From an uncultured Pseudothermotoga sp. (GTDB lineage Bacteria > Thermotogota > Thermotogae > Thermotogales > DSM-5069): a stretch of DNA of 64,000 bases. Within the stretch, counting starts at the first letter, position 1, and the number at the start of each line of letters is the position of its first letter. The position numbers and the translations under genes were made by a program. The notes under the pieces were generated by a model, which was not told the DNA's origin, ran no database searches, and was given only the letters and a program-made list of their open reading frames with translations. Where the stretch lies: the NCBI GenBank assembly GCA_937995655.1, contig CALKJI010000005.1, positions 310,001-374,000 of the forward strand. The letters are read 5' to 3'. Of the stretch, positions 1-64,000 are shown one piece after another.

Positions 1-820
1 TGGTGGCTTGGTACGTTCTCTGTTTGACAGAGATATTGACTTTGACGTAGAAAAGTGGTTTGAAATCTTGGACCCTGCTTACGAACTATACGAGAGGGTC
101 GGATATCTGGTATTCTTGACATCTCTAGGCTGTCCCTACAGATGCACTTATTGTGTCTCGCCCAAACTTTGGAAAAGATTCATACAAAGAGACCCCCAGA
201 TGGTTCTTGAAACCATTGAGAAATACCTTCATCTTTTTGGAGTAAAAGATGTTGTATTTTTCGATGATGCAATACTCATAAATAAAGAAAATCATTTCAA
301 ACCATTACTGAGATTTCTGATTAGTAAGAAATTCAATGTGAACTATCATCTGCCCAACGGCATACATGCAAGGCTTGTGGATGAAGAACTCGCTGTACTC
401 ATGAAAGAGGCAGGTTTTAAAACCATCAAGCTGGGTTATGAAACAACAGGCAAGTTGCAAGAGTCAACCGGTGGAAAGGTTTATGATCAAGATCTGATCA
501 GAGCTGCACGGATTTTAACAAAATCTGGCTTCACCGATCAAGAGGTACAGGCTTATATAATGATCAACATGCCTTTTCAGCAAATTGAAGATGTACTCAA
601 AGCAATAGAGATATGCAGGAATGAAGGAATCTCAGTATCCATAAACGAGTACACACCAATTCCTGGTTCACAGGACTGGTATGTACTCTTATCCAATGGG
701 CTCTTAGATGAGCAAACTGACCCTGTGTTGTTAAACAACACTGTGATACCCTACTGGTTCAAAGCAGGTATAGATGCTAAGACTGTTCAGATGATAAAAA
801 ACATTTTGCACAAGCGATGA
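1..820 (+). CDS. Radical SAM protein, 3' part of gene (5' end outside window)
   Basis: This is the C-terminal part of a radical S-adenosylmethionine enzyme. The reading frame is open to the left edge of the window, and the TTG at 8 has no ribosome site visible, so the true start almost certainly lies upstream. A canonical CX3CX2C iron-sulfur motif (CPYRCTYC) sits about 40 residues into the visible part and is followed by a barrel-like region with FFDDAI and GYETTG segments. That layout fits the B12-binding/radical SAM group, whose cobalamin domain would precede the visible part; this is inference. The substrate cannot be read from the sequence. The gene converges on the SIS gene with a single base between the two stop codons. 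Confidence 0.8.
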   Translation, partial: GGLVRSLFDRDIDFDVEKWFEILDPAYELYERVGYLVFLTSLGCPYRCTYCVSPKLWKRFIQRDPQMVLETIEKYLHLFGVKDVVFFDDAILINKENHFKPLLRFLISKKFNVNYHLPNGIHARLVDEELAVLMKEAGFKTIKLGYETTGKLQESTGGKVYDQDLIRAARILTKSGFTDQEVQAYIMINMPFQQIEDVLKAIEICRNEGISVSINEYTPIPGSQDWYVLLSNGLLDEQTDPVLLNNTVIPYWFKAGIDAKTVQMIKNILHKR

Positions 821-821
821 T

Positions 822-1829
822 TCATTCTTTTTTGGTCACCTTTGATGCGATGATACCTACCCCGGGTTTGTATCCTTTAATGATTGCTAAATCATTTGCT
901 ATCTTTTGAAAAATAACTATCACAGGTATCGAAGAGATCTCCTCCGGGAGGCCTTTTCTGAGCGCGATAGATTTCTCACTCAAGATATCCTGATCTGTGA
1001 TCGACCAAACGTTATGATAGGGAGAAAGATCGGCTAAGAGATCTAAAGTAAGGCTGAGTGTTTTCCCCTGCAGAGCAACAAGACATACCAAAGGATCTGT
1101 GACCATTAGTTCCATCGGGCCATGTCTAAATCCCGCACCACTGTACACAACAGAATTTATTTTTGAAATCTCTGCCAGTGTTAACTGGGCCATTTTCAGT
1201 ATTGGTATGGCAAAACCTCTGCCAACGAAAATTGGGTTTGCTTTTTCAAGGATACTCTTACTCAATGAATCAACGTTTATTGAAAGTGCATTTTCAACAT
1301 GGTCGGATAATTTTTCAAGATCAAGTTCTTTCTCGGTCCATGTGGATGCGATCAATAAGAGAGTTAGTATTGTGTTTACAAAAGTTTTGGATGAGCCCAT
1401 CGCTTTCTCTGTACCAGCAAAGATGTGAAAGACCCTTGATTCTCCAAAGATCTTGGCGTTAAAACTCTGAGGATTGTTTGTGACGAGCACACAGTTTGTC
1501 AATCCTTCTGAAAACAGATCGATAAATCTTGTCAGTTCAGCTGTTTCACCAGATTGACTGATCAAAAAGACTGTGTCGTACTGTTGTAGTAATTTTTCAT
1601 TGTCATACCAAAGGAATTCAGAAAGTTCTCTGCACTGAGCATCGATTCCAAAAGAGCGCAGGTATATCGTCGCATACAAAGATGCATAGTGAGAAGCCCC
1701 CATACCAAGAAAGAGGATCCTTTGATGTTTCAGTCTTGATGCTTTTTTTTCTAAATCCTTCTTCTGACTCAGAAGATTTCTTATGGCTCTGGGTTGTTCA
1801 GAAACATCATCGAGAAAGAGTGATGTCAT
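822..1829 (-). CDS. SIS-domain sugar-phosphate protein (GlmS isomerase-domain / AgaS-like)
   Basis: The protein has 335 residues and consists of two SIS (sugar isomerase) domains, about residues 30-165 and 185-330, like the C-terminal half of glucosamine-6-phosphate synthase but with no glutaminase domain. The FLGMGASHYAS and ISQSGETAEL segments are typical phosphosugar-binding loops. Such stand-alone proteins act as amino-sugar-phosphate isomerases or deaminases; the exact substrate is not evident. ATG at 1829 is preceded by an AAAGGAGGT ribosome site. The gene is divergent from infB and has its own likely extended -10 promoter. No amino-sugar gene lies beside it. Confidence 0.75.
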   Translation of the reverse strand: MTSLFLDDVSEQPRAIRNLLSQKKDLEKKASRLKHQRILFLGMGASHYASLYATIYLRSFGIDAQCRELSEFLWYDNEKLLQQYDTVFLISQSGETAELTRFIDLFSEGLTNCVLVTNNPQSFNAKIFGESRVFHIFAGTEKAMGSSKTFVNTILTLLLIASTWTEKELDLEKLSDHVENALSINVDSLSKSILEKANPIFVGRGFAIPILKMAQLTLAEISKINSVVYSGAGFRHGPMELMVTDPLVCLVALQGKTLSLTLDLLADLSPYHNVWSITDQDILSEKSIALRKGLPEEISSIPVIVIFQKIANDLAIIKGYKPGVGIIASKVTKKE

Positions 1830-1862
1830 TTGTCAATACCTCCTTTGTAGTAGTCGGTTAAG

Positions 1863-1892
1863 TTTATAGCACAAGATTTTAAAAACTGTTCA
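1863..1892 (-). promoter_or_regulatory. Putative promoter of the SIS-domain gene
   Basis: Read on the minus strand, TGAACA (1892-1887) lies 18 bp before an extended -10, TGC-TATAAA (1871-1863). This is about 35 bases before the ATG. It is back to back with a weaker candidate for infB (TAAAAT at 1915-1920), so the 123-bp intergenic region probably holds divergent promoters. Confidence 0.45.
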
Positions 1893-1952
1893 GACAAAAG
1901 GCAAACAAATCGTGTAAAATACACAAAGGGTACTAAAAGGGAGTGTGAAATT

Positions 1953-3983
1953 ATGCCAAGACTCAGAGTCTATGAACTTGCAAAAAAGTTGAATATGTCT
2001 GCAAAGGAGTTACTCCAAGAACTCGAAGAACTCGGGTTAGATGTCAAGAACCATATGAGCTATATAGATGAAGAAACTGTGAGTCTGATTCTTGAAATAT
2101 TTGAGGAGGAAGAGGAAGAATCGGTCAAAGCAAAGTCATTGAAACCTAAGAAAGAGAAAGAAAGAGAAGAGGAAGAAGAGCTTTCTCAGGAAGTCTTCGT
2201 CAATCCGGAAGAGATGCAGCTTAATACCTTTGCTGTCAAGATAGGTGTTCCTTTGAATAAGATCATACAAGACATGTTCACTAAGGGTGTGGCTCTCAAA
2301 CCTATGCAGCAATTGGATGAGAAGATGGCTAAAGAGATAGCACGAATGTATGGATATCGACTGAAGTTACAGCAACCTTCACTTCAAACAGAGCAGGAAG
2401 AGTTGGCAGAAAATGAGCTCGAAAAACTTGAAAGATATTTCGACACACTCTACACTGTTCATAAAAATGAGTTAGTGATTCGTCCACCTGTTGTCACAGT
2501 TATGGGACATGTTGATCACGGTAAGACAACACTTTTAGACAAAATCAGGAAAACAAGAGTTGCGGAACAAGAGGTAGGAGGGATCACACAATCAATAGGA
2601 GCCTATCAAATCATTCATAATGGGAAGAAAATTACGTTCATTGATACTCCAGGACATGAACTTTTCACTCAGATGCGCGCCAAAGGTGTTCAAGCAACAG
2701 ATATAGTGGTTCTTGTCGTTGCCGCCGATGATGGTGTCATGCCCCAGACGATTGAAGCTTATAATCATGCCAAAACAGCAAGTGTCCCTGTCATTGTGGC
2801 AATCAATAAAATTGACAAGCCAAATGCAAACGTTGAACTAACAAAACGTCAGCTGGTGGATAAACTGAATCTTGTTCCGGAAGATTGGGGTGGTGACACA
2901 ATAGTCGTACCTATTTCAGCTCGTACTGGTGTTGGAATAGATGAATTACTTGAGATGATCCTGTTACTTTCTGAGATGAAGGAAATAAAATGTTATCCCA
3001 AAGGCCCGGCAAGATGTGTCATAATCGAATCAAAACTCGATAGAGCACTGGGTCCTGTAGCAAATGTCATAGTAAAAGACGGGATATTGAAGATAGGGGA
3101 CTACTTGGTTTCAGGGCCAGTTTATTGCAAAGTCAGAACGCTTATCGATGACAAAGGTAGATCGATTAAGAATGCTGAGCCCTCTCAACCAGTTATGATC
3201 GTTGGATTTGAAGAAGTTCCAGATATACGGTACATGGTATACGCAGTCCAGAATCTTGAAACTGCCCGCATTGTTACCCAGCAGTTGAAAGAACGATTAG
3301 ATCGAGATAGGATAGCTAAAAGGAAAGTGAAATTAGAGGAATTGCTGAAGATGATGGAGGAATCAGATAAGAAGGAACTCAATATTGTTCTCAAGGCCGA
3401 TACCTTTGGTTCGTTGAGCGCCGTGCAAAATGCAATTGCTTCCATAAAAAGTGATGAAATCAAGGTGAATGTAATACATTCAGGAATTGGTACAATCAAC
3501 AACAGTGATGTCATGTTGGCTTCAGCAAGTAACGGAATAATAGTTGGCTTCAGAGTGAAGATAGACACACAAGCGAGGAAAACAGCAGAAAATGAAGATG
3601 TGCAGATAAAAACTTACGAGATCATCTATGATTTGTTGGATAATTTAAAACTCGCCCTTGAAGGTATGTTAAAACCGCAAATCGTTGAGGAGCTCATTGG
3701 GCGCGGTGAAATCAAGAAGGTTTTTGAGATCAAGAAAGTTGGTAAGATTGCTGGAGTCCAACTTCTTGATGGATTTGTAGACAAAAACTGTATTGTCAAG
3801 ATTTATAGGAATGGAAACTTTTTATCAAGTGATGAGATAGAAAGTCTAAAACACTACAAGCAAGATGTTGATAGAGTTGATGCACCTCAGGAATGTGGTA
3901 TCAAGCTTAAGACAAATTTGGATATCCAAGAGGGCGATGAACTGGAATTCTACCAAAGAGTTCAGGTTCAAAGAAAACTTTAA
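1953..3983 (+). CDS. infB: Translation initiation factor IF-2
   Basis: IF-2 is the GTPase that brings initiator fMet-tRNA to the 30S subunit and promotes subunit joining. The 676-residue protein has an N-terminal IF2N-type helical domain (1-50), a short acidic/basic linker (51-85), a second IF2N domain (about 88-140), the GTPase domain with G1 GHVDHGKT at 185-192, IDTPGHE (G3) and NKID (G4), and the C-terminal beta-barrel and tRNA-binding domains. The linker is much shorter than in Escherichia coli IF-2, as is usual in thermophiles. ATG 1953 follows AAAGGGAG. The nusA/rbfA genes that often flank infB are absent here. The last 4 bp overlap the convergent fur-family gene. Confidence 0.98.
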
Positions 3984-4390
3984 ATTTTGTGCTGAAGGTA
4001 ATCATTGCACTGTGAACAGATTCCGTAGACGATCAGTTCAGTTCTCTGAGTCTTTCCAGGTACATTGACCATTACCTTGTAAGTGATATCATACACGTTG
4101 CCGCAGATTGTACAGACAAAGTGACCATGATCTGATGTGTCTATATCGTATATGGTTGTAGTGTCATTGATAGAAATCTTTTTTATCTGTCCCATTTCTT
4201 CTAATGTGTGTAAAGTATTGTATACCGTTGTGAACGAGACGCTCCCAACCTTTGACAGAACATGCTCGTATATCTGTTGAGCTGTAGGATGAATTCTGTT
4301 GTTCTGCAAGAACCTAAGTATTTCGACCCTTTGAGGTGTTATCTTCAAACCATGATTTTTCAAAAGCTCAACTATCTGATTGATTGACAT
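3980..4390 (-). CDS. Fur-family metalloregulator, PerR-like
   Basis: This is a 136-residue winged-helix metal-dependent repressor. The N-terminal half carries the DNA-binding domain ([14 protein letters not shown]; helix near [16 protein letters not shown]). The C-terminal half has the structural zinc site of two CXXC pairs (CTIC and CSQC) and the regulatory-metal segment with D/H residues ([11 protein letters not shown]). After the first CXXC pair the sequence is CGNVYDI: aspartate occupies the position that is Asp104 in Bacillus PerR, where Fur proteins have glutamate. This favours a peroxide-sensing PerR over an iron-sensing Fur, as inference from family knowledge. ATG 4390 follows GGAGGTAGATCC. 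It is divergent from ogg. A plausible target is the flavodiiron gene at 61820. Confidence 0.85.
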
Positions 4391-4417
4391 GGATCTACCT
4401 CCAATTCATCCCAAATT

Positions 4418-4456
4418 ATTATACCACTATTCTTATGACAATTTGATTTATAATCA
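4418..4456. promoter_or_regulatory. Divergent promoters between the PerR-like gene and ogg
   Basis: On the minus strand an extended -10, TGG-TATAAT, lies at 4426-4418 ahead of the fur-family gene. On the plus strand TATAAT at 4449-4454 precedes ogg and lies inside the imperfect palindrome TGATTTATAATCA (4444-4456). The palindrome could be an operator for the regulator itself; that is inference. Neither promoter has a good -35 box. Confidence 0.45.
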
Positions 4457-4468
4457 ATCTGGGAGGAG

Positions 4469-5098
4469 ATGAAATTTTCGATTTTACAGGATTTGATGCC
4501 AATAAGAGAAAGAGCACGAGGACTTGTTGAAGAAAGATTCAACGAATTCAAACGGTTGGGTGAAAGTGGTTCCGAAGAAGATTTGTTTAGTGAACTGTGC
4601 TTTTGTGTTTTGACTGCCAACTGGAGTGCACAAGGAGGAATCAAGGCACAGCAGTTGATAAAACCCGAAGGGTTTTTAAATTTATCTCAAGACCATCTTG
4701 AAAGATCCCTTGCAGCTGTGGGACATAGGTATCCAAAAGCGAGAGCATCATACATTGTGAGGAATCGAAGTTTAGTTGGTACACTGAGAAGTGTTATTAA
4801 ATTTGATCCTTTCGCTGCCAGAGAATGGTTGGTCAAGAATGCACTGGGAATTGGTTACAAAGAAGCGAGCCACTTTTTGAGGAACGTGGGCATAGAGGAG
4901 CTTGCTATTTTGGACAGGCATGTTCTTTCAATCATGAAAAAGTACAAAATCATAGACCATATACCAAAATCGTTGACAAGGTCACTCTACTTATCTTATG
5001 AAGAACGGTTGCGAGAAATTGCCAATCAATTTGGTGAATCATTAGGAAAATTTGATTTGTATTTGTGGTATTTTGTGAAGGGTAAGGTGGAGAAATAG
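4469..5098 (+). CDS. ogg: 8-oxoguanine DNA glycosylase / AP lyase, Ogg2 type
   Basis: This 209-residue base-excision-repair enzyme removes 8-oxoguanine from DNA and nicks the abasic site. It belongs to the archaeal-type Ogg2 branch of the helix-hairpin-helix glycosylases. The pattern ALGIGYKEASHFLRNVG carries the catalytic lysine, and the aspartate of ILDRHVL follows at the expected distance. The length matches the family (about 200 residues). ATG 4469 lies only about 2 bases after GGGAGG, which is close. The gene leads the ogg-gltX-cysS-glyA run, with 12 bases to gltX. Confidence 0.9.
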   Translation: MKFSILQDLMPIRERARGLVEERFNEFKRLGESGSEEDLFSELCFCVLTANWSAQGGIKAQQLIKPEGFLNLSQDHLERSLAAVGHRYPKARASYIVRNRSLVGTLRSVIKFDPFAAREWLVKNALGIGYKEASHFLRNVGIEELAILDRHVLSIMKKYKIIDHIPKSLTRSLYLSYEERLREIANQFGESLGKFDLYLWYFVKGKVEK

Positions 5099-5110
5099 GA
5101 GGTGTGACAG

Positions 5111-6526
5111 TTGGTTAGGGTAAGGTTTGCTCCTAGTCCTACAGGTTATCTGCATGTTGGAGGTGCAAGAACAGCTCTGTTCAATTACTTGTTTGCACGG
5201 CATCATGGTGGAAAATTTGTCCTTAGGATAGAAGACACCGACATAGCACGTTCTGAAAAAGTTTTTGAGCAAAACTTAATGGAAACTCTACGTTGGCTTG
5301 GGTTGAATTGGGATGAAGGGCCAGACATTGGTGGTCCTTTCGGTCCATACAGACAAAGTGAGAGGTTGCACATATACAGAGAGTATGCCCAAAGACTGGT
5401 CTCTCTTGGGAAAGCTTACGAGGTATACGCTTATCCAGAGGAGATAGAAAAGATTCGAGAACAGCTCTTGTCACAAGATGAAGCGCCACACTACACAAGG
5501 GAATATTTTGAATCCTTTGCAACGAGTGAACGCAAGAGAGAATATGAACAAAAAGGTCTAAAACCGGCTATCTACTTTTCCATGCCGAGAAAGACCATTG
5601 TTCACGAAGATCTGGTTAAAGGAACCGTCGTATTCTCGGAGGGATCGGTTGGCGATTTCGCTATCTTGAGAAGCAACGGTGTTCCAACATACAATTTTGC
5701 CTGTGTTGTAGATGACATGCTCATGCAGATCACCCATGTTATACGTGGCGATGATCATTTACCCAACACGGTGAAACAACTTGCCATGTATGAAGCTTTT
5801 GGGGCAACACCACCCAAGATAGGGCATGTCTCGACTATTCTCGGCCCCGACGGGAAAAAACTGAGTAAAAGACATGGAGCTACCTCTATTGAAGAATTTA
5901 GATCACAAGGTTACCTTCCAGAGGCCGTAGTAAATTATCTTGCACTCCTTGGGTGGTCGTCGCCGGACGCTAAAGAAATCATGTCGATGGACGAAATGAT
6001 ATCCAAATTCTCAATTGATAGACTCAGTAAGAACCCAGCCATCTTTGACCCAGTAAAACTCAACTGGATGAATGGGCACTATATAAGAACGATGGACGAA
6101 GAACAACTCATCCATTTGATCTCTCCTTTCCTCAACAATTGGGGTTTTCTAGCCAAGAGCCCTGAATGGTTGAGAGAAGTTTTGCAAACAGTCAAAGACA
6201 GGATTCATATTCTAAAGGACTTTCAAACAGCTGCAGATTTCTTTTTTATTAGGCCACAAGTGAAGGTCTCGGCGAGCCAAGAAGTAAGAGAAGCCCTCAT
6301 AGAGTGTTCCGAAAAACTGGAAAGTTCACAAAGTTTGGACAAGAACTATGTTGTGAACCTGATTAGATCAGTTGTTAAGGGTCGTAAGGTGAACGCAAAG
6401 GAGTTTTATACTACTCTGAGGCATCTTCTCACTGGTAGGAATGAGGGGCCGGAGCTCGTTGATATTGTATATCTTTTGGGCACAAGCGAAACAGCGATAA
6501 GAATCAAAATGGGCTTGGAGGAATGA
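5111..6526 (+). CDS. gltX: Glutamyl-tRNA synthetase
   Basis: This class I aminoacyl-tRNA synthetase of 471 residues charges tRNA-Glu. Thermotogales often have a second copy specialised for tRNA-Gln, so which role this one plays cannot be read here. The N-terminal Rossmann fold begins [15 protein letters not shown] (HIGH motif as HVGG), and the KMSKS loop is KLSKRHG near residue 250. The C-terminal helical anticodon domain is complete. The start is TTG 5111 after GGAGGTG; no ATG fits the conserved VRFAPSPTG opening. The gene overlaps cysS by ATGA. The window also holds gatA and gatB, which would convert a mischarged Glu-tRNA-Gln. Confidence 0.97.
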
Positions 6527-7923
6527 TTATGTACATATGGAACACACTTTCGGGCAGGCTGGAGAAGTTCATACCGAAGGATTCAAATATCGTTAGAATG
6601 TATGTTTGCGGTCCCACTGTTTATGGCTTGATCCACGTTGGTAACGCAAGACCCATGGTAGTTTTCGATTCGTTAAGGCGTTACCTTGAGTACAGAGGAT
6701 ATCGTGTCATAATGGTTCAGAACTTCACCGATGTAGACGATAAGATCATTGTTCGTGCTAACGAGCTGAACGTTACCTTCAAGGATGTTGCAGAGAGTTT
6801 CATATCCGAGTACTGGCGTGATGCGGCTGCACTTAATGTCAGAGCTCCGAATTTTGCACCTAAAACCTCAGATTTTGTGCAACAGATAATTTTTTCCATC
6901 GAGAAACTGATCAACAAAGGACATGCTTATGTCGCCGATGGAGATATTTATTTTGATGTTAAGAGTTTTCCAAAGTATGGGGAACTATCTCACAGATCAC
7001 TAGATGATATGATAGCTGGAGCAAGGGTAGAGATAAATGAAAAAAAGCGTAATCCATTGGATTTTGCCCTTTGGAAATCGGCAAAACCCAGCGAACCTTC
7101 ATGGCAAAGTCCCTGGGGGTTGGGAAGACCCGGATGGCATATAGAGTGCACTATCATGTCCACAGAACTTCTTGGTTCAACACTCGACATACATGCCGGT
7201 GGGGAAGACTTGATATTTCCGCATCACGAAAATGAGAAGGCGCAGAGTGAGGCTTTGACTGGTCAGCCATTCGTTAAATACTGGATGCACAACGGGATGA
7301 TAAGATTTTCAGGTGACAAGATGAGTAAATCGATCGGCAATATTTTCCTGTTGCGTGAAGCCATTAAAATCTTTGGGCCGGATGCACTAAAACTATTTTT
7401 CCTCTCTAAACATTACAGAAGTCCGATAGACTTTTCACAAGAAGCAGTTGTGAGCACCATGAAAGCTGCAAAACGTGTATTCGAAACCTTTAGGAGATTT
7501 GAATCGAAATTTCCATTTCCACCTTTGGTTAAGAGTGACGAATGGATCGAAGAAAAAAGATCTATCTTCCGCGAAGCATTGGACGATGATTTCAATACAC
7601 CGAAAGCCATTGCACTGATCTTTGATTTGATAAACGAACTGAACAAAGCAATGGATGAAGGCAACGATAAAATGGCTCTGAAGGTCTATCATTTGTTACG
7701 AAGAGAGTTCTGTCCCGTTTTCGGATTATTCGAGCTATCCTCGCAGCCGGTCGAAGGCTCAGTGGAAGAGTTAATCCAGATATTGATCGATGTGCGAAAC
7801 GACCTGAGACTGCAAAAAATATACAATCTGGCCGACAAGGTTCGTCTCAGGCTCAAAGAAGTTGGGATTGAACTGAAGGACAAACCAGATGGAACAGAGT
7901 ATACCTTCACTAGGGAGGTGTGA
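6523..7923 (+). CDS. cysS: Cysteinyl-tRNA synthetase
   Basis: This 466-residue class I synthetase charges tRNA-Cys. The opening [17 protein letters not shown] contains the first zinc cysteine and the HIGH-like HVGN. Further zinc ligands lie in the WHIECTIMS and FPHHENE segments, and the signature loop is KMSKSIGN. The C-terminal DALR-type helical domain is present. It starts at an ATG overlapping the gltX stop by 4 bases, so it is probably translationally coupled. The stop lies three bases before the glyA start. Confidence 0.97.
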
Positions 7924-7926
7924 ACG

Positions 7927-9201
7927 GTGTGGGAACATTTGAAAGTCACCGATCCAGATATTTATGAAGTAGTATTGGGTGAACTAAAACGTCAGGAATA
8001 TGGCATAGAATTGATTGCATCTGAGAATTTTGCTTCTGTTGCCGTTATGGAAGCAATGGGAAGTGTTCTCACAAACAAATACGCAGAGGGATACCCTTCA
8101 AAACGCTATTATGGTGGTTGCGAGTGGGTTGACAGAGCTGAAGAGTTTGCCAGAGAAAGAGCAAAGCAACTTTTTAAGGTTCAATATGCCAATGTTCAAC
8201 CACACTCTGGCTCACAGGCAAACATGGCTGCCTACCTTTCTGTAGCAGAAGCCGGGGATCTGTTAATGGGAATGAGTCTATCCCACGGAGGACATCTCAC
8301 ACACGGTGCTGGCGTGAATTTCTCTGGCAAATTGTTTAGAACGATTCAATATGGTGTAGATCCAAAGACAGAAATGATAGATTATGATCAGGTCAGGAAA
8401 ATGGCACTCGAGCACAGACCCAAGATCATAGTAGCTGGTGGTAGTGCCTATTCAAGGATAATAGATTTCAAAAAATTCCGCGAAATAGCTGACCAGGTCG
8501 GTGCCTATCTTGTAGTCGATATGGCACATTTTGCTGGTTTGGTCGCCGCAGGCATCTATCCAAATCCTTGCGAATATGCTCACATAGTTACATCGACAAC
8601 ACACAAGACGCTCAGGGGCCCCCGAGGTGGTTTGATCCTTACAAATGATCAGGAAATCTATAAAGCAATAAACAAGACAGTCTTTCCAGGCACCCAAGGT
8701 GGACCACTGATGCACGTTATAGCAGCAAAAGCAGTGTGTTTCAAAGAGGCAATGACCTCTGCCTTTGTGGAATACCAAAAGCAGGTTGTGGAAAATGCAA
8801 AGACAATGGCTGCACAATTGTCGCATTTGGGATTGAGAATTGTGTCTGGAGGAACCGATACGCATTTAATGCTTGTGGATTTAACACCTTTGAATGTGAC
8901 GGGAAAAGCTGCAGAGAAGGCACTCGAGGTATGTGGTATCACAGTGAACAAAAATACTATCCCCAACGAAACACGTTCACCTTTTGTGGCAAGCGGCATC
9001 AGAATTGGTACACCTGCTGTCACTACCAGAGGTATGAAAGAGCAGGAGATGAAACAAATAGCAGAACTGATTCTCAAAGTTCTCAAGAATATAACTGACG
9101 AAGAAGGTACACTGCCAGATTCAGTCAAAAGAGAGGTTTACGGTGCTGTTAGAAGTCTATGTGAACGTTTTCCTCTGTATTTAGACAAAATCTCATTTTA
9201 A
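7927..9201 (+). CDS. glyA: Serine hydroxymethyltransferase
   Basis: This 424-residue PLP enzyme interconverts serine and glycine and loads methylene-tetrahydrofolate. The Schiff-base lysine sits in [15 protein letters not shown]. The pattern [16 protein letters not shown] is replaced here by [16 protein letters not shown], a normal variant. The start is GTG 7927, 3 bases after the cysS stop, with GGAGGTG overlapping the cysS end as the ribosome site. It is the last gene of the ogg-gltX-cysS-glyA run and is followed by a hairpin. Confidence 0.97.
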
Positions 9202-9205
9202 ATAA

Positions 9206-9235
9206 AAGTGGGCGTACCCATTAGTACGCCCACTT
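9206..9235 (-). terminator. Terminator hairpin between glyA and hisS
   Basis: A 12-bp perfect stem (9206-9217 with 9224-9235) encloses a 6-base loop. On the minus strand it is followed by TTTTATTT, so it is a good intrinsic terminator for hisS. On the plus strand there is no T tract, so it may only stabilise the glyA message. The stem reaches into the hisS stop codon. Confidence 0.75.
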
Positions 9236-10521
9236 CAGGTGTGCTCGAAATTTCTCGTTCTTACAGCTTTCAATACATCCAAAATGTAATCCACCGCATA
9301 TCCAAATTCAACCTCGGACTGAGTTTGATCCAACAAATTTTTAACCTGTACAGCCTTCTTCAAAAGCTCATCCTCACCTATTATGACTGCGATAGCAGCA
9401 TTCAACTTGTTTGCACGTTTGAGCTGAATTTTAATTGGTCGCAAGTTAACATCAATGATCACTGATAACCCACACTTTCTCAGAGAATCTGATATCTCTA
9501 AGGCTTTGACAACAGCCTGTTCATCGAGCGGGGCAACATAGATATCACAGTACGAATCCTGTGGTATCTGCAATTGTTCTGATTTCACAGCCAGAATGAG
9601 TCTCTCAATTCCTGCGGCAAAACCTAACGCAGGTAGATCAGGGCCACCCAGTTCCTTGCACAGACCATCATATCTTCCACCAGCAAGTATCGCACTCTGT
9701 GCGCCCAACAAATCGTGCTTCACCTCGAAAACTGTACGTGTATAATAGTCTAGACCTCTTACCAGGTTCCCATCTTCTTCAAAGGGCATATTCAAACTTC
9801 TCAAGATAGATTTTAATTTCTCGTAGTGCTCTCTACAATCATTGCACAAATATTCAACGGTCTTAGGTGCTCTTTGGGCTATTTCGATGTCCTTTTTGCA
9901 ATCCAACAATCTCAAAACGTTTAACTCAAAACGTCTTTTACAGTCTTCACATATTTCTTCATAATGCTGAGAATAATATTCTTTCAATGCATTTTTGTAC
10001 TCTGTTCTGCACTTCGGGCAACCTATGGAGTTTAAATATATTTTGTAAGAACTCAATCCAAGAGAACTCAGAAAGGATTTCGCAAGCTGTATAACCTCCA
10101 CATCTGCAAAGGGTTCTGCCGATCCTATCAGTTCTACGCCAAATTGATGAAACTGCCTGAGTCTACCAGCTTGAGGTCTCTCATATCTGAACATGGGTCC
10201 AATATAGTAAAATCTTTGTGGTAAACCATCATTGATCATCGAGTTTTCTATGAATGCCCTTATAGTTGGAGCTGTTCCTTCTGGTCTGAGCGTTAGACTC
10301 CTCCCACCTTTATCAAAAAAGGTATACATTTCTTTTTGAACTATATCGGTTTCTTCTCCTACACTACGCGTAAAGAGTTCGGTTGATTCGAATATGGGTG
10401 TCCTTATCTCTTGATAACCGAATAACCTGGAGACGTGAGCAGCCTTACGCTCAACAAAAAACCAGTAAGGAATCTGTAGCCCATAAATATCGTTGGTTCC
10501 CTTGATACGTTCGTATTTCAG
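9235..10521 (-). CDS. hisS: Histidyl-tRNA synthetase (apparent CTG start)
   Basis: This class II synthetase charges tRNA-His. Motif 2 (FRYERPQAGRLRQFHQFG), the HisA signature GLDYYTRTVFEV and the CPKC/CEDC insertion are all present. The first ATG in frame (10329) is too late: it would delete the conserved N-terminal strand and motif 1. The frame continues upstream through KYERIKGTNDIYGLQIP and FGYQEIRTPIFE to an in-frame TGA at 10527-10525. The only start-like codons between are ATT (10524) and CTG (10521). GGAGGG lies 7 bases before CTG, which gives a 428-residue protein of normal length. It ends the long minus-strand run, 20 bases after the radical SAM gene. Confidence 0.9.
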   Translation of the reverse strand: MKYERIKGTNDIYGLQIPYWFFVERKAAHVSRLFGYQEIRTPIFESTELFTRSVGEETDIVQKEMYTFFDKGGRSLTLRPEGTAPTIRAFIENSMINDGLPQRFYYIGPMFRYERPQAGRLRQFHQFGVELIGSAEPFADVEVIQLAKSFLSSLGLSSYKIYLNSIGCPKCRTEYKNALKEYYSQHYEEICEDCKRRFELNVLRLLDCKKDIEIAQRAPKTVEYLCNDCREHYEKLKSILRSLNMPFEEDGNLVRGLDYYTRTVFEVKHDLLGAQSAILAGGRYDGLCKELGGPDLPALGFAAGIERLILAVKSEQLQIPQDSYCDIYVAPLDEQAVVKALEISDSLRKCGLSVIIDVNLRPIKIQLKRANKLNAAIAVIIGEDELLKKAVQVKNLLDQTQSEVEFGYAVDYILDVLKAVRTRNFEHT

Positions 10522-10541
10522 AATTCAACCCTCCCTTGATC

Positions 10542-12188
10542 TCATGATACCACAGCACCGATTTGCCTGAGTACTCGTGAACACTCTTGATCGTTCTCTA
10601 AGGTTTCTATCACCTCTTCAAGAGACTTAAAAGGCCTTGCAAGCAAAATCTTTCTTGCGCGTTTCTGACCGATCGTTGGTATGTGAACAAGTTCATCAAA
10701 TGAAGCGGTGTTCACATTCAATGGATATCGAAGTGCTGTAATCGACCTTGGACCATGATCAGCTACTACGACATCCGAAGTGCTCAACATTTCTCCAACC
10801 ACACCGACCAAAACGGGATAACTTCCAAGTTGTCTTGCAAAAGTTATTTTTCCTTCTTTGTACTCTGGGTATACCTTTCGCAGAATGCATCCAACTGGAA
10901 AAACCTTTTGAATCATTGGTAAATCTATTTGTTCTCTGATCTTTTGTTTGTATGAATTGAAGATCTCTTTGTTCAATTTCAATTTCTTCATCTGTGAGAA
11001 TCTATAAAGAGGTGTGTCAGGTTCGATTATCACTTGTCTGACATTAATTCTTCTCAATAACAGGTCCCTGTCTAATATTGATTTTAACCACCTGAAATTC
11101 TCTTCATAGGTTTGCTTGGTTTCACCAATCAATCCATAGAGTAGGTTGATGCCCGGAAGCAGCTTGGGTACACCATCGATTCTTACCAGACCTACATGGT
11201 TGACTATCTCGATAGCTTTAAGGACCTGATCCGGAAAATTCATTATGTTATTCATCTTGATCACTCTTAGATCGAAGCTTTCGACACCAAAGGACAAAAC
11301 ATCACCCGGTGTATCCCATTTGACAATCGTTTCTAGAATCTGTGAGCATTCTCTTTCATAATTTGCTATAAAAGCAGGATTGGCATTATCGTGATGAAGC
11401 ACATCAATTTGAGGACATCTTTGCCAAATCGTTTCATACAGATCCTTGAAAACCTCAGGACACGGTTTCCCATTGATGTCAGAATAGTAGGCCAAAACAT
11501 TTGCAGACCTTCCAAACCTGAAAGCTCTGCAGCCATGACTGTAAAGTTCACTGACCTCGTCTATCACATCCCTCACGGGCCGAGAGGTAAACCTTGGGTA
11601 AAAGACAGGCTCCACACAGAAACTGCAGTGAGTTCTCCTTTCACAGCCACGTGAGAGTTCTATCTCACACATAACGTTTGGATATCTTGGATGCTGCCTG
11701 ATTATCGAGGCTCCAAATAAAGATGCATTTCTAACTATTTCCCAATCGTTGGAATTTTTCTGTGATTCAAAAAAATAGTTATACAGATCGACGGCAATAT
11801 CAGGACCGAGCAGATAATCTACATCAAGCTCAGATTTAACTGCTTTTGTTCCACCTTTGCGTGCTTGAAAGGATGAAAAAGGACCGGCAACCAATCTAAT
11901 ACTTTTCTTGCAAGCCTGTAACACCTTTTCGAGTTCGCTGTGGGACATCGGCTCACCGCCCACATACTTCCCTGGAACAGCTACTCCTCCTATGATCAAG
12001 ACAAGATCAAAAAAGGGTAAATCATCCCACGATTTATTGCTTCGAATCTGGTCTATCGTGCGATAAGTCACGTCATAATTTTTCATTGCAAGAATTCCTG
12101 CAGCATAGCGAACATAGTGGCTAACGTAGGGGGGTATTCCAAGAACGGCCGGTTCGTCTACATACCCGTCGAGGATCAGTGCTTTCAT
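10542..12188 (-). CDS. Radical SAM protein with CX5CX2C motif and C-terminal helix-hairpin-helix
   Basis: The protein has 548 residues. Residues 1-140 look like a Rossmann-type B12-binding-like domain without an obvious DxHxxG cobalamin motif. The radical SAM core follows, but its cluster cysteines are C182, C188 and C191 (CX5CX2C) instead of the usual CX3CX2C. Conserved core segments FGVESFD and PGINLLYGLIGET follow. Residues about 480-530 form a helix-hairpin-helix domain (LNVNTASFDELVHIPTIGQKR), usually a nucleic-acid binder. This points to a nucleic-acid substrate or partner, as inference. It lies between the sigma-factor module and hisS. The function is not recognised. Confidence 0.75.
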   Translation of the reverse strand: MKALILDGYVDEPAVLGIPPYVSHYVRYAAGILAMKNYDVTYRTIDQIRSNKSWDDLPFFDLVLIIGGVAVPGKYVGGEPMSHSELEKVLQACKKSIRLVAGPFSSFQARKGGTKAVKSELDVDYLLGPDIAVDLYNYFFESQKNSNDWEIVRNASLFGASIIRQHPRYPNVMCEIELSRGCERRTHCSFCVEPVFYPRFTSRPVRDVIDEVSELYSHGCRAFRFGRSANVLAYYSDINGKPCPEVFKDLYETIWQRCPQIDVLHHDNANPAFIANYERECSQILETIVKWDTPGDVLSFGVESFDLRVIKMNNIMNFPDQVLKAIEIVNHVGLVRIDGVPKLLPGINLLYGLIGETKQTYEENFRWLKSILDRDLLLRRINVRQVIIEPDTPLYRFSQMKKLKLNKEIFNSYKQKIREQIDLPMIQKVFPVGCILRKVYPEYKEGKITFARQLGSYPVLVGVVGEMLSTSDVVVADHGPRSITALRYPLNVNTASFDELVHIPTIGQKRARKILLARPFKSLEEVIETLENDQECSRVLRQIGAVVS

Positions 12189-12191
12189 GAT

Positions 12192-13013
12192 CTACTTTTC
12201 CAGTAACTGCTTGATTTGTTTCAAAACGTTATCGTCTTGGGTGACGACATATATGTGATAACCCTGACCAGTACATTGAATCATTTTTTCATTTTGTTCC
12301 ATGTTCACATTGACTTCTTTTGAAGCGTAGACCACCTTGAGGATAGAGCCTGATTTGTGGTTTGCCATGATCAAGATGACTTGTTCTTCGCCGATCTTCA
12401 AACGTGATACTGTGTACCAAGAAACAGTTTGCAAAATTTCCTTAATTTCACTTGGAAAACTAATAGTTGCTTCACTTGGACGAATGTTGTATTTGTTAGC
12501 AATTTCATCAAACTTCTGCGTCAAAGGTTTTACTTCTTCGTAGACTAGCTCCGTTGTCACACCTTGGAAGATGCGAGTGATCTTTTCGGGATACCCTTTG
12601 TCGTTTATTATAGCTGTGAAAAAACCCGAAGATGAATCCACAACGACCTTATATTTTCCATCGATTCTTTCTGTTTTTGAGATACCAACTTGCTTTAACT
12701 GTCTTATAAACAGATCCTCCAGATCAAGGATTTCGAGGGGCGATATACGGAAGTTATTTGGTTCACCCATAATGAATGAACCGGAGTGCTTTGCCCAAAT
12801 CAAAATCAACGGTGATAAAACCTGGACAATCTTATCATCAGGCCATCTGTAGACTAACTCGATCCTGCTTTTGTTATTAGCACCACGTTCTGTAACAACT
12901 CGTCTTCCGAAATATGAGTTAGTCAGAAAAAGATCTATAAAGGACTGACAAAACACAGCTACAGTATATACAGCGATACAAGTTAATATCAGAGTTCTTT
13001 TCATTCCAGCCAT
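12192..13013 (-). CDS. Exported protein, possibly RseB/LolA-like sigma-factor regulator
   Basis: This 273-residue protein starts with a signal peptide or signal anchor (about MKRTLILTCIAVYTVAVFC) and continues as a mixed alpha/beta domain (FTAIINDKGYPEKITRI, ELVYEEVKPL). It follows an ECF sigma factor and a one-helix anti-sigma-like protein, which is where RseB/MucB proteins with a LolA-like fold are encoded in sigma-E operons. That assignment rests on context and length; no diagnostic motif was seen. AGGAG lies only 2 bases before the ATG at 13013, so the second ATG (13004) may be the start. It is 3 bases from the radical SAM gene. Confidence 0.6.
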   Translation of the reverse strand: MAGMKRTLILTCIAVYTVAVFCQSFIDLFLTNSYFGRRVVTERGANNKSRIELVYRWPDDKIVQVLSPLILIWAKHSGSFIMGEPNNFRISPLEILDLEDLFIRQLKQVGISKTERIDGKYKVVVDSSSGFFTAIINDKGYPEKITRIFQGVTTELVYEEVKPLTQKFDEIANKYNIRPSEATISFPSEIKEILQTVSWYTVSRLKIGEEQVILIMANHKSGSILKVVYASKEVNVNMEQNEKMIQCTGQGYHIYVVTQDDNVLKQIKQLLEK

Positions 13014-13028
13014 CGCTCCTAAGGTTAC

Positions 13029-13382
13029 TCAGAAACCATCCCCAACCAGCTTAACCAAGCTGAGGTAATCAAAGACTTCACTCACCGAGGCTTGTTGGCT
13101 TCTTGCTGTGGCAGGGATCTTGGTTGGTAAAAGATTGAGTGTTATGAAAAATAATGCGATCACAACGGATGCGGCTACTAGTATTTCCGAGAACAACTCC
13201 CTTCCTTTGTGGATCTTGGACATCACACGTTTTTCAAGAACAGGACTGGGTTTGTAATGGTAGCGTACTTTGATCACCTGCATCATGCTGTTGTAGATTT
13301 TCACATCTTGTTTTGTCTTTTCATCCAGTTCTTCTTTCGTCAGCTCTCCATCGAGGAATCTCTGGAAATCCTCGTCGTTCAT
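13029..13382 (-). CDS. Probable membrane anti-sigma factor
   Basis: This 117-residue protein has an acidic N-terminal cytoplasmic part (DEDFQRFLDGELTKEELDE), one transmembrane helix at about residues 64-86 and a short external tail. It overlaps the upstream ECF sigma gene by ATGA, so translation is probably coupled, as is usual for sigma/anti-sigma pairs. It lacks the zinc-binding HXXXCXXC motif, so it would be a non-zinc anti-sigma factor in the RseA style. Function is inferred from context and topology. Confidence 0.7.
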   Translation of the reverse strand: MNDEDFQRFLDGELTKEELDEKTKQDVKIYNSMMQVIKVRYHYKPSPVLEKRVMSKIHKGRELFSEILVAASVVIALFFITLNLLPTKIPATARSQQASVSEVFDYLSLVKLVGDGF

Positions 13383-13933
13383 TCGTCCGCCTCCTCAAGC
13401 AACTTCTTGAGTCTCTTTCTTGCATAGTGAAGGCTACTCTTAACACTCCCGACCGGTTTGTCGACTATTTGGCTTATCTCTTCATAACTCAATCCATCTA
13501 CGTCTCTCAGTTTTATCAACAATCTATCGTCTGCTGATAATCTCTCTATGGCATCCATAATCTTTTCGTAGGCTATTTCGCCGGTTGCTTGTAAACTCGT
13601 ATCAGATTCTGAAACTGGATGAGGCATCGAACCTTCCTCGTCCTCTGTGAAATCTGTTAGTACTTCATTTCTTCTCCTATATTTTGATAGATAGTCTTTG
13701 CAGACATTTATTGCTATTCTATAAACCCAAGTAGATAACTTAGAGTCACCTTTGAATTTCCTTACACCTTTGAAAACCCTCAGCATGACTTCCTGAACTA
13801 CATCGTCAACATCATCTGCTCCAAGATAAGCTTTAGCAACACTTCCTATTTTACCAGCGAATTCTTCATAGAGCCATCTGTACGCCCAATCTTCACCGCG
13901 TCTAAGTCCTCTGAGGAGTTCTTCATCTTGCAT
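13379..13933 (-). CDS. rpoE: ECF RNA polymerase sigma factor (RpoE-like)
   Basis: This 184-residue group 4 sigma factor contains region 2 (VDDVVQEVMLRVFKG and STWVYRIAINVCKDYLSKYRRR) and region 4 (LSYEEISQIVDKPVGSVKSS), separated by an acidic linker (about 108-125). It would direct RNA polymerase to stress or envelope promoters. ATG 13933 follows AGGAGG. The next two genes look like a membrane anti-sigma factor and an exported RseB-like protein, giving a signalling cassette. No promoter of its own is obvious in the 40 bp upstream. Confidence 0.92.
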   Translation of the reverse strand: MQDEELLRGLRRGEDWAYRWLYEEFAGKIGSVAKAYLGADDVDDVVQEVMLRVFKGVRKFKGDSKLSTWVYRIAINVCKDYLSKYRRRNEVLTDFTEDEEGSMPHPVSESDTSLQATGEIAYEKIMDAIERLSADDRLLIKLRDVDGLSYEEISQIVDKPVGSVKSSLHYARKRLKKLLEEADE

Positions 13934-13973
13934 CTTTTTCCTCCTATTTTGACATGGACAAACTCTTAAAAGT

Positions 13974-14477
13974 TCACCTGCAAATCACCTTATTCTGTTC
14001 ACATTCAATATTACCAATTGCTTTGAATACAATTTCACCTACAGGATTATCGATACCTGCGAGAAAATCTGACAGATGCAAATGCAAACACTTTACTCTT
14101 CTCAGGTCTCTGATCCCACCGCTCCCAACCTTGCTCAATATTGCTCTTATGTTCTCGTCGTTAGTTAATTTTGCTCTTTTGTCCTGAATTTCTTTATGAG
14201 CCTTTAAATATCTCTCTCTGAAAACAGAATCCTTCGCAATCAGTTCTTCAAGGTTAGAAATCCATCCGAGTGCCTCTAGACGTGAAACGGCTTTAACCAA
14301 AAAAGGACAAGTCATCCAATATAGCGTTGGGAAAGGTTTTCCATCAATCACTGGACGGCTCTCAATTAATACTGGATAACCATGTTTACATCTTCTTACA
14401 ACTCGGCTGATTCCCTTTGGGGAACGGCCTATTTGCTTCTTTATGGCTAACAAATCTTCACAGCAAATGCTCTCCAA
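13974..14477 (-). CDS. DUF501 family protein
   Basis: This 167-residue protein belongs to the DUF501 family. It shows the family's typical features: RRCKHGYPVLIESRP, the YWMTCPFLVKAVSRLEALGW segment, and C-terminal LHLHLSDFLAGIDNPVGE. The function is unknown. The start is TTG 14477 inside the end of prmA (31-bp overlap), with GAGGGTGA about 10 bases upstream. In many bacteria the family is encoded near ppx or cell-division genes; here it lies between prmA and the sigma factor. Confidence 0.8.
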   Translation of the reverse strand: MESICCEDLLAIKKQIGRSPKGISRVVRRCKHGYPVLIESRPVIDGKPFPTLYWMTCPFLVKAVSRLEALGWISNLEELIAKDSVFRERYLKAHKEIQDKRAKLTNDENIRAILSKVGSGGIRDLRRVKCLHLHLSDFLAGIDNPVGEIVFKAIGNIECEQNKVICR

Positions 14478-15265
14478 TTTTGCATTTCACCCTCAGACAA
14501 TATCTCGAAACCTTTACTTTCAAAATATTTTCTAATGACTAAATCATCCTTAGTTGGTATTCCTGAAACAATCAAAAGGGAACCTGTGTGAGTCACTTTG
14601 TGAATTTGCCTCATCAGCTGCATTATCACTGGTGTCAATATATTTGCAACCACAAGATCGTACTTGCCATCAACATTATTTGTAAGATCAGACAGTATCA
14701 CATCCACTTTTACTTGATTTTCTTTCACAAATTCTTTGGCGACCTCGACAGCTACAGGATCATTATCAACGGCCGTAACCTTCTTAGCTCCAAGTTTCGC
14801 TGCAATGATTGCAAGTATGGCTGTGCCGCAACCAATATCTAGAACACTATGATTGCTCATTAAGTACTGAGCCAAAAATTTGGCTGCAAGAATTGTTGTA
14901 GGATGATCGCCTGTACCGAAAGCTGCAGATGGTCTCATCTTAACAACAGTTACGTCTTTGTCATCCAACCTACCTTTTGGATCTATCCAGATTTTTTCGG
15001 TTATCTGGAATGGTTCAAGTTTCATGTACTTGAACCAATCGTCTACACAAGAGATCTTCTTTTCAAGAAGTTTGCTGTTGGTAAATTCTATTATGTTCTT
15101 GACAAAATCTTCGTCTTCAGTATACAAAATCACCCTCGCACCATTGGCCACATATTCAACGGCATAATTGAAAAAATTCCTTGAAATGAGTTCTCCTTCG
15201 AGAACTTCTATACAATCGGTTAGCAAATACCATTCAGTTGTGCCTGTCAAAGTCATATTTTTCAT
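14447..15265 (-). CDS. prmA: Ribosomal protein L11 methyltransferase
   Basis: This SAM-dependent enzyme methylates lysines and the N-terminus of ribosomal protein L11. The 272-residue protein has an N-terminal substrate-recognition domain and a class I methyltransferase domain with the SAM loop VLDIGCGTAILAIIAAKLGA, the acidic VDNDPVAVEV and the catalytic-loop sequence VVANILTPVI. ATG 15265 overlaps the speE TGA by one base (TGATG). A TTG at 15268 is the alternative start. Confidence 0.88.
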   Translation of the reverse strand: MKNMTLTGTTEWYLLTDCIEVLEGELISRNFFNYAVEYVANGARVILYTEDEDFVKNIIEFTNSKLLEKKISCVDDWFKYMKLEPFQITEKIWIDPKGRLDDKDVTVVKMRPSAAFGTGDHPTTILAAKFLAQYLMSNHSVLDIGCGTAILAIIAAKLGAKKVTAVDNDPVAVEVAKEFVKENQVKVDVILSDLTNNVDGKYDLVVANILTPVIMQLMRQIHKVTHTGSLLIVSGIPTKDDLVIRKYFESKGFEILSEGEMQNWRAFAVKIC

Positions 15266-16128
15266 CAACTGAGTTCACGTCTGATGAAATTTGGAAGCAC
15301 GAAGGCTGCCTTGTGAATTTCTTCATTGTAATACCTGAGCTCTCTAGACATCTTTTGTGCGTCTTCAACTCTGATATCTTTCAAAGGATCTCTACCTTTC
15401 GATGCAAAAATGTATAGCCAATACCCTGAAGGATATGTTGGCATGAAACCTTGATATACATGTACAACTGGAAAAGCAGCGCGGACCCTTCTATATGCGA
15501 TTTTGAGCCATCCAAAATCGTACAACGGATTCTCGGCTTCCGCTGTCATAACACCGCCGTCTTTTAGTGCCTCATAGCATGATTTGTAAAAATCTTGTGT
15601 GAAAAGATGTCCACCTTCGCCAGCAGTTGGATCCGTTGAATCGATTATTATGGCATCAAACTCATTTCGAAGCCCTTTGATATATTCTGCGCCGTTTTCA
15701 AAGATCAATTCCACTTTGTCACTTTCAAAGGCGACTCCTGTTTTTAAATACTGCTTTGACAGTTCAACTACGCGTTTGTCGATCTCACAAAGAACTGCTT
15801 TCTCGACCTGTGGATGTCTCAATACTTCACGCAAGGTTCCACCGTCACCGCCGCCAACAATCAAAACAGATCTTGGATCTGGATGTGAAAACAAAGCAAC
15901 ATGTGCGAGCATTTCATGGTACATGAATTCATCAGCATCTGTTGTCATTGTGATTCCATCTAATGCAAATACTCTACCCAAAGTAGGGTTGTCAAAGATA
16001 TCTATTCTTTGATATCGAGTTTGTTCAGAATGAACCATTCGGGTTATTCTCATCACCAGACCTACATCTCCACCAGAAAAGTAATCAAAAAACCATAAGT
16101 GCTTTCCTGGTATAACTTTTTCAGACAC
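15265..16128 (-). CDS. speE: Spermidine synthase (aminopropyltransferase)
   Basis: This enzyme transfers the aminopropyl group from decarboxylated SAM to putrescine or agmatine-type acceptors. The 287-residue protein shows [15 protein letters not shown] and the active-site segment [17 protein letters not shown], with [12 protein letters not shown] upstream as the substrate-binding strand. Thermotoga enzymes are known to make long and branched polyamines, so acceptor range may be broad. GTG 16128 follows AAAGGAGGAG and overlaps the speD end by 8 bp. It pairs with speD in the pathway. Confidence 0.95.
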
Positions 16129-16534
16129 TGTAGACTCCTCCTTTCACTGCCTTGTGTGGAGCAGTTGCTGGTATACCTATTGCTCTGTAGTCACCACGTG
16201 TATGCTCAAAGACCTGTGTTCTTTTTGCATCGAATGCTTTTTTCAAGTAATCAAAAGCCTTCCAAGGATTTGTATCTTCACCGCATGTGAATAAATCAAT
16301 TGCAGCATAGCCGTATTCGGGCCACGTGTGAATTGTCAAGTGTGATTCAGAGATCACAACTACGCCGCTCACCCCGTAGGGGAGGAACCTATGGAACGAG
16401 CTACCAATTATCGTTGCACCAGCAACAATAGCGGCATCCTTCATCTTTTGTTCAACGAATGTCACATCATCAAGTGCCTTTTGATCACAGTCGTAAAACT
16501 CCGCAATCAGATGTCTTCCCAAGCTTCTCATCAT
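16121..16534 (-). CDS. speD: S-adenosylmethionine decarboxylase proenzyme
   Basis: This pyruvoyl enzyme supplies the aminopropyl donor for polyamine synthesis. The 137-residue prokaryotic proenzyme self-cleaves before the serine of [13 protein letters not shown] (Ser64, becoming the pyruvoyl group), with His69 and Cys84 (FTCG) as the other processing and catalytic residues. ATG 16534 lies 7 bases after GGAGGG; the upstream TTG (16540) abuts the ribosome site and is unlikely. It is followed by speE. Confidence 0.95.
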
Positions 16535-16550
16535 TGCCAATCCCTCCCCA

Positions 16551-17081
16551 TCAATCGATTTCTATCCACAAAACCACTGCATCTTTCTTCTTACTTGGGT
16601 TTTTCAAAAAGTGTTTCTTGTCAGCACGGTAGTAAAAACAATCACCCTGTGACAGCTTGTATCTAACATCGTCAAGCCATAAATCTACCTTGCCTTGCAA
16701 GACATAACCAAACTCATCGCCTTCATGATAGTCCTCTTCTTCTGTCTGGGCACCTGGTTTAAGCGTTACCAAGATTGGATCTATCTTCTTCGTTTCAACA
16801 TCGCTCATTAAGAGTTGTGAAGAGATTCCTTCAGGTTCGTCGTAAACTGGGATCCTGTCTTCCTTTCTGAAAATGACTTTGCCTTCTTCCTCAGAAAAGA
16901 ATGCCTTTAGATCGGTACCTAAGGCGCGCAATATCTTCTCTAATGTATCTATGGACAAAGATGTTTTGTTGCTCTCAAGTTGTGATATGAAACTTCTTGA
17001 GAGGTCTGTACGCATTGCCAATTCTTCTTGTGTCAATCCACGAGACATTCTTAGTCTTTTCACCTTTTCACCTATGTCCAT
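16551..17081 (-). CDS. HTH (XRE) regulator with C-terminal cupin domain
   Basis: This 176-residue regulator has an N-terminal Cro/CI-type helix-turn-helix ([20 protein letters not shown]) and a C-terminal cupin barrel (about 100-176) with [14 protein letters not shown] and [11 protein letters not shown] metal/ligand strands. The family includes PuuR-like regulators that sense polyamines or related metabolites. Because it is 17 bases upstream of speD, it probably controls polyamine synthesis; that is inference from position. ATG 17081 has GAGGTG six bases upstream. The longer TTG start at 17108 lacks a ribosome site. Confidence 0.88.
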
Positions 17082-17239
17082 CAAAAACACCTCAAGCTCT
17101 CTTAACAAGCCAATATTAGAATATTTGTTCAGTATATTGTTCGATCTCAGTCAACTTACGTTGTCATTATATGCATGTAATGGGAGAAAAAATACTAAGA
17201 TTTCTTTAAGATTTATTTACAATAGATACCCAAAGATTG

Positions 17240-17261
17240 ATCGATGCAAGCTTATCGATGC
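17240..17261. repeat. Direct repeat of ATCGATGC in the intergenic region
   Basis: ATCGATGC occurs at 17240-17247 and again at 17254-17261, a 14-bp period, in the 297-bp gap between the HTH regulator and the dCMP deaminase. It could be a tandem operator for either gene, or chance. Confidence 0.35.
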
Positions 17262-17303
17262 GTACTGATTCATAAACAAAACACGTTCACTATTGTAGAC
17301 ATT

Positions 17304-17332
17304 TTGAGAATCTCAGTTTACTTGCTTATATG
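17304..17332 (+). promoter_or_regulatory. Putative promoter for the dCMP deaminase run
   Basis: TTGAGA (17304-17309) and TATATG (17327-17332) are separated by 17 bp. Transcription would start near 17339. The -10 is only a fair match. Confidence 0.4.
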
Positions 17333-17378
17333 GTAATGGTTTTTCTTTTCTGTAGAAATGTTGTATATTATTAGTGTC

Positions 17379-17906
17379 ATGGATGAATTTGATTTGGTAG
17401 AGTATTTAAAAGGAGTCAAGGTTCAAAAGAAAATAGACAGCAGAATCTCGTGGGATGAATATTTCATGAGAATATGCCATCTTGTAAGTGATAGATCAAC
17501 TTGCACTCATCGCAAGGTAGGCGCAATAATAGTAAGGGAGAACAGAATTCTCGCCACAGGTTACAATCAGCCCCCATCGGGATTCCCGCATTGTGATTCG
17601 ATAGGTTGCATAAGAGAAGACTTGAAGATACCTTCTGGGAGGAACCAAGAGATTTGTTACGGACTACATGCAGAACAAAACGCACTCATGCAAGCGGCCA
17701 GGTTTGGAATATCGACAAATGGGGCTACGATATATGTTACGACAAAGCCATGTTCGGTGTGTGCAAGGCTCATAATCAATGCTGGTATTGTGAGGGTTGT
17801 TTACTTTTCGGATTACCCAGATCCATTGACTGATTATTTCTTCAAAACCTGTAAGATCAATGTAGAATTACTCAATTTTGGTGGAGGTGGACGCTTTGAA
17901 AGTTGA
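17379..17906 (+). CDS. dCMP deaminase family protein
   Basis: This zinc enzyme of the cytidine/deoxycytidylate deaminase family would convert dCMP to dUMP, the precursor of dTMP. The motifs are HAEQNAL (zinc His and catalytic Glu) and PCSVCAR (PCXXC, zinc cysteines); an upstream GFPHCDSIGC segment is typical of the ComEB/dCMP branch. No ribosome site is clear for any start: ATG 17379 and ATG 17358 are both possible, so the extent of the N-terminus is uncertain. The 3' end overlaps the next gene's ribosome site and start. Confidence 0.85.
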   Translation: MDEFDLVEYLKGVKVQKKIDSRISWDEYFMRICHLVSDRSTCTHRKVGAIIVRENRILATGYNQPPSGFPHCDSIGCIREDLKIPSGRNQEICYGLHAEQNALMQAARFGISTNGATIYVTTKPCSVCARLIINAGIVRVVYFSDYPDPLTDYFFKTCKINVELLNFGGGGRFES

Positions 17907-18711
17907 AAAACTGGTTTCTTATTTGCGTCAAGATCACTGGCCAACGATATGGTGCCCGGGTTGTGGAAATGGTATTGTACTGAAAGCCTTTTTACAAGCT
18001 GTTGATAATCTTGGTATCAAACGCGAACGAATGGCTGTGGTGTCGGGTATAGGTTGCTCGTCCAGGGCGACCGGTTATATAGACTTCAACACTCTGCATA
18101 CACTACACGGAAGGGCCGTTGCTTTTGCAACGGGCGTAAAACTTGCCAAACCAGATTTTCAAGTTGCTGTACTCGGTGGAGATGGTGATATTCTTGCCAT
18201 TGGCGGAAATCACTTCATCCATGCCTGTCGTAGAAATATAGATATAACGATTGTTGTCTTCAACAACATGATTTACGGTATGACGGGTGGCCAAAACTCT
18301 CCCACAACACCTTTTGAGAAAATTGCATCAACCACACCCTATGGCAATATAGAAAAACCGTTTGATGTTGTCAAAATGGCAGTTGCTGCAGGTGCTACCT
18401 ACGTTGCGAGGGCAACGGTATATCACTATCCCCTATTGGTACGCTACATAAGTAAAGCCTTGAGCCATAAAGGTACATCGGTTGTAGAAGCTGTTACAAA
18501 CTGTCATACCTATTATGGTAGATACAACAAAATAGGCGATGCCCCAGCGATGATCGATTATTTCAAGAAAAACAGTATCATGTTGGACAAAGCTAAGGGA
18601 ATGCCAGAAACAGATCTTGAAAATAAGATAATCATTGGAGAATTTCATGAAGAGAATAGACCAACTTTTCACGAACTCTATGAAGCTGCCATAAGCCACA
18701 AAGGAGACTAA
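17896..18711 (+). CDS. 2-oxoacid:ferredoxin oxidoreductase, beta subunit
   Basis: This is the thiamine-pyrophosphate-binding subunit of a 2-oxoglutarate/2-ketoacid:ferredoxin oxidoreductase, which oxidatively decarboxylates 2-oxoacids to acyl-CoA. The 271-residue protein has WCPGCGNG near its N-terminus, the VVSGIGCSSRATGY segment, and the TPP motif GGDGDILAIGGNHF with VVFNNMIYGMTGGQ. TTG 17896 is chosen because GGAGGTGG lies five bases upstream. The gamma subunit follows, but the alpha subunit expected just upstream is missing and a dCMP deaminase occupies its place. Confidence 0.9.
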   Translation: MKVEKLVSYLRQDHWPTIWCPGCGNGIVLKAFLQAVDNLGIKRERMAVVSGIGCSSRATGYIDFNTLHTLHGRAVAFATGVKLAKPDFQVAVLGGDGDILAIGGNHFIHACRRNIDITIVVFNNMIYGMTGGQNSPTTPFEKIASTTPYGNIEKPFDVVKMAVAAGATYVARATVYHYPLLVRYISKALSHKGTSVVEAVTNCHTYYGRYNKIGDAPAMIDYFKKNSIMLDKAKGMPETDLENKIIIGEFHEENRPTFHELYEAAISHKGD

Positions 18712-18725
18712 AGGAGGTGTGACCT

Positions 18726-19325
18726 TTGAATATTCATGAACCGTTGAGTATCAGAGTAGCAGGAACAGGTGGCCAAGGTAACATACTTGCAGGGAAGTTA
18801 CTTGCACAAGCAGCTGTTTTTGATGGAAAACATGTTGTTCAAACACAACTTTATGGTGCTCAAGTCAGGGGAGGCATAAGCCATTGTGACGTTATAATCT
18901 GTGATGACTGGATAGACTTCCCCGAAGCTTCTCACTTCGATATCATGTACATAATGCATCTCGATGCGTTGAGGGCTTACCAAAAATTCATAAGACCGAA
19001 CGGTGTCCTTTTGGTTGATTCAACATTCGTTGAAACACTACCGCAGAGCTTTCATAGAACGAAAAAAGTACTTATGATTCCTCTTGAGAAATTGGCTATT
19101 GAAAACTTTGGAACTCCTATGGTGGGCAACATGATAGGTTTAGGGGCATTGGTGAAATCGACACAAATTGTCACTCTTGATTCCTTGATAAAATCTGTTT
19201 GTGAATTAATTTCCGAAAAATACACGAAGTTAAACATAGAGGCGATCAATTATGGTTACCAAACCACTAACAAAGAATTCAAAATCAAGGTTGAGCAAAA
19301 GATCAGGACCATTGGCTTCGAATAA
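18726..19325 (+). CDS. 2-oxoacid:ferredoxin oxidoreductase, gamma subunit
   Basis: This 199-residue protein is the gamma (CoA/linker) subunit or domain of the 2-oxoacid:ferredoxin oxidoreductase. The opening RVAGTGGQGNILAGKLLAQA and the segment TQLYGAQVRGG are family signatures. TTG 18726 follows AGGAGGTG, 14 bases after the beta subunit. Its last 74 bases overlap the next gene in a different frame. Confidence 0.9.
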   Translation: MNIHEPLSIRVAGTGGQGNILAGKLLAQAAVFDGKHVVQTQLYGAQVRGGISHCDVIICDDWIDFPEASHFDIMYIMHLDALRAYQKFIRPNGVLLVDSTFVETLPQSFHRTKKVLMIPLEKLAIENFGTPMVGNMIGLGALVKSTQIVTLDSLIKSVCELISEKYTKLNIEAINYGYQTTNKEFKIKVEQKIRTIGFE

Positions 19326-19770
19326 TCTTTTTAAATCATTTCAGAATGCAGTTTTAGGTCTCATAGAAGCCTTAAAGCGTGAAAGAAATTTAAAAATACA
19401 TTTTGCCATAGGAATTTTGATCCTAATCAGTTCCTATTTTCTTGAGATTTCAAGTGGTGAAATGCTTTGGCTTACTTTTGCCGTTTTTTCCGTGATCGGT
19501 ATGGAACTGATCAATACTATGGTAGAGGGAATAATGAATGTGTACAACCAAGATCATGACCCACGTATTAAATTTGTCAAAGATGTTGCAGCTGGAGTCG
19601 TTTTGTGGTATTCTCTATTTGCAGTAGTAGTGGGTCTCATTGTTTTAGGAAGAGCCTTGTTTCATTGGGGAGCGAGTTTGGGTAGATTGTTTGCATTATT
19701 ATATGTTATTTTCTTTCCAGTGGTTGTTGTCTTCGGAGGGTTGACGAAGCGTGGCGGGCGCAAAGATTAA
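19252..19770 (+). CDS. dgkA: Diacylglycerol/undecaprenol kinase (DgkA family)
   Basis: This 172-residue membrane enzyme phosphorylates diacylglycerol or undecaprenol, recycling the lipid carrier of cell-wall synthesis. The family pattern is clear: RERNLKIHFAIG, then the catalytic GMELINTMVEGIMN and the lysine/aspartate segment KFVKDVAAGVVL. It has three DgkA-type helices, then about 50 residues with one more hydrophobic stretch (LLYVIFFPVVVVFGG), which is longer than the usual 120-130 residues. ATG 19252 follows GAGGCG but gives a 74-bp overlap with the upstream gene; TTG 19291 or 19312 are alternatives. Confidence 0.85.
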   Translation: MVTKPLTKNSKSRLSKRSGPLASNNLFKSFQNAVLGLIEALKRERNLKIHFAIGILILISSYFLEISSGEMLWLTFAVFSVIGMELINTMVEGIMNVYNQDHDPRIKFVKDVAAGVVLWYSLFAVVVGLIVLGRALFHWGASLGRLFALLYVIFFPVVVVFGGLTKRGGRKD

Positions 19771-20791
19771 TGTGGTTGTTGTAGATGATTCTGCCTTCAT
19801 GAGAATGGTCCTCAAAGACATCATAGATAGTCAGCCGGATATGCAAGTTGTCGGCATAGCAAAAGATGGTTTGGAAGCACTTGAGATTATACGGCAGAAA
19901 AAACCAGATGTTGTTACACTCGATGTAGAAATGCCCAAGATGAATGGCATAGAAACATTGAAGAACATCATGGCTAAATTCCCCACACGCGTCATAATGG
20001 TGAGTAGTCTAACTGAAGAAGGTGCAGACATTACAATCACAGCACTTTCCATAGGAGCTGTTGATTTTTTGACAAAGCCTTCTGGTTCCACTTCTATGAG
20101 TTTTAGAGAAGTTTCAGACGTGCTGATTCAAAAGATAAGGGCTGCCATTCATATAGATCCGACCAAATTACTCACCAAACCATCCCCATCTAGAGTCACG
20201 ATGAGCCCGAAAAGAATATCTGTCTTCGAAAAGGCAGTTGTCATAGGTGCATCGACAGGTGGACCCAGATCGTTGGACCAGGTCATCCCAGCGCTGCCAA
20301 AAGATTTTCCAGCGCCGATTTTTTTAGTTCAACACATGCCACCCATGTTTACAAAATCACTTGCGATGCGCCTGAACTCTCTTTCAAATCTTCAGGTTAA
20401 GGAAGCCGAGGACTCTGAAGTTGTTAAAAAAGGAGTTGTCTATGTAGCTCCAGGTGATTATCACATGGGAATCAGAGCCGAAGGTAATATGGTTAAAATC
20501 TTTTTGGATCAATCGGAAAAAATAAACAACGTCAGACCAGCTGTTGATTTCACTCTTATGAAAGTTGCAGAGATTTATAAAGCCAACACCGTGGGCGTTA
20601 TTCTGACAGGAATGGGTAAAGATGGTGCAAAGGGTGCTTTTAAGGTAAAATATTATTCTGGTAAGATAATAGCTGAGGATGAATCGACCTGTGTCGTGTA
20701 TGGTATGCCAAAGGCTATTGTAGAAGAAGGATATGCTGATTTTGTTCTACCTGCTCATAAGATACCAGAAAAGCTCGTAGAGATTATATAA
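19751..20791 (+). CDS. cheB: Chemotaxis protein-glutamate methylesterase
   Basis: CheB removes methyl groups from chemoreceptors when phosphorylated by CheA. The 346-residue protein has an N-terminal receiver domain (VVVDDSAFMRMVL; phospho-acceptor Asp in LDVEMPKMNG; conserved Lys in LTKPSGS) and a C-terminal esterase domain with the Ser/His/Asp triad in GASTGGPRSL, VQHMPPMF and LTGMGKDGA. GTG 19751 overlaps the dgkA end by 20 bases. No other chemotaxis gene is in the window. Confidence 0.95.
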   Translation: MAGAKINVVVVDDSAFMRMVLKDIIDSQPDMQVVGIAKDGLEALEIIRQKKPDVVTLDVEMPKMNGIETLKNIMAKFPTRVIMVSSLTEEGADITITALSIGAVDFLTKPSGSTSMSFREVSDVLIQKIRAAIHIDPTKLLTKPSPSRVTMSPKRISVFEKAVVIGASTGGPRSLDQVIPALPKDFPAPIFLVQHMPPMFTKSLAMRLNSLSNLQVKEAEDSEVVKKGVVYVAPGDYHMGIRAEGNMVKIFLDQSEKINNVRPAVDFTLMKVAEIYKANTVGVILTGMGKDGAKGAFKVKYYSGKIIAEDESTCVVYGMPKAIVEEGYADFVLPAHKIPEKLVEII

Positions 20792-20813
20792 GACAAAAAA
20801 AGGGGAGATGAGG

Positions 20814-21632
20814 GTGAAAAGACTGTTTATCTTGTTTTCTCTTTTGGTGTCCGTGGTGATTTTTGGGGGGTATCTGACTGTAAATTATGTGATTCAACCA
20901 GGTGATACTTTGTATGACATTGCCAAGAAATTCAAAATCTCTGCTTCAACTATCCTCGATTGGAACAATTTATCAAATCCACTGAAATTGAAAACAGGTC
21001 AACAGATCACAATTCCCCAACCAGAAGGCTATATTTATGCTGTGAAGCAGGGTGATAATCTCTACACAATCGCACGTATGTTCTTTACAACGGTCAGTGA
21101 TATCATGTTGGCGAATGAGTTGAGCTCTGATTTCATAAAACCGGGACAAAAACTGTTTATCCCTCGCAAGAGTATAGGTAAGGCCTTCAACACGGAAAAA
21201 GGTTATATATGGCCTGTCTACGGTGTAATTTCTTCTCCCTATGGTTGGCGGGTTCATCCTGTGAATAGACAAATGTCTTTTCATTCCGGGATAGACATAG
21301 CTGCACCTGAGGGAACACCTATTTTTTCATCTACTTCTGGCATAGTATCCTTTGCTGGAGAAAAATCTGGCTATGGTTTGATGGTTGAAGTAAAGTCGAA
21401 TAACAACGTGATTAGATATGGTCATCTTTCTAAGATAACTGTTTATGTTGGTCAGAATGTTGAGAGAGGAACTTTGATTGGCAGGGTGGGCAGTACGGGT
21501 GTGAGCACGGGACCTCATTTGCACTTCGAGGTACTTGTAAAAAATGAAACTGTTAACCCACTGGCTTTGTTGCCATCTTCAAACAAGGTCTATGTTCTAA
21601 AGGAAGGTATAGAAGCAGCGGGTGGAGAATAA
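20814..21632 (+). CDS. Exported LysM / M23 peptidoglycan metallopeptidase
   Basis: This 272-residue protein has a signal peptide (MKRLFILFSLLVSVVIFGG), two LysM peptidoglycan-binding domains (about 25-70 and 74-118) and an M23 (LytM/NlpD) domain. The M23 zinc residues are visible as HSGIDIAAPEG (HxxxD) and GPHLHFEV (HxH), so it is probably a catalytically competent cross-link hydrolase. GTG 20814 has GGGGAG six bases upstream; the ATG at 20808 is too near the ribosome site. The stop codon abuts that of the convergent hydrolase gene. Confidence 0.92.
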   Translation: MKRLFILFSLLVSVVIFGGYLTVNYVIQPGDTLYDIAKKFKISASTILDWNNLSNPLKLKTGQQITIPQPEGYIYAVKQGDNLYTIARMFFTTVSDIMLANELSSDFIKPGQKLFIPRKSIGKAFNTEKGYIWPVYGVISSPYGWRVHPVNRQMSFHSGIDIAAPEGTPIFSSTSGIVSFAGEKSGYGLMVEVKSNNNVIRYGHLSKITVYVGQNVERGTLIGRVGSTGVSTGPHLHFEVLVKNETVNPLALLPSSNKVYVLKEGIEAAGGE

Positions 21633-22385
21633 TCAGTGTTTGTTCAACCAGCCAATAAGATCATTCATGAAAATAGGAGCGTTTTTTTCGTCCTCGAATA
21701 ATTCGTGAAAGCCATCTTGGTATACTTTCAGTGTCTTGTCTGATGAGCCAATGGAATTAAAAAATTCTTTTGCACCATCAGCAAGAGTGATTTTGTCCTT
21801 TTCTCCGACCGCTACAAAACATGGAATAGTTATTTTTCTTGCTTCTCTTAAAGCAATCTTTGAATTTGTAAACATGTCGTGAGCAAGTCGAGCACTGATC
21901 TTTCTGTGAACTAGTGGGTCCTGAACATATCTTCTCACTGCCTCTTTATTCGGTGAAAGGTTATTTGGATCTATGCCGTTGTCAAAACACAGTTTTGGTG
22001 AGACCAATGAAAAGAAAGCGGCCGTGAGTCTCAACAAAAAGTTATCTTTGGAAAGTTTCAAGGCAGGTGAAGTGATTATCAATCCGCGCAATGTGTTATT
22101 GATTTGGGCATACCTTGCTGCGATTAAACCCCCGAGGCTGTGACCCATCAGAAATGAATTTGGATGAGAACTGGTCATTTTATCAAGAAAATAGAAAACA
22201 TCCTTAAAAGGTGCATGGCCTCTTTTGCCTGGTGTCTCACCGTGACCAGGCAAATCGAAGAGGACTAAACCATATCCCTCTTTTTGAAGTAATTCTGAGA
22301 GCCAAAGGTATCTTTTTGAATGTTCGCCTAGTCCATGGACAAGTATTACACAACCTTTCTTACCTTGAATTTCTTTTGTCCACAT
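21633..22385 (-). CDS. Alpha/beta hydrolase, monoacylglycerol-lipase-like
   Basis: This 250-residue alpha/beta-fold serine hydrolase shows VILVHGLGEHSKRY (oxyanion region), the nucleophile elbow GHSLGG, and the likely acid and base in VAVGEKDKI and DGFHELFED. These are typical of monoacylglycerol lipases and lysophospholipases. ATG 22385 follows GAGGAGGAG and overlaps the rnr end by 26 bases; the longer frame to 22445 lies inside rnr and has no ribosome site. It is the last gene of the long minus-strand run. Confidence 0.88.
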   Translation of the reverse strand: MWTKEIQGKKGCVILVHGLGEHSKRYLWLSELLQKEGYGLVLFDLPGHGETPGKRGHAPFKDVFYFLDKMTSSHPNSFLMGHSLGGLIAARYAQINNTLRGLIITSPALKLSKDNFLLRLTAAFFSLVSPKLCFDNGIDPNNLSPNKEAVRRYVQDPLVHRKISARLAHDMFTNSKIALREARKITIPCFVAVGEKDKITLADGAKEFFNSIGSSDKTLKVYQDGFHELFEDEKNAPIFMNDLIGWLNKH

Positions 22386-24516
22386 CTTTCTCCTCCTCGA
22401 ATAGCTCGAAATCAACCTCACCGGAAATCTTGTTGGCGTTGACAACCTTTGCTTTTAATAAATCACCGATCTTGAATATCCGTCCAGATCTCTCGCCAAT
22501 TAGGATATTCTTCTTCTCGTCATAATTATAGTAGTCATTCAAAGTTGATATATGAATTAGACCAGAGATCAATTTTTCTGGGATCTCGACGAACAAACCG
22601 AATCTTGTTACATTAGTAACTACCACATCGAATACTTTCCCCATATACCTACTTATGTACTCGACCTTCTTTATGCTAATCAAGTCCCATTCGGCTTCAT
22701 CTGCCACCCTCTCGCGCTTACTACAATGTTCTGCAATCTTTGGGAGCAGCTGAGAGTAGAGTTCTATCTGATTTGGTGTGAATTTTCCACCTTGCTCCAG
22801 ATACAATTTCAAGAGCCTGTGCACCACTAGATCGGGGTACCTTCTGATCGGCGATGTGAAGTGTGTATATGCGAAAGATGCCAAACCAAAATGTCCAACA
22901 TTAGAAGCAGAATAAATTGCACGTTTCATAGAACGAACGAGTAATTTTTCAACACTTGATCTGAGAGGATGATCTTTAACAGCTTCGAGTACTTTTTGAA
23001 GAACGCTTGAATGGACTGTTTTGGGAAATTTTATTTTCAATCCCAGCGCTTCCACATATTCTCTCAACTGAATCAGTATTTCAGGATCTGGTTGTTCATG
23101 TATTCTATACACAAAAGGTAACCCAGCGTTGTGAAAGACCTCCGCTACAGTTTCGTTAGCCTTTATCATAAATTCCTCTATCAAGACTTCTGCTTCCCCT
23201 CTCTTACGAGGTACTATGTCAACAACATGACCTTTTTCGTCTGTTACTACATCGATCTCTCCGCCTTCTACATCAAGAATTGCACCTCTGCGTCTCCTGT
23301 TTTCCCTAAGAATCTTGGCCAACTCGCGCATCGAATCGAGTGAATGGCATATTCTTTTTCCGATTTGTTTCTGAGCAGATGGATCACCTGAAAAATATTT
23401 ATTTACAATGGTATATGTTAGACGTTTTTTACTTCTTATCACACTTGGTGTTATCTCGTAGTCCAAAGTGTTGCCTTCTTTGTCTAAAATAATTTGGACT
23501 GTGAATGTCAATCTGTCTCTTCCCTCAACTAAACTGCACAGATTATTTGAAAGTTTAAACGGCAACATCGGTATGACTTTGTCCAGCAGGTAGACGCTCG
23601 TACCTCTTGAGAATGCTTCTTTGTCTATCGCGGAATTTTCTTTCACATAGTGGGAAACATCGGCAATATGTACTGACAGTTGATATTTGTTGTTGGAAAG
23701 CTTTCTTATTGAAACTGCATCATCAAAGTCTTTAGCATCTTCACCATCTATAGTGAAAACAATTTGACCGCTGAAATCTTTTCTACCCCTTTTTTCTTCA
23801 TCTAGTACCTGCTCTGGTAAATTTCTTGTCTCGTCTATGACTTCTTGAGGGAATTCTTCTACAAGTCCGTGTTTAGCTATCACGCTTGGAATATCAACTT
23901 TGGGATCATCTACATCACCAAGCACACTTACGATAGATGCTTCAGGGTATCGACCCTGTGATGGCCATTTTGTGATCTTAGCAATAACTTTCTGCCCCGG
24001 TTTTGCACCATTTATGTGCTCCAGTGGAACAAAAAAATCATAAACAATTTTTGAATCGTCCGGTATCACATAAGAGAGAGATCTCTTAAGCTGAAGAACG
24101 CCAACTACCTTATCTATGCGGTGTTCAACAACTTTCAACACCCGTCCAAGTGGTAAATTTCTCCATTTTCCTGTTATTTCAATTAGCACTTTATCATTGT
24201 GAATAGCGCCATTTGTGTTGTCGATGGGTACGGCTATCTCTTTACCATCTTCAATCACAACAAATGCCATATTGCCTCGGCGTGTGAATTCAATGGTACC
24301 TACAAACAAATCCTCGCCGATTTTGCGATATCTACCTCTTGCATCTCTGATTATTACTCCTTGTTTGATGAATTCATTCAGTATGGTCTTAGTTTGCTTT
24401 CTTTGTGTCTTACTCTTTATTCCGAGAACCTTTAGGAGTTGCTTGAATGTTAATTTTGCATTCTCAGCGAGGACTTGTTCAATCTTTGTTTTGAGGTCAA
24501 TGGAAGATTGTGACAC
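22360..24516 (-). CDS. rnr: Ribonuclease R
   Basis: This 718-residue processive 3'-5' exoribonuclease degrades structured RNA. The layout is an N-terminal winged-helix region (1-65), two cold-shock domains (about 70-230), the RNB catalytic domain with TIDGEDAKDFDDAVSI (metal-binding aspartates) and HFTSPIRRYPDLVVHR, and a C-terminal S1 domain (VTRFGLFVEIPEKLISGLIH). GTG 24516 overlaps the upstream GGDEF gene by 20 bases. It shares the run with nrnA, so RNA-decay enzymes are clustered. Confidence 0.96.
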   Translation of the reverse strand: MSQSSIDLKTKIEQVLAENAKLTFKQLLKVLGIKSKTQRKQTKTILNEFIKQGVIIRDARGRYRKIGEDLFVGTIEFTRRGNMAFVVIEDGKEIAVPIDNTNGAIHNDKVLIEITGKWRNLPLGRVLKVVEHRIDKVVGVLQLKRSLSYVIPDDSKIVYDFFVPLEHINGAKPGQKVIAKITKWPSQGRYPEASIVSVLGDVDDPKVDIPSVIAKHGLVEEFPQEVIDETRNLPEQVLDEEKRGRKDFSGQIVFTIDGEDAKDFDDAVSIRKLSNNKYQLSVHIADVSHYVKENSAIDKEAFSRGTSVYLLDKVIPMLPFKLSNNLCSLVEGRDRLTFTVQIILDKEGNTLDYEITPSVIRSKKRLTYTIVNKYFSGDPSAQKQIGKRICHSLDSMRELAKILRENRRRRGAILDVEGGEIDVVTDEKGHVVDIVPRKRGEAEVLIEEFMIKANETVAEVFHNAGLPFVYRIHEQPDPEILIQLREYVEALGLKIKFPKTVHSSVLQKVLEAVKDHPLRSSVEKLLVRSMKRAIYSASNVGHFGLASFAYTHFTSPIRRYPDLVVHRLLKLYLEQGGKFTPNQIELYSQLLPKIAEHCSKRERVADEAEWDLISIKKVEYISRYMGKVFDVVVTNVTRFGLFVEIPEKLISGLIHISTLNDYYNYDEKKNILIGERSGRIFKIGDLLKAKVVNANKISGEVDFELFEEEKDVDKRNSR

Positions 24517-27500
24517 AAGCTTTACCCCTTTCTTTTGACATATATGTAGCTTTATCAGCCAAGGCTATAAGATCCTCTGATTCAATCACTTCGTGCTCTG
24601 GGTAGCCACAAACGCCGAAACTCATTGTCACACGAAAATCAAATGGGTTTGTCTCTATGATCTTATGCAAGATCTTTTCGGCAACTTTGGCAGCACTGTC
24701 TTCTGTTGTGTTGGGAAGTATCAATATGAATTCTTCACCACCATACCTTCCCACTATGTCACTTGTTCTTGTAATGCTTCTGAAAACTGAAGCAATGAAT
24801 TTCAGAACTTCATCGCCAATCCTATGCCCAAAGGTATCATTTATTTTCTTGAAGTCGTCGATATCACACATCACTACTGAAAAATGCCCACCGTATCTTT
24901 TTACCCTCTCAAATTCTTCGTGTAATCGTGTTATAAAGTACCATCGTGTGTACAAACCCGTCAAAGGATCGGTGATGCTCCTATGATAGATTACGATGTT
25001 CTTGAGAGCGTACATGATCACTTCTTGTAAATCCAGGACCATTTTCGTGAGCTCGTAACCCGATGATTCATCAAGATGCAAAGCTTGATTAGCCACGTAC
25101 AGAACAACTTTGAAACCATCATATACCTCTATTTCGCTGCACATTTCAAATGGCGTATAAGAAACCTTCGTCTCTGTTGGCATTTGCTCGACATTGAAAC
25201 CAGCGTATTCCAGGATCTTGCCACGTGAGTCAAGCAACATCAATCCCACTGACGATACTGGTAAAAGATTCATTATTTTGGAGACGAGGAACTCCATGGT
25301 TGTATAGATTTCGTCTTGTGGATCTGTGACCTTGAGAACATCCAAAAGATGCTGGACAAAAACTGAGTTCTTGATGGTTTTCTCTATTTGTTCCTGTATC
25401 GATTTTAAAAATTGCTGTGAAGATTCTTCAATTCTTAATAGTGATTCATTAAAGATTCTGAACACACTTGTTTCTGGGGATAGATTCATCTTCTTCTCTA
25501 ACCAAACTGCTGCATTTGTAAGCGATTTGGTCCTATAAATTGAAATGGCTTTCTCTGCGTAGTTGATTGCCAACGGGATGGCACCGATCGCTTTATAGCC
25601 AATTGCAACTCCTTCATAGACCTGTGCAAGAGACAAGAAAGTCCCACTCTTTATAGCGTCTGTTTCAAGCTGCTTCGCAAACTTGAGAAAACCTTTCCTG
25701 TCGATCTTGATCAATCTTTCTGCGAATATCTGACATGCTTCTTCAGACCAGTATGGGGTATCTTTTCTGACAAACTTCTGCCAGGCATCTAAAAACTCCA
25801 TATCATTTTGAGCCAAAAACAAATCTCTGAAAGGTACAAAATTTGGGTTATTGATGGCAGGATTTTCAATATTTTCTGCTATTATTTGCCTTGCTCTTTC
25901 TATATCTGCTGACAGGGCATAGGCACAGGCCATTCCTCTGAGTGCCCTTTCTTCGATGCCAAGGTACCTTTCTATTGAAAGTTCACGATTATAGTCTTCC
26001 AATGCCTCGTCCAATTCACGATTATACATATGGAAATTTGCCTCTATGAAGTGACTGTATGCCTCAAGCTGGATATTCCCAGTTATGCTGGTGAGTTGCC
26101 TTAGTCTTGCAATATCTTGAAACATCTTATGGACATCGCCTCTATACAAACTGGTCCAAATCATGTTGGACAATCCAACCATTGCTAATCCGTCTGATCC
26201 TATTCTGTGGGCAATCTCCACGACACTTTCAAACAATCTCTTCGATTCTGAATCAGCAGCAAGCCTTGTGCCAAGTTCATTAAGAACTGCCGCTAGAACA
26301 TCCAGGAAACCTTCACTCTGTGCGATCTGTTTGGCTTGATTCAAAAGCTCTAAGTTGCTCATACTCGATCTTTGAGTATTTTGTGCCATTAGCAATAGTG
26401 TTAATGATCTTAATCTTCTGTGCAAACTCGTGTCTTTGAGCCTTGCAAGCAAGATTTCAACTTTGTTGAGTAATTTTTCAGGTAATCTTTCCCCTGAAAG
26501 TAGCATACGCTTCATTCTGCAACACAATTTCAGGAGCTTACTGTAATCTGTTTTTGATTCAAAGAGGTTCTCTTTTTCCATCTCTTTGGCAAGATTTGCC
26601 TTTGACGCGTATACTAAAGCGCTGTACCTAAGAAAATCATATTTCGTACTCAAAGCGAGTGCATATCTTTCCAAGGCATTGGAGTCTTGTTTGATTTGCA
26701 GTGCTCTAAGTTTCAAACTGTTTAATGCATAGCTTTCTCTACCTTCCAAAAGTTTCTCCACTTCTTCTAACAAAGATATAGCCACTGAGATATCATGGTA
26801 ACTTGCGAGTTCTTTCCTGGCAGTCAAAAGGTAGAGTGCAATTGCAGAGGTTTTTCTACCAAGCATCTGTAAATGCCAAGCTCTCTTTGCGGGGTCTTGA
26901 ATCTTACTTGCCAATCTATCGTGTAATTCTATTCTTTTCTGTGGTTCTATTTGCGAATAAAGAGATCGCCACGCATCGAAGATTATGAATCTATACTTTC
27001 CTTCTTCCCAATAAACCAATCCGTTGTCGATTAGCTGGGCCAGTTTTGCGTTGACCACAGAAATATCTAGCGAGCTAACCAAACTGAGATACTCGAGCTC
27101 TTTTAATCCAAATCTCTCCCCCAATATGGCTATGAGATGGGCACCCGAGTCAATCAGATTCCCCAGTGATAACTGCAGAATCTGTTTAAAATCTGTTCTC
27201 TTAAGTATCTCTTGGCTAACCATCAATCCATTTTTTTCGACCTTTAAGGCATTGTTTTTTACCAAAAGCCGGGCAAGTTCAACTACTTGTCCAGGCAAAC
27301 CATGACTAACAGTATGAATCCATCTGCCAAAATCTTCAACATCGTTCTTGCTGATCATGAACATTACCGATATCATTTCGATTGTTTTATCCAGGTTAAA
27401 AGGTTCGAGTTCAATGAGCAAGTCATAAGAAAGAGGAATATTTTTCTGGAATGACGCCAAGATGAAAGTGTGTCCGGCAGAATAACTGTAATTTTGGAGT

Positions 27501-28552
27501 TGTTCAACGGTTGCTTTGAGTGATAGATCCATTTCATGAACATCATCGACGATTATCACAACAGAGGTAAGATTATTTAGAATCTTTGCGACTCTGAGAA
27601 CGACCTCAGAGGAATTCATATGGCCAGACAGTGCAACTTTTTCGATCCATTCCTTGTCTTGTGCGTCCAAGTTGGAAAGTACTCTATCATCTACGAACTG
27701 AAGAATCCCAATAACGAAGTTTTGTAGATCTGTTGCCCATATCACTGGATAACCCTCATTCCTAAGTTGATCAGATATAGAACCCAGAAGAGTAGTTTTT
27801 CCGATTCTCTGAGGTCCATAGATGAAGATTGTTTTCATACCCCTTTGGTTGTTTTTCACAATCTCTAATATTTTGTTCTCTTCGGATCTATGGATTGTTG
27901 CTAGACGCAATCCCATTAAACCAGCTGATGATGCAGTTTCATTTAATAGATAAACAGCCGCAGGAAGATGAGTTTTTCTCTCCCTTGGATCTTCTTTGAT
28001 GAAGTTGGAAACCAGTTGCTTTATTTCGTGTGTATCGCTCAAGGAATCTATGAGTTTTCCAAATACATAAACAGTCGAGGCAACGGAGGCTGCATGACCT
28101 TTTTGGAATTCGAGTGCGACGAAAACATACTTGCCCTCTGGTAATCGGTCTGGGTTGACCCAACAAGGTGGGAGCATGAAGAAGTTCTCGGCTTTGAGAA
28201 AATCTTCAACTGAAATAACGGGTATGGCAATTCCTCTGTGTACAAGTTCTCTCAGTAAGTTTAGCAAAAAGAGCACAAAATTTCCTCTTTCTATCTTGTC
28301 CTCAACGTTAACTGGCTTGCCTTCAAGATACGGAAAGTAAATCCTCGGTACATCTCTCAAATCATATGTCTCAGGTACTAAGATCCCAGGATGTCTTATG
28401 CGAGCGAAGGAAGCCAACAATTTAGTCAGTTCTTGTCTTTTGCTGCCAATCGCCTCGGGTTTTATCACGCGCAATCTCATATAGACATTTTCATCGGCAA
28501 CTAAATGTTCATCACCAATATATGTTTCTCTGAGAAACTTGACTAACTTCAC
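24497..28552 (-). CDS. Giant signalling protein: kinase-like, STAND ATPase, TPR-like repeats, GAF, GGDEF
   Basis: This 1351-residue protein ends in a diguanylate cyclase. Residues 1-205 weakly resemble a protein kinase fold (ARIRHPGILVPETY, VYVFGKLIDSL, FIKEDPRERKT), but the catalytic Lys, HRD and DFG motifs are not seen, so it is at most a pseudokinase. A STAND/AAA-type ATPase follows, with Walker A GPQRIGKTT (246-254) and Walker B VVIIVDD (331-337). Helical TPR-like repeats fill about 560-1010, then a GAF-like sensor (about 1050-1175) and a GGDEF domain (1192-1351) with GGEEF at 1271-1275 and an inhibitory-site RTSD at 1262-1265. GTG 28552 overlaps the nrnA TGA (GTGA). The longer frame to 28699 lies inside nrnA. 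Confidence 0.85.
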   Translation of the reverse strand: MKLVKFLRETYIGDEHLVADENVYMRLRVIKPEAIGSKRQELTKLLASFARIRHPGILVPETYDLRDVPRIYFPYLEGKPVNVEDKIERGNFVLFLLNLLRELVHRGIAIPVISVEDFLKAENFFMLPPCWVNPDRLPEGKYVFVALEFQKGHAASVASTVYVFGKLIDSLSDTHEIKQLVSNFIKEDPRERKTHLPAAVYLLNETASSAGLMGLRLATIHRSEENKILEIVKNNQRGMKTIFIYGPQRIGKTTLLGSISDQLRNEGYPVIWATDLQNFVIGILQFVDDRVLSNLDAQDKEWIEKVALSGHMNSSEVVLRVAKILNNLTSVVIIVDDVHEMDLSLKATVEQLQNYSYSAGHTFILASFQKNIPLSYDLLIELEPFNLDKTIEMISVMFMISKNDVEDFGRWIHTVSHGLPGQVVELARLLVKNNALKVEKNGLMVSQEILKRTDFKQILQLSLGNLIDSGAHLIAILGERFGLKELEYLSLVSSLDISVVNAKLAQLIDNGLVYWEEGKYRFIIFDAWRSLYSQIEPQKRIELHDRLASKIQDPAKRAWHLQMLGRKTSAIALYLLTARKELASYHDISVAISLLEEVEKLLEGRESYALNSLKLRALQIKQDSNALERYALALSTKYDFLRYSALVYASKANLAKEMEKENLFESKTDYSKLLKLCCRMKRMLLSGERLPEKLLNKVEILLARLKDTSLHRRLRSLTLLLMAQNTQRSSMSNLELLNQAKQIAQSEGFLDVLAAVLNELGTRLAADSESKRLFESVVEIAHRIGSDGLAMVGLSNMIWTSLYRGDVHKMFQDIARLRQLTSITGNIQLEAYSHFIEANFHMYNRELDEALEDYNRELSIERYLGIEERALRGMACAYALSADIERARQIIAENIENPAINNPNFVPFRDLFLAQNDMEFLDAWQKFVRKDTPYWSEEACQIFAERLIKIDRKGFLKFAKQLETDAIKSGTFLSLAQVYEGVAIGYKAIGAIPLAINYAEKAISIYRTKSLTNAAVWLEKKMNLSPETSVFRIFNESLLRIEESSQQFLKSIQEQIEKTIKNSVFVQHLLDVLKVTDPQDEIYTTMEFLVSKIMNLLPVSSVGLMLLDSRGKILEYAGFNVEQMPTETKVSYTPFEMCSEIEVYDGFKVVLYVANQALHLDESSGYELTKMVLDLQEVIMYALKNIVIYHRSITDPLTGLYTRWYFITRLHEEFERVKRYGGHFSVVMCDIDDFKKINDTFGHRIGDEVLKFIASVFRSITRTSDIVGRYGGEEFILILPNTTEDSAAKVAEKILHKIIETNPFDFRVTMSFGVCGYPEHEVIESEDLIALADKATYMSKERGKACVTIFH

Positions 28553-29520
28553 TTGACTCCCCCCTGTAAGAAATCTTTTGTTAGGCTCACAACTTCCTTC
28601 ATTACATCTTCGAGTTCTGCATCTTTGAAAGAGCAACCAGCGGCTCTCGAATGGCCTCCGCCCCCTAAAATGGAAGCCACTCTGCTCACATCGAACCAAT
28701 TTTTTGATCTAAAACTGACGTGTATTTCATTTTTCGGGAACTCTGTAAACAGAATCGCTACCTCGACATCTTTCAACGCTCTCATTTCACTCACAAATCC
28801 TGTGCTGTCGTCCTCAACGCAGTTGTTTTCAAGGTAATCTTCGTAACTCAACCACGAATAAACCAAAGAGTCCTCTAAAATCATATGATTAATCATGGTA
28901 CAGTATAGTTTCATTTGTTCAGGTCTTTTGTTTTCAAGGATTGTAGTAGCAATAAAGTATGGTTTAGCACCAAACCGTACAAGTTCAGCTGCATCCTTAA
29001 AAAGGCGCTCATCTGTGTTTGAAAATCTGAAAAAACCTGAATCGGTTGCCATACCCATTAAATTCGTCGTTGCAAGTTCAGAGTCATATGTAATGCCTAG
29101 CACCTTATTGAGAGTATAAACCATCTGCGCAGTAGCGGCATACGATGTGTCAACCCAATTTATATCACCAAAAAGTGTATTTGTTGCGTGATGGTCTATA
29201 ACAATTGTTCTATGATTTGAAAGCATTGGCTCGAAGCGGCCAACTCTATCTGGTGAAGAACTATCCAAGACAATGATCAATTGGGGGGTAAAATCCGTTA
29301 GTTCTTCGTATGATCTTATTTCATTTACTCCTGCAAAAACCTTGTAGTAATCTGGTATTTTATAGTCTATCGATCCGAAACAATTCTTACCAAGCTGCTT
29401 CAAGCTCAGAGTTAACGAAGCAACACTACTTATATCATCACCGTCAGGCATAATATGCCCCACTATTAATATGTCTTGTAAATCAATTATCTGGGAAACT
29501 ATCTTTGCAATTTCATTCAT
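28549..29520 (-). CDS. nrnA: DHH-family oligoribonuclease / pAp phosphatase (NrnA-like)
   Basis: This 323-residue DHH-DHHA1 phosphoesterase hydrolyses short oligoribonucleotides and related small nucleotides (pAp, pApA, possibly pGpG) with manganese. The metal-binding motifs are GHIMPDGDDISS, VLDSSSPDRVG and VIDHHATN, and the DHHA1 end carries GGGGHSRAAG. ATG 29520 directly follows the flavin-reductase stop. The downstream GGDEF gene begins within its stop codon, coupling a nucleotide-degrading enzyme to a cyclic-di-GMP synthase. Confidence 0.92.
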   Translation of the reverse strand: MNEIAKIVSQIIDLQDILIVGHIMPDGDDISSVASLTLSLKQLGKNCFGSIDYKIPDYYKVFAGVNEIRSYEELTDFTPQLIIVLDSSSPDRVGRFEPMLSNHRTIVIDHHATNTLFGDINWVDTSYAATAQMVYTLNKVLGITYDSELATTNLMGMATDSGFFRFSNTDERLFKDAAELVRFGAKPYFIATTILENKRPEQMKLYCTMINHMILEDSLVYSWLSYEDYLENNCVEDDSTGFVSEMRALKDVEVAILFTEFPKNEIHVSFRSKNWFDVSRVASILGGGGHSRAAGCSFKDAELEDVMKEVVSLTKDFLQGGVK

Positions 29521-30102
29521 CTAATCACCCTGAACCCATTTAGATAAATATTCCTTAACTTGTTTTTCATCATGCAACCGTTTGGTTGAAGGATCGAAGG
29601 TAGCGTACATATCAGATCCCAAATAAAGCGTTGGAGCAATGTTTAAAAAAGGTGAGAAAGCATTTGGATCGTAGTGAACTCCAACTATTTTTCCTATAAA
29701 AAAAGTATGATCTCCCGTCTTGCGAAAGTCGATGAGTTTACACTCATAAGCGGCGTAAGCATTTTTCATCACCGGTGCCTTCACATTTTTGCCGTCAAAC
29801 AAATCTATTTCGAAGACATTTACTTTGTCGATATCCCTACCAGATGTTTTACCAACAAATGCTGTTAAACGACTTTGGTCGAACCTCATAAAATTAACGG
29901 TGAATTCCTTTGAAACCAATATTAAATCATGGGTAAATCTTTTTGGAGAGACCGATACACCATACAGTGGTGGGTCGTGTGAGAGTTGTGTATGCCACGC
30001 GGCCGCCATAAGATTAGTTCTCTCTTCATATTTGCTGCAAATGAGTGCGACATTTGCCGGGTAGTGAAGATTGTACTTTTCCAAGCTCTCAACGAAGACC
30101 AT
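29521..30102 (-). CDS. Flavin reductase-like / flavoredoxin protein
   Basis: This 193-residue protein has the FMN-binding split-barrel fold of the flavin reductase-like/flavoredoxin family. Segments PANVALICSKYEERTNLMAAAW and YGVSVSPKRFTHDLI are characteristic, and FIGKIVGVHYDP sits at the expected distance. It probably carries FMN and passes electrons to an unknown partner. ATG 30102 has GGGGGTGA five bases upstream; GTG 30111 is too near that site. Confidence 0.85.
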   Translation of the reverse strand: MVFVESLEKYNLHYPANVALICSKYEERTNLMAAAWHTQLSHDPPLYGVSVSPKRFTHDLILVSKEFTVNFMRFDQSRLTAFVGKTSGRDIDKVNVFEIDLFDGKNVKAPVMKNAYAAYECKLIDFRKTGDHTFFIGKIVGVHYDPNAFSPFLNIAPTLYLGSDMYATFDPSTKRLHDEKQVKEYLSKWVQGD

Positions 30103-30103
30103 T

Positions 30104-31225
30104 TTACTCACCCCCTGTCACCCGTAAAAGGGTATCTTTATCAATTATTTCAGATAATAAAGAACAGGAAAAATCCATGCCAGCCTCAGTCATTCTTAAC
30201 CTATCTCTTTCCAAAACCAGTTGATCTGGGAACATGGCAACCAACTCATTCAAATTAATCTTTGGTACAATTTCCTTCAATTTTTCAATTTTGACACCTT
30301 CACAAAGCCTCAGAGACATGAACAACGTTTCTCTCAGTTCCTCAAAAGAATCGTTGTGGTGAAAGAATTCAAAGGCAAACTCGTTAGCCTCAATTAACTC
30401 AAGGTACCTTTGCAGTTCTGAGACATTCACATATCTTTTTGATTCAATATGACCGCCAGAAGAAACACCTACACCTATGTAATCGTCGTTATTCCAGTAT
30501 TTTAAATTATGCTTACAACGGTACCCTGGTAGGGAAAAGTTAGAAATTTCGTATCTTTCATACCCAAGCTTTTCAAGTTCACTTACAAGGATTTCATGAT
30601 GAATCGCTGTTCTGTCCGGGTCTATTTTAAGATTCATCTCCTTCTCTTTATGTACTTCAAGGATATAAACAGAGACATGCTTTGGTCGATAGCGTTCAAT
30701 TATTTCTAAATCCTTTACAATCGTTTCGTGAGATTCATAGGGCAGTCCAACTATAAAGTCAACATTCACGTTGTCAAAACAAGCACTTGCACGCTCATAG
30801 GCTCTTTGAAAATCGAAGACAGAATGCCTCCGCCTCACTGCCTTCAAAACTACATCGTCGGCAGCTTGAAGTCCCATGCTCAATCTGTTTACTCCAAGAT
30901 TCTTCAAATCTGCAAAGCCGGAAAAATCTGGGTTTACCTCAATTGTGATCTCTGGATCGATCAAACAGAAGCTTCTCTCAATACAGCTCAGTATTTTTGA
31001 AAGACATACAGTCGGCACATCACTTGGTGTACCACCACCGATGTATACGGTATCAATCTTTCTAATTCCAAGTAACCTGGACCACATTTCTATCTCTTTG
31101 TTCAGGCAATTAAAATAGATTTCCATATCAGAAAAATCTGTGTATGAAACAAAGTCACAGTAAGAACATCTACTCTTGCAAAAGGGTATGTGTACGTAAA
31201 AACCAAGACTTTCAGAATGAGACAC
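30104..31225 (-). CDS. hemW: HemW-like radical SAM protein
   Basis: This 373-residue radical SAM protein is related to oxygen-independent coproporphyrinogen oxidase, and its family is now generally viewed as heme-binding chaperones (HemW). The cluster motif is FCKSRCSYC, followed by VYIGGGTPS, VNPDF and NRLSMGLQ. A C-terminal HemN-like helical part is present. GTG 31225 has AAGGTG seven bases upstream and overlaps the previous gene by 14 bases. No heme biosynthesis gene lies nearby. Confidence 0.85.
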   Translation of the reverse strand: MSHSESLGFYVHIPFCKSRCSYCDFVSYTDFSDMEIYFNCLNKEIEMWSRLLGIRKIDTVYIGGGTPSDVPTVCLSKILSCIERSFCLIDPEITIEVNPDFSGFADLKNLGVNRLSMGLQAADDVVLKAVRRRHSVFDFQRAYERASACFDNVNVDFIVGLPYESHETIVKDLEIIERYRPKHVSVYILEVHKEKEMNLKIDPDRTAIHHEILVSELEKLGYERYEISNFSLPGYRCKHNLKYWNNDDYIGVGVSSGGHIESKRYVNVSELQRYLELIEANEFAFEFFHHNDSFEELRETLFMSLRLCEGVKIEKLKEIVPKINLNELVAMFPDQLVLERDRLRMTEAGMDFSCSLLSEIIDKDTLLRVTGGE

Positions 31226-31970
31226 TGAAAAACACCTTCCCACCTGTGAACAACAAATCTCCTCTAAAATCCGAGCCTGTTATCTCTATCCTGATGCCAA
31301 AGAAAACAGAATCAGTTTTGATTATGACAAAGGGATCTATGAAAGTTGAACTGTTGTGCAGTGCCAAACGACTTCTGAATGAAAAGAATCCAGAAAAGCC
31401 ATTCATCCAACCAGCACCCATGAAGAAACCTTCTTCCCCTGTCTGCCCCATGGTATACGGGAAGAAACCAGCAAAGAGACCTTCATTGAGTCTATAAACA
31501 CCTACCTCTCTGTTTTGGAATCTCATATAAGCCCTAGAAAATCCAACAGATATATCACCTATTCTTTCGAAGGTACTGAAATTCAATACATTATTTCCAA
31601 AGAAGAACTTCTGATTGATCTTCCAATTTGCATAGGATTTTTCTGGGCTAACCACAAAATTGAAATTGTATTGCCCGGGTGCTATACCATAGGTATTTGT
31701 CTCGATTTTCATCAGTGCGGTCCACGAACGTCCAACTGTGCCACCAACAGCTAAGGTTGCATCGGAACTTTTAAATTTGAAGAACCCAAGCTTGGTATAG
31801 GTGGACCTACTATCCTTGTAGACAAAACCTATCTGTGAATCGCGGTTGCTGAGAACGATCAGCAAATTCCCAACATCAATGAAATTCTGAATATCCTTTG
31901 ATAGGCTGAACTGAACAGCGCTGGAGATTGATGTAAAAATCAAAATCAAGACAAATGATAGATATTTCAA
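31212..31970 (-). CDS. Exported beta-strand-rich protein, possible outer-envelope protein
   Basis: This 252-residue protein starts with a signal peptide ([18 protein letters not shown]). The rest is rich in alternating hydrophobic/aromatic strands with many F, Y and G residues, and it ends in FFSVSF with a C-terminal phenylalanine, as outer-membrane barrels do. It could be a small beta-barrel of the toga (outer envelope); that is inference. No family was recognised. TTG 31970 overlaps the gatB stop by 4 bases (TTGA) with GGAGGGG five bases upstream. Confidence 0.75.
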
Positions 31971-33412
31971 CTCGACCCCTCCAACAGACGTTTTACGACA
32001 TCATTCACCAACTGCGGGTTTGCAGAACCCTTCGTTTCTTTCATCACTTGTCCTACGAAATAACCAATAATGTTTGTCTTTCCTGATCTATACTGTTCCA
32101 CAGCCTTTGGATTTTGTATCATGGCTTTTCTAACAATCTCTTCTATGAGTTTTTCATCACTGATCTGTCTGATGCCTTTCTCTTCAAGTACTTGACTTGG
32201 CATTTTTCCAGTTCTGAAAATCTGGGGAAATATATCTTTTGCCATTTTGATAGAAATTTCACCTTTATCCATCAAAGAAAACAGTTCGTAAATATGTTCA
32301 GGTGTTATTTTTATCTGCTCGGTTTCAAGTTGTTTCATCTCTCTGAGCATCTCTGTCATTATCAAGTTACTCACTTCTTTTGGTTTGCCTATCTTTTTCA
32401 CACAAGCTTCATAAAAGTCTGCTATTTCTTTGTCCATTGCGAGGACTGTCGCGTCATACCTTGGTATCTTGTATAGTTCAACAAACCTTTCTACTTTTTG
32501 ATCTGGTAGCTCCACAAGAGTTGATTTGATTTGATCTAGCTTTTCTTCTGACAAGATAACTGGAGGAATATCTGGTTCTGGGAAGTATCTATAGTCACTT
32601 TCCTCCTCCTTGCCGCGCATCGAGATCGTTATTCTATTGCTTAAGTCCCAACCTCTCGTTTCTTTCTCGACATTCTGTCCGTTTTTCAGGGCATCGATGA
32701 TTCTCTGTTCTTCGTATTCAAGAGCCTTTTCTATGAATCTGAAGGAGTTCATGTTTTTGACTTCAACTCTGTTGCTCTGGATATTATTTATCTCGTCAAC
32801 AACCGAAATATTTGCATCGCATCTTAGAGCTCCCTTTTCCATATCGCCGGTACTCACTTGTAGATATCTCAATATCGTCCGCAACTTTTCTACAAATAAT
32901 CTTGCTTCTTTCGGCGATGAAAGGTCTGGTTCGGTGACAATTTCCACCAGGGGAACTCCACAGCGATTCATATCTACTAACGAATAATGAGCTTGAGTTA
33001 TTGAGTCTCCCTCGTGTATTAATTTACCTGCATCTTCTTCTATGTGCAGCTTCCTGATTCTGATTCTTTTTACTTGTTCATCAACATCGATGTCCATGTA
33101 TCCTGAGGTTGCTATTGGATAGAAGTATTGTGTTATTTGATAACCCTTTGGCAAATCTGGGTAAAAGTAATTTTTCCTATCGAATCTTGAATATTCATGA
33201 ACATTACAGTTCAAAGCAAGGGCGATCTTTGCTGCATACTCTACCATAGAAGAATTAACGACTGGTAGTGCCCCGGGCTGACCGGTGCAAACTGGGCACA
33301 CAGCTGTATTCGCTGGTAATTCGAATACATCTGCCCGGCACGGACAGAATGCTTTTGTCTTAGTCATCAACTGAACATGTATTTCAAGACCTATGACTGT
33401 TCTATAGCTCAT
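31967..33412 (-). CDS. gatB: Asp/Glu-tRNA amidotransferase subunit B
   Basis: GatB binds the mischarged Glu-tRNA-Gln or Asp-tRNA-Asn and phosphorylates the acyl group before amidation. The 481-residue protein opens [17 protein letters not shown], has the zinc-site-like CPCR and CPVC cysteines, [17 protein letters not shown] and the C-terminal YqeY-like tail. ATG 33412 overlaps the gatA stop by ATGA. gatC is not adjacent. Confidence 0.97.
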
Positions 33413-34815
33413 ATTCTCACCACCGGTAATCTGATTCTACCGTTATCGTTGTAAGGCGATGTTTTTTCAAAATTTCTTGCAATTCTCAAAACCTTTCCAT
33501 CATCAAACCTCTTTCCCATTATTTGTAATCCTATAGGTTTATTTCGCACAAAACCAAAGGGAATACTTATAGCAGGAATTCCAACCAAGTTCGCTGGAAC
33601 TGTGAAAATATCCATAAGATAATATGTCAGAGGATCGGAGATCGAACCAACCTTGAAAGCTGGTATGGGTGATGTTGGAGTGAGAATTGCGTCAAACTTG
33701 TCAAGGACTTGGTTTATGTCATTTGCGATTATCTTTCTCACCTTCAAAGCTTTATTGAAGTAAGCCTCGTAGTACGCCGCACTCAAAGTAAAGGTTCCTA
33801 AAACTATTCTTCGCCTTACTTCTTCACCAAAACCAGCGTTTCGAGTCTTCATATACATATCTCTCAATCCCGTTTCTTCTATTCTCAAACCATACTTGAC
33901 ACCATCATATCTTGCTAAATTGGAACTGGCCTCAGCTGGTGCTATCACGTAGTAAGTTGCAACGGCATATTTCATGCTCGGGATTTTTACACGCTCAACC
34001 ATAGCACCCAGCTTCTGGGCTGTTCTAATTACTTCTTCAAAACGTTCGGCTACCTCACCGTCCAGTTGTTCATACTCGTAAACTTCTTTAGGAACTGCAA
34101 ATTTCATCCCATGAATATCTTCCTCGATCTGACTCAGAAAATCTATCTTTCTTGAAACAGTTGTTGAATCGAAGGGATCCTTACCTGCGATTATCTCCAT
34201 CATCAGTGCGGCATCTCTGACGGATTTTGTTATGGGGCCAACCTGGTCTAATGAAGATGCAAAAGCAATCAACCCATACCTTGAGACCAATCCATAGGTT
34301 GGCTTGAAACCAACCACACCACAGAAAGATGCTGGTTGCCTTACAGACCCACCCGTATCACTTCCAAGAGCAGCCACAACTTGTCCGCTTGCGACTACTG
34401 CTGCAGATCCACCACTACTACCGCCGGGTACACAGTCTGTATCCCAAGGATTTCTCGTGGCGAAGAATGCTGATCTTTCCGTACTCGAGCCCATTGCAAA
34501 TTCGTCCATGTTAGTCTTTCCAAGGATTACAAAACCATAATCTTTAAGCCTTTTGACACAAGTTGCATCGTAGGGAGGGACGTAGTTCTCAAGTATCTTG
34601 GAGGCACAAGTGGTCTTTATACCTTTTGTCGCAATATTGTCTTTGATCGCTATTGGAATTCCCCTGTATGGTCCATCATTGATTTGGGGCTTTTCTACAA
34701 CAGTTATAAAACCCTTTATAACAGGATCGATCGATCGTATTCTCTCATAAGATTGTGTTATCAGTTCTTCTCTGTTGTAATTCAGGCAATCCTCTATTGT
34801 CATCTTTTCAAACAA
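33409..34815 (-). CDS. gatA: Asp/Glu-tRNA amidotransferase subunit A
   Basis: GatA is the glutamine amidase that supplies ammonia to GatB. The 468-residue amidase-signature protein contains the Ser-cisSer-Lys triad: lysine in [11 protein letters not shown] and the serines in [10 protein letters not shown] and [15 protein letters not shown] 34815 has GGAGG eight bases upstream. It lies 15 bases after the rhomboid gene. Confidence 0.97.
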
Positions 34816-34829
34816 CTCAAACTCCTCCT

Positions 34830-35525
34830 TTACCAGTAATAAGTCTTTTTTCTCCTGAACAATCCCCAGATTATTCCGACGATGAAACCACCTATATGAG
34901 CCCAGTATGCTACGCCGGAATTCACTGCGCTGTCAGAGATTCCACTTATTATCTGGAAAACAAACCATACAAAGAGATAGACTCCAGCTGGTATCGCAAT
35001 CAGGAACGGAAGAAAGAAGGTTGGAATAAATGAAACAACACGAGAATATGGGAACAGAACATAATAAGCACCCATCACAGCAGAAATAGCACCAGAAGCT
35101 CCAACCATAGGTACCTGTGAGTTTAAATTGAGAGTAAAGTGCATCAAAGAAGCCAGAACACCGCTCGACATATAAAAGATGAAAAACATCGTATGGCCCA
35201 TGTTGTCTTCAACATTATCGCCAAAAACTCCAAGGAACCACATGTTTCCAATTAGATGGGACCATCCTCCGTGCAAAAACATATGACTGATAAAAGATAA
35301 CCATTTTGGTGTGTAGAATCCCAGGCCAGTTCTTAAATACCAAATTTGGGTCCAGCGCTGAGAGGTGAATCGAGCTGGTACCAGACCAAAATTGTAAAGG
35401 AATCGAATCAGTTCTGCTCTTGAAAGCGTCAACTGATAAATGAATATGATAATATTGATCAATATCAGAGTGTATACGACATATGGTTTTTTTCTACTTG
35501 GTATAGTATCGTACAATGGAAACAA
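34830..35525 (-). CDS. Rhomboid-family intramembrane serine protease (1)
   Basis: This 231-residue protein has about six transmembrane helices and the rhomboid catalytic elements: HMFLHGGWSHLIGNMWFLGVFG (oxyanion His/Asn), the nucleophile serine in GASGAISAVMG and the general-base histidine in AHIGGFIVG. The WTQIWYL loop 1 region precedes them. Its substrate is unknown. TTG 35525 follows GAGGAG. It lies 41 bases after mnmA. Confidence 0.9.
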   Translation of the reverse strand: MFPLYDTIPSRKKPYVVYTLILINIIIFIYQLTLSRAELIRFLYNFGLVPARFTSQRWTQIWYLRTGLGFYTPKWLSFISHMFLHGGWSHLIGNMWFLGVFGDNVEDNMGHTMFFIFYMSSGVLASLMHFTLNLNSQVPMVGASGAISAVMGAYYVLFPYSRVVSFIPTFFLPFLIAIPAGVYLFVWFVFQIISGISDSAVNSGVAYWAHIGGFIVGIIWGLFRRKKTYYW

Positions 35526-35566
35526 AGAATCACTCCTCTGAAGAAATCTTTTATTTTTTTATTTTA

Positions 35567-36628
35567 TCACAAAATGGTATCGATAATTCCAGAGGCGAGC
35601 ACCATCTCATCTTTATAAAAGACTGCAACCTGTCCTGGTGTTACGGCAAAGATAGGTTTATCGGTTTTAACAATTGCCAAGTCGTCCTTAAGAATTACCG
35701 TACATGGGATTTCTTCTGAGTTTTTTCTTACCTTTACAGTGGAAATGAACTTCTCACTCAAATCTGTCAAAATGTTTAAGTTACTCACACAAAAGCTGTC
35801 TGAATAAACATCTTTTTCATTTCCGACGATCAGTGCATTTTCTTTTGGGCAAATCTTCACCACATATCTTTTCTCACCTGTTGAAAGGCCGATCCTTCTT
35901 TGACCAACTGTGTAATTCACAAGGCCTTTATGTTCACCAATCTTATTTCCATTCATATCAAGTATGGGCCCAGGTTTTACAGTTATACCAAACTCTTTGA
36001 AGAATCTCTGCTGATCTGAATCCGGTATGAAGCATAGATCTTGAGATTCTGTTTTGTTGTATACATGTATATTGGCTCTTCTTGCCATTTCTCTTATCTC
36101 AGTCTTTGTTCTGTCACCATTTGGAAAAATTATTCTTTTGAGACTATCCCTTTTTATGGAAGACAAGAAATAAGACTGATCCTTATCCCTATTGATTGCT
36201 TTGTAAAGCTTACCATCGATCACCCTTGCATAATGACCGCTCGCTACGAAATCAACATTGTCTTTGAGGATCAGATCCATGACGTACCCAAACTTTATGA
36301 GCTGATTGCAAAAGTAGCACGGATTTGGTGTTCTGCCTTTTTCATATTCTTTCAGATAATAATCAATGATCAGCTTTCTGAAAACATCTTGCAAGTTTAT
36401 TATTTTCAAAGGGACCATCAACTGACTTGCTATCTTTTGTGCATCAAAGGTATCCGACGGCGAGCAACAGACTTTATGCTTTATTTCCCTTTGAATATAG
36501 AAATGATCATCCATCGTTTTCATGTGATAAGCTATTACTTCGTGACCTTGTTTTTGAAGTGTATAGAGTGCAACTGCACTATCTACACCTCCACTGAGTA
36601 AAACACCTACCCTCAAAGAATTCACCAC
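35567..36628 (-). CDS. mnmA: tRNA-specific 2-thiouridylase
   Basis: MnmA forms 2-thiouridine at the wobble position of tRNAs for Glu, Gln and Lys. The 353-residue protein has the ATP-pyrophosphatase loop LLSGGVDSAVAL, the catalytic cysteines in TPNPCYFCN and SQDLCFIPD, and the central VGQRRIG and C-terminal barrel domains. GTG 36628 follows AAGGAAGG, but GTG 36625 or TTG 36616 are also possible starts. It probably heads the long minus-strand run. Confidence 0.95.
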   Translation of the reverse strand: MVNSLRVGVLLSGGVDSAVALYTLQKQGHEVIAYHMKTMDDHFYIQREIKHKVCCSPSDTFDAQKIASQLMVPLKIINLQDVFRKLIIDYYLKEYEKGRTPNPCYFCNQLIKFGYVMDLILKDNVDFVASGHYARVIDGKLYKAINRDKDQSYFLSSIKRDSLKRIIFPNGDRTKTEIREMARRANIHVYNKTESQDLCFIPDSDQQRFFKEFGITVKPGPILDMNGNKIGEHKGLVNYTVGQRRIGLSTGEKRYVVKICPKENALIVGNEKDVYSDSFCVSNLNILTDLSEKFISTVKVRKNSEEIPCTVILKDDLAIVKTDKPIFAVTPGQVAVFYKDEMVLASGIIDTIL

Positions 36629-36705
36629 CTTCCTTTCGCCTTCATGTCAGATCACTGATAAAACATGATAGAATTATTGTACATTCCTTTGCAAGGAGCT
36701 GACAT

Positions 36706-38739
36706 ATGGGAAAGATCGTTTTGAGCCTTTTGTTATTCGCCTATATGGTTTTTTCCATGAAGATAACAGTCGTCACCGATATAGATTATCCTCCATTTGC
36801 TTATATAGATCAAGAAGGAAAACTTGTTGGCATCAGTCCAAAATTATGGGAGCTCTTTTCAGAAAGAACTGGTGTTGAAATAGAGTTGATACCTATGAAA
36901 TGGGAAGATGCTATAAAAGCAGCCCGAGAAGGCAAAACAGATGTTATTGATCTAATCTTTGTTACTGAAGAAAGAAAAAAATTCTTGGACTATTCCATCG
37001 AGATTTACAAACTTACAAGCAGTATATATTACCGTGAAGGTTTACCAGCTTTGAAAACTCTTAGAGATCTCACTCCTTATGTGGTAGGTGTGAAGAGAGG
37101 CGACGCTTTGTACGGTATTGCCAAAAATTCAAATCCTTCCATACAGTTTAGATTTTACGATACCTATGGAGAACTCTTCCTTGCAATGAAAAACCATGAA
37201 GTAGAAGTCATTTTGATGGATGATGTACCAGCTCAGTATTATTTGCAAAAGTTTGATATGGTCTACAATGTGAAAAAATCAGAGCCCTTTACTGAAAACA
37301 ACCTGCACTGGGCCGTCCCAAAGGGAAAAGATCACGTTTTGACATTAGTGAATAAGGGCTTGGAGAAGATTTCACCCAAAGAGATCAAGAGCATTGTTCT
37401 TTCCATGGTGCCACATGCTCGTATTGATCCATCGGTTATTTTTACCTTATTTTTAGTCATCTCGGGCTTAATAGCAGCCTTTTTGTTCTTTTTTATTATA
37501 AGTTTTTATTTGAAAAGGGCTGTACAAAAAGCTGCAAAGGAACTGGAGTACAAGAACCAACAGCTAAGCGCTTATAATGAAGAGCTTGAGGCTCAGTCAG
37601 AAGAGATAAAAGCAATGAACGAAGAACTTGAAAGGACATTGAGTGAACTGGAGAGAGCCAGCAACAATTTTATAGGTACACTCGATCTGATAGACAGAGC
37701 CTTTAATCTACAGGAAGATGGAAAAACTTTCCTAAAGAAAGCTTTTAATTTAATCTTTGATATGTTTCCACAGTCTCACTGCGGCTACATTGCGTTATTC
37801 GAACAAGGGACTTTGCAAGTGATAGAAGCCCGAGGTTTTGATAAAGACTCTATAAATGCTCTGCAGATACCCTCCGGTGAGTTATACAAGCCGGATGTAC
37901 CAATCATTGTAAAAGATATAAGATCAATCGAAAGCAAATCAATGAATGAAAAAAACTATGCACAGATTGAAGAGATTTTACCAAAATCATGTTGCGCAAT
38001 GGTCACACCTATGAAAATCGTCGACCAGACCGTCGGTAATATTGTGCTCGAAGTGAAAGATTGCTCAGAGAAAACATTTACCGAACATGATCTGAAAATG
38101 GCCGAAAGTCTTGAAAAAATAGTTACTTCATTCTTCTTGGTAAGAAGGTATATAGACGTTAAAGAAAAGATTAACAGAGAAATAGTCTCCATGCTTGTCA
38201 AGACACTTGAATATTATGATAAGTATACACAAGGCCATTCAGAAAGGGTAGCACAGCTGTGCAGAAAAATGGCTCAACGGATTGGGTTGCCTGAACCAGA
38301 GTTAGAACTGGCTGCGTTGCTCCATGATGTAGGAAAAATCTACGTGCCCCAGAGTATTTTGAATAAAGAAGGCCATCTCAGTGATCATGAGTTTGAATTT
38401 GTCAAAGAACACCCAGTAAAAGGATTTGAATTAGTTTTAGCAATTAAAGGCATGGAAAAGATTGCCAAGGTCATACTTTATCACCATGAACGCTATGATG
38501 GAAAAGGTTATCCTGCGGGGTTGAAAGGTGCGGAAATCCCCCTGGAATCACAAATCATATTCATTTCAGATAGTTTTGATGCCATGACAACAGCTCGACC
38601 ATACAGAAAGATTCCTCTGAGAGTTGAAGAAGCTATTCGAGAAATAAGAAGGTGTTCTGGGACACAGTTCGACCCTAATCTGGTCAAGATTTTTGAAGAA
38701 ATTATATATGAGCAGAGCGATATGTCAAGGTTTGTGTAA
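36706..38739 (+). CDS. Solute-binding-domain HD-GYP cyclic-di-GMP phosphodiesterase
   Basis: This 677-residue membrane sensor would degrade cyclic-di-GMP. It has a signal sequence, an external type 3 solute-binding domain (about 19-235; TDIDYPPFAYIDQEGKLVG), a transmembrane helix (245-268), a coiled coil (270-320), a GAF domain (about 325-480) and an HD-GYP domain (490-670). Key residues are His511, HD at 540-541, HH at 593-594 and the GYP at 601-603. The binding domain resembles those of amino-acid ABC transporters, so an amino acid or similar ligand is likely; that is inference. ATG 36706 follows AAGGAG. It is divergent from mnmA. Confidence 0.93.
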   Translation: MGKIVLSLLLFAYMVFSMKITVVTDIDYPPFAYIDQEGKLVGISPKLWELFSERTGVEIELIPMKWEDAIKAAREGKTDVIDLIFVTEERKKFLDYSIEIYKLTSSIYYREGLPALKTLRDLTPYVVGVKRGDALYGIAKNSNPSIQFRFYDTYGELFLAMKNHEVEVILMDDVPAQYYLQKFDMVYNVKKSEPFTENNLHWAVPKGKDHVLTLVNKGLEKISPKEIKSIVLSMVPHARIDPSVIFTLFLVISGLIAAFLFFFIISFYLKRAVQKAAKELEYKNQQLSAYNEELEAQSEEIKAMNEELERTLSELERASNNFIGTLDLIDRAFNLQEDGKTFLKKAFNLIFDMFPQSHCGYIALFEQGTLQVIEARGFDKDSINALQIPSGELYKPDVPIIVKDIRSIESKSMNEKNYAQIEEILPKSCCAMVTPMKIVDQTVGNIVLEVKDCSEKTFTEHDLKMAESLEKIVTSFFLVRRYIDVKEKINREIVSMLVKTLEYYDKYTQGHSERVAQLCRKMAQRIGLPEPELELAALLHDVGKIYVPQSILNKEGHLSDHEFEFVKEHPVKGFELVLAIKGMEKIAKVILYHHERYDGKGYPAGLKGAEIPLESQIIFISDSFDAMTTARPYRKIPLRVEEAIREIRRCSGTQFDPNLVKIFEEIIYEQSDMSRFV

Positions 38740-39216
38740 ATTAATTCTTGAAAGAGTTGGGTCTTGAAAATATTGATTACTTTGAAGCACAAGAGTCTGT
38801 GGCAAATTGTGGATCTAAACCCATGAGACCATTCCCAAGACAGATATAAAAGCGATGAATAACTTTCTACTTCTAGATCGGTTGTGCAATTACCTGAAGA
38901 CTTGCTCATTTGGCATATGTATCAACAGCCAAGTAAAAATGTGGGCATGGTTCACGTTCCAAGCTAGGAAAAAGCCCCAAAATCCTTTTTGTTTGAAAAA
39001 ACCACACTACCCTTAGAGATCGACATGTAAGTATGAGATCTTAATGTTTTTAAGCTCATCTCCCATAAAGACCAGAAGGTATGACTTCAAGTCAATCTGC
39101 ATAGTGAATCTAACCTTTTCTTCACAGTTATGCAAATGTTTTGTACCTTAACCTTACCTGTTTGTGTTCCTTAAGAGTGATATAAATATAAAAAAGGTGT
39201 CTTTGGAGGCGATAAG
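38740..39216. other. 477-bp gap without a recognised gene
   Basis: No frame is open for more than about 60 codons with a ribosome site, and no tRNA, hairpin terminator or repeat was recognised. Only the 3' end (extended -10 at 39178-39186) looks functional. It could be a decayed gene, but no family resemblance was found. Confidence 0.5.
39178..39186 (+). promoter_or_regulatory. Extended -10 promoter for the HPr-kinase-like gene
   Basis: TGA-TATAAA, an extended -10, lies about 30 bases before the ATG at 39217, with GGAGGC as the ribosome site between. No good -35 box is seen. Confidence 0.45.
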
Positions 39217-40935
39217 ATGAGTCGAAGTGTGATCATTGATGGATCGGTGATATACACAAACTACAGTCAAATAATTGGTCAAAGGAAATTTGAGTCACTA
39301 TTAAGAGAGTTTGTAGATATCCTTAAAGAAAAATCAAGTCCATTGTTGAACGCTCTAAGCGCATTCAGAGTCAACGGCGATTACGACCTGCATCGTTTTG
39401 CAGAATATCTCCACCTGCTGACTATGAGAAATATCAAGGAGGTCACCAATATAATCTACTATGTGAATCCAAAAGAACTTGAACGTTTCATAGAGGCATT
39501 CTATACCTTTTGGCGTTCAAAACACCGCTTTATGGTTCGACAGGAAAAGTATGTTGAGGATTACAACAGGCGAGCAAGCATCGAATACACGATGACGATG
39601 GTGGGTGACCAGTTCAAGGCTGTTATAAAAAATTTGTACAGAGAGCTCATGATGAATGTTTCTAATACATTTCCAACAGTGATGAGGCAACTTCCAAGTG
39701 GCGCACAGGTAATGTTCCTGGTGGAGGAACCAAACGGAGAAAAATATCAAGAACATCAGTGGATATTAAAAGTTCCAACGGTTTGGGGCGCGATCTTTGA
39801 TCCTCCAGCGATATTTTATACAAAGTCCAACAAAAGAAAAGGGGTACTGCCAGTAGTTGACGATACAATACTTGGCAAAATAAATCTCGATCCGGACGAA
39901 TGGTACAGATTCACAATCTTTGTTGGAGACTTGCTTTTCTACAATTTTGTTCACGCTGAATATCTAGCCCATGGCGCTGGACTTGCCAACTTGTTTGAGC
40001 TTGCTACCCCAAAGGATTTAAAACACAGAGAACCAGATGGAATTCTCATATTTGGTTTGCCAGCCAATAAGATTCCCAATTATAGTGATAAATGGCGCAA
40101 TGGAGTGATATTCAAAGATAAGAGCCGTTATGTTGGTGTAATACCGGCACTGGATGAGAACGATTACTTTGGGTATATGAAAAAGACCACTCTAACGATC
40201 CACAATCTGATAAAAATTGATCAAGGTAGACTGCCAGTTCACGGTTCAATGGCGAAGATCACTTTGAAGAATGGTAAGACCGTCGTAACTATGTTTGTTG
40301 GCGATAGTGGAGCTGGAAAGAGCGAGACACTTGATGCACTTAACAGATTAGAGGAAGTGGCTCAAGTCGATACGATCATCGACGATATGGGAAGCCTTTC
40401 TATAGCCAATGGTCATGTTATCGCTTTTGGCACGGAAACTGGTGCTTTTGTAAGACTCGATGATTTGCCACCAGGGTTTGCCTATTCTACGATGGATAGA
40501 AGTATATTCATGAATCCCGACCAAATAAACGCACGTGTGATAGTGCCGTTTAATAATTACAATGAAGTTATTACCCCTACTCACATAGATTTCTTTCTGT
40601 ACGCAAACAATTACACCGAAGTCAGTAATGATGAAGACCGAATCATTTTCTTTGATGATGTAGAGGAAGCCTTGCAAGTATTTTCTGAAGGAAAGAGAAT
40701 GAGCAAAGGTACAACTTCCGAGACAGGTTTGACTACTTCTTATTTTGCCAATCCCTTCGGTGCTGTGCAGCGACAGAAAGAACATCACAAAATAGCCGAA
40801 TATTTCGTAAAAAAGATGTTCGAAACGGGTGTGAGAGTTGGTGAAATAAGAACGATGCTCGGTGTTGAAGGGTACGAAAAAGAAGGTACAATGTTGGCAG
40901 CTAAAGCACTTTTGAAGATCATTGAACAGTTGTGA
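39217..40935 (+). CDS. HPr-kinase/PEPCK-superfamily P-loop protein of unknown function
   Basis: This 572-residue soluble protein has a C-terminal nucleotide-binding domain. LPVHGSMAKI at 339-348 is followed by strand and P-loop GDSGAGKSE at 362-370, then TIIDDMG (386-392) and GTETGAFVRLDDLPPG (405-420). The P-loop and the preceding histidine-glycine pair closely match HPr kinase/phosphorylase, while the later acidic and FMNPDQ segments recall PEP carboxykinase; both belong to one superfamily. The N-terminal 330 residues are not recognised. No HPr or PTS gene lies nearby. ATG 39217 follows GGAGGC. The substrate is unknown. Confidence 0.8.
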   Translation: MSRSVIIDGSVIYTNYSQIIGQRKFESLLREFVDILKEKSSPLLNALSAFRVNGDYDLHRFAEYLHLLTMRNIKEVTNIIYYVNPKELERFIEAFYTFWRSKHRFMVRQEKYVEDYNRRASIEYTMTMVGDQFKAVIKNLYRELMMNVSNTFPTVMRQLPSGAQVMFLVEEPNGEKYQEHQWILKVPTVWGAIFDPPAIFYTKSNKRKGVLPVVDDTILGKINLDPDEWYRFTIFVGDLLFYNFVHAEYLAHGAGLANLFELATPKDLKHREPDGILIFGLPANKIPNYSDKWRNGVIFKDKSRYVGVIPALDENDYFGYMKKTTLTIHNLIKIDQGRLPVHGSMAKITLKNGKTVVTMFVGDSGAGKSETLDALNRLEEVAQVDTIIDDMGSLSIANGHVIAFGTETGAFVRLDDLPPGFAYSTMDRSIFMNPDQINARVIVPFNNYNEVITPTHIDFFLYANNYTEVSNDEDRIIFFDDVEEALQVFSEGKRMSKGTTSETGLTTSYFANPFGAVQRQKEHHKIAEYFVKKMFETGVRVGEIRTMLGVEGYEKEGTMLAAKALLKIIEQL

Positions 40936-41048
40936 CAACCATCTCAGAGTAGCCTCTATGCTGAGTCTTAGTGATTTAAGACATTCGCTACGCTCACGGG
41001 TAATAAATTTCACCGGTTTTACAATATCGTTGTTCTGACAAAAAATGG

Positions 41049-41738
41049 CTATCTTGCAGAAAATTCAACAAGCAAAATGAAAGAAAACAAAACCAGACCA
41101 GCACAGGTCAAAGCTATTATTCTCCAAGTTATGGTCACTCGTTTCTTCCAAGAAGCATAAGCAGGCCTTGGAGTCATCAGATAACCTAAGATCATGCCCG
41201 TTGCAAACCCTCCTATGTGTGCAGCATTGTTTATGCCCGTTCCCGGCATGAACCCATAGATGATATTAAAGATTATCATAGGTAAGAGTGCATAACCCGT
41301 GAACTGTCTCATGAAAAATGGAGTATCACGTCTGAAACCAAGTGCGAAAAGCATACCAACAAGGCCAAAGATGGCTCCGCTCGCTCCAACAGATATTGCG
41401 CGGTAATAGAGAAAATGTGTTGCAAGATTCCCAGCAATACCAGTCAACAGATAGGCAAATACAAACTTCTCAACGCCATATACGGATTCGACTATGTTAC
41501 CAAAATAGAAAAGCGCGTAAGAATTGAATAGCAAATGCAGAAAGCCACCATGAACAAAGATTGCTGTAATCAATCTATACCATTCACCATTACTCACCAA
41601 AAGTCCATATTGTGCGCCAAATCTAATATACAAATATGCTTGGTTCCGTATGCTTGAAAAGCTTTCAACAAAAAACATTAGGATCGCGACAGTTATGTTT
41701 ATTACTAAAATAAGATAAGTCACCTTCCACTGTTTCAA
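41049..41738 (-). CDS. Rhomboid-family intramembrane serine protease (2)
   Basis: This 229-residue second rhomboid has about six transmembrane helices, oxyanion segment HGGFLHLLFNSYALFYFG, nucleophile serine in GASGAIFGLVGM and base histidine in AHIGGFATG. All catalytic residues are present. TTG 41738 is chosen because AAGGAGGTG lies six bases upstream; GTG 41747 is within that site. It stands alone on the minus strand, and TATAAT (minus strand, 41764-41759) is the likely -10. Confidence 0.9.
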   Translation of the reverse strand: MKQWKVTYLILVINITVAILMFFVESFSSIRNQAYLYIRFGAQYGLLVSNGEWYRLITAIFVHGGFLHLLFNSYALFYFGNIVESVYGVEKFVFAYLLTGIAGNLATHFLYYRAISVGASGAIFGLVGMLFALGFRRDTPFFMRQFTGYALLPMIIFNIIYGFMPGTGINNAAHIGGFATGMILGYLMTPRPAYASWKKRVTITWRIIALTCAGLVLFSFILLVEFSAR

Positions 41739-42160
41739 CTGATACACCTCCTTGTTTTATTATAAACCATCGCAGCTTTTGAAGACTTTAACACTCACAT
41801 ATCCAGCTAAGTCAGATTCAACGATGTGATTACACGAATGGGAAGGATGAACTGACCTTTTTTGGTGACAAAGATCAACATTTACTCAGTTGATGAAAAA
41901 GATTTCATCATGTTCAAAAGCACTCAACTTGGATGTCAAAGGAATTCACTATGCAAAGGATTCACTGATTTGATCACTAATCTCACCGAACACAGGTGTA
42001 ATGACTTTATGCTTTTGTTGACAATTAGAAACGTAGATGCTATAATTGAAAAAGTTGAGAAAAAATTCACACAATCTAGAAAGAAGATCTTTACTGTCAT
42101 GACACTGGTTTAATCTTTTGTACAATTTGTACCCAAAACTTTAAAGGAGGCGGTGTAGAA
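41739..42160. other. 422-bp intergenic region with the liv promoter
   Basis: This region separates the second rhomboid from livJ. It holds the minus-strand rhomboid promoter at its left end and a perfect consensus promoter at 42018-42046. An 83-codon open frame at 41862-42113 has no ribosome site and contains that promoter, so it is not called as a gene. Confidence 0.55.
42018..42046 (+). promoter_or_regulatory. Perfect consensus sigma-A promoter for the liv operon
   Basis: TTGACA (42018-42023), a 17-bp spacer and TATAAT (42041-42046) match the bacterial vegetative consensus exactly. Transcription would start near 42053, about 108 bases before livJ. Confidence 0.85.
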
Positions 42161-43405
42161 ATGAAAAAGCTTCTTGTAGTTCTCACGATCTTGTTGTCTC
42201 TCACAGTTCTGGCACAAGAAGTAATCAAGATTGGAGCCATCTTTCCTTTGACTGGTCCTGCGGCGGCAACGGGTGTAAAGATCAAGTATGCAGTTGAAGT
42301 GGCACAGGAGATCATCAATGGAGAGCATCCTGAGATCGAACTTTTACTTGGAAAAAGCGCGGGGTTACCGAATCTCAAAGGTGCTAAGGTCCAGTTTGTT
42401 TTCGCCGATCACCAGGCAAATCCAGAACTTGCCATGGCTGAAGCGGAGAGATTGATTAGAAACGAAGGAGTAGTTGCTCTGATAGGATGCTATCATTCTT
42501 CTGCAACCAAGCCGGCGAGCCAAGTTGCTGAAAAATATGGAATTCCGTTCATCGCTGGTTCCTCAAGTTCAGCGGCACTCACCGAAAGAGGACTTCAGTG
42601 GTTCTTCAGAATAGCACCGCACGACGGTATGGAAACTGTCTTTTTCTTTGAATACCTGAAATATCTCAATCAGAAATACAATGCGAACATAAAGAGAGTG
42701 GCAGTTGTGTACATTGACAACGAATACGGTGTTCACGCAGCTCAAATGGTTAAGGAAAAGATCAAAGACTATCAAGCCGATGGTTTTACAATTGTCGCTG
42801 ACGTTAAGTATCCAGCCAGTGCTACCAATGTGGACATTGAAGTTCAAAAAGTCAAAGGTGCAAAACCTGATGCCATATTCCATGCTTCCTATATAGGTGA
42901 TATGACGATGTTTGTCAAAAAATATAAGGAATTCAATGTGCTACCCAAGGTTGTACTTTCATATTGTGGTGGTTATCAAGACCCACAGTTTGTGATCAAC
43001 CTCGGAAAGGATGCCGATTACTTTGCAGGTCCAAATGCGACGACCTCTGCACTGTTTAAGAAAATGCCGATATTAGCTAAAATAAATGAGATGTACAAAG
43101 CAAAGTCAGGCGTAGATATCGACGGTCCAACACTGGAAGATTTTGCCTCGGCTATCGTTATAGCTGAAGCTATCAACTTGGCTGGTTCTACTGAACCTCA
43201 AAAAATCTTGAACGTTCTCAAGACAGGGACTTTCATGGCACCATACTTTGTTTCTGGACGAATAAAATTTGGTCCAGATGGTCAGAATATCTATTCTGCG
43301 TCTGTCATGACCCAGATCCTCAACGGTGTTTATGAAGCAGTCTGGCCAGAGCAGTATCAAACCAAGGAACCTGTACCACAGTTCCCAGAATGGAATAAGA
43401 GATAA
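42161..43405 (+). CDS. livJ: Branched-chain amino acid ABC transporter, substrate-binding protein
   Basis: This 414-residue exported receptor has a signal peptide (MKKLLVVLTILLSLTVLAQ) and a type 1 periplasmic-binding fold (KIGAIFPLTGPAAATG, VVALIGCYHSSATKPAS, IPFIAGSSSSAALT). It would deliver leucine, isoleucine, valine or related compounds to LivHMGF. ATG 42161 follows AAAGGAGG. It leads the five-gene livJHMGF run and is separated from the permease by a strong hairpin. Confidence 0.93.
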   Translation: MKKLLVVLTILLSLTVLAQEVIKIGAIFPLTGPAAATGVKIKYAVEVAQEIINGEHPEIELLLGKSAGLPNLKGAKVQFVFADHQANPELAMAEAERLIRNEGVVALIGCYHSSATKPASQVAEKYGIPFIAGSSSSAALTERGLQWFFRIAPHDGMETVFFFEYLKYLNQKYNANIKRVAVVYIDNEYGVHAAQMVKEKIKDYQADGFTIVADVKYPASATNVDIEVQKVKGAKPDAIFHASYIGDMTMFVKKYKEFNVLPKVVLSYCGGYQDPQFVINLGKDADYFAGPNATTSALFKKMPILAKINEMYKAKSGVDIDGPTLEDFASAIVIAEAINLAGSTEPQKILNVLKTGTFMAPYFVSGRIKFGPDGQNIYSASVMTQILNGVYEAVWPEQYQTKEPVPQFPEWNKR

Positions 43406-43410
43406 ACTCG

Positions 43411-43430
43411 AGGGGGGCGCAAGCCCCCTT
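43411..43430 (+). terminator. GC-rich hairpin between livJ and livH (attenuator or message stabiliser)
   Basis: A stem of six G-C pairs extended by weaker pairs (43411-43418 with 43423-43430) closes a GCAA tetraloop and is followed by only a short T run. It likely stops some transcripts or protects the livJ 3' end, giving more binding protein than permease. Confidence 0.65.
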
Positions 43431-43457
43431 TAAAGATTAAAAAAGAGGGGATGAACG

Positions 43458-44312
43458 ATGTTCTTGCAAGTTATATTAACCGGTGCACTTATAGGTTCAG
43501 TTTATTCTCTTGTAGCAGTCGGGTTGACTCTTGTTTGGGGTTTAATGGACATCATAAACTTTGCCCACGGAGATATGATGATGATATCCATGTACACTGT
43601 TTTTTGGCTTTATACACTCTTGAAATTTGATCCTTTTGTTTCTTTACCCATATCTGCAGGAATAACGGCTTTACTGGGCGTACTGATTTATAAATTTGTC
43701 ATCAAACGTGTGGTCAATGCTCCGGGTTTGATGGCACTTCTTGCTACCTTTGGACTTAGTTTGTTCATCAGAAATTTTGCGCAATTTTTGTGGTCACCGA
43801 ATTACAGATTCGTTGGTGAATCGATTTTGTCAGGAAAGAGAATATTTTTAGCAGATTTGATAATAGGTTTACCACAACTGGCGGCAGCCTTAGGAAGCAT
43901 TGTGATGACCTTCTTAATAGCTTTGTTCATAAAGAAAACCAAGACGGGTAAAGCTATACAAGCTACTGCTCAGGGCAGAGATATTGCAGAGCTAATGGGT
44001 GTAAACACCGAAAAGATATATGCGATAACCTTTGCACTCTCTGGAATCTGTGTGGGTGTTGCTGGAACACTTTTGTCAGGGATCTTTCCCGTTTATCCCG
44101 AAGCTGGTGCTATGTATGGATTACTTGCATTTGTGATAGTCGCTCTGGGTGGTTTTGGAAATATCTGGGGTGCTTTCTATGCTGGCATTCTCATTGGCCT
44201 TACGGAGGCACTAGGAGGTTTTTACTTAGGAACTCAGTTCAAATATGCTCTAGCTTTTCTGATATATCTTTTAGTACTTCAGTTTAGGCCTAAAGGCTTA
44301 TTTGGGTGGTGA
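43458..44312 (+). CDS. livH: Branched-chain amino acid ABC transporter permease LivH
   Basis: This 284-residue inner-membrane permease has about eight helices. The opening GALIGSVYSLVAVGLTLVWG and INFAHGDMMM are LivH signatures, and the C-terminal VALGGFGNIWGAFYAG is the ATPase-coupling loop. ATG 43458 follows GAGGGG. It overlaps livM by 7 bases. Confidence 0.95.
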   Translation: MFLQVILTGALIGSVYSLVAVGLTLVWGLMDIINFAHGDMMMISMYTVFWLYTLLKFDPFVSLPISAGITALLGVLIYKFVIKRVVNAPGLMALLATFGLSLFIRNFAQFLWSPNYRFVGESILSGKRIFLADLIIGLPQLAAALGSIVMTFLIALFIKKTKTGKAIQATAQGRDIAELMGVNTEKIYAITFALSGICVGVAGTLLSGIFPVYPEAGAMYGLLAFVIVALGGFGNIWGAFYAGILIGLTEALGGFYLGTQFKYALAFLIYLLVLQFRPKGLFGW

Positions 44313-45289
44313 ATGTGGCAATGAAAAATCGATTGCTTTATGTGATTTCTGTCGTTGCACTTGTCCTTCCTTTTATTTTTCGAAACGTTAATTTTCAGCA
44401 CATCATGATAATGCTTTTAATTTTTGCAGGACTTGGTGAAAGTTGGAACATCATAACCGGTTTTGCAGGCCAAACCTCCTTTGGTCACGCGGCTTTCTTT
44501 GGTATAGGTGCTTATACATCGACGATATTGTTTTACAAATTTGGTATTTCACCGTGGGTTGGAATGCTCTTGGGAGCGTTGTTTGCTGCAGTGGTATCTG
44601 CCATTGTCAGTTATCCTTGTTTCCGCTTAAAAGGGCATTACTTTGCTGTAGCAACCTTGGCTGTTGCGGAGATCATAAAGCAACTTTTTGTTAGTTGGGA
44701 TTATGTGGAAGGCGCAACAGGAATATCTATTCCTGTAAAACCTGACAGTTTCTGGATGATGCAATTTCATAGATCGAAAATACCCTATTTCCTGATTGCC
44801 TATGTATTATTTATAGTGAGTGTTGTCATAGCAGTATTGATTGAGAGAAATAAAATGGGATACTATCTGAAAGCAATCCGTGAAAGTCATGAAGCAGCAG
44901 AAGCTTTGGGAATAAATACTACACGTTATAAACTTTATGCAATGATAGTGAGCTCTGCTGTTACAGCCATGTTTGGTACTCTCTATGCGCAATATATTCT
45001 TTATATAGATCCTTTTATGGTCTTTGGATTGGATATATCTATGAAAATTGTTTTGCTCACAGTTCTTGGAGGTCTTGGTACTGTCTATGGCCCGATCATT
45101 GGTTCTGCTATCCTCATACCACTTTCTGAGTATACACGTGCTTTTTTGGGAGGCACCGGTAAGGGTATAGATTTAATGATATACGGGGCTTTGATAGTGA
45201 TAGTTGCTTGCTTTGAACCTCGAGGTGTATTTGGACTGTTTCAAAGATCGAAGAAGCGAGGTGCACAGTATGCCAAGACCACTGCTTGA
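44306..45289 (+). CDS. livM: Branched-chain amino acid ABC transporter permease LivM
   Basis: This 327-residue permease pairs with LivH. Family signatures GFAGQTSFGHAAFFGIGAYT and TVLGGLGTVYGPIIGSA are present. The start is ambiguous: GTG 44306 or ATG 44321 share the same GGTGG-rich ribosome region. The end overlaps livG by 20 bases. Confidence 0.94.
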   Translation: MVNVAMKNRLLYVISVVALVLPFIFRNVNFQHIMIMLLIFAGLGESWNIITGFAGQTSFGHAAFFGIGAYTSTILFYKFGISPWVGMLLGALFAAVVSAIVSYPCFRLKGHYFAVATLAVAEIIKQLFVSWDYVEGATGISIPVKPDSFWMMQFHRSKIPYFLIAYVLFIVSVVIAVLIERNKMGYYLKAIRESHEAAEALGINTTRYKLYAMIVSSAVTAMFGTLYAQYILYIDPFMVFGLDISMKIVLLTVLGGLGTVYGPIIGSAILIPLSEYTRAFLGGTGKGIDLMIYGALIVIVACFEPRGVFGLFQRSKKRGAQYAKTTA

Positions 45290-46025
45290 GATTCAGAATG
45301 TAACAATGAAATTTGGCAATCTTGTTGCCAATGATGATGTTTCTTTCAGTGTGAATGAGGGAGAAATAGTTAGTCTTATAGGCCCTAACGGTGCTGGAAA
45401 AACAACCCTCTTCAACTGCATCAGTGGTTTCTACAAACCTGTCTCAGGGAAAATAATTTTTGATGGGAAAGATATAACTGGTAAGAGTACCCATGAGATC
45501 ACTTTACTGGGTTTGACGAGAACCTTTCAGATAGTAAAACCTCTCAAAGAAATGACAGTTAAAGAAAACGTTTTGACAGGAGCATTTCTTCACGCCAAAA
45601 ATAAAAAGGAAGCTGAGCAAATAGCACAGAAGGTTTTGCAAACAACTCATTTGTGGGAAAAGAAAGATATGCTGGCTGGAAGTTTAACAATAGCAGACAA
45701 AAAAAGGCTAGAGATAGCAAGAATGCTTGCAACAAGACCAAGGATGATGATGCTTGATGAAGCCATGGCTGGGCTCAACAGAACAGAGGTCAAAGAGGCT
45801 ATGGAACTTTGTTTAATGCTCAATAGGGACGGAATAACGCTGTTGATCGTAGAACATGTGATGGAAGCCATAATGCCTATTTCAAACAGGGTCGTCGTGC
45901 TAAGTGCGGGCAAGAAGATTGCTGAGGGCAGTCCAGAACAGATAATAAATAACGAAGAAGTAATAAAGGCTTACTTAGGGGAGAGGTATTATGCTAAGAG
46001 TCGACAGGCTAACAGTAGGATATGA
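45270..46025 (+). CDS. livG: Branched-chain amino acid ABC transporter ATPase LivG
   Basis: This 251-residue ATPase drives the LivHM permease. Walker A is GPNGAGKTT, Walker B MMLDEAMAGL and the switch histidine is in VEHVM. The signature is the LivG-type variant AGSLTIADKKRLEIAR instead of LSGGQ. ATG 45270 has GAGGTG just upstream. The frame open from 45204 lies within livM and is not used. Confidence 0.95.
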   Translation: MPRPLLEIQNVTMKFGNLVANDDVSFSVNEGEIVSLIGPNGAGKTTLFNCISGFYKPVSGKIIFDGKDITGKSTHEITLLGLTRTFQIVKPLKEMTVKENVLTGAFLHAKNKKEAEQIAQKVLQTTHLWEKKDMLAGSLTIADKKRLEIARMLATRPRMMMLDEAMAGLNRTEVKEAMELCLMLNRDGITLLIVEHVMEAIMPISNRVVVLSAGKKIAEGSPEQIINNEEVIKAYLGERYYAKSRQANSRI

Positions 46026-46698
46026 CAGCGTTCCTGTGATTTTCGATGTTTCCTTCTCGATTCAGGAGGGAGAACTAGTCTCAATAGTTGGTTCTAATGG
46101 AGCTGGTAAGTCGACTATTCTAAGGACCATTTCTGGCCTTCTGAAGCCCTTTTCGGGCACAATTGAATTCATGGGTCACAGAATAGACAAACTACCAGCC
46201 CATCAAATTGTTAAACTTGGTATAGCACATGTTCCAGAAGGTAGGCACGTCCTTGGAAAGATGTCGGTGAAGGATAACTTACTGATGGGTGCATACACAA
46301 TAAACGATAAGATTGAAATTCAAAGACTTTTAGACGAGATGTACGAACTATTTCCGAGACTAAAGGAGAGAGAGAATCAAAAAGCTGAAACGATGTCTGG
46401 TGGAGAACAACAAATGCTGGCTATTGCAAGGGCGTTGATGTCAAAGCCGAAGTTGCTTTTGGTAGACGAGATGTCCTTAGGTTTGATGCCATTGATGGTC
46501 GACAAAGTTCTTGAAGTACTCAAAGAAGTCAATAAGAAAAAAGGATTGACTATACTAATGGTTGAACAGAAGGTTCAAGAAGCTTTGGAGATAGCAGACA
46601 GAGGGTACATACTTCAAACTGGGAAAATCGTCGCGCATGGTACTGGTAGAGAGCTACTTGAAAGTGATCTTGTAAAGAAGGCATACCTTGGCATGTAG
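45991..46698 (+). CDS. livF: Branched-chain amino acid ABC transporter ATPase LivF
   Basis: This 235-residue second ATPase of the transporter has Walker A GSNGAGKST, signature MSGGEQQMLAIAR and Walker B LLLVDEMSLGL. It overlaps livG by 35 bases, with GGGGAGAGG as the ribosome site. gnd follows after 36 bases and could be on the same transcript, as no terminator is seen between them. Confidence 0.95.
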   Translation: MLRVDRLTVGYDSVPVIFDVSFSIQEGELVSIVGSNGAGKSTILRTISGLLKPFSGTIEFMGHRIDKLPAHQIVKLGIAHVPEGRHVLGKMSVKDNLLMGAYTINDKIEIQRLLDEMYELFPRLKERENQKAETMSGGEQQMLAIARALMSKPKLLLVDEMSLGLMPLMVDKVLEVLKEVNKKKGLTILMVEQKVQEALEIADRGYILQTGKIVAHGTGRELLESDLVKKAYLGM

Positions 46699-46734
46699 AA
46701 TATTATGTAGAATTGTGTTCGGGAGGCGAGGAAA

Positions 46735-48141
46735 ATGAAGGCTCACGTTGGGGTTGTTGGCCTTGCAGTCATGGGTCAAAATCTTGCTTTGAATATTGCA
46801 AGGAACGGCTATGCCGTGGCCGTTTACAACAGAACTGCGGAACGAACAAAACAATTTGTTGAAGAAAGGGTCAAAGGAGAAAAGATAATCCCATCCTTTG
46901 ACGTTCAAAGTTTTGTTGAGTCCGTGGAAAGACCAAGAAAGATAATTCTAATGGTCAAAGCCGGATCACCTGTTGATGAGATGATTGAAGAATTGCTCCC
47001 ATACCTCGACAAGGACGATCTCATTATCGATGCTGGAAATTCTCACTATGGAGACACGAACAGAAGGCTTGAAGAACTATCACACCGTGGGATTCTCTTC
47101 TTAGGAATGGGAGTTTCTGGAGGTGAGTATGGAGCACTCCATGGTCCATCGATAATGCCGGGAGGAACGCTAGAAGCTTATAAAATGATACAGGATGTTC
47201 TGACGAAGATAGCAGCAAAGACAGAAGACGGACCCTGTTGTACCTACGTAGGGAATGGTTCGGCCGGGCATTTTGTCAAGATGGTACACAATGGAATAGA
47301 ATATTCCATAATGCAAGCGATTTCCGAGGTTTACGATGTCATGAGAAAAATCTTGAAGATGAACAGTGTGGAAATCGGTGAAGTCTTTGAAGAATGGAAT
47401 AAGAGTGAGCTTGCATCATTCCTTGTGGAAATAACCTACAAAATTATGAAGCACATAGATGAAGAAACCAAAAAACCTTTGGTAGAACTGATACTTGATA
47501 AAGCAGAACAGAAAGGTACCGGTAAGTGGACTGCTCAGACAGCTCTTGATCTTGGTGTTCCAACACCATCCTTGAATGTTGCTGTATTTGCAAGAACCAT
47601 TTCTCATTTTAAAGAACAAAGAAAAGAATTATCTAGGATTTTTGGAGAAAAGAAAAGGGTTCACGCAGAGCAAAGGCTTATCGAAGATCTCAAAAAATCA
47701 TTGCATTTCAGTATGTTTCTCTCCTTTTCACAGGGTTTATGGCTAATTCATGAAGCTTCGAATGTTTACAATTACAACGTAGATTTGCTTGAAGTTCTAA
47801 GGATTTGGAAAGGTGGTTGCATTATAAGGGCCAAACTTTTGGATCTTCTCAGGAGTATTCTCAGAGAAAATCCGCAGAACGTAAACTTGCTCGCCAGTGA
47901 GACAACGATCCAGTTTGTTAAGGAAAAACTCCCATCGGCTTTAAAGGTCAATTCTATCGCAAGAGAATCGGGTGTGCCAACTCCCGTTCTGAGCAACTCC
48001 ATTGACTATCTATTAAGCCTTACAGAGGAAAATCTCCCTGCAAACTTGATACAAGCACAGAGAGATTTCTTCGGAGCACATACTTTTGAACGTACTGACA
48101 AGCAAGGTACCTTCCACGTTGAATGGCAAGAATTAGAATAA
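46735..48141 (+). CDS. gnd: 6-phosphogluconate dehydrogenase (decarboxylating)
   Basis: This enzyme oxidises 6-phosphogluconate to ribulose-5-phosphate with release of CO2. The 468-residue protein has the dinucleotide loop VVGLAVMGQNLALNIA, the MGVSGGEYGALHGPSIMPGG substrate loop, and the catalytic lysine in HFVKMVHNGIEY. ATG 46735 follows GGAGGCGAGG. The opposite gene across the terminator is a gluconokinase-like kinase, so the pair may form a gluconate branch. Confidence 0.96.
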   Translation: MKAHVGVVGLAVMGQNLALNIARNGYAVAVYNRTAERTKQFVEERVKGEKIIPSFDVQSFVESVERPRKIILMVKAGSPVDEMIEELLPYLDKDDLIIDAGNSHYGDTNRRLEELSHRGILFLGMGVSGGEYGALHGPSIMPGGTLEAYKMIQDVLTKIAAKTEDGPCCTYVGNGSAGHFVKMVHNGIEYSIMQAISEVYDVMRKILKMNSVEIGEVFEEWNKSELASFLVEITYKIMKHIDEETKKPLVELILDKAEQKGTGKWTAQTALDLGVPTPSLNVAVFARTISHFKEQRKELSRIFGEKKRVHAEQRLIEDLKKSLHFSMFLSFSQGLWLIHEASNVYNYNVDLLEVLRIWKGGCIIRAKLLDLLRSILRENPQNVNLLASETTIQFVKEKLPSALKVNSIARESGVPTPVLSNSIDYLLSLTEENLPANLIQAQRDFFGAHTFERTDKQGTFHVEWQELE

Positions 48142-48144
48142 GAT

Positions 48145-48168
48145 AAGGTGAGGCTTATGCCTCACCTT
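48145..48168. terminator. Bidirectional terminator between gnd and the sugar kinase
   Basis: A perfect 10-bp stem (48145-48154 with 48159-48168) closes a TTAT loop. T-rich tracts follow on both strands (TTTTTT at about 48180 on the plus side; TATCTTATTCT on the minus side). Confidence 0.75.
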
Positions 48169-48173
48169 TATGC

Positions 48174-49694
48174 TCAGAGTTTTTTCATTAAAGAAGAAGT
48201 ATTATTGTAAAGTTCAAGGAATATTTGGTAGTATTTATCATATATTTGCTTTGCCCCTTGATCTGGTTCGATAGCTTCCTTAAACTTGACCCAGTTCTTG
48301 ATAGCTTCTGGTCTATCAATTACACCTGTACCAAGGCCGGCCAAAAATGCGTCGCCGAAAGGAGCTTCCACTAAACTTTCCACTTGCCGCATTTTAAAAC
48401 CTGTTACATCGGCAAAAATCTTCACCCAAAGGTTTGATTTCGCAACTCCACCAACGATCCAACATTCGTCGTTAAGTTTCAGTCCCGCTTTCAAACCCTC
48501 TTCCATATTGTGTCGAAGCGCGTAAGCAGCTCCTTCCATCAAGGCCCTGTAAAGATGTGCACAGCTGTGGAAGAGACTGAGCCCAAAGATAACACCTTTC
48601 GCAAATGGGTCCCAGATAGGAGATCTTTCACCCATAAAATATGGAAGGACAACTATGCCGTCACTACCGGGTGATATCAGCTCGGCTTCTTTGTCGAACA
48701 ACTGGTATGGTGATGTATTGATTCTTTTTGCAACGACGGCTTCAGACTCACCAAATTGTTCTTTGAACCACTTTGCCAGTGCCCCAGTTGTCGCTGAGCC
48801 ACCGAATGTATAGATTCGTTCCGTATCGTAAACAACATATGGATAACTTACTAAATTGAAAGCAAGTTTGCTTCCATCGTGTACCGTTCCCCAACAGGTG
48901 GACGTTCCAACCATTGCAACGTGTTCTCCTTCTTCGAGGGCACCAGCAGAAAGTTGTGCTACCGGTGCGTCTATACCACCTGCAATGATGGGTGTACCTT
49001 CCAAAAGACCACAAAGCGAGGCTGACTTCGCCGTGATCGTACCAACCATATCTGACGATTTAACGATACGTTCTGGTAGGTAACTCATCGGGATTCCAAG
49101 CAAATTACACATGTGTTCAGACCAGGTGAGTTTTCTGATATCGAACAAGCCACCTATATTTCCAGCTGAGGAATAATCAATCGCTAATTCATCTGTCATT
49201 TGATAGATCACATAATCTTTTGGTGTGACGAATTTATAAATTTTTTTCCACACTTCAGGTACGTTATTTCTAATCCACATCATCTTTGGGAAACCAAAGT
49301 ATGAATCGACATAGTTCCCAGTTATAGTAAAGATCTCTTCCTTGGGTATATTTTCCTTAACCCATTCAGTTTCTTTTACAGCCCTTCTATCCATCCAGAT
49401 CAAACAGGGATATAAAGGTTCCATATTCTTATCAACAGGAATACCCGCTCCACCAAACAAACCACTGATGGCTACTCCTGCTATCTTTTTTGTGGGTACA
49501 TTTGATTTCTCGAGTATTTCCCTTATGGTTTCATAGACTGCCTTGACCCAAGGGTCGGGCCATTGCTCTGCCCAGTTTGGTTTTGGTTTTATCACATCGT
49601 ATTCCCTAGAAGCTTCACAGATAACGTGCCCAGATTCGTCAACAATCACGCTCTTTGTGCCCTGCGTGCCAATGTCACTACCTATTAGATACAT
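48174..49694 (-). CDS. FGGY-family sugar kinase, probably gluconokinase
   Basis: This 506-residue FGGY carbohydrate kinase phosphorylates a sugar or sugar acid. The opening GSDIGTQGTKSVIVDESG is the phosphate-1 motif; GGIDAPVAQLSAGA and the C-terminal GGVAKSNLWVKIFADVTG are family signatures. FGGY kinases include gluconate, xylulose and ribulose kinases. Convergence with gnd favours gluconate, but the sequence alone does not settle it. ATG 49694 follows AGGGAGG. The decayed regulator lies just upstream in the same direction. Confidence 0.85.
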   Translation of the reverse strand: MYLIGSDIGTQGTKSVIVDESGHVICEASREYDVIKPKPNWAEQWPDPWVKAVYETIREILEKSNVPTKKIAGVAISGLFGGAGIPVDKNMEPLYPCLIWMDRRAVKETEWVKENIPKEEIFTITGNYVDSYFGFPKMMWIRNNVPEVWKKIYKFVTPKDYVIYQMTDELAIDYSSAGNIGGLFDIRKLTWSEHMCNLLGIPMSYLPERIVKSSDMVGTITAKSASLCGLLEGTPIIAGGIDAPVAQLSAGALEEGEHVAMVGTSTCWGTVHDGSKLAFNLVSYPYVVYDTERIYTFGGSATTGALAKWFKEQFGESEAVVAKRINTSPYQLFDKEAELISPGSDGIVVLPYFMGERSPIWDPFAKGVIFGLSLFHSCAHLYRALMEGAAYALRHNMEEGLKAGLKLNDECWIVGGVAKSNLWVKIFADVTGFKMRQVESLVEAPFGDAFLAGLGTGVIDRPEAIKNWVKFKEAIEPDQGAKQIYDKYYQIFLELYNNTSSLMKKL

Positions 49695-49732
49695 GATTCA
49701 TTCCTCCCTTCAACTATTGGATCTCTCAAAAA

Positions 49733-50399
49733 CTATTGTGCACGTCTTTTAGTTAACATATTCTTGTCATATCTGATGGCACCGAGCAGATCAATGGATT
49801 TATACCAAACGGCAACCCCCATATGCCCAAATTTTTGAAAGATCTGGGTAACCCCTCTCCGCAATAGATGTCATGGGAAGCTACACTCGTACCATCTACC
49901 TCCCAGTCCCTTTGAATCAATACCACTTTGATACCTTATTTGATCCAGATTTCCGCATAATCTGTATTTGATATTCCTGTTGTATCACAAAATGGATTCA
50001 TAATCGGATCATTCAGACCAGATTCGGCTCATTCACTTATTATTTGTTTTTCTTTGTTTGGGTCCTCTGAAACTTTTCCCAAGAACATTCTGAAACCGTT
50101 CCTCAATAGGTAGTCCCTTCTCAAAGCACAAGGTAGGGAAAGATACAACTGGTCATCTGTTGAACAATAATCCCGACGCTCTGATTCTCTCTTTCTGCGT
50201 TTACAACGGTTCCAAAACCAAGTTTTCGGACGATGAATCCTTTTACAGCAAGCCTGCCCAAAGCTTTTCTCACAGTTTCTATGCTGGCATCAAATCTCTC
50301 CATCAAATCTGTGGTTGCAAGACTGGTACCTAAAGAATACCTTCCAGATTTGAGATTCTCTATTAAGGACTATTCAATTAAATTATATTTTGGAACCAT
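49733..50399 (-). pseudogene. Decayed AraR-like GntR/LacI-type transcriptional regulator
   Basis: The remnant starts with ATG 50399 after GGAG. The codon at 50372-50370 is an in-frame TAG. The GntR helix-turn-helix is intact in TTDLMERFDASIETVRKALG and is followed by the start of the effector domain (SVGIIVQQM). The frame then breaks. In shifted frames one reads LLRNGFRMFLGKVSEDPNKE, VVLIQRDWEVDGTS and, in a third, FGHMGVAVWYKSIDLLGAIR, which match successive segments of an AraR/LacI-type sugar-binding domain, with further stops between. The C-terminal third is missing. It probably once regulated the kinase downstream. Confidence 0.82.
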
Positions 50400-50569
50400 G
50401 GTTTTCATCTCCAATTTAAGGTGCGTACATTATTTTACGCCGAATTCAAAGACAGGTCAAGTTTATATCTCGATCATCACTCCCCGGTATCCTCAAAGCT
50501 CTGTGGGCAGTCACATACATTAACACTCAAGTTCAGTGTAAAATCTTACCGGAGGGATCCAGTCTTATC

Positions 50570-51346
50570 GTGAAAAATATAATTTCTGGCGCACTCATTG
50601 GTGTTGCAAATCTTGTACCTGGAATCAGTGGAGGGACAATTGCTGTAATCCTGGGAATCTATGAAAAACTCGTAAAAACCATCGCTGATCTGACCAAGTT
50701 CAAATTAAATAAGGAGCAATTCAAATTCATCACAACAGTTGGTATGGGACTTTCAATCGCACTCTTGCTGGGTGCAAAATTGATGAACCTAGCTTTGGAT
50801 AAAGCCACAGGATTTACTTACTCTGCATTCTTTGGCCTAATTCTGGGCACAATTCCCTTCTTGCTTAAAAACCTTGGTAAGGTGAGATTCGATTACATTC
50901 TGGTGGGAATTTTTCTCTTCCTCTTTGTAGAAAATATCCAATTTTCCTTCACAGCATCTGGTGCCTTCTTACCTTTTGCTGGTTTCATTGCCGCATTTGC
51001 TATGGTTATGCCCGGGCTGAGTGGTTCTCTGGTTATGCTTGTTTTTGGTGTGTACGATACTGTGATTAAGGCCGTCAGTACTTTGAATCTTCCTGTACTT
51101 ATCCCATTTGGTGTTGGTGTTGTATCTGGCATAGCTGTTTGTGCAATATTTATGAAATACTTGTATGAAAGGTTTCCTGAGATCACGAAAAATTTCGTTT
51201 TCGGGTTGGTAGCGGCATCACTCTTGAAAATACAACCATTCGACAAACAGGTTTTTACTTGGTATGGATATGTCTTAACATTCTGCATAATGTCCATTTG
51301 TTTTGTTGTCTCTTTATGGTTTACAAAGCAGACTAAAAGGCCTTGA
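50570..51346 (+). CDS. DUF368 membrane protein (undecaprenyl phosphate translocase family)
   Basis: This 258-residue membrane protein has about eight helices and the DUF368 signatures GVANLVPGISGGTIAVILGIY and, in the second half, MVMPGLSGSLVMLVFGVYD, an internal repeat. Members of this family have been shown to return undecaprenyl phosphate across the membrane for envelope synthesis, so that role is likely. GTG 50570 has GGAGGG about 13 bases upstream, a long spacing, but no nearer start is in frame. It is not grouped with a wall gene. Confidence 0.88.
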   Translation: MKNIISGALIGVANLVPGISGGTIAVILGIYEKLVKTIADLTKFKLNKEQFKFITTVGMGLSIALLLGAKLMNLALDKATGFTYSAFFGLILGTIPFLLKNLGKVRFDYILVGIFLFLFVENIQFSFTASGAFLPFAGFIAAFAMVMPGLSGSLVMLVFGVYDTVIKAVSTLNLPVLIPFGVGVVSGIAVCAIFMKYLYERFPEITKNFVFGLVAASLLKIQPFDKQVFTWYGYVLTFCIMSICFVVSLWFTKQTKRP

Positions 51347-51365
51347 GTGGAAAACAACGTCAGTG

Positions 51366-51374
51366 TGATATAAT
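51366..51374 (+). promoter_or_regulatory. Extended -10 promoter for the amino acid ABC operon
   Basis: TGA-TATAAT, an extended -10, lies 23 bases before the ATG at 51398, with GGAGGGG as the ribosome site. The -35 is weak. Confidence 0.6.
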
Positions 51375-51397
51375 TTGGTCTTGAAAGGAGGGGTTAG

Positions 51398-52123
51398 ATG
51401 AGGTTAACTCGTTTGTTCCTAATTACCTTGTTGCTGTTTGTCACCTTTCTTTTTGGAAAAACTATAACTGTTGGTACTAGTGCTGATTTTCCACCTTTTG
51501 AGTACATTGAAAATGGGCAGTTCGTTGGTTTTGACATGGATTTGATGCGAGAAATTGCAAAATTAGCTGGTTTTGAACTTAAATTTGTTGACATGAGCTT
51601 TGATTCCTTGATACCAGCATTGAGGGCTGGCCAAGTTGACGTAGTTGCGGCAGCAATGACGATAACTGATGAACGCAAACAAGTGGTAGATTTCTCAACC
51701 CCATACTGGACGGCGGACCAGAGTATCATAGTGAAGGCTGACAGCGATTTAACAATAACTGTACTGCATCAGAAAGGTAGAATAGGAGTCCAAACAGGAA
51801 CGACAGGAGATCTATGGTGTACCGACAACTTAGTAGGCAAAGGTTTACTTTTAGAGAAGAATCTGAAAAGGTACGACACATTCGTGCTTGCATTGAGTGA
51901 TCTCTTGAATGGAAATATTGATGCAATTGTGCTGGATTCCCCGGTGGCAAACAGATTTGCAGCTATAAAGCCTGTCAAAGTTGTGGGCATTATAGTTACA
52001 GGAGAGCAGTATGGAATTGCTGTGAAAAAAGGAAACAAGGAACTATTGGACAAAATCAATAGTGCCATTAAGGTTCTGAACGAAACAGGAAAGATGGCAG
52101 AATTGATCGACAAATACTTTTAG
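51398..52123 (+). CDS. Polar amino acid ABC transporter, substrate-binding protein
   Basis: This 241-residue exported receptor has a signal peptide (RLFLITLLLFVTFLFG) and a type 3 solute-binding domain (TVGTSADFPPFEYIENGQFVG, FDMDLMREIAKLAG, DVVAAAMTITDERKQVVDFS). It would bind a polar or basic amino acid for the transporter genes that follow. ATG 51398 follows AAAGGAGGGG. Confidence 0.93.
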   Translation: MRLTRLFLITLLLFVTFLFGKTITVGTSADFPPFEYIENGQFVGFDMDLMREIAKLAGFELKFVDMSFDSLIPALRAGQVDVVAAAMTITDERKQVVDFSTPYWTADQSIIVKADSDLTITVLHQKGRIGVQTGTTGDLWCTDNLVGKGLLLEKNLKRYDTFVLALSDLLNGNIDAIVLDSPVANRFAAIKPVKVVGIIVTGEQYGIAVKKGNKELLDKINSAIKVLNETGKMAELIDKYF

Positions 52124-52150
52124 CAAGTGGGGGGTTGAACTGTAGAAAAG

Positions 52151-52819
52151 TTGTCACTGATTCTTGACTCATTACCTATCCTTCTTAAGGGCACATTGGT
52201 CACCATCGAGTTGACGATCCTTGGCCTAGGTTTGGGTTTTGTGATCGCCATACCGATAAGTTTTGCTCAAGTTTATGGTGGCCGTGTAGCCCGTTTTGTT
52301 TGTTCCTTGTATGAAAAAACCTTCAGAAGCATCCCTCTCCTTGTCTTGTTGATGCTGATCTTTTATGGTCTTCCAGAAATTGGGATTAGATTCGCTCCTT
52401 TTGTATCGTGCGTGCTCGGTCTGGGTATACGAAGCTCCGCTTATCAGTCTCAGATCTTCAGAGGTGCCATCCTTTCGGTTTCAAGAGGTCAAACTTTAGC
52501 TGCTCTTTCTGTAGGAATGACACCATTTGAAAGTTTCAGATATATAGTCTTTCCGCAAGCTTTGAGGTTTTCTATCGCACCTTGGACGAATGAGTTTACG
52601 GTCGTTTTGAAGGATTCATCTATGGCTTATGCGCTTGGAGTGGTGGAATTATTAAGGCAGGGAAGTTATATCATCTCGAGAACGTACGAGCCGATGGCTA
52701 TCTTTCTCACCTGTGCTGCCATATATCTTGTGATGACTCTATCAACAAACAAACTGATGGGTTACATCGAAAAAAAGACACAGATACCAGGTTTTGAGAC
52801 TAAGGAGGTTTCACATTGA
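52151..52819 (+). CDS. Amino acid ABC transporter permease (1)
   Basis: This 222-residue His/Glu/Gln-type permease has about five helices and the opening LPILLKGTLVTIELTILG. The ATPase-coupling region is SVGMTPFESFRYIVFPQALR. TTG 52151 is the first normal start, but the G-rich site is about 15 bases upstream; an in-frame GTA at 52142 would be better spaced, so the start is uncertain. It overlaps the ATPase gene by 4 bases. Confidence 0.92.
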   Translation: MSLILDSLPILLKGTLVTIELTILGLGLGFVIAIPISFAQVYGGRVARFVCSLYEKTFRSIPLLVLLMLIFYGLPEIGIRFAPFVSCVLGLGIRSSAYQSQIFRGAILSVSRGQTLAALSVGMTPFESFRYIVFPQALRFSIAPWTNEFTVVLKDSSMAYALGVVELLRQGSYIISRTYEPMAIFLTCAAIYLVMTLSTNKLMGYIEKKTQIPGFETKEVSH

Positions 52820-53571
52820 CCAAGGTCGTTCTGAAGGTTGAAGATCTCAAAAAGAGTTATGGTAGAAATGAGATTTTGAAGGGCGTTTCACTTGAGATCA
52901 AAAAGGGTGAAACAAAGGTAATAATAGGACCCAGTGGTACGGGAAAGAGCACACTGCTTGCCTGCATAAACAGATTAGTAGAACCAGATCACGGGAGGGT
53001 ATTACTCGAAGGGGAAGAAATAACTTCACGCAATGCATGCAAGATGAGACAAAAGATTGGTTACGTTTTCCAAGATTTCAATTTGTTTAATCACCTGACG
53101 GCTCTCGATAATGTAAGAATTGGTTTGATAAAGGTTCAGAAACTTCCAAAAGAGGAAGCAACACGAATTGCGATAGAACAGTTATCGAAGGTTGGTCTTT
53201 CGCAGAAAGTGAATCTCTATCCTTCACAACTTTCTGGTGGGCAAAAACAACGTGTTGCCATAGCAAGAGCGCTCGCCATGAGACCAAAGTTGATGCTCTT
53301 CGATGAACCAACATCAGCACTCGATCCCGAGCTTATTGGAGAGGTTCTTTCGGTGATGATTGATCTTGCAAAATCAGGTATGACCATGTTAGTCGTAACT
53401 CACGAACTTGGATTTGCAAGAACCGTCGCAGATGAAATCATTTTTATGGAGAATGGGATTATTGTTGAACAAGGTCCCCCTGCTTTGATATTCACTAACC
53501 CTCAAAAAGACAGAACGAAGCAGTTTCTTAGAAAGCTCACTGAATTGTATGGAGAGGAAAAAAACAAATGA
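52816..53571 (+). CDS. Amino acid ABC transporter ATPase
   Basis: This 251-residue GlnQ-like ATPase has Walker A GPSGTGKST, signature LSGGQKQRVAIARAL, Walker B LMLFDEPTSALDPE and switch histidine in VVTHELGFA. TTG 52816 follows AAGGAGG and overlaps the first permease stop. It energises both neighbouring permeases. Confidence 0.95.
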   Translation: MTKVVLKVEDLKKSYGRNEILKGVSLEIKKGETKVIIGPSGTGKSTLLACINRLVEPDHGRVLLEGEEITSRNACKMRQKIGYVFQDFNLFNHLTALDNVRIGLIKVQKLPKEEATRIAIEQLSKVGLSQKVNLYPSQLSGGQKQRVAIARALAMRPKLMLFDEPTSALDPELIGEVLSVMIDLAKSGMTMLVVTHELGFARTVADEIIFMENGIIVEQGPPALIFTNPQKDRTKQFLRKLTELYGEEKNK

Positions 53572-54239
53572 GTTTCTGGCAAATAGTACTTGTATCAATG
53601 CCAAGACTTCTTAACGGTCTGACCGTTACTTTGTACATGACAGTCTTTTCAGCGGCTGTTGGTCTTCTTTTAGGAATTATTTTGTGCTTGGGCAGGGTCT
53701 ATGGGAACAAAGTAGCAAGTTTGTTAAGCACAGGATTTATTGAGTTGATACGTGGTACGCCGATGTTGGTACAGCTTTTTATACTTTATTACGGGCTGCC
53801 TTCCTACAATATAAGATTAACGCCGCTTTTGGCTGCGCTTATTGGTTTTTCTATCAACAGCGCTGCTTATCAAGCTGAATACTTGAGAGGATCTATCCAA
53901 TCTATCGGAATTGGTCAAATGAAGGCAGCTTTGTCTATAGGAATGAAAAAATGGCAAGCAGTGAGATTGATAATCCTTCCGCAGGCACTCAGGCGTGTCA
54001 TACCCGCTTGGACCAATGAGTTTATTTACCTGTTGAAATACACTTCGATGGCTTATATAATCGGTGCTCCAGAGATGATGGCTCAAGCAAAGTTTGTAGC
54101 AAGCAGGAACTTTGAATTCTTCAAAGTCTATTTACTGACTGCCGCTATTTACTTGTCAATTGTCTGGACTATATCTTTCGTTTTTTCGTATTTTGAAAGG
54201 AAACTGAGAATACCTGGCACGGTTGTGACTGAGAGGTAG
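53568..54239 (+). CDS. Amino acid ABC transporter permease (2)
   Basis: This 223-residue permease is of the same His/Glu/Gln type (MPRLLNGLTVTLYMTVFSA; coupling SIGMKKWQAVRLIILPQALR). It overlaps the ATPase gene by ATGA. Together with permease 1 it probably forms a heterodimeric channel. The stop is one base from that of the convergent 149-residue gene. Confidence 0.93.
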   Translation: MSFWQIVLVSMPRLLNGLTVTLYMTVFSAAVGLLLGIILCLGRVYGNKVASLLSTGFIELIRGTPMLVQLFILYYGLPSYNIRLTPLLAALIGFSINSAAYQAEYLRGSIQSIGIGQMKAALSIGMKKWQAVRLIILPQALRRVIPAWTNEFIYLLKYTSMAYIIGAPEMMAQAKFVASRNFEFFKVYLLTAAIYLSIVWTISFVFSYFERKLRIPGTVVTER

Positions 54240-54240
54240 G

Positions 54241-54690
54241 CTATTCAAGAACTTTTTTCAACATGTGTGGATCTATTCTAAAAGGAGAACCTTTACCCTG
54301 GAGGAAATGGTGTTTTTCAAACAGATGGATCGATAACTCGCTGAGATCGATCTCTGTTTTATTGTGTGTATTTTTTACATGGATAACCCGCTTTCTGAAA
54401 ATTCCATCTTTGAAGGGGCAAGGTATGAATCCACGAGCTTCATAGACGTTTACTTCCCACTTGTCATCAACTAATACAGTTTCTCCAAGCCCTTTTACTG
54501 CCAAATCCAAAAGTTTTTTCATCCACACTGCGACCTTCTCAAAATCTAATCCAAGTTGGCTCATGATTTGTTCGTCTTCATCTATTATCTGAACCAAATC
54601 GCGCTTATCATCTCCAAGAAAGCCTACCGAGCTTATCACACCAGGTTGCATATTTTTTTGGGCCTCTATATACTCTGCAGACATTTTCAT
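54241..54690 (-). CDS. Uncharacterised 149-residue protein at the end of the Nqr/Rnf-like cluster
   Basis: This soluble protein was not recognised. It has acidic and helical stretches (DEDEQIMSQLGLDFEKVAVW), a segment YEARGFIPCPFKDGIFRKRVIHVKN (single Cys) and a histidine-containing tail (LFEKHHFLQGKGSPFRIDP). No transmembrane segment or signal peptide is present. ATG 54690 follows AAAGGGTGAT and lies 12 bases after the nqrF-like stop, so it is cotranscribed with the redox cluster. An accessory or regulatory role is only inference. Confidence 0.75.
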   Translation of the reverse strand: MKMSAEYIEAQKNMQPGVISSVGFLGDDKRDLVQIIDEDEQIMSQLGLDFEKVAVWMKKLLDLAVKGLGETVLVDDKWEVNVYEARGFIPCPFKDGIFRKRVIHVKNTHNKTEIDLSELSIHLFEKHHFLQGKGSPFRIDPHMLKKVLE

Positions 54691-54702
54691 ATGATCACCC
54701 TT

Positions 54703-55818
54703 TCAGGCAAACTTATCATAATAAATTTTTTCTTCTGAAATACCATTGTTTTTCATCACTTGAATACAAGCGTTTATCATACCGGGGCTGCCACACAAAT
54801 AACCTTCTTTAGGTTTAGAAGGTTCAATTCTTTCTTTGAGATACCTGTTTAAAACATCTGTTATCAAGCCTACTTCGCCATCCCAATTTTCTTCGGCGAG
54901 TGGGTTGGAAAGCGCGGGAATGAAATGAAAATTACTCCATTTCTGCTCCAGTTCTTTAAACAAATCCAAATAGAAGAGGTCCCTCAGTGACCTTGCGCCA
55001 AAGAAGTACCATATCTCTCGATCAGTAATGCCTTTTTCGTATAAGTCAAAGATTATGGACTTTATTGGTGCCATACCAGATCCGCCTGCAACGCAGATCA
55101 TCATTGCATCGGTCTCACGTACATAGAACTCGCCGAATGGTCCTGTAAATTCAATTTGCTCATTCTGTTTCATGTAATAGTGAACGTAAGTTGTGGCAGC
55201 GCCGCCAGGGACAAGCCTAATCAAGAGTTCTATTCTGTCTTTTTGACTTGGGACAGAAGAGATAGAGTAAGCTCTCTGGGTAATTTCTTTAATTTTATCA
55301 TATGGTGGCACAGACAACTGAACATACTGTCCTGCCCTAAAGTCAATGACCTGGGGATCCACCAATTTCAAAGTGAGCTCCTTTATATCGTATGTAACAT
55401 CTCTTATCTTCTCAACGGTAGCTTTGAATTTCTTTGCAAACAGAAGTTCTTCTGGGATCTCTATTTCAAGGTCCTTCTTCACCTTTATCTGACAGGAAAG
55501 TCTTATACCTTCTTTCATCTGTTCTTTTGAGATATAAGGAAGTTCCGTAGGAAGATAGGGGCCAACATCGGTCAAGATCTTTACTTTGCAGACACCGCAA
55601 CTACCCCTCCCACCACAAGCTGAAGGGACGAATATACCTTGGGATGCAAGGGTGAAAAGAAGGGGCGAACCACCTTTTGCTTGTAAAATCTTTCGTTTGT
55701 TAATCAGAATTTTTACTGTCCCATAGTTGTTGACAAAAGAATCAGTTACCGTTATAACAGCAGCCAACAATGCACTTATCAGAGAAACGATTAATGTAGT
55801 TATCAATACAGCTGACAT
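54703..55818 (-). CDS. nqrF: NqrF-like NADH-oxidising subunit (2Fe-2S, FAD)
   Basis: This 371-residue subunit takes electrons from NADH. It has an N-terminal membrane anchor (3-25), a plant-type 2Fe-2S ferredoxin domain (Cys68, Cys74, Cys77, Cys109; SACGGRGSCGVC), an FAD-binding barrel (RAYSISSVP) and an NAD-binding domain (GGSGMAPIKS, GYLCGSPGM). The layout equals NqrF of the Na+-pumping NADH:quinone reductase, though it is slightly shorter than the Vibrio protein. ATG 55818 is 9 bases after the nqrE-like stop. Confidence 0.93.
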   Translation of the reverse strand: MSAVLITTLIVSLISALLAAVITVTDSFVNNYGTVKILINKRKILQAKGGSPLLFTLASQGIFVPSACGGRGSCGVCKVKILTDVGPYLPTELPYISKEQMKEGIRLSCQIKVKKDLEIEIPEELLFAKKFKATVEKIRDVTYDIKELTLKLVDPQVIDFRAGQYVQLSVPPYDKIKEITQRAYSISSVPSQKDRIELLIRLVPGGAATTYVHYYMKQNEQIEFTGPFGEFYVRETDAMMICVAGGSGMAPIKSIIFDLYEKGITDREIWYFFGARSLRDLFYLDLFKELEQKWSNFHFIPALSNPLAEENWDGEVGLITDVLNRYLKERIEPSKPKEGYLCGSPGMINACIQVMKNNGISEEKIYYDKFA

Positions 55819-55827
55819 TTTTCCACC

Positions 55828-56415
55828 TCACTGGACTTGTATCATCCCCGAAAATCCTATGAAAGCCATTGCCATGATGCCGATTGTTATGAAGGTAAGA
55901 CCCGTCCCTTTGAGACCTACCGGCGCTGGTGCATTGTCTGTTCTCTTTCTTATTGCTGCCAGAAGGACTATGGCGAGCCACCAACCCATTCCCGAGCCGA
56001 GTCCATAAAACAACGATTGTATGAGTGAATAATTTCTAAGCTGCATGAAAAGTGTCACACCGAGTATCGCACAGTTCACAGTGATCAATGGTAAGAAAAT
56101 CCCCAAAGTTATGTACAACGAAGGTGAAAGCCTATCGATCAGCATTTCCAACACCTGTACCACAGCAGCTATAACAATTATGAAGATTATATATCTCAAA
56201 TATTCCAGACTGAGTGGCACTATAACATAACGGTATACAAACCAATTGAGCACAGTGGTAACTGTCATTACGAAAGTAACAGCCATACCAAGTCCGTTCG
56301 ATGACTTCAGATCCTTCGATATAGAAATGTAAGAACACATACCCAAAAAATTGGTCAAGAGGATGTTACTTGTCAAAATTGATGCAAAGAACAGAATAAA
56401 TGGATTGATATTCAC
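55828..56415 (-). CDS. nqrE: NqrE/RnfA-like membrane subunit
   Basis: This 195-residue membrane protein has about six helices. The half-helices carry NFLGMCSYISI (Cys27) and TVNCAILGV (Cys92), the conserved cysteines that in Nqr/Rnf share an intramembrane 2Fe-2S cluster with the partner subunit NqrD/RnfE. It overlaps nqrD by ATGA. Nqr and Rnf versions cannot be separated by sight. Confidence 0.92.
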   Translation of the reverse strand: MNINPFILFFASILTSNILLTNFLGMCSYISISKDLKSSNGLGMAVTFVMTVTTVLNWFVYRYVIVPLSLEYLRYIIFIIVIAAVVQVLEMLIDRLSPSLYITLGIFLPLITVNCAILGVTLFMQLRNYSLIQSLFYGLGSGMGWWLAIVLLAAIRKRTDNAPAPVGLKGTGLTFITIGIMAMAFIGFSGMIQVQ

Positions 56416-57017
56416 TTCTTTTCACCCGCCTTAAAAGATGATGACTTTGCAATCCAAATAAGTATTGCTACTATGAAAAAGGCGCTTGGGGCCATCACCA
56501 TGATAGTGAATGGTGTGAAACTCTTTGGCATGATGTGAATGTTGAAAAGCGTTCCAAAACCAAGTAATTCACGAATAGAAGCCACAATCAAAAGCACCAA
56601 ACTATAACCTGCTCCAGCCGTGAGACCATCCCACAAGGAAATAACAGGGTTGTTTGCTTGAGCAAATGCCTCAGCACGTCCCATTATTATACAGTTGGTA
56701 ATGATCAACCCCACGTATGGTCCCAGCGCTTTACTTACATCCGGTAAATAAGCTCTGAGCACAATATCAACGATAATAACGTAAAAAGCGATAATAAGCG
56801 TTTCAACCATCATCCTCACTTTACGAGGTATATAGTCTTTGAACAAAGAAACCGTTAGATTAGACAATCCAGTAACGAGTGTAACACCTGTGGCCATTAT
56901 CGCAGTATTCCTCAAATTGTTTGTAACAGCAAGAGTTGAACAAATCCCAAGCACCTGAACCAGAATTTGGTTCTCTCTTATGAGATTATTTTTTGCTATC
57001 TTTGTGAATTCACTCAT
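56412..57017 (-). CDS. nqrD: NqrD/RnfE-like membrane subunit
   Basis: This 201-residue membrane protein is homologous to NqrE and pairs with it in inverted topology. The cysteines lie in VLGICSTLAVT (Cys26) and ITNCIIMGRAEAFA (Cys108). The C-terminal part has the FTPFTIMVMAPSAFF helix. It overlaps nqrC by ATGA. Confidence 0.92.
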   Translation of the reverse strand: MSEFTKIAKNNLIRENQILVQVLGICSTLAVTNNLRNTAIMATGVTLVTGLSNLTVSLFKDYIPRKVRMMVETLIIAFYVIIVDIVLRAYLPDVSKALGPYVGLIITNCIIMGRAEAFAQANNPVISLWDGLTAGAGYSLVLLIVASIRELLGFGTLFNIHIMPKSFTPFTIMVMAPSAFFIVAILIWIAKSSSFKAGEKK

Positions 57018-57619
57018 TTTCGCACCTCCAAGAGGTTACGCAAGATTACCAAATGATCGTTTATTATATTGATCAAAGCTCTTGAAGTTTGTGTTGCTCC
57101 GGTGATAGCATCTACCTTACCATTCTCATGATCATAATCACCCGAACCACCAGTTTGTAATGTTATAGCCCCGTTAAGTAACTTTTCAGATCGGAACTGC
57201 TTCTTGAACCACTCTTCTTCAATGCGACCACCAAGTCCAGGTGTCTCAGCTTGCGAAATGAATTCTATACCAACAATTCTCTCAACATTCTCATCTACTG
57301 CTAGGAAACCTGATATGTTGCTCCACAAACCACTACCACCGAAGACAATGCCATAAAGCTTTTCAGTACCAAAAAGTGTGTAGTAAAGCTCTTTGCCATC
57401 TAACGTTGTAACTTTCACGTACTTTTCAAAGGTTTGCAAAGCTTGTTTGTCATCGTATTCGATACCAAAGGCCTTCATAATTGCCTTCACTTTGAAAAGT
57501 TGTTCATTCTCCTGAATTTTTTGAACTGTGGCAGCGTTCAGCAAAGCGAGTATAAGTACGAAAACAAATGTCGCGATGAAGCTGAAGGTTATTGTATAAA
57601 CCCTACCCTCTCTGTTCAT
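57014..57619 (-). CDS. nqrC: NqrC/RnfG-like flavoprotein subunit
   Basis: This 201-residue protein has one N-terminal membrane helix (about 8-30) and an external FMN-binding domain. The flavinylation motif is DAITGAT at 170-176, with Thr176 the expected site of the phosphoester-linked FMN placed by ApbE. The segment SQAETPGLGGRI is a family signature. It overlaps nqrB by ATGA. No apbE is in the window. Confidence 0.93.
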   Translation of the reverse strand: MNREGRVYTITFSFIATFVFVLILALLNAATVQKIQENEQLFKVKAIMKAFGIEYDDKQALQTFEKYVKVTTLDGKELYYTLFGTEKLYGIVFGGSGLWSNISGFLAVDENVERIVGIEFISQAETPGLGGRIEEEWFKKQFRSEKLLNGAITLQTGGSGDYDHENGKVDAITGATQTSRALINIINDHLVILRNLLEVRK

Positions 57620-58491
57620 TGTTTCACCTTCTTCGGTAGGATCTCGTCAAGGAGCGAGGCAAAGGTGTTACCAATTAGGACACCAAAACTCGTACCTTCA
57701 GAAAACAAAGAGAAAGTTCTTATCAGTACGGTACAGACTCCAATGATCACTCCATAGATCCACTGGGCTTCCTTCCTCTTTGGCGCAGAAACAGGATCTG
57801 TAGCCATGAATACAGTTACAAAAAATAAACTTCCAGACAAGAGCATCGGTAGCGACGATGGTCCTGCTTTCAGTAGGTCCAAGAGAAATGTTAAGGCCGC
57901 GGCAGACAGAAAAGTGGAAACGATTATTCGAAAACTTGCTGTTTTGGTGAAAATCAAGTATACTGCAGCAATTACAATCAAGAGTATAGAACTTTCCCCA
58001 ATTGCTCCGGGCCTGATCCCTAGAAGAAGATTTTTCAAATCCATATTCTGTCCAGTTCTGAGAAGATCAAGAGGTGTCGCCGAAGTCAACGTATCGGTTC
58101 TTGGTAACAGCCATTGAGTTGTCATAAAGGTGGGGAAGGATATGTAAATGAACAGTCTCCCAGCAATTGCAGGATTGAAAATGTTTCTCCCAAAACCACC
58201 ATAGACTTCTTTGGCAATGAAAACACCGAAGGAAGTACCGATAACAGCAACCCACCAAGGAGTTAAAGGTGGCAGGGATAACAACAAGAGTGAACAAGTT
58301 ACCAAAACAGCTTCGCTTACAGGTTTGTTTTTCTGTTTTTCCATCACATACTCCGTGAGAATACCAGCAGAAAAAACGAAAAGTCCTAACCACAGAACTC
58401 TCAATCCATAAAGATAGAAAGAAAAGACAAAGATTGGTACCAATGAATATAAAACTTTTCTCATGAGCGGTTGCTTTTGAAAAGAGATCAA
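57616..58491 (-). CDS. nqrB: NqrB/RnfD-like membrane flavoprotein subunit
   Basis: This 291-residue membrane subunit has about ten helices. GRNIFNPAIAGRLF is a family signature, and DTLTSAT at 133-139 fits the covalent-FMN motif, with Thr139 as the expected site. It lacks the long N-terminus of Vibrio NqrB and is nearer RnfD in length. The start is TTG 58491, with GGAGGGG eight bases upstream. It is the first gene of the cluster; the NqrA or RnfC gene expected ahead of it is absent. Confidence 0.9.
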   Translation of the reverse strand: MISFQKQPLMRKVLYSLVPIFVFSFYLYGLRVLWLGLFVFSAGILTEYVMEKQKNKPVSEAVLVTCSLLLLSLPPLTPWWVAVIGTSFGVFIAKEVYGGFGRNIFNPAIAGRLFIYISFPTFMTTQWLLPRTDTLTSATPLDLLRTGQNMDLKNLLLGIRPGAIGESSILLIVIAAVYLIFTKTASFRIIVSTFLSAAALTFLLDLLKAGPSSLPMLLSGSLFFVTVFMATDPVSAPKRKEAQWIYGVIIGVCTVLIRTFSLFSEGTSFGVLIGNTFASLLDEILPKKVKQ

Positions 58492-58528
58492 CTTTCATTC
58501 CCCTCCAACTTGAAAAGTTGTCGTTTCT

Positions 58529-58534
58529 ATTATA
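58529..58534 (-). promoter_or_regulatory. Putative -10 of the nqrB-led operon
   Basis: A perfect TATAAT on the minus strand lies 38 bases before the TTG start. No good -35 is seen. The upstream terminator at 58559-58589 insulates it from the nucleotidase gene. Confidence 0.5.
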
Positions 58535-58558
58535 ATACAAAGTGATCTTAAGAAGAAT

Positions 58559-58589
58559 AAAACTGGGAGGTCTTGGGCCTCCCAGTTTT
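58559..58589. terminator. Strong bidirectional terminator
   Basis: A 12-bp perfect stem (58559-58570 with 58578-58589) closes a 7-base loop; A and T tracts flank both sides. It ends transcription of the nucleotidase gene ahead of nqrB. Confidence 0.88.
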
Positions 58590-58606
58590 TAAATCAGTTG
58601 TCTTTC

Positions 58607-60157
58607 TTACTGTCTAACATATCTGAGCTGAGAATCGTAATCTTGCACAACACCTTTGAGAAACTCTTGAATGTACTGTACTAAGACACTGTCCATAGTG
58701 AAACCTGTATTGTATCCTGGCAGACCCTTCAACATAGTGTAACCATCGCCACCTTGAGCCATGTAATCATTGGTGACGACCGTGTATAGTTTGTTTGGAT
58801 CCAGTGGTTCACCCTTGATTTTTGCTTCAACTACCTTGCCTCCCACACTCTTCCAAATCAAACCACCACTCTGCAAAAAGGCACCCTGTCCTTCCTTGAC
58901 TGTAGCGGCATAATCGAGCACTTTCATAATTTGTTCACCAGTCATTTTGATCACGTACAACGTATTTCCAAAGGGAAGTACCGTTAGTACATCTCTGATG
59001 GTTATATTTCCTGGCTTTATTGACGCTCGAATTCCTCCACCATTGGTGAATGCTAAATCTGCATTGGTTTTCCAAATCATAGAGTCACATATCATATTTG
59101 CAAGATTGGTGCTCTTAGATCTGACATTGGCTCTCTCTCCATCAAGCAATATCTTTGTCTCACCAATCACTGTATTGAGTTTCTCACTTCCAACTGCTTT
59201 GAAATAAGCCAGAACTGTTTTGACGTAGAAATTCTCTTCGTATGGCTTATCAACAAATTCGTAGATGTCCTTACCTTCGGCGTCTTTACCCTTATGAACT
59301 TTCAAATTGACAGGTATCGGTTTCCAATTCCAGGATACGATTTTTCCGTTTTCAATTTCAAGATCCAACCTTCCAACATATTTTCCCCATTCCCATGCCT
59401 GGGCTACAATTGTGTTATTGACAAACGGCGCTTTTTCAAACCTGGTATGGCTGTGTCCGTCGATTATAATATCGATACCATCAACGAATTGAGCTAACTG
59501 TTTGCTTGTTGTCTTGCCTTCACCTTCGGGCTCCCATCCAAGATGGGTTAAGGCGATCACTATGTCTGCCTTTGTTTTTAATTCGGGCAGTAAACTTTTG
59601 GCCGTTTCGACTGCGTTTGCAAAGGTTGCACCGTTGAGATGTATTGGTTCGAGTATAGCAGTTTCCTCGGTTGTAAGGCCAAAGATCGCAACCCTTAGAT
59701 TACCAAAGTCCTTAACTATGTAAGCTTCAACCTTCACAATTCCTTCAGGATCGGTGAAATTGGCGGATACGAATGGAAAACTGGCAAGCGATATTTGTTT
59801 TTGAAGCGTTGTTTTTGGTTTGTCAAATTCGTGGTTTCCGAATGTTGCAGCATCGAGCTTCATGAGATTCAAGGCAAGTATATCAGGGGCAGCATCCAAT
59901 TGATCTGATTCGGGTACACCTGTATTGATATCTCCAGCATGTAAGAAAAGCACATACCCACCTTGTGATTCTACTTCTTTTCTCACTTCCTCCACGATCG
60001 TCGCTATTGCAGCAAAGCCACCGATGTTTGGATTATTGGTTTCGTTAAAAGCCCAGGCACGTCCATGTGTGTCGTTGATGTGTAAGATCGTCAATTTTGT
60101 TGCAAAACTCAAGATTGTCGCCATAATCAAAGCAACTGCAAGAATTTTTTTCACCAT
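58607..60157 (-). CDS. Exported 5'-nucleotidase / 2',3'-cyclic phosphodiesterase (UshA family)
   Basis: This 516-residue exported enzyme has a signal peptide (VKKILAVALIMATILSFA), an N-terminal metallophosphoesterase domain (LHINDTHGR, HAGDIN, FGNHEFD, DGHSHTRF) and a C-terminal substrate-specificity domain (about 330-510; FTNGGGIRASI, TNDYMAQGGDGY). It would dephosphorylate nucleotides outside the cytoplasmic membrane. ATG 60157 has AAAGGGGG six bases upstream; TTG 60163 is too close to it. Confidence 0.93.
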   Translation of the reverse strand: MVKKILAVALIMATILSFATKLTILHINDTHGRAWAFNETNNPNIGGFAAIATIVEEVRKEVESQGGYVLFLHAGDINTGVPESDQLDAAPDILALNLMKLDAATFGNHEFDKPKTTLQKQISLASFPFVSANFTDPEGIVKVEAYIVKDFGNLRVAIFGLTTEETAILEPIHLNGATFANAVETAKSLLPELKTKADIVIALTHLGWEPEGEGKTTSKQLAQFVDGIDIIIDGHSHTRFEKAPFVNNTIVAQAWEWGKYVGRLDLEIENGKIVSWNWKPIPVNLKVHKGKDAEGKDIYEFVDKPYEENFYVKTVLAYFKAVGSEKLNTVIGETKILLDGERANVRSKSTNLANMICDSMIWKTNADLAFTNGGGIRASIKPGNITIRDVLTVLPFGNTLYVIKMTGEQIMKVLDYAATVKEGQGAFLQSGGLIWKSVGGKVVEAKIKGEPLDPNKLYTVVTNDYMAQGGDGYTMLKGLPGYNTGFTMDSVLVQYIQEFLKGVVQDYDSQLRYVRQ

Positions 60158-60172
60158 AACCAACCCCCTTTC

Positions 60173-60212
60173 GATGTAGTTTTGTATTATTGCAACAAGA
60201 TTTTACTACATC
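60173..60212. repeat. 8-bp inverted repeat upstream of the nucleotidase gene
   Basis: GATGTAGT (60173-60180) and ACTACATC (60205-60212) form a perfect inverted repeat with a 24-base spacer, just upstream of the nucleotidase ribosome site. It is a candidate operator pair or a weak hairpin. There is no T tract for termination. Confidence 0.45.
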
Positions 60213-60222
60213 CGTATCTATT

Positions 60223-60360
60223 TTATCTTCGTGGTCCCTTAGCCCTTGCAAAAACTTTCAAAAGAAATTTTACAAAACCAAAGAAAAACAACAAAAGGCC
60301 CAATAAAAAGAGATATCCAACCAATCCCAGCTTGACAGCAATTAAGAAGTTTTGCATCAT
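60223..60360 (-). CDS. 45-residue single-helix membrane protein coupled to oadB (OadG-like candidate)
   Basis: This short gene is easily missed. It starts at ATG 60360, overlapping the oadB stop by ATGA, and encodes 45 residues: a short polar N-terminus, one strongly hydrophobic helix (about 12-34, VGYLFLLGLLLFFFGFVKF) and a basic tail (ARAKGPRR). The gamma subunits of sodium-pump decarboxylases are small one-helix proteins encoded beside the beta subunit, so this may be a shortened OadG. It lacks the long C-terminal region of classic OadG, so the assignment is inference. Confidence 0.7.
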   Translation of the reverse strand: MMQNFLIAVKLGLVGYLFLLGLLLFFFGFVKFLLKVFARAKGPRR

Positions 60361-61493
60361 AATATATTACCCCCTATGAGTGTCATTAAGATTCCACCAG
60401 CTAGGACTGAACCGATCTGTCCAGCTGTATTCGCACCAGCAGCATACATCAACAGGAAATTCGTTGGATCCTCCTTCAATCCCATTGTGTGTATCACTCG
60501 TGCTGACATGGGAAAGGCTGAAATCCCTGCTGCTCCAAGCATAGGGTTAAGTTTTTTTCCCACAAAGAGATTTAGAAATTTAGCAAATAGAACACCTGCG
60601 GCAGTATCAAAGATGAAAGCAACCAATCCCAAACCAAGTATCAGAAGCGTTTGTGGCCTTAGGAATTTGTCAGCCCTCATTGTGAAAGCAATACTCAGAC
60701 CAAGTAAGATTGTAACAAGATTTGCGAGTTCGTTTTGTGCAGATTTTGCAAGACTGTCTAAGACTCCACACTCTTTCAGAAGATTTCCAAACATCAAAAA
60801 TCCTATCAATGCGGCAGAGGTAGGCGCCAAGATGCTGGCAACAATAGTTATACTTATGGGAAAAATTATCTTCACTATCCTTGGTATCTTCTGCGCTTTG
60901 GGTTGCATCTTGATAGATCTTTCCTCTTTGGTAGTCAGAGCTTTTATTATGGGTGGTTGAATTATGGGAACCAATGACATATAAGAATACGCGGCGACTG
61001 AAATTGGTCCTAGCATGTGCCTTGCAAAACGAGAAGCCACATAAATAGATGTCGGTCCATCGGCAGCACCAATGATTCCTATAGATGCTGCTTCTTTTAA
61101 ATTGAATCCAAGCAGTGTTGAAACTGCCATTGTTCCAAATATGCCAAATTGTGCAGCGGCTCCAAAAAGGAACATGACAGGATTTTCAAGCAATGGTGTG
61201 AAATCAATCATAGCTCCCACAGCTATGAATATCAATAATGGAAAGATTTCAGTTGCGATGCCTATGTCAAAGAAAGTACTGAGAACACCTTTGTGCACGG
61301 CTCCTTCAAGTAGCTGATCAATAGCTGATGATAATGGTATGTTGACCAGGATCGTACCAAAGCCTATCGGTAGTAACAAAGCAGGTTCATACTTCTTCGC
61401 AATAGCCAAGTAGATGAGTAGACATCCAATAGTGATCATAATCACATTTCCAACCGTTAAAGAAAATATGCCCGAGAATAGTTCTTCAAACAT
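60357..61493 (-). CDS. oadB: Sodium-ion-translocating decarboxylase beta subunit
   Basis: This 378-residue membrane protein with about nine helices is the carboxybiotin decarboxylase and Na+ channel subunit of oxaloacetate/methylmalonyl-CoA/glutaconyl-CoA decarboxylases. The key aspartate lies in GIIGAADGPTSIY, and the conserved SRFARHMLGPISVAAYSYM and RVIHTMG follow. ATG 61493 has GAGGCG six bases upstream. The alpha and biotin-carrier subunits are not in the window. TATAAT on the minus strand (61534-61529) is the likely -10. Confidence 0.95.
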   Translation of the reverse strand: MFEELFSGIFSLTVGNVIMITIGCLLIYLAIAKKYEPALLLPIGFGTILVNIPLSSAIDQLLEGAVHKGVLSTFFDIGIATEIFPLLIFIAVGAMIDFTPLLENPVMFLFGAAAQFGIFGTMAVSTLLGFNLKEAASIGIIGAADGPTSIYVASRFARHMLGPISVAAYSYMSLVPIIQPPIIKALTTKEERSIKMQPKAQKIPRIVKIIFPISITIVASILAPTSAALIGFLMFGNLLKECGVLDSLAKSAQNELANLVTILLGLSIAFTMRADKFLRPQTLLILGLGLVAFIFDTAAGVLFAKFLNLFVGKKLNPMLGAAGISAFPMSARVIHTMGLKEDPTNFLLMYAAGANTAGQIGSVLAGGILMTLIGGNIL

Positions 61494-61520
61494 GTTCTCG
61501 CCTCGCTTTCGTCCGTACAC

Positions 61521-61819
61521 AAGACAGTATTATAGGAAAACCATGTCAAGAATATAATTATATTCTCATGAAAAAATAGAAGAAATCCAGTTTTGAACCA
61601 GTTGTTATAGAATACTTGATCGTATTTTTCAAAGATTATATTTTGTGAGTCTCACGAATTTTATAATAAAAATCCTCAACCCTTGCTCGATATATTCTAA
61701 GGATCTCAAAATCACACGCGGCCATGGAAATAGGCGTATCATCAACTTGTTATAAAGTTCCAAAACTCTCTGTGATAATATTTTCATAGTGAACACATGA
61801 CTGTAAGGGAGGTGCTACT
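61521..61819. promoter_or_regulatory. Divergent regulatory region between oadB and the flavodiiron gene, with palindromes
   Basis: This 326-bp gap holds no gene. It contains a perfect 18-bp palindrome, AGAATATAATTATATTCT, at 61549-61566 close to the oadB promoter; GTGAG-T-CTCAC at 61645-61655; and TTTTAT-A-ATAAAA at 61659-61671. The first and third resemble PerR/Fur-type AT-rich boxes. The flavodiiron gene's own promoter is not clear, with GATAAT at about 61775 the best -10. Confidence 0.55.
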
Positions 61820-63022
61820 ATGCGACCGGTACAGATAAAACCTGGGATCTACTGGGTTGGAGTCAACGACAGGTTCACTCAACTCTTTGAGGGACTTTGG
61901 CCGATAGGTGAAGAAGGAGTTTCTTACAATGCGTATCTTCTTACCGATGAAAAAAATGTTTTGATCGATCTTGCAAAATCGATTAAAGTCGATGAATTTA
62001 TTGGCCAAATTGAACAGATAATCCCTGTATCAAAACTGGATTACATAGTTATAAACCACATGGAACCAGATCATACAGGAATTCTTACCATTCTTAAAAA
62101 ACTTGCGCCGGGAGCCACGATTCTGATAGGTGAAAAAGGGATGAAGATGCTCAAGTCCTTTTATCAAATTGAGGAGAATGTAAAAACCGTGAAAGATTTG
62201 GAGGAACTACATATTGGTGAAAAGATTCTGAGATTCTATTACACTCCCTTTGTACACTGGCCTGAGACAATGATGACGTATGAGGTGACTCAGAAGGTAT
62301 TGTTCTCCTGTGATGGTTTTGGTGGTTATGGAGCACTGAGGGGAACTTTATTCGATGACGAATGTAAAGATAAGGATTTTTACATAAAGGAAATGCTTAG
62401 ATACTATGCTAATATAGTTGCCACCTTCAGCACACCAGTCCTCAAAGCCATAGAGAAGTTGTCCAGTGTGCCTGTACAGGTCATTGCGCCATCACACGGT
62501 TTAATCTGGCGAGAGAATCCAAAGATGGTTGTAGATTTTTATAGAACCTGGGCACAGTACGCGTCTTCTAAGGCTGAAAAAGCGGTGACTCTACTCTATG
62601 GTTCAATGTACGGAAACACAGAAAGAATGATGAGTTCTTTACTCAATGGACTTTCCAAAACAGGTATACCTGTTGATGTGTTTAACGTTACTCAAACGCA
62701 TGTGAGTTACATACTTGCATCACTCTGGAAGAATAGAGGGGTGATAATTGGAGCACCAACATATGAAGGATCTCTATTCCCGCCTATGGCAGATGTACTC
62801 CATATGGCGAATGTTAAACACATAAAGTTCAAGACAGCAGCAGTCTTTGGGAGTTACGGTTGGAGCGGTGGTGCATCTAAAAAAATAATTGAGATGGTTG
62901 AACCACTCAAATGGCAGATTGTGGATACTGTTGATATCAATGGTGCTCCTACCAATGAAGATCTGCAGAAAATCGAAGAGCTCGGCTATCGTTTCGCAAA
63001 AGAGATTATAGAACAGCCATGA
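61820..63022 (+). CDS. Flavodiiron protein (oxygen/NO reductase)
   Basis: This 400-residue enzyme reduces oxygen to water, or nitric oxide, protecting the anaerobe. The N-terminal beta-lactamase-like domain (1-250) carries the diiron ligands, visible in NHMEPDHTG (HxExDH) and APSHGLIW, and the C-terminal flavodoxin domain (about 255-400) binds FMN (LYGSMYGNTERMM, GAPTYEGSLFPPM). Electrons normally come through rubredoxin. ATG 61820 follows GGGAGG. It overlaps rnhC by 4 bases. Control by the PerR-like regulator is plausible. Confidence 0.95.
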   Translation: MRPVQIKPGIYWVGVNDRFTQLFEGLWPIGEEGVSYNAYLLTDEKNVLIDLAKSIKVDEFIGQIEQIIPVSKLDYIVINHMEPDHTGILTILKKLAPGATILIGEKGMKMLKSFYQIEENVKTVKDLEELHIGEKILRFYYTPFVHWPETMMTYEVTQKVLFSCDGFGGYGALRGTLFDDECKDKDFYIKEMLRYYANIVATFSTPVLKAIEKLSSVPVQVIAPSHGLIWRENPKMVVDFYRTWAQYASSKAEKAVTLLYGSMYGNTERMMSSLLNGLSKTGIPVDVFNVTQTHVSYILASLWKNRGVIIGAPTYEGSLFPPMADVLHMANVKHIKFKTAAVFGSYGWSGGASKKIIEMVEPLKWQIVDTVDINGAPTNEDLQKIEELGYRFAKEIIEQP

Positions 63023-63939
63023 TAAACCTTGACCAAGTAAAGCAAAGCCTGCAACAAAATGATTTGGAAATAGAATCTGAAAAGATTATACAAAATGGTA
63101 TCCAGCTTCGCATAAAGAACTGTGGCTGTTTGAGAATCTACTGGCGCAAAGATGGCCGAATGACAATCGATCTTTCACAAATCAAGCCTTCTTGTTTGCC
63201 ACAACTGAACGGTATCCTAACCAGAGTAGATCCAGAGAAAATAAATTTATCGGCGGAGAATGATCTTGAGATCCAAAGAAGGATCCTCGATCATCTCCCA
63301 GATGATCCCAAGGTGATTTTACCCGCCATTGGTTCAGACGAGGCGGGAAAAGGCGATCTCTTTGGACCTCTTGTAGTAGCTGCCGTCTACGTTGGTAAGA
63401 CTGAGTACGACCATCTAGGCAAATACCAACTGAAGGATGGTAAATTGTTGAGTGCAAAAAGAGTTTTGTGTTTATCAGATCAAATAAAGTCATTGTGCGA
63501 ATACTCATTGGCGGTTGTTGAGCCAAAGGATTTCACGGGCGTTCAAAACATGAACAGACTTTTAGAGGATCTTCATGCCCGTTGCATAAATGAAGTTCTT
63601 GGAAGAAAAGAATCACTCATTGCAATCTATGACGATTTTGGGGCAAAGAATTTGAAGGAGAGACTGAAAAATCATAGGGATCTGACTGTTCTTGGTTTCA
63701 AGAAGGCAGAAAGAAATTTAGCGGTGGCAGCTGCTTCGATTGTCGCAAGGGGTGAATTTTTATCCTGGATTGATAGAGCTTCAAGTCACTATGGTAAAAG
63801 AATACCACTTGGAGCAGGACAAAAAGCAATTGAGTTTGCCAAGGGTTTCTTGAAGGATTATGGGTTAAAAGAACTGGGAAAAATTGCTAAAATGAGTTTT
63901 TCATCCTTGCAGGATCTGATCTCTATGAAATCTGATTGA
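63019..63939 (+). CDS. rnhC: Ribonuclease HIII
   Basis: This 306-residue type 2 RNase H cleaves RNA in RNA-DNA hybrids. An N-terminal TBP-like substrate-binding domain (1-90) and the catalytic domain with GSDEAGKGDLFGPLVVAA (Asp/Glu of the active site), later acidic IYDDFGAKN and AASIVARGEFL identify RNase HIII over HII. ATG 63019 overlaps the flavodiiron stop by ATGA. The last 61 bases of the window after it hold nothing recognisable. Confidence 0.93.
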   Translation: MINLDQVKQSLQQNDLEIESEKIIQNGIQLRIKNCGCLRIYWRKDGRMTIDLSQIKPSCLPQLNGILTRVDPEKINLSAENDLEIQRRILDHLPDDPKVILPAIGSDEAGKGDLFGPLVVAAVYVGKTEYDHLGKYQLKDGKLLSAKRVLCLSDQIKSLCEYSLAVVEPKDFTGVQNMNRLLEDLHARCINEVLGRKESLIAIYDDFGAKNLKERLKNHRDLTVLGFKKAERNLAVAAASIVARGEFLSWIDRASSHYGKRIPLGAGQKAIEFAKGFLKDYGLKELGKIAKMSFSSLQDLISMKSD

Positions 63940-64000
63940 CATCTTCTTTGTTCCTTTGTCTGAAGAATTTACATTCATTTGTGAAGGGACATCGATTGCA

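Follow-up and report, generated by a model that had tools for sequence, protein, structure and literature searches.

A radical SAM/helix-hairpin-helix protein family of methylthiotransferase-like build, proposed to modify RNA and tentatively connected with nucleoside N-330 of 16S rRNA

The window, i.e. the whole stretch of 64,000 nucleotides that was analyzed, encodes a radical SAM protein whose family appears, from sequence comparisons and a predicted model, to be a variant of the methylthiotransferase (MTTase)-type radical SAM design (Table 1). With moderate confidence, this family is best explained as an RNA-modifying radical SAM enzyme. In such an enzyme one [4Fe-4S] cluster with the ligands C182, C188 and C191 would cleave SAM, the TRAM-type barrel and the helix-hairpin-helix (HHH) would hold a structured RNA, and a base in this RNA would be modified. 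Cluster formation and use of SAM are presumed by analogy with the radical SAM superfamily, and RNA is the probable substrate as judged from the predicted fold, the TRAM-type barrel and the HHH. This reading is favored by the fold matches to MTTases, by the HHH, by the presence of the gene in most genomes of the window's phylum (Thermotogota; 88 of 103 at E<=1e-20) and by a TRAM-domain protein encoded near the gene at 31 of 78 haloarchaeal loci.

Table 1. Positions of the radical SAM gene, its predicted domains and its upstream neighbours in the window
Feature	Position	Strand	Remarks
Radical SAM / TRAM-type barrel / HHH protein	10542..12188	-	ORF of 548 aa, ATG start
N-terminal alpha/beta domain, residues 1-165	11694..12188	-	Family motif DGYxDEPAxxGxPPY; no conserved Cys or DxHxxG
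Radical SAM core, residues 170-390	11019..11681	-	Pfam match (176-368) and predicted model
Cluster loop CERRTHCSFC (CX5CX2C), residues 182-191	11616..11645	-	First gap 3-7 across the family
TRAM-type beta barrel, residues 430-488	10725..10901	-	Five strands in the model; VIA-align; co-linear in hhalign
Helix-hairpin-helix, residues 490-526	10611..10721	-	Pfam HHH_3 above cut-off
Upstream neighbour without family match	12192..13013	-	Separated by 3 nt from the radical SAM start; no Pfam match at E<=0.01
Small protein at the place of an anti-sigma factor	13029..13382	-	By position alone; no Pfam family above cut-off
ECF-type sigma factor	13379..13933	-	Sigma70_r2, r4_2 and Sigma70_ECF above cut-off

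Two domains of the window protein were recognized by Pfam, namely Radical_SAM (PF04055) at residues 176-368 with 35.3 bits (cut-off 29.5) and HHH_3 at residues 490-526 with 29.2 bits (cut-off 27). The DNA/RNA-binding-like C-terminal module of a preliminary description of this sequence is therefore real and is an HHH, which is usually a nucleic-acid module. The TRAM model of Pfam gave no match in the protein, and for this reason the label TRAM-type relies on fold and profile alignment. In NCBIfam 18 families matched the protein at E<=1, all of them far below their own cut-offs. Homologues were compared in an alignment of 143 sequences, comprising 40 from the window's phylum including the window protein, 80 from named loci, 20 others from the haloarchaeal phylum and three from Streptomyces; the broken gene at locus L073 was left out. 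As 78 columns of this alignment are at least 97% conserved, chance is excluded. Fewer than 25 residues follow position 489 in seven of the 143 relatives, which thus lack the HHH-bearing tail, and this is a point against an RNA enzyme. Rfam and tRNA scans of the 64-kb window yielded no matches.

The cysteines C182, C188 and C191 are the only invariant ones among the 143 aligned homologues. Their CX5CX2C spacing, as given in the preliminary description, was confirmed in the ORF translation, and the alignment contained no second cluster motif. The question raised there, whether the spacing is conserved family-wide, can be answered in the negative: the second gap is two residues in every homologue, but the first comprises three (80 sequences), four (2), five (35), six (15) or seven (11). 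Within the 40 sequences of the window's phylum it is five in 25 and six in 15, in all 80 haloarchaeal sequences it is three, in the 20 other archaea it is seven (11), five (7) or four (2), and in all three Streptomyces proteins it is five. At least seven changes of gap length are needed on a quick tree of 73 sequences that was calculated with the loop columns excluded. The length of the cluster loop is thus an evolving feature of the family, and CX5CX2C is ruled out as a family signature. One archaeal member (L174) carries a fourth cysteine within its seven-residue loop (CSRAACGGCSFC).

The same CX5CX2C spacing is found in HmdB/HcgA according to the accessible passages of PMC10100467 and PMC4389238, where HcgA is likened to HydE, HydG and biotin synthase. 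The preliminary description had taken the spacing as a special, HmdB-like sign, which did not hold up: unlike in HmdB/HcgA the spacing is not fixed in the radical SAM/HHH family, and no HmdB model was among the 18 NCBIfam matches at E<=1. Because the first gap varies within the family, CX5CX2C provides no link to HmdB. A first gap of three to seven residues among homologues of one radical SAM family implies that spacing alone guides function poorly.

The structure was predicted with the window protein and 37 haloarchaeal sequences as input (mean pLDDT 72.9, pTM 0.75; pLDDT below 50 in parts of the cluster loop); these pLDDT values are a caveat to the RNA reading. In the model an alpha/beta domain at the N-terminus is followed by the radical SAM core and a long helix, and then by a barrel of five strands and a helical tail. 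The nine best solved structures in a Foldseek search were chains of MiaB, MtaB, MgmA and RimO (E 3e-16 to 1.4e-14). With VIA-align the best match was RimO (4jc0; Z 24.6, 405 aligned residues, 4.4 A), in which residues 2..491 of the model correspond to residues 2..433 of RimO, while MiaB entries reached Z 22.2-23.2 and MtaB Z 22.8. The alignments with RimO, MiaB and MtaB start at model residue 1 or 2 and extend to 489-491, and therefore the TRAM region is covered. MiaB, RimO and MtaB thus share domain order and fold with the window protein over residues 1-491, at an identity of 14-15% in the structural alignments. This is supported by hhalign, in which the family matched an alignment built from MiaB, RimO and MtaB of the window's genome over 411 columns (probability 98.2). 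In contrast to these proteins, the window family shows a variable first cysteine gap and an additional C-terminal HHH, which lies beyond residue 491 and is extra relative to the MTTase fold.

The best fold match and the confident profile match would also agree with an MTTase proper, yet this identity is scarcely credible. MTTases hold a second [4Fe-4S] cluster by three N-terminal cysteines. In the 143 sequences no column before position 174 contains a cysteine in at least a quarter of the proteins, and the N-terminal domain is thus without a conserved cysteine; residues 1-165 are free of cysteine in 95 of the 143, and 11 sequences contain three or four at unconserved places. The match of the window protein to TIGR00089 in NCBIfam reached 37 bits compared to a cut-off of 251. 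Since conserved auxiliary-cluster cysteines are absent, the protein is MTTase-like in build and yet no MTTase, and the missing ligands rule out assignment as an MTTase proper.

The N-terminal region was also analyzed for its potential to bind cobalamin, as the preliminary description had called it B12-like. This likeness stands at the level of the fold, but a B12-binding signature does not accompany it. VIA-align detects a fold likeness to B12-binding enzymes, and the same region also aligns with the N-terminal domain of MTTases in both VIA-align and hhalign. No B12-binding family is among the six Pfam matches at E<=1, and none of the 143 sequences has a DxHxxG motif in its first 175 residues; some B12-binding members of class B lack DxHxxG as well. 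A cobalamin-dependent radical SAM C-methylase (class B) acting on RNA or protein is consistent with the N-terminal alpha/beta fold, with the fold matches to MgmA, TsrM, OxsB and CysS, and with matches to B12-binding radical SAM families of NCBIfam below their cut-offs, the best of which was obtained with a haloarchaeal member (TIGR04013, E 3.4e-16). The genome encodes a separate TIGR04013 member above the cut-off, and hhalign aligned the family with this protein over 307 columns (probability 98.3), the barrel not included. TIGR04013 thus aligns as confidently as the MTTases, which is a point against an RNA enzyme. Nevertheless, a class B methylase is judged improbable in view of the lack of both Pfam match and motif and of NCBIfam scores that are all far under the cut-offs. 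Moreover, AprD4, which has a B12-like domain without cobalamin, ranks above OxsB, CysS and TsrM in VIA-align (Z 19.3), although Foldseek instead places TsrM above AprD4.

MgmA (TIGR04014) and TIGR04013 share the N-terminal alpha/beta domain and the radical SAM core with the window protein. A profile search of PDB sequences gave MgmA (9ccb) as the best match (E 2.8e-11), and in VIA-align (Z 21.6) its rmsd of 3.1 A over 343 residues is the lowest among the best 50 matches listed. However, this alignment comprises model residues 2-428 and stops ahead of the barrel and the HHH of the window protein, and the NCBIfam score for TIGR04014 is 34.3 bits compared to a cut-off of 360. Both RimO and MgmA modify proteins, which argues against an RNA enzyme. 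If the barrel bound a protein target, the family would be a protein-modifying enzyme, in keeping with RimO, which acts on ribosomal protein S12, as the best VIA-align match, and with MgmA, which acts on methyl-coenzyme M reductase. We consider this unlikely, as the added HHH is usually a nucleic-acid module and no evident protein substrate was found among the recurrent neighbours. The architecture alone is no basis for a decision between RNA and protein targets. Accordingly, the nucleic-acid modification suggested in the preliminary description is in line with the MiaB/RimO-like build with its TRAM-type barrel and HHH, but it has to be weighed against the fact that RimO-like designs also modify proteins.

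The family is presumably identical to COG1031 ("radical SAM enzyme with C-terminal helix-hairpin-helix"), which was matched by its description and is catalogued without a known function. In the open-licence literature, no mention of COG1031 and no paper on a family with the radical SAM, TRAM and helix-hairpin-helix design was found; the accessible part of PMC9431491 treats CX5CX2C and does not mention COG1031. Among window-phylum genomes with at least 90% completeness and at most 5% contamination, 72 of 82 harbor the gene. The 15 genomes of the phylum that lack it comprise six fragmented drafts (160-640 contigs, 60-98% complete) and nine that are 99% complete (G075-G077 and G087-G092). These nine represent the genera g29, g30 and g34, and the sister genera in their family (f10) possess the gene. 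The absence from nine near-complete genomes of three genera indicates that the gene is dispensable, which weighs against the RNA reading, and these genomes represent a natural loss set. In three further genomes the gene is in two pieces, located on different contigs (G068) or separated by different frames or a stop (G067 and G081).

Outside Thermotogota, the haloarchaeal phylum, which includes Natronorubrum bangense, was sampled with 295 genomes, and the gene was detected in 236 of them (E<=1e-20). A scan of named genomes gave at least 546 relatives, of which 80 loci were kept; all are haloarchaeal by title except one "uncultured archaeon" (L147). A plasmid search recovered a relative from N. 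bangense (39.5% identity, 95% covered), four from Streptomyces without an HHH (29.7-32.0% identity, 88% covered) and a fifth, partial one. In N. bangense two identical stretches of 17,725 bases with the gene (L078 and L079) occur on the chromosome and on plasmid unnamed1, which points either to a duplication that happened very recently or to an artefact of assembly. In the quick tree the window's phylum forms one side of a branch (SH-aLRT 84), and the Streptomyces proteins, which lack the HHH, cluster on a long branch of their own. The breadth within the window's phylum together with this one-sided branch is the pattern expected of a housekeeping modifier. A viral relation was ruled out, as scans of viral contigs gave no relative and the window protein had no match in PHROGs; two partial matches in phage records (E 1e-4 and 4e-4) cover 14-22% of the query.

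For an RNA enzyme with this distribution, one specific target can be proposed tentatively. According to the accessible part of PMC2584109, N-330 is a modified cytidine of unsolved structure and mass 330.117 in helix 44 of Haloferax volcanii 16S rRNA, where position 1352 equals E. coli 1404; it also occurs at the same site in Thermotoga maritima (citing Guymon 2007), and N-330 had no assigned gene in this 2008 survey of the genes for RNA modification in Haloferax. No later assignment was found in the open-licence literature, which excludes preprints and most subscription journals, and the enzyme is not named in the accessible parts of PMC8305020, PMC7694415 and PMC7897474. By mass arithmetic, N-330 corresponds to cytidine plus C3H5NO2 (C12H18N4O7, 330.1175), 0.55 mDa off the reported value. 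Of the four formulas that deviate by no more than 4 mDa, we judge only this one to make chemical sense, and it fits 5-carboxymethylaminomethyl- or 5-(2-amino-2-carboxyethyl)cytidine. On the basis of distribution, domain design and chemistry we hypothesize that the family might be the missing enzyme, or provide the key radical step, for N-330 at C1404 of 16S rRNA, a possibility to which we assign well below even chances. The enzyme would place a carbon substituent at C5 via radical chemistry in the decoding centre, where N-330 lies.

In the 30S subunit of Pyrococcus abyssi, hm5C was tentatively modelled at the equivalent position, the sole modelled modification that mass spectrometry did not confirm; the accessible part of the same report (PMC7005279) notes an unidentified modification at this position for some archaea and tabulates m5C in Thermus thermophilus and an unmodified C in E. 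coli. A partly ordered larger group at C5 would give such an unconfirmed hm5C. The gene is very probably present in both N-330 organisms, a correlation that many other families common to both would share. Genome G021 carries it, and the purine nucleoside phosphorylase of this genome matches chain 1vmk, which we take to be the T. maritima protein, at 265 of 265 residues; G021 can therefore be assigned to T. maritima with high probability. Of the 80 loci listed out of at least 546, six come from Haloferax records, none of them H. volcanii. A two-step path via an m5C methylase was not supported, as TIGR00446 does not track the gene across the 103 window-phylum genomes: it matches in 46 of them at E<=1e-30, with one above the cut-off, and in the window's own family none of 11 genomes has a match while 10 of 11 have the gene.

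No single pathway follows from the gene neighbourhoods. The preliminary description had seen no clear pathway in the position of the gene, which was fair; yet the sigma module is a conserved neighbour. In the window's order (Thermotogales) all 15 loci compared contain, upstream, a sigma factor gene and a gene for a protein of the type encoded at 12192..13013, the latter adjoining the radical SAM gene, and the small anti-sigma-like ORF was recognized in 10 of the 15. The three upstream ORFs of the window (Table 1) belong to these neighbour clusters. None of the ORFs of the module was detected at the 25 other loci compared, some of which end at contig ends. In haloarchaea the TRAM-domain neighbour, identified from one record, is encoded on either strand no more than 600 bp downstream at those 31 of the 78 loci with sufficient room, and its absence near the other 47 is a further point against an RNA enzyme.

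Other neighbourhoods suggest small molecules in two lineages, again a point against an RNA enzyme; the substrate would be a free nucleoside or nucleotide in Streptomyces and, in archaea, a pterin or a cofactor related to it. In a set of 20 diverse loci from archaea, the start of the radical SAM gene overlaps by 4 or 11 bases with an MptE-like gene at nine, at a tenth locus this gene is located 1.7 kb upstream, and a DHH/TrkA gene occurs further upstream at 10 of the 20; both families were named from one member each. On Streptomyces plasmids (L075-L077) the HHH-less distant relative heads an operon of nucleoside-metabolism genes. Its products are Amdase/racemase-like, weakly HhH-GPD-like, PfkB, nucleoside 2-deoxyribosyltransferase and thymidylate-kinase-like proteins, as determined by a family scan of L076, and the operon resembles a cassette for nucleoside modification or defence. 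Small-molecule chemistry is nonetheless unlikely for the family: the MptE-like overlap is limited to one archaeal clade, the one haloarchaeal record examined has no gene annotated as MptE at a distance of up to 10 kb, the Streptomyces proteins are set apart on their long branch, and the TRAM-type barrel and the HHH would be hard to account for. In PADLOC the thymidylate-kinase-like protein matches VakA (E 4e-7) and PDC-M51B (E 1e-6), neither the window protein nor the Streptomyces radical SAM relative has a match, and a haloarchaeal member shows a weak match to PDC-M51A (E 0.0017, 16 residues).

The archaeal loci L165, L168-L170 and L172-L177 display the order DHH/TrkA - MptE-like - radical SAM and all encode a seven-residue first gap; at L173 no MptE-like ORF was seen. 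A Thg1-like gene is located 1.5-2.2 kb downstream on the same strand at eight of the 10 loci of the DHH/TrkA type. In the window, hisS (9235-10524, minus strand) follows the stop codon of the radical SAM gene at a distance of about 20 nt, and none of the codons ATG, GTG and TTG is present at its natural start. Its frame, preceded by an in-frame TGA, reads ATT CTG AAA TAC, with the CTG 7 nt behind GGAGGG, and judging by this sequence hisS may start with CTG or ATT.

Follow-up and report, generated by a model that had tools for sequence, protein, structure and literature searches.

A predicted pseudokinase-STAND NTPase-diguanylate cyclase conserved in Thermotogota and, in one order, encoded beside a DHH/DHHA1 phosphodiesterase

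Introduction

Bacterial sensors in which a Ser/Thr kinase is followed by a STAND ATPase, TPR repeats, a GAF domain and a histidine kinase are known as "trifunctional" kinase/ATP-binding/histidine kinase proteins. The STAND NTPases with TPR sensors, as in PDB entry 6mfv and proteins of the MalT type, likewise combine a P-loop switch with a TPR-like array. The characterised thermophilic diguanylate cyclase of Thermotoga maritima, TM1788 (tDGC), is a protein of 248 aa described as stand-alone, without STAND or kinase parts (PMC4215984). In other cyclases, control of the GGDEF dimer by linker helices is established (PMC8041772). DHH/DHHA1 enzymes of the NrnA type hydrolyse pGpG to GMP, and Bacillus subtilis without nrnA and nrnB has raised cyclic-di-GMP (PMC6256023).

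Here we report on a gene for a large GGDEF protein in a 64,000-nucleotide stretch of DNA from an uncultured Pseudothermotoga sp. (referred to as the window), and on its relatives among 103 Thermotogota genomes.

Results

The gene has the extent given in the initial annotation, which did not state the strand; it lies on the minus strand (Table 1). Its GTG start and the stop of the upstream gene overlap in the shared letters GTGA, and a G-rich ribosome-binding stretch directly precedes the GTG. The order of modules in the product is pseudokinase head, STAND-type P-loop ATPase, TPR-like array, small domain of GAF topology, helical linker and GGDEF domain.

Table 1. Features of the cyclase gene, its neighbour and related loci (window positions unless a locus is named).
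Feature	Position	Strand	Basis or remark
Whole cyclase gene	24497..28552	minus	1351 aa, GTG start
Predicted pseudokinase head, residues 1-205	27938..28552	minus	AlphaFold (AF2), Foldseek, hhalign
PVISVEDF, residues 111-118, at the HRDxKPxN position	28199..28222	minus	Alignment
APE-equivalent, residues 146-148	28109..28117	minus	Alignment; ALE here, APE in most relatives
STAND-type NTPase, about residues 213-450	27203..27916	minus	Pfam ATPase_2, AAA_16, NB-ARC
Walker A GPQRIGKT, residues 246-253	27794..27817	minus	Intact in 33/34 aligned sequences
Walker B region VVIIVDD, residues 331-337	27542..27562	minus	Kept in 34/34 aligned sequences
TPR-like helical repeat array, about residues 560-1010	25523..26875	minus	AF2, Foldseek, TPR_12 in relatives
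Coiled helix and small alpha/beta domain of GAF-like topology, about residues 1040-1161	25070..25435	minus	AF2
Long linker helix into GGDEF, residues 1162-1194	24971..25069	minus	AF2
GGDEF (diguanylate cyclase) domain, residues 1193-1344	24521..24976	minus	Pfam 1.3e-41, TIGR00254 3.9e-45
I-site RTSD, residues 1262-1265, five residues before GGEEF	24758..24769	minus	Sequence
GGEEF, residues 1271-1275	24728..24742	minus	Intact in 31/31 sequences reaching that far
DHH/DHHA1 phosphodiesterase, co-directional upstream gene	28549..29520	minus	PDB 5o1u, E 7e-108; Pfam DHH and DHHA1
Purine nucleoside phosphorylase (PNP), PNP-phosphodiesterase-cyclase cluster	L148:4258-5067, L145:4146-5003 and equivalents		
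Tandem second cyclases	L010:2245-5967, L152:4051-7890, L153:4058-7828		P-loop lost, GGEEF intact

A scan of the whole protein gave no match for residues 1-205 in Pfam or NCBIfam, so that the kinase assignment of the head rests on structural and profile-profile evidence. The AF2 model of residues 1-212, built like our other AF2 models from five sequences only, has its strands and helices in the order typical of kinases (pTM 0.77, pLDDT 76.5). Foldseek with this model returned 1777 PDB matches at E <= 0.001, the best 50 of which were all protein kinases or pseudokinases, with E to 1.3e-8 and query TM-scores up to 0.69. In hhalign comparisons the head profile matched a profile of 5 Thermotogota kinases at E 2.2e-5, in the C-lobe only, and one of 18 Thermotogota kinases at E 1.6e-4 in an alignment spanning 150 columns, while six other segments of the cyclase, used as controls, gave E of at least 0.08 against the kinase profiles. 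A sequence-profile search of the PDB with the head stayed below significance (best E 0.043), its 22 matches all being kinases. The family motifs APE, ST-YVFGK and E-D-P-x-x-R align with the APE, alpha-F and subdomain XI motifs of kinases. The initial annotation had described the first 205 residues as an inactive kinase-like region, proposing a kinase profile search as a check and naming the absence of a kinase fold as grounds for giving the idea up; model and Foldseek matches indicate a bilobal kinase fold, the profile comparisons support it, and the catalytic motifs are gone.

The head lacks the glycine loop, HRD and DFG of active kinases and has R at the strand-3 Lys position. HRD, the catalytic-loop Lys, DFG and the glycine-rich loop are missing from the head of every aligned relative, and PVISVEDF is without the catalytic Asp and Lys, its conserved D117 lying near the Asn position. 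Kinases of unorthodox type with unusual motifs exist, and a head that uses the basic strand-3 residue together with D117 as an active kinase or nucleotidyl transferase, modifying a partner or itself, would agree with the K or R at position 28 of the aligned relatives (R here) and with a D117 that is invariant or nearly so; the loss of HRD, the catalytic-loop Lys, DFG and the glycine-rich loop in all of them nevertheless makes such activity very unlikely. That the head is a decaying, functionless relic on a working STAND-cyclase is in our view very unlikely as well. Some related groups do have shortened or very diverged heads, but the head is retained phylum-wide, Y11, D117, P129, S159 and R192 are invariant in 19 aligned heads, and constraint is about equal to that on the other non-catalytic domains. 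Compared with the nearest relative, dN/dS is about 0.09 for the head and 0.08 for the ATPase domain, rough values since dS is high, and these indicate comparable purifying selection. Models and alignments together characterise the head as a conserved, predicted pseudokinase with structural but not catalytic kinase motifs, which now probably serves in docking or nucleotide sensing and no longer in catalysis. The Pkinase family has no match in the window's genome and is matched in 27 of the 103 Thermotogota genomes.

The ATPase domain was recognised by Pfam as ATPase_2 (residues 226-354, 6e-10), AAA_16 (3e-7) and NB-ARC (6e-4), while the scores of the query with the nSTAND3 and nSTAND_NTPase5 models fell below their cut-offs. 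Walker A, a Walker B with DD, a downstream GxP (here a GLP-type STAND motif) and fusion to repeats are all present, and the Walker motifs that had been noticed earlier belong to a STAND-like ATPase.

For the long helical repeat region of the initial annotation, AF2 predicts tandem helical hairpins of TPR type. In the PDB this array resembled LGN best, with Rap, NprR and the STAND-TPR protein 6mfv further down the Foldseek matches. By sequence the TPR signal is marginal in the query (Pfam) and stronger in relatives, TPR_12 being found in 9 of 23. In the model of residues 400-1195 a helix and then a small alpha/beta domain come after the array, and a long helix leads on to GGDEF; the relative placement of these parts is unreliable, since the overall pTM is 0.47. 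The small domain had been called GAF-like, and its predicted topology (H-EE-E-EE-H) agrees, but sequence comparison gave it no match: Pfam showed no GAF in the query or among the 25 of 45 families listed for 23 family members, and a profile search of the segment found nothing in the PDB. The comparison with GAF profiles was uninformative, as a GGDEF control segment scored equal to the GAF segment.

The C-terminal domain has both the GGEEF and the RxxD inhibitory site (RTSD) described for it. The GG[DE]EF motif of diguanylate cyclases and its surrounding conserved positions are in place, and judged by sequence the domain is apparently competent. It might instead serve mainly as a receptor for GTP or cyclic-di-GMP in a protein that is a scaffold and no cyclase in the cell; the very large size of the protein and the redundancy possible with 14 GGDEF matches in the genome would suit this. 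We nevertheless hold it to be quite improbable, since GGEEF is intact in 31/31 sequences, the I-site is mostly kept among relatives, and many positions along the domain are invariant in 23 aligned relatives. As for a GGDEF of the Hypr (cGAMP) type, the conserved D1247 in GHxxGD, which we take to be the position that separates Hypr from ordinary GGDEF domains, suggests that the domain uses GTP in the ordinary way.

A search with residues 1-1180 found relatives in 58 of the 103 Thermotogota genomes (22 of 38 genera), mostly at full length and at identities from 75% to about 21%, and usually as one cyclase gene per genome. The combination of a dead head with an intact P-loop and GGEEF is conserved across them. 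We found no relatives on plasmids. In some genera of family f2, which includes a Fervidobacterium genome, a tandem second cyclase has lost the P-loop and altered the I-site; GGEEF is retained in these paralogues, so the GGDEF domain might work without the ATPase. In one genus of family f3 the cyclase gene has probably been lost, leaving a short remnant that contains an internal TGA (G098:C23:829-1089). One 1065-aa frame with a weak kinase match (genome G006) proved on inspection to be no STAND-cyclase. Outside Thermotogota the distribution represents a sample, drawn from one collection scan with a single protein and from 12 genomes reached via its loci.

The gene directly upstream, a conserved partner that the initial annotation did not mention, encodes the orthologue of T. 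maritima TM1595 (TmPDE). In the work of Drexler et al. 2017 this enzyme reportedly favours linear dinucleotides, pGpG among them. The phosphodiesterase gene is the next one upstream of the cyclase or its tandem copy in 39/39 carriers of the window's order (11 of family f1, 20 of f2 and 8 of f3, the G098 remnant left out), as scored by comparing the positions of cyclase and phosphodiesterase matches (loci L139-L155), and this holds at cyclase identities down to about 26%. Among cyclase carriers of other families no such adjacency was seen, and any coupling is therefore lineage-specific. In family f6 the phosphodiesterase is within a frame of about 680-690 aa (G003:C9:3125-4069, G004:C7:400-1338) and is probably fused to another domain.

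The adjacency may reflect only shared descent and co-transcription with genes of RNA or purine turnover, with no coupling to cyclic-di-GMP. The phosphodiesterase is a core gene (102/103 Thermotogota genomes); in the window the cyclase sits between it and RNase R, and a purine nucleoside phosphorylase gene lies just upstream of it in f2, f3 and one f1 genus. This explanation is quite possible without being likely, for the two genes have stayed together in f1, f2 and f3 although their other neighbours, apart from the phosphorylase, mostly differ between these families. We infer that cyclase and phosphodiesterase may be functionally coupled. The window's genome has 14 GGDEF, 13 HD-GYP, 0 EAL and 1 PilZ matches, a setting in which a dedicated pGpG hydrolase makes sense.

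Discussion

The reading that we favour, and regard as fairly probable, is that the protein is a soluble, assembly-driven diguanylate cyclase gated by ATP through its STAND switch, with the pseudokinase as a ligand or docking head. Pseudokinase and TPR array would bind a ligand or partner protein, which would free the NTPase to exchange ADP for ATP; ATP binding would then let the NTPase self-associate, and the linker helices would pair two GTP-loaded GGDEF domains in active register for synthesis of cyclic-di-GMP; product feedback would come from the I-site. HD-GYP enzymes would degrade the messenger and the neighbouring DHH phosphodiesterase would clear pGpG, so that the gene pair would cover synthesis and final clearance. 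A more far-reaching version, in which the pseudokinase is a ligand or nucleotide sensor gating cyclic-di-GMP through ATP-driven STAND assembly, co-expressed with the enzyme that removes pGpG, and in which one conserved operon of thermophiles ties the status of purine and RNA breakdown to the messenger, is rather doubtful.

The conserved pair suggests a route for pGpG disposal in Thermotogota, given that HD-GYP enzymes are present in the window's genome and EAL enzymes are absent from it. Bacterial pseudokinases have been little studied, and a STAND switch with an easily assayed cyclic-di-GMP output would allow the readout of STAND assembly to be tested directly, and would also show what a pseudokinase head adds to such a switch. 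The tendency of thermophile proteins to be stable would be an advantage here.

The initial annotation had called the design unusual, which is only partly right. Searches of the open-access literature brought up neither a diguanylate cyclase of the STAND or pseudokinase kind nor a described pseudokinase that controls a cyclic-dinucleotide cyclase; the architecture is, however, common in Thermotogota and occurs also in Ca. Mcinerneyibacterium, and the idea that it is unique to the window's organism was dropped. It is apparently an undescribed, phylum-wide variant of a known architecture. TM1788 shares with the cyclase the phylum and a GGDEF domain with I-site feedback, while TmPDE (PDB 5o1u) is comparable to the adjacent gene and hence to a putative partner, not to the cyclase itself. 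From 6mfv and the MalT type, which have the same joining of P-loop switch and TPR-like array, the protein differs in its added pseudokinase head and cyclase output. The trifunctional kinase sensors have kinase, P-loop STAND ATPase, helical repeats, GAF-like domain and C-terminal output in the same order; here, in contrast, a GGDEF domain replaces the histidine kinase as output, the kinase head is catalytically dead, and there is usually a single gene per genome, conserved through the phylum. Four large kinase(-like)-NTPase-like-TPR-GGDEF proteins of Ca. Mcinerneyibacterium aminivorans (L212-L215) also have the module order of the cyclase, but outside GGDEF their sequences match the Thermotogota family weakly or not at all. 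Their kinase heads are at differing stages of decay (Pkinase above cut-off in two), all four are without a Walker A, and three have TPR-type repeats by Pfam, so that the decay of kinase-NTPase-TPR-GGDEF modules seems to have taken opposite courses in the two lineages.
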